Positions 1 to 37,034 of a stretch of DNA of 37,034 nucleotides are shown piece by piece. Made by a program: the position numbers and the translations under genes. Origin of the DNA: Promethearchaeota archaeon (GTDB taxonomy: Archaea; Asgardarchaeota; Lokiarchaeia; Sigyniarchaeales; SOKP01). The stretch's first letter is position 1, and every line of letters starts with the position of its first letter. The stretch lies in NCBI GenBank assembly GCA_014730165.1, contig WJIS01000034.1, positions 1 through 37,034 of the forward strand, written 5' to 3'. Below the pieces are notes generated by a model. The model was not told the DNA's origin and did not search any database. It saw only the letters and a list, made by a program, of their open reading frames with translations.

Positions 1-690
1 ACATATATGAAAAAGCCTCAATGGATCAGCTATAATTGGATTTCTTCTCTCATCCTTGAGATATTCCGCTTCATTATCCCAATGACCTTTTCCTTTTTTA
101 ATCGCACTCTTCATAAAATCTTCTATAGTTCTTTGGAAATGAGCGTTAGGATTATTCGAGCCGTTTTTATGGTTTTTTATAGCAATATCAGAGATCCAAT
201 CTAATTCAGCATTATATTTGGTAAGATAAGCTCTAGTTAATAATCCCGCAAATGAGGGAAGTGAAACTCCATGAATTCTCTCCGCTTCATAATGTGTAAT
301 AGTCGCGACGTTTGAAGTGATATAGCCTGGTGTGGTTATATGTGTCATTTTTTCACCCCCAACTACTAAAACTAGATCGCTTAATCCTGATCTAATTGCT
401 TGGAAGCCTGCTTTAATTGCAGAACCTCCACTCGCAGGACCATTTTTTATATGGTCTGCTCCAGCGGGAATGAGTCCTATTCTATCTACTAAGGCATTAG
501 CAACACCACTAATATTATTATAGGCTCCAGGACTCATTGCTCCTACATACAAATTATCGAAATCCTTATCAGAAACATTCGCATCCTCGATTGCTTGTAA
601 AGAGGCATCAGATAAAAGCTCTAGTAAGCCTTTATCCATAATCTTACCAAACTTAGTATGACCGACTCCTATGATAGCTACTTTTTTCAT
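1..690 (-). CDS. Thiolase-like (SCP2/lipid-transfer-type) protein, C-terminal part beyond left window edge
   Basis: Own reverse-strand reading from ATG at 690: MKKVAIIGVGHTKFGKIMDKGLLELLSDASLQAIEDANVSDKDFDNLYVGAMSPGAYNNISGVANALVDRIGLIPAGADHIKNGPASGGSAIKAGFQAIRSGLSDLVLVVGGEKMTH... open to base 1; typical thiolase N-terminal pattern (GVGHTKFG, ASGG.A, G..DLVLVVGGEKMT). Not in the ORF track because it is truncated. Confidence 0.85.
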   Translation of the reverse strand, partial: MKKVAIIGVGHTKFGKIMDKGLLELLSDASLQAIEDANVSDKDFDNLYVGAMSPGAYNNISGVANALVDRIGLIPAGADHIKNGPASGGSAIKAGFQAIRSGLSDLVLVVGGEKMTHITTPGYITSNVATITHYEAERIHGVSLPSFAGLLTRAYLTKYNAELDWISDIAIKNHKNGSNNPNAHFQRTIEDFMKSAIKKGKGHWDNEAEYLKDERRNPIIADPLRLFHIC

Positions 691-787
691 TATTCTCACG
701 ATATATATTCTTTTATTGTAAAGAAATTTATTTTATTCTTTTTTTAAAATTAAATTGGAATTTAGTTCAATTAATAATATAAAAAAA

Positions 788-1342
788 TTAATTATCTTGA
801 AAGAAATCATATCCTCGTTCAAAAGCTTTAACATTAACATCAACATAGCTTTTTGGGACCGATTCCACAATTGCTTTTAATATAGACTCTCTTGAAACTA
901 TTTTTGATAGTTTAATCAACGCTCCAAGCATAACCACATTGGTTATCTTTTTACTTAATAATTCTTCAGCAATGGAAGTCGCCGATATATTGAAACGATT
1001 GCGTTTTATGGATGTTTTCTCTATTAAATCTGAATTAATTAGTAAAAGACTCTTTTTTTTTGTAGAAGTAACATAATAATCATAAGCCTCTTGGGAAAAA
1101 GCAACCAAAATATCAACTTTATCAAATACAGGATAACTTGGATCATCTAAATCTGAAATCAATATATCGCTTTTAACTTTCGATCCTCGCTGTTCTGCGC
1201 CATATGATTGAGTTTGAACCGCATTTTTATTATCATAAATAGCAGCTTTACCTAAGATTATGCTGGATAAGATAACACCCATCCCTCCTACACCAGAAAA
1301 GCGTATACTAGTCTGTGTTTTCTCTTTTTTTCCAGAATTCAT
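788..1342 (-). CDS. korC: 2-oxoacid:ferredoxin oxidoreductase gamma subunit (2-oxoglutarate-type likely)
   Basis: RFSGVGGMGVILSSIILGKAA...QTQSYGAEQRGSKVKSDILISD is the canonical gamma-subunit pattern; adjacent to alpha/beta/ferredoxin subunits. Confidence 0.88.
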   Translation of the reverse strand: MNSGKKEKTQTSIRFSGVGGMGVILSSIILGKAAIYDNKNAVQTQSYGAEQRGSKVKSDILISDLDDPSYPVFDKVDILVAFSQEAYDYYVTSTKKKSLLLINSDLIEKTSIKRNRFNISATSIAEELLSKKITNVVMLGALIKLSKIVSRESILKAIVESVPKSYVDVNVKAFERGYDFFQDN

Positions 1343-2192
1343 TTATACTCCTCTCTTTTAATTCTTTATAAAGTTCATGATAATCAGGTTTATCCAAGTC
1401 AGTGATCTCACCGACTATGAGTTTTCCCTCATCCTGTGCCGTAAAACACTCATTTAAATTTTTAAAAACATGAGAAGATAATTCATCTTCACAGTGAGGT
1501 TTATATCTGATACTTTCATTCAAGAAATAATTCAAATAATCTTTTGGTTCAGGAAATCGCCGATCACTTGTTGGACATGCAGATATTAACTCTATAAATG
1601 CTAAACCCTTTTTTTTAATTCCTTTTTTTATTGCTTTAATTGCTTGAACTGAATGAGCCGTTGTCCATCTAGAAACATATACAGCTCCTGCTGCTTTAGC
1701 TAAAAATGAAAGATTGAATGAATGCTCAATGTTGCTGTAGGGTGTTGTTTTTGTTTTAAAGCCCATGGGACTGGTGGGAGATACTTGACCACCTGTCATT
1801 CCATAGGTCTCATTATTAACGCAAATCACGGTGATATCTATATTTCTTCTAATAGATTGAAGAAAATGATTCAATCCTATAGCAGCTATATCTCCATCAC
1901 CTGTAAATACAATTACTTGTAAATCAGGATTAGTGACTTTAATACCCGTTGCGAAGGCAATAGCTCTTCCATGAGTTGTATGAACTCCATATGCTTCGAA
2001 ATATGCGGGAAGTCGTGAACTGCAACCAATTCCAGAAACGAATACTAACTTATCTTGATCCATCTCAAGATCATCTATAGCTCTGACAGTATAATTCATG
2101 ATTTGACCAATCGAACATCCCGGACAAAACATTGATGGTAATAGGTCTTTCCTTAGATATTTTTCTCGTAGTTCATCTGATGGTTTTAACAT
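1308..2192 (-). CDS. korB: 2-oxoacid:ferredoxin oxidoreductase beta subunit (ThDP-binding)
   Basis: FCPGCSIGQIMNY..., VFTGDGDIAAIGLNHFLQSIRRNIDITVICVNNETYGMTGGQ ThDP motif; operon context. Confidence 0.92.
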   Translation of the reverse strand: MLKPSDELREKYLRKDLLPSMFCPGCSIGQIMNYTVRAIDDLEMDQDKLVFVSGIGCSSRLPAYFEAYGVHTTHGRAIAFATGIKVTNPDLQVIVFTGDGDIAAIGLNHFLQSIRRNIDITVICVNNETYGMTGGQVSPTSPMGFKTKTTPYSNIEHSFNLSFLAKAAGAVYVSRWTTAHSVQAIKAIKKGIKKKGLAFIELISACPTSDRRFPEPKDYLNYFLNESIRYKPHCEDELSSHVFKNLNECFTAQDEGKLIVGEITDLDKPDYHELYKELKERSINEFWKKRENTD

Positions 2193-2201
2193 ATTTATTG
2201 A

Positions 2202-3374
2202 TTACCTCTTTCTTATTTTTTTCAATATTTCCTTCTCTCTTGGTAATTGACCTCCAAGCGTAAATAAACTTTCCACTTGGCAATTTCCCTTTGAGTATTC
2301 TAATACCGAATGATATATTTGTCCTAAATTCATCTCTATTACTAAAAACTTATCTATGTCTAAGGAGATATCATAAATTTTATCTTCTGGGAATGGCCAT
2401 AATGTTATTGGACGAAAAAGACCTACTTTAAAACCCTTCTCACGAGCCGTCTCAACAGCAGAATAAACCGTTCTTGAAGCAATTCCATAACATACTATTA
2501 CAATGTCAGCATCCTCTAGATATTTTTCCTCATATTTAATAATATCATGACGATTATCATCGATCTTTTCATATAATCTTCTTACCAGCTTTTCATGAAC
2601 TTCAGCACTGTTCGTCTCGGGATATGCTTTCCAATCATGGGTTAAACCGGTTAAGTAAGTATGATATTTGTTACCAAATCTATCCATTTCTGGAACTTTT
2701 GAAGGGACAGAATACCCAGTTCTGAATGGATGATACTTCGATTTATCTATAGTGACAGGGATTCTCTTTATAATTTCAACTTCCTTTTCTAAAGGAATTT
2801 CTAATCTTTCTCGTGTATGAGCAATTGCAGCATCAGAAAGCAATACTACTGGGGTTCTATATTTATCTGCTAAATTAAATGCTCTAATAGTTGTCCATAA
2901 TGCTTCTTGAACACTATTTGGATATAATACTATAATATTATGATCTCCGTGAGTTCCCCATCTAGATTCCATTACATCTCCTTGAGCTGGTTTGGTTGGT
3001 TGTCCTGTTGACGGACCTGTCCTCTGAACATCAACAATTACGCAAGGAGTTTCTGTCATACAAGCATAACCTAGATTCTCTTGCATAAGTGAGAATCCCG
3101 GTCCAGAAGTCGCAGTCATTGTCCTTACGTTGTTCCAACTTGCGCCAATTATCGCTCCGATTGACCCAATCTCATCCTCCATTTGTATACAATATCCTTC
3201 TTTTAATAACGGTAAATATTGTGTCATAGATTCTAGGATCTCTGTTGCTGGAGTAATAGGATAACCTGCAAAAAATCGACAGTTTGCTAATAAGGCACCA
3301 TATACAATAGCATCGTTTCCGGTAACAAACTGCACTTTTGGTTGAATTAACTCATCTACGGTTATCTCTTTCAT
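2202..3374 (-). CDS. korA: 2-oxoacid:ferredoxin oxidoreductase alpha subunit
   Basis: FVTGNDAIVYGALLANCRFFAGYPITPATEILE...TATSGPGFSLMQENLGYACMTETPCVIVDVQRTGPSTGQPTKPAQGD; classic KorA/PorA signature. Confidence 0.93.
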   Translation of the reverse strand: MKEITVDELIQPKVQFVTGNDAIVYGALLANCRFFAGYPITPATEILESMTQYLPLLKEGYCIQMEDEIGSIGAIIGASWNNVRTMTATSGPGFSLMQENLGYACMTETPCVIVDVQRTGPSTGQPTKPAQGDVMESRWGTHGDHNIIVLYPNSVQEALWTTIRAFNLADKYRTPVVLLSDAAIAHTRERLEIPLEKEVEIIKRIPVTIDKSKYHPFRTGYSVPSKVPEMDRFGNKYHTYLTGLTHDWKAYPETNSAEVHEKLVRRLYEKIDDNRHDIIKYEEKYLEDADIVIVCYGIASRTVYSAVETAREKGFKVGLFRPITLWPFPEDKIYDISLDIDKFLVIEMNLGQIYHSVLEYSKGNCQVESLFTLGGQLPREKEILKKIRKR

Positions 3375-3592
3375 TTTTTCTTATTCTCCTCCTCTTTCGA
3401 TATTGTTATTGCCATTTCTGGGCAAATTAACTCACATTTTTTGCATCCGGTACATGATTTTGAATTATTTAATTCAGGTACATTATATCCTTTCTCATTA
3501 TATCTCTTACTTTTTTGAAAGATTTCTTGTGGGCAAACTTCGATACAATACTCACAACCTTTACAATATTCCTCTTTAATCTTGATATCCAT
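3371..3592 (-). CDS. korD: 4Fe-4S ferredoxin subunit of 2-oxoacid:ferredoxin oxidoreductase
   Basis: Two C-x2-C-x2-C-x3-CP motifs (CKGCEYCIEVCP, CTGCKKCELICP); overlaps korA start by 4 bp. Confidence 0.9.
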   Translation of the reverse strand: MDIKIKEEYCKGCEYCIEVCPQEIFQKSKRYNEKGYNVPELNNSKSCTGCKKCELICPEMAITISKEEENKKK

Positions 3593-3886
3593 AGGCTGAC
3601 CAATTTATGTTAAAAATCTCTTTATATTAAAATTATGAAAATGATTTAATTATCAACAATTCAAATAAGTTCAAATTATTTGGTTTTTAATTAATTATTT
3701 ACTTTCAAATAATCCAATTGTCAATTAATTATATTTTTTTTTGAAAAATATATTCTCCTCAAAAAATTTATACGAATTTTATCAATATTATTTATTTTTA
3801 AAAATTATCAATTATGAATAACTAATCTTTAATTTGAATGTAGGGCTTCTTAAACTATAAAAAAATGTGCTCTTGGTGTAAAAAGA

Positions 3887-4405
3887 TTGAATGAAGAATT
3901 ATATAACCTTTCTAAGGAAGAATTAGTTAGTTATATTGTTGATCTCTCAAAAAATTGGCTTGCGATTGATGGGACTTGGTTTCAAGCAGTTGAGAAAGAA
4001 TTTGGATTGGAAAAGGCAATAGAATTAGATATCGAACAATGGAAAAGATTCACAGTAATAGAAGCAAAACGAATTATGAAAAGCTTTGATATTCCAAATA
4101 ATAATGGAATTAAAGGGTTGATTAAAGCACTCAAATATCGAGTGTATGCGAATATAAATGAATGGGAAATTGTAGAGATTTCTGATAAGAGATGTGTATT
4201 TCGAATGAATAATTGTAGGGTCCAGTACGCTCGAAAACAAAGAAATTTACCTGATTTTCCTTGCAAACCAGTTGGATTAGTTGAATATAGATTATTTGCA
4301 AAAACAATTGATCCTCGGATTGAAACGACTTGTATTTGCTGTCCTCCAGATGATCACCCCAAAGAATATCATTGCGTGTGGGAATTCCATCTTAAAGAAG
4401 AATGA
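3887..4405 (+). CDS. DUF6125 / L-2-amino-thiazoline-4-carboxylate-hydrolase-like family protein
   Basis: ORF with TTG start; NWLAIDGTWFQAVEKEFGLEKAIELDIEQWKRFTVIEAKRIM and late Cys/His residues (CICCPPDDHPKEYHCVWEF) resemble this family. Confidence 0.6.
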   Translation: MNEELYNLSKEELVSYIVDLSKNWLAIDGTWFQAVEKEFGLEKAIELDIEQWKRFTVIEAKRIMKSFDIPNNNGIKGLIKALKYRVYANINEWEIVEISDKRCVFRMNNCRVQYARKQRNLPDFPCKPVGLVEYRLFAKTIDPRIETTCICCPPDDHPKEYHCVWEFHLKEE

Positions 4406-4611
4406 TTTATATTAGATCATATGTGAAATATAATACTTGCAAATTTATTTACATATAAAAAGAGTGTCGAGTACCATCCATTAATCCAACTTCAGTGTAA
4501 CTTGCTGAAAAATAAAATGTAATTGATTAAGTGATTAATTTTATTAGGTTTTAAAAAATTCATACTAGCAAAAATTCAAGTTAATAAAAATAAAGGATAG
4601 AGCGAAATTAT

Positions 4612-5097
4612 TTAGTGGTTATGTCCACAGTCACTTCCACATCCCGCACATGTTTCGGAATCTATCTCACATCCCGTTTCAAGAATCTTAATCTTAAAAT
4701 TAAGGGTTTTCCCTGCCATCGGATGATTTAAGTCTAAAAGTACAAATTCCTCTCCAATTTCCTTTATAGTAGCGGGAAATTGATTATTATTCGGATCCAT
4801 AAGGACAATCATCATTCCTTCTTTGATTTTCTCCTTATCTGGAAATTGATCTATAGGAACTTTTTGTATCAGTTTTTCATTATAATCTCCATATGCTTCT
4901 TCTGGATTTAATCTTATTGAATATTCGTCTCCAACTTCTTTCCCAAGTACAGATTTATCAAAACCAGAAATAACACTTTTACTTCCAACTTCAAATTTTA
5001 AGGGAGTTCCGCTTTTCTCTGTACTATCAAAGATTGATCCATCGTCTAATGTTCCTAAATATTCAACCTTGATTACATCGCCTTCTTTAATTGTCAT
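4612..5097 (-). CDS. FKBP-type peptidyl-prolyl isomerase (SlyD-like, insert-in-flap domain) with Cys/His-rich C-terminal tail
   Basis: VIKVEYLGTLDDGSIFDST...GEEAYGDYNEKLIQKVPIDQFP...DLNHPMAGKTLNFKIKILE; tail CEIDSETCAGCGSDCGHNH. Confidence 0.92.
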   Translation of the reverse strand: MTIKEGDVIKVEYLGTLDDGSIFDSTEKSGTPLKFEVGSKSVISGFDKSVLGKEVGDEYSIRLNPEEAYGDYNEKLIQKVPIDQFPDKEKIKEGMMIVLMDPNNNQFPATIKEIGEEFVLLDLNHPMAGKTLNFKIKILETGCEIDSETCAGCGSDCGHNH

Positions 5098-5438
5098 ATC
5101 TATTCCTCATTAAAAATATTTTAAAATTATATATTCTTCATAAATGAAAGCTCTGTTAATTATTTTCGTTTAATAAAATATAAAAACAAATCTAATTTGA
5201 ATAATTATTTATTATGTTGATAGTTTATTTTAATCCACTCATTTACCATTAATAGACTTCCCGCACTTCCATCAGAACAACAATATAAATGAAAAGTTTC
5301 AATATTCTCAAATTAATTTTCTTTATAATTTTTTCATTGTTTATGATAAAGAGAACAATTTTTAATCAAAATCTATTTATATTACTTAATTTAACAACTA
5401 TCTAACCTATTTATCTAATTATTAAGGAATTTGATATT

Positions 5439-6461
5439 ATGTTCGATGATTCAAAATGTAATGAATGTGAAAATGTTGATTGTTTAACCAAGTGTCAATG
5501 GATAGAATTTGATGGAATTGATGATGCTCGTTCAGAAATGACGAAAATGATCAATGGGGAAGAATCTAGAGTACTCTCAGAATGTGTTACATGCTTTGCA
5601 TGTCATGAATACTGTCCATATGGTTCTAATCCGTTTGATTTAATTACGACACTGCAGGAGAAACATGATTCCTTGGAAGTAAATGAAGCTATGAGAAAGC
5701 GTATGATAGCGATGTACAAACCTCATGATGAATTCAAACCATGGGATGGTATAGAACCAGATAAGTCTACTCTGAATAAATGCGCCTTCATTAAAACTAA
5801 TGCCGATGACATGAAAGGAGAATTTTTTGAGGATTTGCAATCGATCGGAGGGAGAGACTTTTTTTGTAATCTCTTATACCACCATATTGCAAGAGATTCA
5901 GTAATAAGAGAAAGAGTACCGATCATATTAGAAAACTTGGAAAAACAAGGAGTTAAAGAGATGATTTGTTTTCATGACGAATGTTATGGTCTTTATAATT
6001 CATATATTCCTCGAAATAATTTCGAGATACCCCAAGGACTAAAACCAATACATGTGTTTGAATATGTGTATAATTATTTGAAGGAAAATGAGTCTAAAAT
6101 TCAAAAGTTAAATATAAAAGCAGCATATCAGAGAAACTGCTCAACAAGATTCAATACTGAAATTGATGAATATGTGGATAAAATATGTGAATTAATTGGT
6201 GTTGAGCGAGTTGATAGAGAATTTGATCGCGAAAATGCATTATGCTGTGGTGGACCACTCCCAATGTTGGGTAAGAAGAAATTAATGCGGGAAACGCAGA
6301 ATAAAAACATTAAGGATATGTTAGATCACAATGCTGAAGTATGTTTCTATAACTGTCCTATGTGCATGGAAACTATGGGTTCAAAAGTGGAAAGGAAGGG
6401 TCTTAAAAATTATTTACTAACAAATCTCTGTCGAAAAGCACTTGGTGAGAATATAGAATAA
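5439..6461 (+). CDS. (Fe-S)-binding oxidoreductase with CCG domains (HdrB/GlpC-related)
   Basis: N-terminal Cys clusters (CNECENVDCLTKC; CVTCFACHEYCPYGSNP), later CFHDECYG and CCGGPLPM...CFYNCPMCMETM, the CCG pattern. Confidence 0.78.
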   Translation: MFDDSKCNECENVDCLTKCQWIEFDGIDDARSEMTKMINGEESRVLSECVTCFACHEYCPYGSNPFDLITTLQEKHDSLEVNEAMRKRMIAMYKPHDEFKPWDGIEPDKSTLNKCAFIKTNADDMKGEFFEDLQSIGGRDFFCNLLYHHIARDSVIRERVPIILENLEKQGVKEMICFHDECYGLYNSYIPRNNFEIPQGLKPIHVFEYVYNYLKENESKIQKLNIKAAYQRNCSTRFNTEIDEYVDKICELIGVERVDREFDRENALCCGGPLPMLGKKKLMRETQNKNIKDMLDHNAEVCFYNCPMCMETMGSKVERKGLKNYLLTNLCRKALGENIE

Positions 6462-6717
6462 AATCCGATTATTTTTATTCTCTAAATCTTTTTTAATTTT
6501 CCCTTATTTTTCAATCGATTTACCTATTTTACCTCCTCTAAAATCCCTTTACTTAGGAGTAAAGAAGAAAATACTAATTTTCAGCTTTAATAGAGCAAAA
6601 AGTTAATATCTATAATTTTATGATGAAAAATGAAGAATTAAATAGAATAAAATAAATTTAAACCTATTAAATTATTATTTTATATGTCCAATTCAATGAT
6701 TTAAAAAAGTGATAATT

Positions 6718-7125
6718 ATGTCAGAAGAACAAATAAGAGATGAGATAAGTTCAAAGAAAGATATGATTACGAAAATTGAGGAAGAAATCACTAAAAAAGA
6801 AGCATCAGCGGAGAGAGAAATAGAAGCTGATTATGATCACAAAATTGAGTCTACAAAATCAACTTTGCGAGCTGAAGAGAAAAATTATGAAGAGGCAACT
6901 CAAAAAGTAGAAGAATGGAAAACGAAAGAAAAGGAATTAAAAAGTTTAGTGAAGGATCTATCTAAAGAATTAAAAAACTTAAAAAAATCGAAATCAAAAG
7001 CTCTTAAAAAGAAATTAAATGATATAGCAAAAGAAAAAAAGACACGTATAGGATCTATTGAAAAAGAGATCAAAACTCTGGAAAAAAACCTCGAGAAACT
7101 TCAAAAAGAAGCAGAATCAGGATAA
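6718..7125 (+). CDS. Highly charged coiled-coil protein
   Basis: K/E-rich heptad-like protein (MSEEQIRDEISSKKDMITKIEEE...KNLEKLQKEAESG). ORF track starts at GTG 6709, but ATG 6718 is more likely. Confidence 0.7.
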   Translation: MSEEQIRDEISSKKDMITKIEEEITKKEASAEREIEADYDHKIESTKSTLRAEEKNYEEATQKVEEWKTKEKELKSLVKDLSKELKNLKKSKSKALKKKLNDIAKEKKTRIGSIEKEIKTLEKNLEKLQKEAESG

Positions 7126-7212
7126 ATAATCTAAACTATCTGGTTTTCTTTTATTCATTTTTATTAAAATTGTTTCATATTTTTAGAAAAGCGTAAAAAT
7201 TCTATTTATCGT

Positions 7213-8283
7213 ATGAATAAAAAAGTGGATGATAAGCTAACTCCTTTAAGGGTAATATCTAATTTTAATGATGGTAAATTAACATTAGAAAATGCTAATG
7301 AACTCCTGATTTTGATATTCAAAAATTCTAAAATCTATAATGAAAGATTAGAGACTATAGAATATTTAGGTTCTATTATCACCAAGAATAATAGAAATTT
7401 TAAGTTTTTAGAAAATATCTTGATTTCTGATACTGATCCTTTTATAAGAAAGGAAGTTGCAAGTGTTATAGCTGAGAATTTCCCTGATCAAGCAGCTCAT
7501 TCATTTAGGTGGGAATTGAAAAATGAAAAATCTCCGATAGTAATTAAAAGTATTCTTGATATTATTATAAATGATAAGAAAAATCCGCTTCATAAATTGC
7601 AAGCTGAAGCAAATCGATGGCTTTCTGAATTTGGAAACTTATTAAATATCACTCCAAAAGAAGCTTATTTTATTTTAGATATTGAATCGATATTTTCTCT
7701 TTATGATAAATCTAATACTCTCAATAATGATACTTTCAAATTTTATAAAGAACTCGAGAAATTAAATACCAAAACAAAGTGGTTCTCGATAAAAAATCGC
7801 CATATTCAAAGTTTAAAGTTCAATATTTATAAATGGACCTTTTTAAGAAATTCTTTAGCATTAATGAAATCCTTCAATAAATATAGAGATCTAGATCTTC
7901 TCTTGAGCCTATTACGTCAGATGGATTTAGATGTTAAAAAATTCAATAGAATTCCCTTAAGTATAGGAAATCTAAAACATCTAGAGTTTTTAGATTTGAG
8001 TGAAAATAATTTAAAAGTATTACCGCCTTCAATTCAGCACCTCAATCCATTAAAGCAATTAGATTTAAGTTATAATAACATAACTATATTTCCACATACA
8101 TTATTAAGTCTTGATAATTTGGAAATCCTAGATCTAAGATTCAATAATCTGTCCGAAGTTCCCACAGAAATAGATCAATTGATAAATTTACAGAAATTGT
8201 ATTTGAAAGGAAATAGCATAAGAAATATTTCAAATAATCTAAGGAAATTTCTTGAGAGTTTAAAAATTGACATAGAAATATGA
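7213..8283 (+). CDS. HEAT-like N-terminal region plus SHOC2/Ras-suppressor-type LRR protein
   Basis: C-terminal repeats IPLSIGNLKHLEFLDLSENNLKVLPPSIQHLNPLKQLDLSYNNITIFPHTLLSLDNLEILDLRFNNLSEVPTEI; N-terminal helical stretch (ILISDTDPFIRKEVASVIAENFPD...SPIVIKSILDII) resembles HEAT repeats. Confidence 0.75.
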   Translation: MNKKVDDKLTPLRVISNFNDGKLTLENANELLILIFKNSKIYNERLETIEYLGSIITKNNRNFKFLENILISDTDPFIRKEVASVIAENFPDQAAHSFRWELKNEKSPIVIKSILDIIINDKKNPLHKLQAEANRWLSEFGNLLNITPKEAYFILDIESIFSLYDKSNTLNNDTFKFYKELEKLNTKTKWFSIKNRHIQSLKFNIYKWTFLRNSLALMKSFNKYRDLDLLLSLLRQMDLDVKKFNRIPLSIGNLKHLEFLDLSENNLKVLPPSIQHLNPLKQLDLSYNNITIFPHTLLSLDNLEILDLRFNNLSEVPTEIDQLINLQKLYLKGNSIRNISNNLRKFLESLKIDIEI

Positions 8284-8286
8284 TAA

Positions 8287-8295
8287 TTTTTTTTT
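8287..8295 (+). terminator. Poly-T tract, candidate archaeal intrinsic terminator after LRR gene
   Basis: Run of 9 T directly after the TGA stop at 8283. Confidence 0.35.
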
Positions 8296-8324
8296 GAAGA
8301 TATAAAAATCTGAACTGCTTATAG

Positions 8325-8341
8325 AAAAATATTTAAATTTC
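8325..8341 (+). promoter_or_regulatory. Candidate BRE/TATA promoter element for the ThDP enzyme gene
   Basis: GAAAAATATTTAAATTT about 40 bp upstream of the TTG/GTG start at 8378/8381. Confidence 0.35.
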
Positions 8342-8377
8342 TAAAATCAAAAATTATATCAATCAAATCATATAAGT

Positions 8378-10105
8378 TTGGTGAAAAAGTTGGCGGAAGA
8401 AAAGAAAAAAATAAACGGTGGAGATGTACTAATAAAAGCTCTTCTCGAAGAAAACGTGAAATATTTATTTGGTATTCCAGGTGGTCAATTCCTCAATATG
8501 TATGATGCTATATATAGATGGGGTGAAGATGCGGGGATTAAAACTATTCTTTTTCGACACGAACAAGCAGCAGCTCACGCAGCGGATGCTTATGCAAGAG
8601 TAACTAATGAACCAGCAGTTTGCTTTGGAACTGTAGGACCGGGAGCATTACATTTAGTTCCAGGTATTGGAACCGCATGGAGTGATAATATTCCCGTAAT
8701 CGCTATTATCCCTCAAATCAATAGTAAATTTGAAGATAGCTATACTCTTCAAGGAAACTTAGACCAAATAACTATGTTTAAACCAATTACAAAATATCAG
8801 AGGACTATTAGAGATTTAGATAAAATTCCTACGGCTGTTCAAAAATGTTTTAGAGAAGCTAAGGGTGGAAGACCTCAACCTATTTTATTAGAAATATACG
8901 AAGATGCTTTCTTGGAAGAAGTTGAAGAAGATGAAATAACTCTACTTCCTCCTACTCAATATCGATTTACTCATATGCCCGCGATTCCCTCAGAAGCGGT
9001 TAAAAACGTTCTTGAGTTACTAATGAAAGCTGAAAAACCAGTTATCATCTCAGGTGGTGGAGTTGCTCGTTCGAATGGATGGGAAGAATTAAGAAAATTT
9101 GCTGAATTGTTGAAAATTCCAGTAATGACCACAACTATGGGAATTGGGACTATTTCCAATGATTCTCCTTGTTTTATTGGGTCAACTATTTCTGTGAGTT
9201 CAGCCTTGAATGCTGCTCAAAATTCCGATGTGATTCTCGCATTGGGCTGTAAATTTTCCTATGGGATGGGGCACGGAGATGAACCTTTTTGGAGCAATTC
9301 ACAAAAATTAATACAAGTAGATATTGATCCCTCAATTATAGGACGAGCAAAACCTGTTGAAATGGGTATTGTCGTGGATTGTAAACAATTCTTAATCCAA
9401 ATTTTAGATGAGGCTAATAAAGTAGCTAGAGTTGAGGAAAGGGAATGGTTAAGATCTCTAACTGCTATGAGACAAAAGAATATTAAAAGCATGATGAGAA
9501 AAGCTTCAAAGGATAAAATCCCGATCATTCCTCAGCGGTTAATAAAGGAAATCTTTGAATTTATGGACGAAGATGCTATCTTCGTAGTTGATGGAGGTGA
9601 TATTGCATGTTATGCGTTGGAACAAATTAATATGCATAAGCCCAGACATCCATTATCAACCGTGCAAGCATTTGGTATGGGACATTTAGGAACTGCCGTC
9701 CCCTACTGCATTGGGGCTAAACTTGCTAAACCTAAAAAACAAGTTATAGCTATTGCTGGGGATGGAAGTTTTATGATAAACGTACAAGACTTAGAAACAG
9801 CAGTTAGATTAGGATTGGATAATATGATTATAATTGTGGCGAATAATAATGCTTGGGGTATGATTAAATCAGGACAGAAATTATTCATGGAAAAACGATA
9901 TATTGATGTAAACCTTCCGGAGTTTGATTATGGAAAATGCGCTGAAGGTTTTGGGTGTTATGGAGAAGCTGTTGATGATCCAAATGAAATTAGAAATGCA
10001 TTAGAACGAGCTAAAAACTCAGGAAAACCAGCTGTTATCGATGTGAAAATTAAATTCGACATTCCAGATGCTACAAAATTGATGGGCTCTATGGGGATCT
10101 TGTAA
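8378..10105 (+). CDS. ThDP-dependent enzyme, acetolactate synthase large-subunit-like family (specificity unknown)
   Basis: YLFGIPGGQFLNMYDAI...RHEQAAAHAADAYARVT...GTVGPGALHLVPGI...GDGSFMINVQDLETAVRLGLDNMIIIVANNNAWG ThDP motif. Confidence 0.88.
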   Translation: MVKKLAEEKKKINGGDVLIKALLEENVKYLFGIPGGQFLNMYDAIYRWGEDAGIKTILFRHEQAAAHAADAYARVTNEPAVCFGTVGPGALHLVPGIGTAWSDNIPVIAIIPQINSKFEDSYTLQGNLDQITMFKPITKYQRTIRDLDKIPTAVQKCFREAKGGRPQPILLEIYEDAFLEEVEEDEITLLPPTQYRFTHMPAIPSEAVKNVLELLMKAEKPVIISGGGVARSNGWEELRKFAELLKIPVMTTTMGIGTISNDSPCFIGSTISVSSALNAAQNSDVILALGCKFSYGMGHGDEPFWSNSQKLIQVDIDPSIIGRAKPVEMGIVVDCKQFLIQILDEANKVARVEEREWLRSLTAMRQKNIKSMMRKASKDKIPIIPQRLIKEIFEFMDEDAIFVVDGGDIACYALEQINMHKPRHPLSTVQAFGMGHLGTAVPYCIGAKLAKPKKQVIAIAGDGSFMINVQDLETAVRLGLDNMIIIVANNNAWGMIKSGQKLFMEKRYIDVNLPEFDYGKCAEGFGCYGEAVDDPNEIRNALERAKNSGKPAVIDVKIKFDIPDATKLMGSMGIL

Positions 10106-10192
10106 ATTTTAGGTTCTAATCAAATTAAAAGCAAATTAAATATTTTTATTTTTAATAAAACCAAAAATACAAAATAAATCTGAGGATAAATA

Positions 10193-11206
10193 ATGAAAGG
10201 TGTTTATTTTAATGGGAAGAAAGATATTCTTGTTAAGACTGACCTCCCGAAGCCAAATATCAAAGATGATGAAGTTTTAGTCAAAGTTAAATATTGTGGC
10301 ATTTGTGGGTCTGATATTGAATCGTATAAAACTGGAGTTTTGGAGACTCCAGGAATAATAATCGGTCATGAATTCTCTGGAGAAATAATAGAACTTGGAG
10401 AAAATGTAAGGGGATGGAAAATTGGAGATCAAGTTACCGTAAATCCTTCACTTCCTTGCGAGGAATGCTATTGGTGCCTGCATAGTAAGGAAAACATGTG
10501 TAAGTGGTTAAGTGCTTTAGGTACCACATATGATGGAGCGATGGCTGAATTTATTAATGTTAAGTCACAACGATTATTTAAAATTCCTGATTCGATTTCA
10601 TATAAAGAAGCAGCACTATTAGAACCTTTCTGTGTGGCTTTATATGCTGTTGAAGATTCCCACTTTAAGATTGGAGATTCTGTTGCCGTTTTAGGTGCGG
10701 GAAGTATTGGTCTTTTTACGATTCAAGTCTTAAAGCTCGCAGGTGCGAGCGAAATATTTGTTATCGAACCGGTTGAATCAAAACGTAAGCTAGCACTAGA
10801 AATGGGCGCAGATAATGCTTTTCTTCCTAAGAAATCCAGTAAGATAAATAGATTAACTAAAAAAATAGGACCAGATCATATTTTTGATTGTGTTGGTAAT
10901 CCAAATACCATAATGAATGCTATGCAATTAGTGAAACGCGGAGGGTTCATCACTATCATCGGCATTTATCCGGAAGCATTTGAAATGAAAGGTTTTATGT
11001 CCTTGGTGTTAAAGAGTGTATCAATGAAGGGGGTATTCGGTTATACACAAGATATATGGCAAAAAGCTATTAAGCTATTAGAGAAAAAGAATCTTAACTT
11101 AAAAAATTTAATAACTAATACTATTTCAATAGAAGAAGTGCCCGAATATTTTGAATTCCTCGCGAATTCTGAACATGAAGATATTAAAGTTTTAGTAGAA
11201 TTTTAA
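10193..11206 (+). CDS. Zinc-dependent MDR dehydrogenase (sorbitol/threonine dehydrogenase-like)
   Basis: CGICGSDIESYKTG, GHEFSGEIIELGENVRGWKIGDQV, structural zinc CEECYWCLHSKENMC, Rossmann VLGAGSIGLFTIQVLKLAGASEIFV. Confidence 0.92.
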   Translation: MKGVYFNGKKDILVKTDLPKPNIKDDEVLVKVKYCGICGSDIESYKTGVLETPGIIIGHEFSGEIIELGENVRGWKIGDQVTVNPSLPCEECYWCLHSKENMCKWLSALGTTYDGAMAEFINVKSQRLFKIPDSISYKEAALLEPFCVALYAVEDSHFKIGDSVAVLGAGSIGLFTIQVLKLAGASEIFVIEPVESKRKLALEMGADNAFLPKKSSKINRLTKKIGPDHIFDCVGNPNTIMNAMQLVKRGGFITIIGIYPEAFEMKGFMSLVLKSVSMKGVFGYTQDIWQKAIKLLEKKNLNLKNLITNTISIEEVPEYFEFLANSEHEDIKVLVEF

Positions 11207-11333
11207 ATCCTTATTTTTTACTTTTTTAGTATTATTATATCTAAAAAATCATAATTAAGTTTTATTTTGATGTAAAATAGACTACTTTAGGATATTCTAT
11301 TACAGATTCAAATTTCACATACTTAAACGTTCA

Positions 11334-12626
11334 ATGTTTGAAAAAAAAATTGCTAAAGCTAAATATACCGAAGATTTTAATGTTTTAATAAAGAATGTAA
11401 TGTTTAATAGTATAGGATTCTTTTTTCTTGAATTTATTATCCCAATATACGCAAAACAAGAATTAGCAGCAACAGGTTTGGAAGTAGGATTTCTCTTTTC
11501 CATTCAAACCATTGGATTCTTAATAAGTTCTTTTCTCGCAGGTTATTTGGTAGATAAATTGGAATCTCGCAAAAAATTAATATTACTTGGTTCTATCGGA
11601 CGAGGAATTGCATATTTTATATTATATTTTGGAATTGCTTTTAGACATTTAATTTTAATGGATATAGGTACGTTTAACATAGGATTTTTCGCCGGTTTTT
11701 TTTGGATTCCATTTGACACGATTATAGCTGAAAAATCGCATAAAGATCACCGCTCTTTTGCTTATGGTAAGAGGGATTCCGCAGTAGGCATAGGATTATT
11801 CTTTGGTTCAATTCTAGGTTTTGGTATCTATTATTTCGGTTTAGAACTATTTCCAGAAAATCTATTTATTATTTATTCCTCGGTAATAATTTATGGCATA
11901 TCAAATTTCTATGCTGGAATACAATTTCATTCTAAAGTAGATGAATCAACCAAATATATTGATTCTGAGAAAAATATTGATAATACTACTCTCTCTCACC
12001 AAAAAGAAAAAGTAAATATAGGAATAATCTCTGGCTTTGTGTTTTTTAATTTTGTAATTTTATTAGCAAGTATTAATGGTACTCTCGCAAAACCATTTCT
12101 TAATATTTATGCTGTTGAAGTTATTGTGAATGATCCTACAATTGCAAGTTATGCTTACATTCCAAGTGGGATTGTGGCTATGTATTTGGCTCCTAAGCTG
12201 GGTAAATTAATTGATAAGATCAAGCCTTATTACTCTGTATCTATCATTAGTATCCTCGGAGCTATCGTAACATTTGGGCTCATTAACACAGATAATTTTT
12301 TTGTGTTTGCTCTATTATTGTCATTGGATACAGCAGTAGTTAATCTAGCTAATCTTCTTGTGCAAAATATATATAGTCGTGTTTCCATAGGTCATCGGGG
12401 TAAGGTAATGAGTTCATATCGATTTTTTATGTCTTCAGGGTCTATTATAGGACCAATATTAGGAGGTATAACGCTAGATTTTTTAGGTTTGCAAGCTCCC
12501 TTTTTGATTTCTATACTCGTGGAATTGAGTCTTATACCAATATATCTTTTTGCAATATATTTAATCAAACCTAGATTAACTGAAAGCTTTAAAGAAAATG
12601 AAAATATTGCAATTAAAAAAATTTAA
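11334..12626 (+). CDS. Major facilitator superfamily transporter
   Basis: About 12 hydrophobic segments; FLAGYLVDKLESRKKLILLGSIGRGIAYFI loop 2-3 pattern; SIGHRGKVMSSYRFFMSSGSIIGPILGG. Confidence 0.88.
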   Translation: MFEKKIAKAKYTEDFNVLIKNVMFNSIGFFFLEFIIPIYAKQELAATGLEVGFLFSIQTIGFLISSFLAGYLVDKLESRKKLILLGSIGRGIAYFILYFGIAFRHLILMDIGTFNIGFFAGFFWIPFDTIIAEKSHKDHRSFAYGKRDSAVGIGLFFGSILGFGIYYFGLELFPENLFIIYSSVIIYGISNFYAGIQFHSKVDESTKYIDSEKNIDNTTLSHQKEKVNIGIISGFVFFNFVILLASINGTLAKPFLNIYAVEVIVNDPTIASYAYIPSGIVAMYLAPKLGKLIDKIKPYYSVSIISILGAIVTFGLINTDNFFVFALLLSLDTAVVNLANLLVQNIYSRVSIGHRGKVMSSYRFFMSSGSIIGPILGGITLDFLGLQAPFLISILVELSLIPIYLFAIYLIKPRLTESFKENENIAIKKI

Positions 12627-12650
12627 AAAAAAATTAAGGTAGAATTGAGT

Positions 12651-13571
12651 TTACTTCTTTTTCTTTTTTTCGTATAGATCATTGAAGTCTGGGATAACTA
12701 TGTTTGGATAATCCTTATTTAAAAGATATTTTTTAACATTTTCAAGATTTCTTTCATAATTGTATTCATAGAATATCATCGGAACTGCAAATAACCCAGG
12801 AATAAGAAACGGTAGAAAAATAAGAATAATCGGTATAAGCATGGCAGGATCCCAGCCTGAATCACCCAAGACATCTACTATGGTAGCACCTATAATATTT
12901 AAATAAGCTAAAATGGTTGAAAATCCGATAAAATATTCCAGGAAATCTCTGAAAATTCTATTAACTCCTTCTATATCTGGATTTTTCCTTTTATTTTTGA
13001 ATTTACGATAAGCGACCACCCCACTATCTTCTAATATCCACAGAGTAAAAAAAATAATCATCACAAAAGGGACTAAAAAATATGTGCTTAAAAATATTGC
13101 TTCAGACCTGAAAAGTGCAGTTTCACTAAAATTAAACCTAAAAAAACTACCTAATCCAGCTTGTATAAGATATACACCTATTGTAAAAGAAAAAAAACTG
13201 ACTTTTAGAGATCTTAATAAGATCTTACCAGCACTAATATCACCTAAGTGTGAATAGATTCCATATTTCGGTTTTTTTCTGAACAAATAGAAGAGCTTAT
13301 GAAATTTAATATAAAACATTGTAGAATATGGGCTTATGGCGATAATTAAGAAGTATACAACTATCGGAAGAATATAAAGTAATATGATATCTGTCCATAG
13401 AGGCCCTGGAAGTAGAACTACAAAATGAGTAACAAACACTTTAGGTATATCTAATCCAAAAAACATTCCAGAAGGTAATCTTGCCATTAGAAAAATTGAT
13501 CCATATAACAAAAGCGTTAGGATTAAACATATGATAATTGGAACAAATTTTTTTTGTAATATCTTCGACAT
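12651..13571 (-). CDS. Multi-pass membrane protein of unknown function
   Basis: 306-aa ORF with about six hydrophobic segments and a Lys-rich C-terminus (NDLYEKKKKK). Confidence 0.75.
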   Translation of the reverse strand: MSKILQKKFVPIIICLILTLLLYGSIFLMARLPSGMFFGLDIPKVFVTHFVVLLPGPLWTDIILLYILPIVVYFLIIAISPYSTMFYIKFHKLFYLFRKKPKYGIYSHLGDISAGKILLRSLKVSFFSFTIGVYLIQAGLGSFFRFNFSETALFRSEAIFLSTYFLVPFVMIIFFTLWILEDSGVVAYRKFKNKRKNPDIEGVNRIFRDFLEYFIGFSTILAYLNIIGATIVDVLGDSGWDPAMLIPIILIFLPFLIPGLFAVPMIFYEYNYERNLENVKKYLLNKDYPNIVIPDFNDLYEKKKKK

Positions 13572-13811
13572 TTTTTTCTAATTTCCAAATTTTTAAAATA
13601 ATAATCTTGATGTTCATATATAACTCTTTTCTATCAATATAACTCGATCTAAAAAAAAATGATATTATGAAAAAAACTCTAATATTCAATTAGATTATCA
13701 GAACTTATTGTTTCAGTAGTATATAAATATTAGAAGTTTCATATGACCCATAAGAATTTTTTTCTGATATTAATTCTTAAAAATAATTATTGTAAAAAGG
13801 TTTGAATATAG

Positions 13812-14384
13812 ATGGTAGATGATGTTATATTTTATACGGTTCTAATAATTTTGATTGCATTTGTTGCTTTCTTTTTAGCATTCATGGTATGGTTAAAGAG
13901 TAAATTCCCCCATCCATTAATGATGAAAGTATTATCTACATTGCATTCAGCATTATTTGGATACGAAAAAGCGTTAGTAGAGCTAATTGGTTCGCGCGGA
14001 TATAAATCTCATGTCTTTCCAGAAATAGTAAATACAATAAAGAATATCAAAGACGAAGATCCAAGGATTTTAGAACTATTTAGTGCTACAACAGCTAAAG
14101 AAGCAATGGAAAAGTGGTTAGAAGTATTAAAAGTAACAGGAATAACACAAAATGGACAAATTAAAGAAATTAATGAGAATGAGTTTGAGATTATTATTCC
14201 AGATTGCTCATTACATGATCCAATACACGAAATCATAGGAGACCAGAAAGGAATTTGTCCTATGGCTTTGATATTAGCTTCTGCTAGTGCAGTTGGACAA
14301 GAAAATGGTAAAGTCCCTGAAATGAATTATAGTGAATTTCATCCAACTGGTACAACTACTAAACTAAAATTTGTAAACGAATAA
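13812..14384 (+). CDS. Membrane-anchored small protein with C-terminal Bet3/V4R-fold-like domain
   Basis: N-terminal TM (VIFYTVLIILIAFVAFFLAFMVWL); C-terminal EFEIIIPDCSLHDPIHEIIGDQKGICPMALILASASAVGQENGKVPEMNYSEFHPTGTTTKLKFVNE follows the layout of Bet3/V4R C-terminal halves. Family call is by eye only. Confidence 0.5.
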   Translation: MVDDVIFYTVLIILIAFVAFFLAFMVWLKSKFPHPLMMKVLSTLHSALFGYEKALVELIGSRGYKSHVFPEIVNTIKNIKDEDPRILELFSATTAKEAMEKWLEVLKVTGITQNGQIKEINENEFEIIIPDCSLHDPIHEIIGDQKGICPMALILASASAVGQENGKVPEMNYSEFHPTGTTTKLKFVNE

Positions 14385-14407
14385 TACAATAAGAGATGTA
14401 GTAAAAA

Positions 14408-15151
14408 ATGATAAAATCTTTCTTGATTATATCAAAAGATGGTGTGCCTCTATTTACTCATACCGAAGAGGATGCTAAAGTAGATAGTTCATTAATTGGT
14501 TGTTTCCTAAGTGCTATCCAAAGTTTCGCTAAAGAAGTTAGCAACAGCTGCATAGATAAGATAGAAATGCAACCAAATACGTTCTATTACGCAAGTAAAG
14601 GCCCAATATTTTCAATTGCTGTCGCTGAACAAACAGACGAAATTGATGGCAGAGTGTATAAGATCATAGCAGAAAGAATCAGTAGGAGTTTTTTAAATAA
14701 ATACCCAGAAGATCAAATAGAACAAAATAAAGGAATCCTCGATTTTTTTAAAGATTTTACAAATGAATATGGAACAATAATTGATGAAATTGACCAATTG
14801 CAAACCCAAGGGAATAAAGATTTTATCTTAGATTATTTCACAAGAGCAGCTAATGATGAGAATATTATTGGGATGATAGTTTTTGACCTTCAAAATGATG
14901 AAATAATCGCAAGTGATATACCTGAGAACATTCCCGTGAGTAGTTTTGAATCATTTAGTTCAATGTTGTTTAATTTTGTAGATCGCCTGGGGAATGAATT
15001 AAAGGCTGGAAAGATTAATGAAATCTTAATGCGAGCAGAAAAGCACTGGATAGGGGGTTTTCGGAAGGGAAACTTAGCTGTTTTCACCATTTTTTCCCAT
15101 GATTTTTTTGGAAATATTATACCTGATTTTATTACATCAACAATTAACTAA
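14408..15151 (+). CDS. Longin-like domain protein, probably two longin/roadblock-like modules
   Basis: MIKSFLIISKDGVPLFTHTEEDAKVDSSLIGCFLSAIQSFAKEVSNSCIDKIEMQPNTFYYASKGPIFSIAVAEQTDEIDGRVYKIIAERISRSFLNKYP has longin topology; second half repeats a similar pattern (IIGMIVFDLQNDEIIASDIPE...FRKGNLAVFTIFSHDFFGNIIPDFI). Starts 23 bp after the preceding gene. Confidence 0.65.
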   Translation: MIKSFLIISKDGVPLFTHTEEDAKVDSSLIGCFLSAIQSFAKEVSNSCIDKIEMQPNTFYYASKGPIFSIAVAEQTDEIDGRVYKIIAERISRSFLNKYPEDQIEQNKGILDFFKDFTNEYGTIIDEIDQLQTQGNKDFILDYFTRAANDENIIGMIVFDLQNDEIIASDIPENIPVSSFESFSSMLFNFVDRLGNELKAGKINEILMRAEKHWIGGFRKGNLAVFTIFSHDFFGNIIPDFITSTIN

Positions 15152-15152
15152 A

Positions 15153-15162
15153 TTTTTTTTTT
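15153..15162 (+). terminator. Poly-T tract, candidate archaeal terminator
   Basis: T10 run immediately downstream of the longin-like gene stop. Confidence 0.4.
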
Positions 15163-15193
15163 GAATTTTTATTTTAACATGTATTAAATTTTA

Positions 15194-15370
15194 TTATATA
15201 TTTATGGGTAAAGCTTGTCCTTCTTTATTGATTTTGTTTTTTTGATCTCCTGAAAATAATTTTAGTTCTTCGTATAACCAAGTCAGTAAACGAAGCTTAG
15301 AATTATAGATTTCAATCTCAGTTTCAAATACTTCCAAATTTGGAATACTTTCTATTGTATTTTCTTTCAT
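15194..15370 (-). CDS. Small 58-aa hypothetical protein, not in ORF track
   Basis: Own reading: MKENTIESIPNLEVFETEIEIYNSKLRLLTWLYEELKLFSGDQKNKINKEGQALPINI*, ATG start, protein-like amphipathic helix; below the 60-aa cutoff of the track. Confidence 0.45.
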   Translation of the reverse strand: MKENTIESIPNLEVFETEIEIYNSKLRLLTWLYEELKLFSGDQKNKINKEGQALPINI

Positions 15371-15424
15371 AAAAAAAAAGATATATTAAAAAGAAATATT
15401 AATACTGATATTATCTAAAAGATA

Positions 15425-15679
15425 CTAGAAATAAGTCGCTGGATTAAGAACTTGGAGATAGATTGAAACAAAAAACATCCCTAATGTAAGTGAGAGTATT
15501 AATCCCAAGATCCCCAGTATTATTCCGGGAATTGCTAAAACTTTACTATCCTCCCTAAAAATTCCGAGGGATCCAATAATCATCGCTATAGGTCCAATAA
15601 AAAGACCTAATCCAAGAAACGAAGTACCTATTGAGAGAATCCCACAACCAAGTGCTACCTTACATTTTTGATTTTCCAT
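15425..15679 (-). CDS. Small two/three-TM Gly-rich membrane protein (DUF4190-like)
   Basis: CKVALGCGILSIGTSFLGLGLFIGPIAMIIGSLGIFREDSKVLAIPGIILGILGLILSLTLGMF. Confidence 0.6.
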   Translation of the reverse strand: MENQKCKVALGCGILSIGTSFLGLGLFIGPIAMIIGSLGIFREDSKVLAIPGIILGILGLILSLTLGMFFVSIYLQVLNPATYF

Positions 15680-15919
15680 ATATTAGTTCAATTCTTTAAT
15701 TATTTTTGGTCACTTCTAAAAGATAACAGAATTTAATCAAAATCAGTATATCTAAAATGATTTTCAGATTTTACACTTTCTGATTAATGTTATATCAATT
15801 AATTCAAATTATCTCGAAATAAACCTAATATACCTATATAATGATAATTTAAAAAACCATATAAAAATCTATGTATATCCTTTAAGAAATATTAAACTTT
15901 CAAAATAATGATTGCATAT

Positions 15920-16153
15920 CTATATCATTTCATCCTCAAAGAATAACTCACTCACTACTAAAAACCTTTTTATTAATTTTTTTTCATTTGAAAAGAAATC
16001 CACTTCGAAGAGTTCTATTATTCCATCATCATCTTCAGGAATCTTTTCTAATATCTCCTCAATTACTTCCTCTGAGGAGAATCTTTCAATTCTTAAATAT
16101 TTTCTTACCTTTCCCTTAAAACTCGCCTTATAAAATTTTTTCGTGCTTTGCAT
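15920..16153 (-). CDS. Small acidic hypothetical protein (77 aa)
   Basis: Intergenic ORF with charged protein-like composition (FSSEEVIEEILEKIPEDDDGIIELFEVDFFSNEKKLIKRFLVVSELFFEDEMI); overlapping plus-strand ORF is low-complexity Ser-rich. Confidence 0.5.
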   Translation of the reverse strand: MQSTKKFYKASFKGKVRKYLRIERFSSEEVIEEILEKIPEDDDGIIELFEVDFFSNEKKLIKRFLVVSELFFEDEMI

Positions 16154-16385
16154 ACTAATTTGTTTATACTTTTCTAAAATTCATAGTTTTGATATATGCT
16201 TATAATAACCTATATTAAATGCAGAAGAAGTTCTTTTTAAATATCATCTAATAAAAAGATTTATAAATAGTGGAAAGAAGGTTTTTTGAATTCCAAAATA
16301 ACCCTTATCATTTCAAAATTTAGCATAAAATTATATGAAATGCATTATTAATGTAATCGAATGGAATAATTGAGTGTATTCTGAT

Positions 16386-17291
16386 ATGACTAACAGTAAG
16401 AAAGTACCTAAACCTAAAGATGGATTAATTTTTATTGATGTACATTGTCACTTACCTTTTCCCAGACCAAGAAATGATAGATTGCCTTCGGACAAGGAGC
16501 AATATGAAACATATTTCAATATAGGAGGTCAATTTCTAATCACAAGTTCCATAGATATAAAAACGCTTTATCTCACTCTCGATTTTTTAGAAAAGTATAG
16601 AAAGAATTTTGGTTTTACATGCGGATGGGCACCTCAAACCGTGACTTATACTCCTAAGAATAAATATCAAGATGTATGGGAAAAATGGAAAGAATACGTT
16701 ACAACTAATCCAAAAGATTTCCTCGCAATAGGGGAGATTGGATTGGATTTCCATCATGCGAAAACCTTAGAAAAACGAGAAAATCAAATTCATGTATTAA
16801 AAAAAATATTTGAATTAACAAAATCACTTCATAAACCATATGTATTACATGTACGAAACGCAGCAAAGAATGATTTTGATTCAAAGCATCCTCAGCATAG
16901 ATTTAATAAGGAGGATGGAGCTACTAAAGAGATCTTACGAATTATTGAGGATTTCGACTTAGATCCTAAAAAAATTATGTTTCATTGTTTTTCAGGACCA
17001 GAAGAGTATGGTAGGACACTCCCTGAAAAGGGGTTTACCTTATCGGTTCCCAGTTCCGCTTATGGATATAATCGTTGGAGAAAAGTTACAAAAAATTCTC
17101 CGTTAGAATCACTGGTAACTGAAACAGATAGTTATTACCAACATCCTTTTAAACGTGGTCCTATCAATGTACCATCAAATGTTCGTTATTCAATTGCAGC
17201 CATAGCCTATAGTCATAAGCTTTCTCAAATTAAAGTTAGTAAACAAACCACCAAGAATGCGATAGAATTTTTTAAACTAATAATAGAATAA
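16386..17291 (+). CDS. TatD-family metal-dependent hydrolase
   Basis: FIDVHCHLPFP, AIGEIGLDFHHAKTLEKRENQIHVLKKIFELTKSLHKPYVLHVRNA, MFHCFSGPEEYG, LVTETDSYY. ORF track uses GTG 16374; ATG 16386 is an alternative start. Confidence 0.85.
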   Translation: MTNSKKVPKPKDGLIFIDVHCHLPFPRPRNDRLPSDKEQYETYFNIGGQFLITSSIDIKTLYLTLDFLEKYRKNFGFTCGWAPQTVTYTPKNKYQDVWEKWKEYVTTNPKDFLAIGEIGLDFHHAKTLEKRENQIHVLKKIFELTKSLHKPYVLHVRNAAKNDFDSKHPQHRFNKEDGATKEILRIIEDFDLDPKKIMFHCFSGPEEYGRTLPEKGFTLSVPSSAYGYNRWRKVTKNSPLESLVTETDSYYQHPFKRGPINVPSNVRYSIAAIAYSHKLSQIKVSKQTTKNAIEFFKLIIE

Positions 17292-17310
17292 AAAGATAAA
17301 TAAATTATAA

Positions 17311-19044
17311 CTACATGGAAATTGATCCTTTTCTATAATCTGTCTTTCCTATTAGGGCATTTATGAGAACTGGAGTACCATTTAAACTTATTCTCTTTGC
17401 TTGATTAATGATTTTTTCTATATTTTTTTCAGATTTGACAATAAAACCTTCTGCTCCATATCCTTTTGCGACAACATGATAATTTGTATAATTTAATTGG
17501 GTACCGACATCATCTTTTAGATATTCTACTTGATCTCTTTCTATTTGTGTCCATCCCGCATCATTTCCAACGATGGCAATAATAGGAAGATTATGCCTTA
17601 CGAAGGTATCAAATTCAGCGATACTATATCCACATGCTCCATCACCCCAAAATAACCAAATTTCGGAATCAGGATTTACTAACTTAGCTGCAAGGGCAAA
17701 TCCTGCTCCAACACCCAAGGTTCCGAAGGGTCCTGGATCTAACCAAGATAATGCATTCCTAGGTTTGACAATATACGAGGTTGTAGCAACAAAATCACCT
17801 CCATCCCCGATAATAATACCGTTATCTTCAATTTTTGTATTAATAACTTTTAATAGATTCAAGGGATTTATATAATCTGTTTCAGAATTCGCAAATCTTT
17901 CAATTTTTTGTTTTCCAATTTCTTCATTCTTTCGTAGTGTTTCAAACCAATTATTCCATTTCACAGGATTAAATTCAAAAGACTTACTGAGCTCGACTAA
18001 AAAGGTTCCAGGATCTGCTTGAATTGCTATATTTGGTTTTCTATTTTTCTTTAAATCTTCTTCACTTCGATTAATGGCAATAAAATATCCATTTTTATTA
18101 ATCGAACGCCCATAATTCAACCTAAAATCACATGGCATTCCTGCAATAATTACAACATCTGCTTCTCTTAATGCTTTACTTCTTCCATGCCGAAAATAAC
18201 TGGGATGATCTTTTCTAAATAATCCCCTAGCCATGCTAGCTAAAAAGGTGGGAATGCCAAGCTCTTTAAGTCCAGATTGGAGATCATTAATAATTTCGAC
18301 TCTTTTGGTAGTTTGACCTCCTAAAACTAATAAGGGTTTCTTGGAATTGTTTATTTGTGAAGCAACTTCTTCGAGTTCTTTTTGATCAACTGAAAATGGT
18401 ATAATTTTTTCGTTGTTATCATTTATAATTTCATCCAAAGAGCAAGCAAATAACTTATCTGCATGACGACGAAGATACCAATTTACAACTTTCCCTTTTA
18501 TAGAAGATGTGCTGCCAGATCTTTTTCCGTACCATTCTTTTACAAGCTCTTCATCGTATAACAAATCTATGGGGCATTCAATAAAGACTGGACCAGGAAC
18601 CCCTGACTTAGCAACATCAAAAGCTTCATTGATAGTTTCTACAATATCACAATTCTGTTCAATTTTAGTTCTCCATTTTACAATACTTTCATATAGCTTT
18701 AATTGTTCAATATCTTGTAATGCACCTCTCCCTTGAAGTGCTGTAGCTGCCGCACCTCCAAGTAATATTAAAGGAGACTGAGCCATTTGAGCATTTTTAA
18801 TTGCTGTGATTGAATTAGTTACACCTGGACCTGCAGTTACTACAGCAACTCCAGGAATTCCAGTAAGTCTTGAAATCGCATCCGCCGCAAATACTGCAGT
18901 TGGTTCATGTCGAACGTCGATTACTCTAATACCTTGCTTTTTAGCTCCAACAAGTATAGGGGCAATATGACCACCGCATAAAGTAAAAAGATACTGAACT
19001 TGATTTTTCTTTAATACATTTGCTATTATTTCTCCACCATTCAT
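17311..19044 (-). CDS. ThDP-dependent ILVBL/HACL2-like enzyme (2-hydroxyacyl-CoA lyase 2-like)
   Basis: [97 protein letters not shown] and [68 protein letters not shown] closely resemble the animal ILVBL sequence as recalled. Confidence 0.88.
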
Positions 19045-19050
19045 TCTACT

Positions 19051-19437
19051 CTAACCCTCTAAAATGTGTTTATCAGGAATATAACAATTAAACTTACCTG
19101 AGAATACCTTATACTGATCATTATGAATTCCAACTTTTACTTGTGGTTTTGTTGCAATACTATTTTCAATTTCACCTTCCGAAATAAGTAAATCACCCAA
19201 CACAACTGGTTTAAGAAATTTGACTTGAGCTGCAGTTAAAAGAACATGAGGATCATTTACGGTTAACATCGCGGTATAATCTCCAAGACAAAATGTAAAC
19301 CCCCCATGGATGAGATTATGTTTATCCACGATCATCTGTTTCGTTGTAGCTAATTCTACTTTTGCATATCCCTCTCTTAATTCCAAAATCTTACCATTAA
19401 GGTCCTTATCTATTTGAAGGTGTGTTCTTGGCCTCAT
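19051..19437 (-). CDS. Hotdog-fold (PaaI/4HBT-like) thioesterase
   Basis: LRTHL..; VDKHNLIHGGFTFCLGDYTAMLTVNDPHVLLTAAQVKFLKPVVLGDLLISEGEI hotdog pattern; 6-bp gap to the ILVBL-like gene. Confidence 0.85.
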   Translation of the reverse strand: MRPRTHLQIDKDLNGKILELREGYAKVELATTKQMIVDKHNLIHGGFTFCLGDYTAMLTVNDPHVLLTAAQVKFLKPVVLGDLLISEGEIENSIATKPQVKVGIHNDQYKVFSGKFNCYIPDKHILEG

Positions 19438-19633
19438 TTTTTAATTTTTGATATTCATTAAGATGTTCTTATTTAATATATGTTTTATATCTACAATTCT
19501 TTCTAATTCAAAACTAATGGTTATAAAATATAGATTAAGTGTTTTATGGATAAATGAATTTGAACTTGTTATTTTTCATTTTAAGTTATGAATGTTTTGA
19601 GTATGGATTTAATAGATATATAGACACTATTAG

Positions 19634-19648
19634 AGATCATTTAAATAC
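19634..19648 (+). promoter_or_regulatory. Candidate TATA element upstream of flavodoxin gene
   Basis: GATCATTTAAATACA about 25-35 bp upstream of the ATG at 19670, fitting a (near-)leaderless archaeal transcript. Confidence 0.35.
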
Positions 19649-19669
19649 AAACTCAACTATATTCTTTTT

Positions 19670-20191
19670 ATGAAAATATTGGTTTGTTATTATTCCAATA
19701 CGGGTAATACTAAAAAAGTAGCTGAAGCTATTTTTAGTCAAATTCAAAAAAAAAATCATGAAGCAGAGATTAAAAGTATTAAAAAGCTTGATCATAGCAG
19801 TTTAAAGGATTATGATTTAGTATTTTTAGGTTCTGGAATATATGCTAGCAGAATTCATAAATCAATTATTAAAGTACTAAAGAAAATAGAACAATTTCCA
19901 AAAAAATTTGCATTCTTTTGTACTCATGCTAGTTTAGAGTTCTATCAAAAACCTTTTAAAAAGGTTATGAGAATTCTGAACAAAAACAATGTTGACGTAA
20001 TTGGAGAATTTGACTGCGTAGGAGAGAATATTGGAATACCTGAAGAACAACAAAATGCTATGTTAGAGAAATTACCACCTGATCAAAAAGAAAGAGCTAT
20101 ACAAGATAAAGACAAAATTAAAGGCCACCCAGATGCTGCTGATCTCGTAAATGCCCAAGCTTTTGCTTCTCAAGTCTTAAAAAAAGTTTAA
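19670..20191 (+). CDS. Flavodoxin-family protein
   Basis: MKILVCYYSNTGNTKKVAEAIFSQI FMN phosphate loop; YDLVFLGSGIYASRIHKSI; FAFFCTHAS. Confidence 0.9.
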   Translation: MKILVCYYSNTGNTKKVAEAIFSQIQKKNHEAEIKSIKKLDHSSLKDYDLVFLGSGIYASRIHKSIIKVLKKIEQFPKKFAFFCTHASLEFYQKPFKKVMRILNKNNVDVIGEFDCVGENIGIPEEQQNAMLEKLPPDQKERAIQDKDKIKGHPDAADLVNAQAFASQVLKKV

Positions 20192-20248
20192 CTTGCGTAA
20201 CCTATTATATAACCACTTTATTTATCTAAGTTAAATTTATAAGAATAT

Positions 20249-20941
20249 CTAATCCATAATGAAATTTGTACTTGCTTCGAGGTGGATTCTTAGTGTATCG
20301 AATAAGGGAATATCTATATCCTCGGGTTTTATTATTAGTGGTAATTCTGTACATCCTAATATAATTCCTTCTGCTCCTTGACCTATTAATCCATTTATCG
20401 TTTTTATTATTTCTTTTTTGGTATCTTCTAAAAATTTTCCTTGGGCAAGTTCGTTATAGATTGCTTTATGAATGAAATCTCTTTCCACTGAATTAGGTAA
20501 TAACACCTTTAAATTATGTTTATCCATTAGGCGATCTGTATAGAACCCCCCTTCCATTGTAAACTTTGTTCCTAAAAGACCAACTTTTCCTACTTCGGCT
20601 TCTTTTATTCTCTCCGCTGTCGCATCAACCACATGAATTAGGGGAATTGATATTTTTGCTTCAACTATATTAGCTATTCGATGCATTGTATTTGAACATA
20701 TCATAATCGCATCGCAACCAGCTAATTCTAAATTATTTGATATCTTTAATATAATCTCAGCTAATTCATCCCATTCATTTTTATTTTGTAAGTTGAGAAT
20801 CTCATCAAAATTAACAGAATAGAGGAGTAACCTTGCAGAATTCCACCCGCCAAGTTTTTCCTTCACCATTTCATTAACGATCCTATAGTATTCTAATGTA
20901 CTTTCCCAACTCATCCCTCCGATCATCCCTAATAATTTCAT
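20249..20941 (-). CDS. Aspartate/glutamate (amino-acid) racemase family protein
   Basis: LGMIGGMSWESTLEYYRIVNE; catalytic Cys contexts MICSNTMH and ILGCTELPL. Confidence 0.92.
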   Translation of the reverse strand: MKLLGMIGGMSWESTLEYYRIVNEMVKEKLGGWNSARLLLYSVNFDEILNLQNKNEWDELAEIILKISNNLELAGCDAIMICSNTMHRIANIVEAKISIPLIHVVDATAERIKEAEVGKVGLLGTKFTMEGGFYTDRLMDKHNLKVLLPNSVERDFIHKAIYNELAQGKFLEDTKKEIIKTINGLIGQGAEGIILGCTELPLIIKPEDIDIPLFDTLRIHLEASTNFIMD

Positions 20942-21277
20942 TGCTGAATCTCCTTCATATGATATTATGCTTTTAAGATAAAGATCTAAGAATCTATTTA
21001 AAAACTTTAAGATTCCACCAATTCTAAAACAATTTTGTTAAAATTTTTTGGTTTTTGCTACATTGGATTGAGATATCCGATAATAAAAAAAGTTTATATT
21101 TATAATTATTATAGTCGTTTCTATTATTAAGAAATATTTTTTTCTCTTCTATCGAGGAGTTTATATTTTAATATGAGTTCGTGGAAATGAATTTATCCTA
21201 TAAACTACAAGTTTATTATGAAATAATCTGTATTTACTATTAAGTAATTTAAAAAAAATGAATTTGTGTTTTAAAAT

Positions 21278-22246
21278 ATGGAAATTCAACCTGGAAAAAT
21301 GATTCTTAATGGAATCATTTATGCTTTATTATATATAGGAGCACCCTTGATAATCTTGTTTTTACTCGATTTCTATAATATTATCAACTTCAGCAGTTAT
21401 TTTTTTACGGGTATATTGATTTTTGGTATTATAGGAACTGTGATGGCGGTACTTAAGGCAGCATATCCCAAGGATTCAGCTAAAAATAGAGTAATAATGT
21501 TTCTTATTACAATTTACTCTGGAGTTTATCTTTTCTACATATTTGGTGGTTTTGATCCAACCGCAGAATTGGGTAATTTCTCAATCAGCACCTCTCAGAT
21601 CTCCGTCTTTTTAGGTCTTAAGTTAATAGCATGGTTGGCCTTAATAAGTGCTGGAGTTAGAAGTTTACAATACTTTTTCGAAGCCTTGGAATTAAGAGGA
21701 GTGGAAAAGGATTCTCTAAAGTATAAGAAACGAGCAAAACCAAGTTTGTTATTCAAAGTCATTGGAACTTTAATTAGCATTGGCTTAGCTTTTTATATTA
21801 TAAGTGTAATTGGAAGTGGTGTAATGATTAGACCAAATTTACAGAATTTTTCACCAGATTATGATGATGCTGGGACTCCTGTTGATCCTTCTGATGATAC
21901 ATTTAATATGACAATTACATTTGGAGTTTCTAACAATGGGATATATCCTTTAAGAGGTCTCATTATTCATGCAGAAATTTGGTCATTAACGAGTGAAAAT
22001 ACGACTGCTTTACCCCTTAATACTAAAGTAGGTGAATCACCAAATGTTGCTTATGGTGATATAGCTCCATTTTCTGAGATAACCGCACAAAATATCACAA
22101 TTATAATAGATAGTAATTATGATGAAGATTTGGCTGAATATGATGCAACTCTTGAAATTTTGTTAGATATATCACTATCTTTTGGTGGAATATCAATCAA
22201 TCTCAATATAACATTTCCCACTCCATGGACCGCCCCAATCCCTTAA
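21278..22246 (+). CDS. Membrane protein with extracytoplasmic beta-rich C-terminal domain (LEA2/WHy-like?)
   Basis: About four N-terminal TM segments plus TM ending near residue 185; C-terminal TFNMTITFGVSNNGIYPLRGLIIHAEIWSLTSENT...NITIIIDSN...ISINLNITFPTPW. Confidence 0.65.
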   Translation: MEIQPGKMILNGIIYALLYIGAPLIILFLLDFYNIINFSSYFFTGILIFGIIGTVMAVLKAAYPKDSAKNRVIMFLITIYSGVYLFYIFGGFDPTAELGNFSISTSQISVFLGLKLIAWLALISAGVRSLQYFFEALELRGVEKDSLKYKKRAKPSLLFKVIGTLISIGLAFYIISVIGSGVMIRPNLQNFSPDYDDAGTPVDPSDDTFNMTITFGVSNNGIYPLRGLIIHAEIWSLTSENTTALPLNTKVGESPNVAYGDIAPFSEITAQNITIIIDSNYDEDLAEYDATLEILLDISLSFGGISINLNITFPTPWTAPIP

Positions 22247-22273
22247 AATCTTATTTTTTTTTCTTATTTATTT

Positions 22274-23455
22274 TTAGAGAAATTTTGCGATTTTCATAGA
22301 ATTATAACGTTCCTTATTAAACTTCAAATAGATTCTCGCATCAATCACAGATAATCTCTCACAAATAATTTTTCTTAATTCTTTCTTCGAATATTTTGTT
22401 TTCTTATCTGGCTTAATTCCTTTAATTGACAGGTATAACATAATTTTTTTAGAGTCATGAAATTTATTCTCCTTATCTAATTCATGCAATAAAGAATGCT
22501 TTAGTTGCTTTAATACGAAGGAATAAAGACCTTCCTTTTTTGTATAGTATCTATTAAGTTCAATTGTTTCCCAGAAGGACTTACGAGTGGGAATTGTAAT
22601 ATTTCGAACTATTAATCTTCTTTCTTTATTTTTCCGAAGTTCCCCCAAAAAAACCCCACGATTAAAAAATAAATCTGCAGAGCACGCTACTTCGCTTGAT
22701 CCTGGATTGAAAATCCAATTTTCAATTCTATATTGTTTATGAAAATGTCCTAAAGCTAAATAGTCAATCTTTTTCTTTAAAGTTTGTATTTTATCATAAG
22801 GAACTCCCGGTACGTTCTTCATTTGACCAAGAATTCCGAAGTGTTGTAATAATATATTAAAAGAGCCATTTTTTTTTTTAATAGCGTTATTTATTTTGTT
22901 TATGTGTTCTATCGGCGTTTGTCCTGTGTACTTAGTTCCATAGATCTTTATTTGACCAAATCGAATGCAACCTCCTTTCCGAGTTTCGAAGTCATATGGA
23001 TTAAACCTAATGGAAACATCGCTTTTTTCCTCGGCGTCTAATAAAATAATTAATCCTAATATATTCAGTAATTCTAACCAAGATTGCCTTCTGGAAACCC
23101 TTAAACCTCTGGAGTATTTCCGTAAATCATGGTTTCCTTCTATTGCAATAATTGGAATTCTGCCGCCAGTAGAATTATTAAATTTCTGTAAAATTTGGAT
23201 TATTTTTATTAGTTTCTCTGGAAGAATGTCTATTGAAGTAAAAACATCTCCTCCGAGTAAAATAAATTTTACTCTTTTTGTAATTCCAACATATAAAATC
23301 GATTTAAAAGCAGAAATAAAATCATCCGCTCTCTCTTCATTTTGATATTGAGCACATCCAAGATGTATATCACTTGCATGGAGAAATCTTATAGGATATT
23401 CAAACTTCATATCATGAATTCCATTGATTTTAATATAACTCGGTATTTGTGTCAT
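22274..23455 (-). CDS. Mre11/SbcD-like metallophosphoesterase
   Basis: All phosphoesterase motifs: RFLHASDIHLG, FILLGGDVF, IIAIEGNHDLR, ILLQHFG, YLALGHFHKQY. Confidence 0.87.
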   Translation of the reverse strand: MTQIPSYIKINGIHDMKFEYPIRFLHASDIHLGCAQYQNEERADDFISAFKSILYVGITKRVKFILLGGDVFTSIDILPEKLIKIIQILQKFNNSTGGRIPIIAIEGNHDLRKYSRGLRVSRRQSWLELLNILGLIILLDAEEKSDVSIRFNPYDFETRKGGCIRFGQIKIYGTKYTGQTPIEHINKINNAIKKKNGSFNILLQHFGILGQMKNVPGVPYDKIQTLKKKIDYLALGHFHKQYRIENWIFNPGSSEVACSADLFFNRGVFLGELRKNKERRLIVRNITIPTRKSFWETIELNRYYTKKEGLYSFVLKQLKHSLLHELDKENKFHDSKKIMLYLSIKGIKPDKKTKYSKKELRKIICERLSVIDARIYLKFNKERYNSMKIAKFL

Positions 23456-23748
23456 ACTGATAAATTATACTTTCCTATAGAATAAGGGTCAATAGTGTGG
23501 ATCGAATATAAAATGGTAAACTCTAAGAAAATTGTGAAATATTTTCTTTTATGGTTAATACTTCTAAAAATGAATTATAATTGCGAGAATATTCTTAACA
23601 AAAAACTTAAGAATATAGGACTATAAATATTTGGTTTTAAATTAATAAATTAGGGGACTACCTTAATTTAAATCCTACATAATAATATATCAAGAAACGG
23701 GATTAAAATTTTAAGTGGATCCGACAAAAATAATCTCTTGGAAAATTT

Positions 23749-24939
23749 ATGAAGCTCTTACAGCTTTGTTGGGAAGATCAAAATAGATTATTATTTAAAT
23801 TTCAAAAAGAACAAGAAGATCGGAAAATTATTCCTGAAAATATCAAAAGTATTAATCTAAAGTTTGAATTAGCAAAAGTTCATGAAAGAGCTTCACATAT
23901 TATCCAACAACCGTTTTTAGTTTCAATAAAAGATATTCATTTTGCAGCAAGTATTATATTTTTTTCTGTGGATTTGGAGAGATTGACAGATTTTGAAGAT
24001 TTACAGATAAAAGTCATAAGACTTACGATCTTTTTCCATTCTGGAGGAAGAGATGAGATTTTTATAAATAAATCCTTCCACCTATCAGAAATTACCTATG
24101 ATGAGGGAGAGTTTTTAGAAATTACGGAAGAGGAATTGATTTATGAAGAGAAAACAAGATATTCTGTAAAAACAAAAAAGGTATCCAAAAATAAAAAATC
24201 AGATCGGGAAAAAAGCAGTAAAACTAAGAAAATCTCTCACAGTAGAAATATACAGAGATATTCTAACAGACAACAGACTGAATGTTCAATACCTCTCTCT
24301 GAAGCAGAATATTTAAGATGGTTAGAATTGAAGGGAGATAAAACATGGGATACTACCTTGTTTGAGATAAGAAAAGCATATAAGAAATTTAATGATCTTG
24401 AATTAGAAGTAAAAGAACTAAACTCTGTAATAAAGCAAATAGCCTTAAATAGTTCAAAAGCCCCTAAAAGCCCTATGTATTTACAAGCCCCGGCAAGTAC
24501 TCCTACACACCCATCTAATTTAAATCCTCCAACTAGTTCTGGACCACCAGAAGTAAACTCTAAATATTCATTGAATCAAGAAAACGCAAAAAAGGTTTTT
24601 CGAGATCAGAAAGACCCAAATTCATTGAAAGGACAAATAGCAGTAATGAGGGAAATGAAAGAAAAGTTTGAAAAAATAACGGATGTTAAAGAATTACTAT
24701 TGAAAGTTCCCGAAGAGGAAGTATCCAAAACAAGAGCGAAGACAGATCATTTGGGGTTTTTAGAATTTAAGCAAAAGAAAATTGATGAGGAGCGGAATAA
24801 GAAAATAGAACGATTAAAAGAATTGGGCTTTGAGAAAGAAGTTGAAGATCTCACAATAGAACAGTTAGAAGATCAAATTGAAATTCTTCTTGCAAAAGAG
24901 AAACTGCTCGAGGATAATAGAGAACAATCGGAAGAGTGA
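23749..24939 (+). CDS. Multi-region hypothetical protein: globular N-terminus, Pro/Ser-rich linker, coiled coils
   Basis: 396-aa uninterrupted ORF; linker NSSKAPKSPMYLQAPASTPTHPSNLNPPTSSGPPEVNS flanked by Lys/Glu-rich helices. Confidence 0.7.
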   Translation: MKLLQLCWEDQNRLLFKFQKEQEDRKIIPENIKSINLKFELAKVHERASHIIQQPFLVSIKDIHFAASIIFFSVDLERLTDFEDLQIKVIRLTIFFHSGGRDEIFINKSFHLSEITYDEGEFLEITEEELIYEEKTRYSVKTKKVSKNKKSDREKSSKTKKISHSRNIQRYSNRQQTECSIPLSEAEYLRWLELKGDKTWDTTLFEIRKAYKKFNDLELEVKELNSVIKQIALNSSKAPKSPMYLQAPASTPTHPSNLNPPTSSGPPEVNSKYSLNQENAKKVFRDQKDPNSLKGQIAVMREMKEKFEKITDVKELLLKVPEEEVSKTRAKTDHLGFLEFKQKKIDEERNKKIERLKELGFEKEVEDLTIEQLEDQIEILLAKEKLLEDNREQSEE

Positions 24940-24986
24940 TAAATTATTCAATAAAAAAAATTTAGGTAAGAAAAATAGATATATTA

Positions 24987-26177
24987 TTAATTTTTAACTT
25001 TATACTCAAGTCCATCTATAATCTCTATTAGATCTAATACTTCAAATCCAAAATTGAACTTTTCATTAGCATCGTTTAAATTTGTTTTACAAAATGGGCA
25101 TGTTGAGGATAATATTACTGCTTCAGTTTCTCGCGCTTCTCTTAACCTTTTTTCTGAGATTTCTAATGACCATTCAGGATACCCAATCTTTACTCCTCCT
25201 CCCGCTCCACAACACCATGAATGATTTTTATTTCTTTCCATTTCCACTAATTCTAATCCTGGTATTGATCGATATATAGCTCTTGGGATCTCATAAATAT
25301 TCATGTGTCGTCCTAGATGACAAGGGTCATGGTATGTAACCTTCTTTTTAAAATCGGATTTAAATTCAATTTTATTCTCATTGATCAAATCATTTATCAA
25401 TTCTGCGGTATGTAGGACTTCAAAATCAAATTCAATCCCAAATTTTTTGAAATCCTTTTTAAGAGTTCTATAACAACCCGCACAAGACGTAATTACTTTT
25501 GAAGCTCCAGTTTCTTCTATTTTTTCTATATTGTATTGCATAAATTCTTTACACTTCTCAACTTGACCAGTTCTTAGCATAGGACTAGTGCAACAATGTT
25601 CATCTATTAGAGTGAAATCTATATTTGCCTTTTTCAAGAATCTAAGGGTGGCATCTCTTAAACTTTTTTGCCGGTAGTTTGAAGTACATCCAATAAAATA
25701 AACCCATTCAGCTTTATCGGGTAAATTATATTCTTCTTTCAGATCATTATTATTTGAGTTTGGTTCACCATAAGGATTCCACATTTCTGGGTTTGTAGCT
25801 CTTTCAATTAGCTTTTCTTGATTTTTTGCCGGTCCAATTTCCTTTACTGCCACTTCCCTTAAAGATTCTATGATATCTACAATGTAATCCGCATGAGGTG
25901 CTTGACATGCATCCATACAAGCTCCACAAGTAGGACATGCAAAAATTACATCCTTAATATCATCATTCCATTCTAATTCTCCTAGAATTAATCCTCGAGT
26001 GGTTCTAATCCTTCCGGATGCCCAGAATGATTCGAAGAGATGTTTTTCACCAGACGGACAAGACATCATAAATTCTTTATAAGAATACTTACAGGTGCTG
26101 CATTTGATACAATGATCAAATGCTAATTCTATAAACTTTTTTCCCATTATTTCATCTGATATTTCAATTTCAGTCAA
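24987..26177 (-). CDS. HdrD/GlpC-like (Fe-S) oxidoreductase with CCG domains
   Basis: CIKCSTCKYSYKEFMMSCPSG and CPTCGACMDACQAP clusters; CCTSPMLRTGQ and WCCGAGGGVK CCG motifs. Confidence 0.85.
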   Translation of the reverse strand: MTEIEISDEIMGKKFIELAFDHCIKCSTCKYSYKEFMMSCPSGEKHLFESFWASGRIRTTRGLILGELEWNDDIKDVIFACPTCGACMDACQAPHADYIVDIIESLREVAVKEIGPAKNQEKLIERATNPEMWNPYGEPNSNNNDLKEEYNLPDKAEWVYFIGCTSNYRQKSLRDATLRFLKKANIDFTLIDEHCCTSPMLRTGQVEKCKEFMQYNIEKIEETGASKVITSCAGCYRTLKKDFKKFGIEFDFEVLHTAELINDLINENKIEFKSDFKKKVTYHDPCHLGRHMNIYEIPRAIYRSIPGLELVEMERNKNHSWCCGAGGGVKIGYPEWSLEISEKRLREARETEAVILSSTCPFCKTNLNDANEKFNFGFEVLDLIEIIDGLEYKVKN

Positions 26178-26178
26178 C

Positions 26179-27660
26179 TTACGTATTCCACCTCCCTGGA
26201 TTAAATATGTGATTAGGATCCATACATTGTTTTATTTTCTCAAATAAATTAAGCCACCCTGGATTTATCTTCTTTCTTAACTTTGCCGTCATCCAAGTTG
26301 GAGTTTTATATGGAATGCATCCTTTAGATATGCAAAAATCTGTTATTTCTTCAAGAAGGTGGTGGATTCTCTCTTCTTCTCCATCTTTATATTTATTAAA
26401 TCTAATTATTGGTCTAAAAATACCATAATGCCCTGATTTCATGATTTTCATGTAGATGAATGCTGGGACTTTGTGTTTTTGAAAGATAATATTCACTTGT
26501 TCAATCAATTCTTCCAATTTATGAATTGGAGCATAAGACCCAAACCAAGTTAAACCAGAATATTCTACTAAAGACAGCAATACTGCTGGTAAATCTAAAT
26601 GGCACCGAACACGTAAATTGAAGATCTTTGCAAATTCGTCAACATCAGCGATAATGATGTTTTTACCTTTCTTTTTTAATTCTTCAAATTTAGCTTCTAC
26701 AATTTCCGATTTAGCATCAAGAAGTTTTTTTGTTTTCCCTGATATAGGAAAAAGTGCAGCAAAATCGGGTTCACCAGGAACTTTTTTCGGTTCTGGGATC
26801 TCTACAGTCATTTTTACAACTTCAGTACTTACAGCGGAAATATCATCAATAACATCAGTTTTCCCAACTTCTCTAATAACTGAAGCAACATCTTTCAATC
26901 CAAAGACGAGTGCTAAAAAGGTTTTTTTATAGGCAGGATTGGGCCATAATTGAACGGCACATTTTGTCACCAATCCCGTCATCCCTTGCCAATTTACGAA
27001 TAATCCCATTAAATCGGGCATTGGATATCGACACCACCAGCTATCTACATCTGCTTCTTCTTTACCATAAAAACATGAACCAATTCTTGCTATCTCACCA
27101 TTTGCAGTTATAACCTCTAATCCATTGATAGAATCTCCCATTGATCCAATTTTACATGAAAGATTATTCATTCCACTAAGAATAGCATTTCCTACCACTC
27201 CCGCATAAGGTGGGGCGTATGGGTAACTATAACGTAAATTTGGATAATTATCATCAAGACGTTTTTTTAATTGGCCAAACGTAACTCCTGGTTCCAATAA
27301 AGCATACATCATATCTTCATTTATATGGAGAATTCTATTCATCTTTTTACTGAAATCTACAATAATTCCACCTTGTTGAGGAATAGTAAGTCCTCCTACG
27401 TTATTACCTGTTATATAGGGGACGATCGGAATACTATTTGAATTACAAAATTTCACTAACTCTACTAATTGCTGATTATTCTCTGGTAAGACTACAAAAT
27501 CTGGCATTTTAGCTTCACATTCTGTCATATCATAAGAATAAGGATATAAATCCACGACTCGCTGACTAACATTCTCGCCCCCAAAAATTTTAATTAATTC
27601 ATTACTAACATTTTCTTTACTTATCTTATCACTAATTCGCTTTTCCTCAGTTTCTGTCAT
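26179..27660 (-). CDS. FAD-binding (PCMH/VAO-type) oxidoreductase, GlcD-like
   Basis: PDFVVLPENNQQLVELVKFCNSNSIPIVPYITGNNVGGLTIPQQGGIIVDFSKKMNRIL...GVTFGQL; C-terminal DPNHIFNPGRWNT; 1-bp gap to the Fe-S partner. Confidence 0.88.
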   Translation of the reverse strand: MTETEEKRISDKISKENVSNELIKIFGGENVSQRVVDLYPYSYDMTECEAKMPDFVVLPENNQQLVELVKFCNSNSIPIVPYITGNNVGGLTIPQQGGIIVDFSKKMNRILHINEDMMYALLEPGVTFGQLKKRLDDNYPNLRYSYPYAPPYAGVVGNAILSGMNNLSCKIGSMGDSINGLEVITANGEIARIGSCFYGKEEADVDSWWCRYPMPDLMGLFVNWQGMTGLVTKCAVQLWPNPAYKKTFLALVFGLKDVASVIREVGKTDVIDDISAVSTEVVKMTVEIPEPKKVPGEPDFAALFPISGKTKKLLDAKSEIVEAKFEELKKKGKNIIIADVDEFAKIFNLRVRCHLDLPAVLLSLVEYSGLTWFGSYAPIHKLEELIEQVNIIFQKHKVPAFIYMKIMKSGHYGIFRPIIRFNKYKDGEEERIHHLLEEITDFCISKGCIPYKTPTWMTAKLRKKINPGWLNLFEKIKQCMDPNHIFNPGRWNT

Positions 27661-27672
27661 TTTTTCACCTAT

Positions 27673-28092
27673 TTATCTTGTATTTTGGTTCATTTTAAAA
27701 TAGTATTGATTGGGATCTGCTGCAACCATCTTTAGAGTATCGAGAAAGATTTTTTGAAATCTTAAAATAGATCCAAGTTTGTACATTCCTTTAATCTTTA
27801 TTTTCCTCGTTAAAAATGCTTTTATAACTCCAATCCTCTCATAAGCTAAATCTAATAGAGTATGCAAATCCATTTTTACTTTAAGATCATAATCCTTTAG
27901 ATTTTTTCCAATCTTGAATGCAATATTGTTATCTTTAAAAGAAACCAAGACAGGATAAAACTTTTCCAATTCAATTAAAACACTTTTGTTAAAGCTTTTG
28001 ACTAGATCCAAATACTCCTTGTCATTACGGTAACTTAATATGTTTTTTAAAGCTACTGAAAGTAGATCTTCAGGTTTTTCGATGTTTATCAT
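27673..28092 (-). CDS. SCP2 sterol-carrier-like domain protein
   Basis: IGKNLKDYDLKVKMDLHTLLDLAYERIGVIKAFLTRKIKIKGMYKLGSILRFQKIF resembles SCP2 (low-affinity hydrophobic ligand) domain. Confidence 0.65.
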   Translation of the reverse strand: MINIEKPEDLLSVALKNILSYRNDKEYLDLVKSFNKSVLIELEKFYPVLVSFKDNNIAFKIGKNLKDYDLKVKMDLHTLLDLAYERIGVIKAFLTRKIKIKGMYKLGSILRFQKIFLDTLKMVAADPNQYYFKMNQNTR

Positions 28093-28207
28093 TTTAATTT
28101 TTCTCTCTCAATAAATTAAATTCATTAGAGTAAATTTTATTATTAAATTATAAATATTTAATTATTTTGTAATTAAATTAGTTTATAAAAATCATTTTAT
28201 CTGATTA

Positions 28208-28975
28208 ATGTTGAACCTTAATGATAACCTCTTGCAAGTAATAAATTTTTTAGAAGACCAGTCAAAAGATAATGAAAACCTTAAGTTTTTTGAAATAAAT
28301 GAAAATTTAGATGATTTTTTTAAAAGATCTGGAATTGGGGTTAAGCTAGAAGAATATAAAGAGATTGTGCTTAAGGAAGAATTAGGATTGGAATTAGGAG
28401 GAATGGAAAAGACATCATTTTCTCTTATTTATCCCACAAATGAAAAGCTGGATGATGACAGAGACTTTATTTACTTATTGGGGAACGAAACTGATGAAGT
28501 TAATTCAAATGCTATTCATTTTGGTATTTTTATTTTAATTCAATCAAACAATCTCGAAGATAAACTTTTTGATGATCTAAGACATTTTTCCTTGATTTCA
28601 AATAGTATTGAAGGTTTCTCAACTCGCTCAATCCCTACACGATTTTGGTGTCGTATTACTGAAAATGTATTGAAGAAAGGATTCTCGTTTGAAATATTGG
28701 GGAAAGCTATAGTGTACCTTTACAAAAAAAGATTTGGAGAAACTCTAAACTCGATAAAAATCTTTATAATAAACTCAGATGAAGAATTGCTTAAGCTATT
28801 TTTAAAACTAATTTCTAATTTAAAATCTAAAATAAATAAACACTGGATTGATAAGATTAATGATTGGAAAAAACGACTCGACTGTGATTATTCATGGACT
28901 TGTGAAATTTGTCCTTTTTTATCGGCATGTCAAAACATCCAAGAAATCTTACAAAAAAGAAAAGAAATAAAATAA
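28208..28975 (+). CDS. Truncated acetyl-CoA synthase (CODH/ACS beta subunit)-like protein with C-terminal Cys cluster
   Basis: KEELGLELGGMEKTSFSLIYP...YLLGNETDEVNSNAIHFGIFI...RHFSLISNSIEGFSTRSIPTRFWCRITENVLKKGFSFEILGKAIVYLYKKRFGETLNSIKIFIIN parallels the CdhC/AcsB region beginning VELGGPK and ending before the A-cluster; ends with CDYSWTCEICPFLSAC. Followed by a CooC-like gene. Confidence 0.72.
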   Translation: MLNLNDNLLQVINFLEDQSKDNENLKFFEINENLDDFFKRSGIGVKLEEYKEIVLKEELGLELGGMEKTSFSLIYPTNEKLDDDRDFIYLLGNETDEVNSNAIHFGIFILIQSNNLEDKLFDDLRHFSLISNSIEGFSTRSIPTRFWCRITENVLKKGFSFEILGKAIVYLYKKRFGETLNSIKIFIINSDEELLKLFLKLISNLKSKINKHWIDKINDWKKRLDCDYSWTCEICPFLSACQNIQEILQKRKEIK

Positions 28976-28979
28976 GAAA

Positions 28980-29759
28980 ATGACTAAAAAAACTAAAATA
29001 ATCGCAATCACGGGTAAAGGTGGTTCAGGAAAGAGTGTGACTACCGCACTCATGACAAAGCTATTAACCGAAAAATATAATAAGAAATTATTATTAATAG
29101 ATGCAGATCCTACTCATCCCCACCTAAGTTATCTGGTAAACTTGATTCCAGAACGTACCATTGAAGATTTAAGAAGTGAGATTATTAAATCCTCTATGAA
29201 TCAAACTCTGGAAGTTGAAGAAGTTGCCAGAAAAATTGATTTCAAAATTTATGATTTAATAAAAGAAACAAAAAAATTTGGGTTAATTGCAATTGGACAA
29301 CCTAGAATCGAAGGATGTTTTTGTCCATTAAATAGCCTTCTTAGGAGTGTAATAGACTCCATTTCAAAAGACTATGACTTTATTTTGATTGATTGTGAGG
29401 CCGGTTTAGAACAAATAAATCGAAAAGTGATAAAAAATGTGGATATTGTTTTAATCATCTCAGATATGTCTGTTCGGGGGATAGAGACAGTTAGATCGAT
29501 TACAGAATCAGCTAAAACATTTACTAATTGCGAATATATTGGACTAATCTTAAACAAAGTTAAAGGAAGTTATGATTCACTTCTTGAACATATTACTAAT
29601 TTGAATTTACCTGTTTTAGGAAAAATTCCGGAAGATGAAATGATCTCTCAATTTGACCTAGAAGGTAGAGCACTAATACAACTGCCTGAGAATACCCCAT
29701 CCATTATATCTGTTAGAAATATAATTGAAAAACTACTTAATCAAAAATCAAATGAATGA
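28980..29759 (+). CDS. CooC-like nickel-insertion ATPase (MinD/SIMIBI family)
   Basis: Deviant Walker A GKGGSGKSVTT; CxC in GQPRIEGCFCPLNSLLRSVI; DFILIDCEAGLEQINRKV; 4-bp gap after the ACS-like gene. Confidence 0.86.
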   Translation: MTKKTKIIAITGKGGSGKSVTTALMTKLLTEKYNKKLLLIDADPTHPHLSYLVNLIPERTIEDLRSEIIKSSMNQTLEVEEVARKIDFKIYDLIKETKKFGLIAIGQPRIEGCFCPLNSLLRSVIDSISKDYDFILIDCEAGLEQINRKVIKNVDIVLIISDMSVRGIETVRSITESAKTFTNCEYIGLILNKVKGSYDSLLEHITNLNLPVLGKIPEDEMISQFDLEGRALIQLPENTPSIISVRNIIEKLLNQKSNE

Positions 29760-29884
29760 GAACATTTCATAATTCTCAAATCGTAGCTTTTGGTTAATAA
29801 CCTTAAAGAAATTACTTAAAACAAATAGTCAAACAGACTATATTACCAAAAGAAGTTTTAAAAAATTAAAAAGAGAAAAAAAAA

Positions 29885-31135
29885 TTATGGATAGAAACCT
29901 CGCAATTCAATCGCTTTTGCTATCCGACTTACTGCTATTATATATGCAGCTAACCTAAGGGAAACCTTTTTCTCTTTTGAAACTTCCCATACCTTTTCAA
30001 AAGCACTTACGATTATTTTTTCAAGTTCTTTGTTAATCCTCTCTAGATTCCAGAAATAAGAATTTGTATCTTGGACATATTCAAAATAAGAAACACAGAC
30101 ACCACCAGCATTAGCTAAAATGTCAGGTACTACTGTGATTTCCTTTTTGTTAAGTATCTCGTCCGCCTCAGGAGTTGTAGGTCCATTAGCTCCCTCTAAT
30201 ACAATTTTACAATTGATTTTATCAGCATTATCACTTGTAATTTGATTTTCAATCGCAGCAGGTATCAATACATCACACTTTGAAGTTAATAGAGAATCAT
30301 TGGAAATGTGTTTTATTTTATCTCCTGAATAGGAATCAAGATATTTCCCATTATCTCTCCATTCCGCTAATTCTTTAATATCAAGACCTTCTTCACAATA
30401 GATTCCTCCGGTGATATCTGATATAGCAAGAATCTTACAACCACGTTCAAATAATAACTCCGCAATCGTTCCTCCCACATTTCCAAATCCTTGTACTACG
30501 ATGCTAAGATCTTTTAAATCCAGTTCCATTTTTTCGCATAAGGCTTGAAGAACGAAATATAATCCTCTACCTGTTGCGGGACCTCTTCCTACAGATCCAC
30601 CAATTTCAATTGGCTTTCCAGTCACTACTGCTGGGATCGTTCTACCTTTTTGCATTGAATATGTGTCCATTATCCAAGACATGATCTGAGCATTTGTATT
30701 TACATCTGGAGCGGGAACATCGATATCAGGTCCTATAATATTGATTATTTCAGCCGTATATCTTCTTGTGATTCTTTGTATTTCTTTCATTGATAATTGA
30801 GAAGGATCACAACAAACCCCTCCTTTCGCACCTCCTAATGGGAGATTAAGAAGACTTGATTTCCATGTCATCCAAGTAGCTAATGCTTTTACTTCATCTA
30901 AATTGACTTCTGGGGAAAATCTTATCCCTCCTTTTCCTGGACCTTTAATTGTTGTATGATGAACCCTATATCCTTCGAAAATCTTAATAGATCCATCATC
31001 CATTATTATTGGTATAGAAACTATTAATGCTCGTTCTACATTTTTTAAAAACTCAGTTATATTCGGATCTAAATCAATTTGTTTAGCAACGATCTCAATC
31101 TGTTCTTGAGCCATTTTAAACGGATTTACACTCAT
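29885..31135 (-). CDS. gdhA: Glutamate dehydrogenase (paralog 1)
   Basis: GPGKGGIRFSPEVNLDEVKALATWMTWKSSLLNLPLGGAKGGV; Rossmann VVQGFGNVGGTIAELL; PAAIENQIT; NAGGVCVSYFEYVQD. Confidence 0.95.
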   Translation of the reverse strand: MSVNPFKMAQEQIEIVAKQIDLDPNITEFLKNVERALIVSIPIIMDDGSIKIFEGYRVHHTTIKGPGKGGIRFSPEVNLDEVKALATWMTWKSSLLNLPLGGAKGGVCCDPSQLSMKEIQRITRRYTAEIINIIGPDIDVPAPDVNTNAQIMSWIMDTYSMQKGRTIPAVVTGKPIEIGGSVGRGPATGRGLYFVLQALCEKMELDLKDLSIVVQGFGNVGGTIAELLFERGCKILAISDITGGIYCEEGLDIKELAEWRDNGKYLDSYSGDKIKHISNDSLLTSKCDVLIPAAIENQITSDNADKINCKIVLEGANGPTTPEADEILNKKEITVVPDILANAGGVCVSYFEYVQDTNSYFWNLERINKELEKIIVSAFEKVWEVSKEKKVSLRLAAYIIAVSRIAKAIELRGFYP

Positions 31136-31173
31136 TTATTTTATCACCTTTTAGTATATGTAATGTAATTTAG

Positions 31174-32451
31174 TTATGGAAAAAGCCCTCTTAATTCATG
31201 AGCTTTTGCTAATCTTTGACCAGCTATCATATAAGCTGCAGTCCTAAGAGAAACATTTCTTTCTTTTGAGACTCGATATACAACATCAAAAGTATCTAAT
31301 AAGACATGTTGCATTTCACGGTTGATTCTATCCAAATCCCAAAAATATGATTGTATATCTTGGATATATTCAAAATAGGATATTATTACTCCTCCACTAT
31401 TCGCAAGAATATCTGGAATGACGATAATATCTTTAGATTCAAATATCTCATCCGCTTTTGAAGTAGTTGGGCTATTAGCTCCTTCAAGGATTATCCTACA
31501 ATTTACACTTTCTGCATTACCTGAATATAATTGATTTTCGGTTGCACAAGGACATAGCATATCACATTCTAAAGCAATAAGTTCTTCATTATTTAATTTC
31601 ATACCTCCATTGGAATCAAAATCCCTCACTGAATTCTCATGATTTTTAAATCTAATCAAATCATTTATCTCTAATCCATTTGGATTATAAATTCCTCCTT
31701 TGGAATCACTCACACCGATAATATTACATCCATAATCATAGAGTTTTTTCCCTATCTCCTTACCCACTTTTCCAAATCCTTGAATTGCGATATTCATAGA
31801 TTTTAAATCAAGATCTTTTCGCTTACAGAATTCATATACTATATATGACATTCCGGTCCCCACGGCGCCTGTTCTGCCCACTGAACCCCCAATCTCTGTT
31901 GGCTTTCCAGTTACAACACCAGGAACTGGTCTACCTTTTTGCATTGAATATGTATCAAATATCCATGCCATTATCTGCTCATCAGTTCCCATATCCGGGG
32001 CGGGAATATCGATATCAGGTCCAATTATATTGATAATCTCTGCTGTGTATCTTCTGGTTATCCTTTCTAACTCTTTCTTCGAAACTTTATGAGGATCTAC
32101 TCGAACACCTCCTTTCGATCCTCCCAAAGGTAAATTTAAGAGAGCATTTTTCATAGTCATCAAAAACGCTAATGCTTTAATCTCATCTAATGTCACATCG
32201 GAAGAGTAGCGAATTCCACCCTTAGCAGGTCCTCTAATAGTGCTATGATGGCATCGAAATCCTTCAAAATTTACTAATCTTCCATCATCCATTATCACCG
32301 GAATTGATACAACTAAGGATCGCTCAGTTTTATTTAAATAACTTAAGGTATTCGGATCCATATCAATTTCTTTTGCGGCTATTTCCAATTTCTTTTTCGC
32401 ACTTTCCCAAGGATTAATATCTACTTTATGATTTTTTATACTGAACACCAA
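31174..32451 (-). CDS. gdhA: Glutamate dehydrogenase (paralog 2)
   Basis: GPAKGGIRYSSDVTLDEIKALAFLMTMKNALLNLPLGGSKGGV; IAIQGFGKVGKEIGKKL; NSGGVIISYFEYIQD; tandem with paralog 1. Confidence 0.93.
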   Translation of the reverse strand: MVFSIKNHKVDINPWESAKKKLEIAAKEIDMDPNTLSYLNKTERSLVVSIPVIMDDGRLVNFEGFRCHHSTIRGPAKGGIRYSSDVTLDEIKALAFLMTMKNALLNLPLGGSKGGVRVDPHKVSKKELERITRRYTAEIINIIGPDIDIPAPDMGTDEQIMAWIFDTYSMQKGRPVPGVVTGKPTEIGGSVGRTGAVGTGMSYIVYEFCKRKDLDLKSMNIAIQGFGKVGKEIGKKLYDYGCNIIGVSDSKGGIYNPNGLEINDLIRFKNHENSVRDFDSNGGMKLNNEELIALECDMLCPCATENQLYSGNAESVNCRIILEGANSPTTSKADEIFESKDIIVIPDILANSGGVIISYFEYIQDIQSYFWDLDRINREMQHVLLDTFDVVYRVSKERNVSLRTAAYMIAGQRLAKAHELRGLFP

Positions 32452-32623
32452 TGTTACTTTAATTAATTTAAATTTAGGATAATTAGCTAAATTGTTTTTA
32501 ATTTATTTAAATTATGAAATTGCTAGAATTATAGCGTCTTTCAGCATATTTAATAAATTCATTAAACAAAATTCAAAAAAGTTGAAGTATGTTTAAATGA
32601 AAATAGGGATTTTTATAGAATTA

Positions 32624-33667
32624 TTATAAATGAATCAGACAATATTCAATAAATTTACGTGGATTATTAGCAAATCCGCTTGAATCAAGCCCACCTAATT
32701 CCCACAATAGTCCCTCATCTATGGGATTTCCTTTTAACCATAAAGAGCTTAAGTTTGTTAATGATTCCAATCCTTTAATTTTCTTAATCATATTATTATT
32801 CAAATCTAAAGTTTCTAGATTTGTTAAAGATTCAAGGCCTGTGATATATTGAATCTTGTTGCTGGAGAGATACAAATTTTTAAGATTTTTCAATGAATAA
32901 AGCCCGCGTATTTGTAATATAGCATTCTCCTTTAAATTGAGTGTTTCTAAATTATTACAATTATCTAACCCTTCGATTGATGATAATTGATTCCCATTTA
33001 ACCATAGAGTCTCTAGATCTTCCATATTCTCTAAATTTTTAACACCTTCTATTAAATTATTATTTAGATAAAGTTCTTGGAGATTTCTAAGATTATTTAA
33101 TCCAGAAACTTGTTGTATCTGGTTTCCTGCCAAGTTTAATATTTCAAGTTTGTTTAAGTTTTCTAATCCCTTAATTTCACTGATAAGGTTACCTGCTAGC
33201 CATAGAACTTCAAGATTTTTAAGACTTTTAATACCTTCAATCTCTGAAATTTGATTCCAAGACAGATCTAACTTTACCAATTTAGTAAGATTTTCTAATC
33301 CTTCGATTTTTGTTATTAAGTTTCCTCTAAGATATAACTCCTTCAAATTATTCAGATTATCTAATCCCTTTATTTCCGATATTTGATTGCTAATGAGATG
33401 AAGCGTTTCTAAATGTTCCAAATTTTCTAATCCTTGAATCTCAGTAATTATATTGCTTCCTAAGTTAAGTATAACAAGTTCTGTAAGGTTTTCTAATCCG
33501 GTAATATCCTTGATTTCATTAGAACTTAACTCTAAATGAGTGAGATTCTTTATCTCATTTAATCCGATAATATTTGAAATCTGCTTGATACCAAGAATAC
33601 CTAAATCTAAAAAACCATCTTCAACGAGAAATTTCTCATCATTAAATTCCACACTCATACTATCCAC
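32624..33667 (-). CDS. SDS22-type leucine-rich-repeat protein
   Basis: Thirteen LRR units of the 22-residue SDS22 class (N.I..I.GLENL..L..L.L..). Confidence 0.93.
   Translation of the reverse strand: MDSMSVEFNDEKFLVEDGFLDLGILGIKQISNIIGLNEIKNLTHLELSSNEIKDITGLENLTELVILNLGSNIITEIQGLENLEHLETLHLISNQISEIKGLDNLNNLKELYLRGNLITKIEGLENLTKLVKLDLSWNQISEIEGIKSLKNLEVLWLAGNLISEIKGLENLNKLEILNLAGNQIQQVSGLNNLRNLQELYLNNNLIEGVKNLENMEDLETLWLNGNQLSSIEGLDNCNNLETLNLKENAILQIRGLYSLKNLKNLYLSSNKIQYITGLESLTNLETLDLNNNMIKKIKGLESLTNLSSLWLKGNPIDEGLLWELGGLDSSGFANNPRKFIEYCLIHL
32729..33520 (-). repeat. 12 consecutive indel-free 22-aa (66-bp) LRR units, residues 50-313
   Basis: Manual phasing of the protein from NEIKDITGLENLTELVILNLGS to NMIKKIKGLESLTNLSSLWLKG: every unit is exactly 22 residues. 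Confidence 0.88.
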
Positions 33668-33879
33668 ATAAAATCTCTTGTAATGAATTAATCAAATTGG
33701 TATTATAATAAATAATGAAATTGCAATATTAAAAAAGCTATTCCCAATTTTTGAATATTAACAATTACTATATTAGTCTGGTACGGAAGGAATTAGAAAT
33801 AGAAGGATATATAGCAGAATCTTTTAAAAAATAAAAAAAATGTTTAATTGATAGGAATCTCTTTTTTATTCGATATATT

Positions 33880-33990
33880 ATGATTTTCTGTCTAAAATGT
33901 GGTTATAGGCTGGAAAACGATCAATATGGATATAATTATTGTCCGAAATGTCAGAAGATAGAATACTTTGAACTTCTTACATTTAAATGA
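33880..33990 (+). CDS. 36-aa zinc-ribbon microprotein, not in ORF track
   Basis: Own reading: MIFCLKCGYRLENDQYGYNYCPKCQKIEYFELLTFK*; C-x2-C-x13-C-x2-C. Confidence 0.55.
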   Translation: MIFCLKCGYRLENDQYGYNYCPKCQKIEYFELLTFK

Positions 33991-34061
33991 TAAAAGATTT
34001 ACTCTGAAAATCGATTAATTTGGAATGAGACATAAATAAAAATTTTAGATTTATGTTGACC

Positions 34062-34075
34062 TCCTCGCAAGAGGA
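34062..34075. other. Perfect 5-bp stem hairpin with GCAA (GNRA) tetraloop
   Basis: TCCTC-GCAA-GAGGA on the plus strand in otherwise very AT-rich intergenic DNA. Confidence 0.4.
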
Positions 34076-34110
34076 TATAATTGTTTGCGAAAATACTATG
34101 AAATTACCAT

Positions 34111-35211
34111 TTATAATTGAAATTTACGCATAAATCGCTTATCGATAAAATTTTTTAGATAAAACATCATTTTGCCTTTTAATACTGTATTACCTTTCCA
34201 TGCTAGTCCTTTCTTATTTCCCATATTTAAAATAAGTAAATAATTCTCTTGAGGTGTGTATTGGATTAATGGTTTCCCTTTTACAAAATTTAATAGATTT
34301 TTATATAAAATCGGATTTTCTCGAACAGCGTATACTCCTACTTTATCAAGATTATTATCTTTCATATTTATGCAATCCCCACCTCCAAAGATATTTTCGT
34401 ATTTTATAGACTGTAGATGTGAATTGACAATCATAGAGCCATCTTGATCTTGGGGAATCCCCGAATCATCTAAAATATTTACAGGTTTGACACCTGTAGC
34501 TAAAATACCTAAATCACACTCCTCCGATGTACCATCATCTAAATATATCTTATTATCTAAAATTTTCTCAACTTTTTTTGACTCATAAACTTGGATACCT
34601 TTTTTATTTAAAGATTGAAGTGCTATCTCCCTAACTTTGCTGGGATATGATTCAAGGATTTTGGTGTCTGAAATGATTTTTATATTTATTTTTTTATTAA
34701 TTGTTTTCTTTAATTGGTTTAAATTGGTAGCAATTTCAATTCCAGCCGGTCCTCCCCCTACAATAATTATATTTGATAAATCTTTTAAATTTCCACTAAT
34801 TATAGATGATTTTATTTTAATTAGGTTCTCAATTGGTTTAACTGGTATAAATTTATCTCCTTCAATATGAAGATTTTCACTGAAGATAACACTTCCAACA
34901 TCAATAGATATCAGATCATACTTGACTTCTTTCTTGGACTCTAAGTATAGCTTTTGATTAACTGGGTCTATTTTCACCACTTTATCTTGTATAAAAGTAC
35001 CTTCTCCGCTTTCAACCAATTTTTTCACATTAAATCTTGTTTCCTCAGGTTCATATAGACCTCCGAGCAATCCAGGACCCATTCCAGAATAGTAAGTAAA
35101 AGCATTTGGTGAGATTAGTTTTACATCTAATCCGAGAGATCTGTATTTTTCTGTATTTTTTAGAGACTCGAGTTGAGCATGTCCTCCGCCTATAAAGATT
35201 AAATCTTTCAT
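34111..35211 (-). CDS. FAD-dependent pyridine nucleotide-disulfide oxidoreductase (NDH-2-like; resembles the type often found N-terminal to SelD)
   Basis: DLIFIGGGHAQLESLKNTEKYRSLGLDVKLISPNAFTYYSGMGPGLLGGLYEPEETRFNVKKL; second Rossmann NIIIVGGGPAGIEIATNL; LGILATGVKPVNIL. Confidence 0.85.
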   Translation of the reverse strand: MKDLIFIGGGHAQLESLKNTEKYRSLGLDVKLISPNAFTYYSGMGPGLLGGLYEPEETRFNVKKLVESGEGTFIQDKVVKIDPVNQKLYLESKKEVKYDLISIDVGSVIFSENLHIEGDKFIPVKPIENLIKIKSSIISGNLKDLSNIIIVGGGPAGIEIATNLNQLKKTINKKINIKIISDTKILESYPSKVREIALQSLNKKGIQVYESKKVEKILDNKIYLDDGTSEECDLGILATGVKPVNILDDSGIPQDQDGSMIVNSHLQSIKYENIFGGGDCINMKDNNLDKVGVYAVRENPILYKNLLNFVKGKPLIQYTPQENYLLILNMGNKKGLAWKGNTVLKGKMMFYLKNFIDKRFMRKFQL

Positions 35212-35442
35212 ATAAAATTCACGTCTTTAAATATAATTCTCAATTATTATTCAATACTATAGTTTCTTATATCAAATGAGATATATTTTTTAGTATTAAA
35301 ATTTCAATCAGAATCATTCTTCTAAATCTTATTCTGAAAAAAAGATTTTACATAATAGTTAAAAATAAGTTGTTTTATTAGGTAATAAATGAAGACTTTC
35401 AATAAACTCATATCATAATAAATAACCAAAAACTTAATTCTA

Positions 35443-37034
35443 ATGCTAATATTTGCGATACTTTCATTATTATCAACTTTACTAGCTTTTTTTATTGGTG
35501 TATTTGTTTATGCTAAAGATACAAAAAATGAATTGAATATAATTTTTATGCTGTTTTGTTTGTCTTTTTGTATCATTGGAATTGCTGAATATGGAATGCG
35601 ACAAACAGAACTTTACGAAATAGCTTTTTTTTGGTCGAAGTTCGCAAACCTAAATCTTTTACCTATTAATTTCCTATTTCATTTTGCAATTATTTTTTCC
35701 AATAGATTTAAAAATAGAAAGAAATTACTTATTCCTCTAATTTACATTCCCCTTTTAGGTTTTGTTCTAATAAACTTCATAACTCCAATATTGGATAAAC
35801 CTCCTACCTTAAAATATTGGGGATGGACCTATGGAACTCCTGATGAATCCATAATCCTGAATATATATTATCTATTGGAGTTTTTTTTAGTAATACTTGT
35901 ATTTATTCTATTTATAGAAAGCTATTTTTCAAAGAAAGAAAAGTTAAAAAAAAATCAAGCTAAATATATATTAATCGGTTTTCTAATAGTTCTAATAATC
36001 TACTTGACTTTTGATTATTTCAATATTCAACTTTTTGGTTATGATTTACCTGAATTTGGAGTAATAGGATTCACAATATGTTCTGCATTTATCGCTTTTG
36101 CTATAAGAAAATATGATCTATTTCAGCTCAATTTAGAAAATACTGCTCATAGTATTATTAAAAATCTTTCAGATTCTTTATTTTTAACTGATCTATCGGG
36201 AAATATAATCGCTTTCAATAGTGTTTCTCAATATCTCCTCAATTACAATAAAATGGAATTGGAAGAGATGAATATTAATCAAATAATTTCAAAATTTAAT
36301 AAACACCAAACCTTTTTAGATAAATTTTTAAACTTTAGTTATGAAAATTGTGAATTAAAAGATATCGAAGTCAACTATAAAACGAAGAGTAAAGTGAATA
36401 TTCCGATGTCGCTTTCAATTTCACTTATAACAGATCCCCGTTTAGAGTATCCAAAAGGAATCATCTATATTGCAAGAGATATTTCTAAACGTAAGGTAGT
36501 TGAACAGAAACTTAAGAAACTGCTTAAAAAACAAAAGAATTATATTGATGAAATTTTGAAAACTTCGAAATTTAAAACTCAATTCATCTCAACAATGTCT
36601 CATGAATTACGAACACCATTAAATTCTATTATTGGATTTTCAGATCTTTTACTAGAGAAGGTTTATGGTGAGATTAATCCAATGCAACAAGAATTTTTAA
36701 ATGATATTAAATCATCTTCACAGCATCTTCTGAATATGATAAATGATATGTTGGATATATCAAAAATAGAAGGGGGTAATTTAAAACTTAAATTAAAGTC
36801 GATCTCCTTAAAATCATTAATCATGGGTCTAAAATCTCGATTTTCTCTACAAATGAAAAAGAAGGGGCTCTATTTGAAAATTGGACGCTATGATGAGAAC
36901 AAAACCATATATGTTGATCCAATACGAATAAAAGAAATTTTTTCCAATCTACTGACAAATGCGATAAAATATACTCCCCAAGGAGGAGTGAGTATTAAAA
37001 CAGAGAACTCGAAAAAATTCTGGCTATTTTCAAT
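35443..37034 (+). CDS. Sensor histidine kinase (N-terminal 7TM-type region, PAS, HisKA, HATPase), truncated by right window edge
   Basis: Own reading from ATG 35443: MLIFAILSLLSTLLAFFIGVFVYAKDTKNELNIIFMLFCLSFCIIGIAEYGMRQ...PAS LSDSLFLTDLSGNIIAFNSVSQYLL...H-box FISTMSHELRTPLNSIIGFSDLLL...N-box KEIFSNLLTNAIKYTPQGGV; open at base 37034. Confidence 0.9.
   Translation, partial: MLIFAILSLLSTLLAFFIGVFVYAKDTKNELNIIFMLFCLSFCIIGIAEYGMRQTELYEIAFFWSKFANLNLLPINFLFHFAIIFSNRFKNRKKLLIPLIYIPLLGFVLINFITPILDKPPTLKYWGWTYGTPDESIILNIYYLLEFFLVILVFILFIESYFSKKEKLKKNQAKYILIGFLIVLIIYLTFDYFNIQLFGYDLPEFGVIGFTICSAFIAFAIRKYDLFQLNLENTAHSIIKNLSDSLFLTDLSGNIIAFNSVSQYLLNYNKMELEEMNINQIISKFNKHQTFLDKFLNFSYENCELKDIEVNYKTKSKVNIPMSLSISLITDPRLEYPKGIIYIARDISKRKVVEQKLKKLLKKQKNYIDEILKTSKFKTQFISTMSHELRTPLNSIIGFSDLLLEKVYGEINPMQQEFLNDIKSSSQHLLNMINDMLDISKIEGGNLKLKLKSISLKSLIMGLKSRFSLQMKKKGLYLKIGRYDENKTIYVDPIRIKEIFSNLLTNAIKYTPQGGVSIKTENSKKFWLFS

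Follow-up and report, generated by a model that had tools for sequence, protein, structure and literature searches.

The locus described here raises the question whether two adjacent genes of an Asgard archaeon encode a minimal, membrane-held relative of the eukaryotic TRAPP complex, as a preliminary description of the sequence had proposed. The window (the whole stretch of DNA that was analysed, 37,034 nucleotides) is part of a 4.65-Mb Asgard genome, whose closest named relatives are MAGs of Lokiarchaeota. The first gene, termed T, and the second one, termed LR for the longin and roadblock domains of its product, lie on the same strand with the short spacer that had been reported for them (Table 1). 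In the remaining loci of the same kind (type A, see below) with a clear start the spacer is 14-38 bp, and the two genes are likely transcribed together. Our results suggest that the T-LR module is a pre-eukaryotic GTPase regulator acting at the membrane.

Table 1. Positions of the T and LR genes and of their parts in the window
Feature	Position	Strand	Description and basis
T gene	13812..14384	+	190 aa; membrane-anchored, soluble domain with predicted TRAPP/H-NOX superfold
T N-terminal TM helix, residues 4-31	13821..13904	+	hydropathy; AF2 helix 4-31
T soluble domain, residues 35-189	13914..14378	+	predicted helices, then b-b-a-a-b-b-b (AF2, Foldseek)
Near-invariant Cys132 ... Cys149-Pro150 of T	14205..14261	+	candidate metal or structural site; alignments
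T-LR spacer, 23 bp	14385..14407	none	ORF positions
LR gene	14408..15151	+	247 aa; longin-roadblock protein (Pfam, AF2, Foldseek)
LR longin domain, residues 1-132	14408..14803	+	AF2 order b-b-a-b-b-b-a-a; Fuz_longin_1
LR roadblock domain, residues 137-235	14816..15112	+	AF2 order a-b-b-a-b-b-b; profile match to 9jue_D, E 0.004; 7yh1_A, rmsd 1.8 A over 95 columns (Foldseek)

T has the N-terminal transmembrane helix ascribed to it earlier, a single strong segment in the hydropathy profile (residues 10-28, KD 3.1). The flanks of the helix are acidic upstream and rich in Lys and Arg downstream, and of the six orthologues in the alignment most have a similar charge pattern; according to the positive-inside rule, the soluble domain would thus face the cytoplasm. 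The AF2 model of T (pLDDT 76.7, pTM 0.68), which like that of LR was built on six sequences (the window protein and five orthologues), consists of the TM helix, a helical half, a b-b-a-a unit and the last strands, its weak part being the first helices (residues 31-60, pLDDT 52-60). When this model was compared with the PDB by Foldseek, 43 of the top 50 matches were either TRAPP-subunit chains (16; Bet3, TRAPPC3, TPC6 and TRAPPII chains) or H-NOX/sGC chains (27), two groups with one superfold in common, and 2cfh_C reached the highest TM-score (0.46/0.54). T likely belongs to the TRAPP/H-NOX superfold, a placement of moderate confidence that falls short of proof since even the top matches have E-values of no better than about 1e-3, the model is poor in the first helices and H-NOX ranks level with Bet3 among the matches. 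The Thorarchaeal TRAPPC3 was also found to be related to H-NOX and sGC (Tran et al. 2024, PMC10933270). In their position, Cys132 and Cys149 of T would correspond to two TRAPP/V4R cysteines.

By sequence, T could be assigned to no family: neither Pfam nor NCBIfam gave an appreciable match, and the PDB gave none, either with single sequences or with profiles. The TRAPP model PF04051, which finds proteins in 40 of 148 Asgard genomes, matched neither T and 27 of its relatives nor anything else in the same genome; the V4R model (PF02830) missed T as well, and only two cysteines of the V4R C-terminal pattern have counterparts in T. Profile comparisons were carried out with full-length proteins and with C-terminal halves, with column shuffles. 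Against the Thorarchaeal TRAPPC3, hhalign returned a probability of about 1%, which is the noise level, and the T profile gave no signal against Asgard PF04051 TRAPP proteins or against several sets of V4R proteins, a Lokiarchaeal one among them. The start of the C-terminal half of T is collinear with TRAPP, Cys on Cys, an agreement equalled by 4 of 100 column shuffles, and by eye the Cys spacing agrees with that of the Thorarchaeal TRAPPC3. Direct sequence evidence for T as a TRAPP or V4R protein was given up, as Pfam, NCBIfam, phmmer, PDB profiles and hhalign all stayed at or near noise. The earlier assignment of T as Bet3/V4R-like is therefore supported for the predicted superfold, but not for the sequence families: T is not a demonstrated TRAPP subunit, though it may work like one.

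The longin-like start of LR was borne out by Pfam (Fuz_longin_1, residues 3-75, E 3.5e-4) and by the AF2 model (pLDDT 72.5, pTM 0.67). A second module, taken for a further longin-like one in the preliminary description, is indeed present, but the AF2 fold, Foldseek and the Robl_LC7 model (PF03259, E 6.3e-4) identify it as a roadblock domain. Both Pfam matches are below cut-off for the window protein; Robl_LC7 matches 9 of 11 members of the LR family at E <= 1 (best 7.9e-7), and two relatives among the type-B partners exceed the cut-off of PF19036, which the window LR alone does not. Fold and sequence models together place LR in the longin superfamily and in the Roadblock/LC7 family. The window LR has two modules and so lacks the three longin domains per subunit that mark the tri-longin Rab GEFs (HerMon), in which LD1 contacts the Rab. 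Nor is it a partner of sybindin type: it has no sybindin match in Pfam, and the second of its domains is a roadblock. The top Foldseek matches of LR are MON1, CCZ1, Fuzzy, Inturned, BLOC-3 chains and Lokiarchaeal roadblocks (7yh1, 9jue), with low whole-chain TM-scores (0.25-0.41, query-normalised). A specific affinity to MON1 was considered and dropped: in a control, Fuz_longin_1 was the usual best Pfam match of other single Asgard longins too, so no MON1-specific kinship is read from it. Of the single Asgard longins tested (loci L012-L028), most match this model, and the SNARE-type Longin model usually fits them less well.

Orthologous T-LR pairs were detected in six other genomes, five of the Lokiarchaeal order and one (G066) from another family of the phylum, with 46-69% identity in the five measured. 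The two genes are adjacent every time while most other neighbours change, and the arrangement in the window is thus not due to chance. With the T profile, relatives of T were found in 60 of 228 Asgard genomes. Among the 50 T loci with usable flank, 47 have a longin/roadblock gene within 300 bp, against 3 of 168 background genes taken at least 1.5 kb away; the three loci lacking such a neighbour all belong to type B (19/22; type A 7/7, type C 13/13, type D 6/6, two remote loci 2/2). The gene pair is thus strongly conserved in Asgard archaea. Neither T nor LR was placed outside the folds named for them in the preliminary description, and the pair is syntenic in relatives.

The T loci fall into four types. 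In type A, to which the window pair belongs, a T with one TM helix is followed by LR downstream. Type-B T proteins (about 350-440 aa) have a polytopic N-terminal part (4TM-fused), and their partner is a longin-roadblock-roadblock-like protein of 340-390 aa with three successive modules, the second and third of which are roadblock-like. Type C consists of a soluble T (160-170 aa) with LR. Type-D T proteins, about 245 aa long, occur in Thorarchaeota and other families; the N-terminal half of their domain is duplicated, and beside their genes lie a longin gene and a 4TM gene that is not fused to T. Outside of these types stand two remote T-like loci, both in one genome (G053).

Some further features of the membrane parts were recorded. 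The membrane part of type B contains conserved His-Lys and His residues (L112, L164-L175), and the type-B T genes are often found, by eye, near glutaredoxin-like, ferredoxin-thioredoxin-reductase-like and CCG-like genes, which suggests a redox link. In type-D loci (L144:4263-5482, L145, L148, L149, L162, L163) the separate 4TM gene that follows resembles an unfused type-B membrane part; homology with the fused 4TM domain was dropped as profile comparison gave no support for it, the likeness being visual only (hhalign 0.2% for the Thorarchaeal gene).

T and its partner co-diversify as four shared clades. The distances among T proteins correlate with those among the partner longins (Mantel r 0.89, 44 loci, 0 of 2000 permutations), a correlation of which shared species history is expected to explain a part. 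The same four clades (1-TM, 4TM-fused, soluble and Thorarchaeal) appear in the maximum-likelihood trees of both proteins, and since the trees carry long-branch warnings, the branching order of the clades was not interpreted. The clades separate paralogous pairs within one genome: that of the window contains a type-A pair (in the window) and a type-B pair (on contig C176).

A link to small GTPases, as was predicted earlier, could be observed in relatives and not in the window. In six Lokiarchaeal genomes (G023, G208, G211, G146, G152, G149) a type-C operon, on a single strand and with short gaps, has the order LR - Ras-family GTPase - roadblock - T. The GTPase (PF00071, E 2.7e-37 in one genome) has the P-loop GDGGVGKTS and the switch I DYIST(I/V)GAQF, which we take to resemble the Rab1 sequence, and has no C-terminal cysteine. 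Relatives of this GTPase (68-70% identity) stand at the corresponding place beside the type-B module in G033 and G199, and homologues are encoded on contigs C339 and C161 of the window's own genome. The two G053 loci contain T-like, roadblock (PF03259, 8.5e-9) and Ras/Arf-type GTPase genes, the roadblock and GTPase genes following a T-like gene; in the GTPase frame no P-loop was seen, so that the frame may be incomplete. Altogether 16 of the 50 T loci have a GTPase gene at a distance of 2.6 kb or less; as small GTPases account for up to 2% of the genes in Asgard archaea (PMC10307638), chance is expected to explain some of these neighbours, but not the ordered operon. Neither the window nor the surroundings of any type-A pair yielded a GTPase gene, and the GTPase of type A would have to come from elsewhere in the genome. 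According to Tran et al. (PMC10933270), the GTPase genes of MK-D1 do not as a rule form operons with those for roadblock, longin or TRAPPC3 proteins; the type-C operon is an exception to this rule in related genomes.

V4R proteins of a conserved Lokiarchaeal cluster are also tied to GTPases. The cluster, observed in six genomes (L197:3189-5314, on contig C339 of the window's own genome, and L198-L202), contains genes for a Rab-like GTPase, a thioredoxin-like protein of ~100 aa and a V4R-type protein, with a second Rab-like GTPase nearby; another V4R-like and GTPase neighbourhood may exist (L203).

On the most likely reading, whose chances we consider evenly balanced, T and LR would together make up a two-gene module that regulates small GTPases at the membrane. 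The N-terminal helix of T would sit in the cell membrane with the TRAPP-like domain in the cytoplasm, LR would dimerise via its longin and roadblock domains and dock on T in a physical complex, and the platform so held could bind a Rab-type GTPase and control its nucleotide state or location, in the role of GEF, GAP or scaffold. A ligand of the TRAPP-like domain, such as a lipid or some other hydrophobic molecule, may in addition tune the control of the GTPase. Longin/roadblock dimers are established GTPase platforms (TRAPP, MglB, Ragulator, tri-longin GEFs; PMC10933270, PMC12383261). T adds a fixed membrane anchor that LR lacks, and such a platform is the economical model. The adjacency, the co-diversification, the GTPases of the operons and the predicted folds suggest this function; against it stand the type-A pairs without GTPase neighbour, the moderate model of T, which is H-NOX-like as much as Bet3-like, the failure of sequence comparison to link T with TRAPP/V4R, the three T loci that have no longin neighbour and the ligand binding proposed for Asgard TRAPP/V4R proteins by Tran et al. 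More tentatively, and with rather less than even confidence, we propose that Asgard-wide, membrane-anchored complexes of a TRAPP-superfold and a longin-roadblock protein, old enough for a split into four co-inherited types, are dedicated regulators of Rab1-like GTPases at archaeal membranes, the operon GTPase being retained in some Lokiarchaeota.

T could instead be mainly a membrane ligand or redox sensor with a V4R/H-NOX-like pocket, LR being a scaffold for relaying the signal and GTPase control being secondary or absent. Both folds matched by T bind ligands, its Cys pair is conserved, the 4TM-fused form has conserved membrane His and often stands near redox-type genes (by eye), and ligand binding was favoured for Asgard TRAPP/V4R proteins by Tran et al. 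(PMC10933270). However, a longin/roadblock protein, a GTPase-platform fold, is the constant partner, type C is without redox genes and has the Rab-like GTPase inside the operon in six genomes, and inspection of T by eye revealed no motif for an H-NOX heme ligand; we regard the sensor as rather unlikely. It is more doubtful that T-LR is a true minimal TRAPP, a direct homologue or ancestor of the Bet3-longin core. The structural matches to Bet3, TPC6 and TRAPPC3, the longin partner and the presumably Rab1-like switch I of the operon GTPase agree with it, but neither PF04051 nor the profile of the Thorarchaeal TRAPPC3 reaches T, LR carries a roadblock in place of a sybindin match, and the genuine PF04051 TRAPPC3-like genes of other Asgard genomes, bona fide ones in Thorarchaeota, have a different partner. 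Vesicle tethering and an ancestral role, as put forward in the preliminary description, are inferences.

The longin partner might also represent the ancestor type of the tri-longin Rab GEFs (MON1/CCZ1/FUZ/INTU/HPS), with T as a membrane recruiter like their accessory subunits. The precursor of that family was predicted to be a single homodimer with three longin repeats (PMC7703760); the three modules of the type-B partner and the matches of LR to MON1, FUZ and BLOC-3 chains also speak for this origin. But modules 2 and 3 of type B are roadblock-like, whole-chain similarity of LR is low and Fuz_longin_1 is matched by Asgard longins in general, hence this origin seems the least probable of all.

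The module of T and LR can be compared with several known systems. The Thorarchaeal TRAPPC3-like protein (7yh2, 7yh3; PMC10933270), another Asgard member of the TRAPP/V4R/H-NOX superfold, shares with T a domain of about 155 aa, a conserved Cys region and a gene adjoining that of a longin/roadblock-looking protein, but it is PF04051-positive and soluble, has a four-Cys Zn site and no detectable sequence homology to T, and its partner, unlike LR, has a winged-helix C-terminus. In the Heimdallarchaeal fusion MBD3190748.1 (PMC10933270; compared by description) a longin is likewise coupled to a TRAPP fold, but in one protein, and neither roadblock nor TM anchor is described. The eukaryotic TRAPP core (Bet3/Trs31/Trs33 with Bet5/Trs23) also joins TRAPP-fold and longin subunits and acts on a Rab at the membrane, as is proposed for T-LR; it differs in its heteromeric sybindin-type longins and in Bet3 having no TM helix, and T fails the TRAPP sequence model. 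MON1-CCZ1, Fuzzy-Inturned and BLOC-3 share tandem longin-type modules with LR and are its best structural matches, whereas LR has two modules (window) or the longin-roadblock-roadblock order (type B), and the eukaryotic complexes have no TRAPP-fold partner. MglA/MglB operons, too, encode a small GTPase with a roadblock regulator, but contain no longin and no TRAPP-fold subunit.

In the literature searched, with most subscription papers and preprints lying outside its scope, no description was found of this family of gene pairs, of the forms anchored in the membrane or of the operon of four genes; one study, that of Tran et al. 2024 (PMC10933270), was directly relevant and is the closest prior work. 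Each component belongs to a kind already known, and the arrangement, the anchoring and the Asgard-wide co-inheritance are new. Dozens of Rab-like GTPases and of longin/roadblock proteins are encoded in Asgard genomes, but regulators could not be paired with their GTPases, as operons common to both were reported to be generally absent (PMC10933270). Matched sets are provided by the T-LR family, among them an operon of four genes that includes the GTPase; they are directly open to expression and assay. A membrane-anchored arrangement of TRAPP fold and longin outside eukaryotes bears on the origin of Rab regulation at membranes.

Further observations concern other gene neighbourhoods. In Thorarchaeota, PF04051 TRAPPC3-like genes closely related to the crystallised 7yh2/7yh3 (L105:5033-10032, L106, L065-L084) adjoin a gene for a protein of ~300-350 aa whose N-terminus looks like longin/roadblock and whose C-terminus is winged-helix-like; one of these TRAPPC3-like genes has a V4R-like gene on its opposite flank, and a distance of about 3 kb separates two such sets. 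The Thorarchaeal assignment of one family (f8) was made by a 1e-78 match to PDB 7yh3. At L111:5935-7667 (G088) a longin gene comes after two TRAPP/V4R-like ORFs, which adds one more lineage with TRAPP and longin genes side by side. In the window, a polytopic membrane protein of 306 aa with no family match is encoded divergently from T (12651-13571, - strand), and its gene stays beside the T-LR pair in genome G001. Two leucine-rich-repeat proteins are encoded at 7213-8283 and 32624-33667, the second one consisting nearly entirely of LRR_4 repeats.
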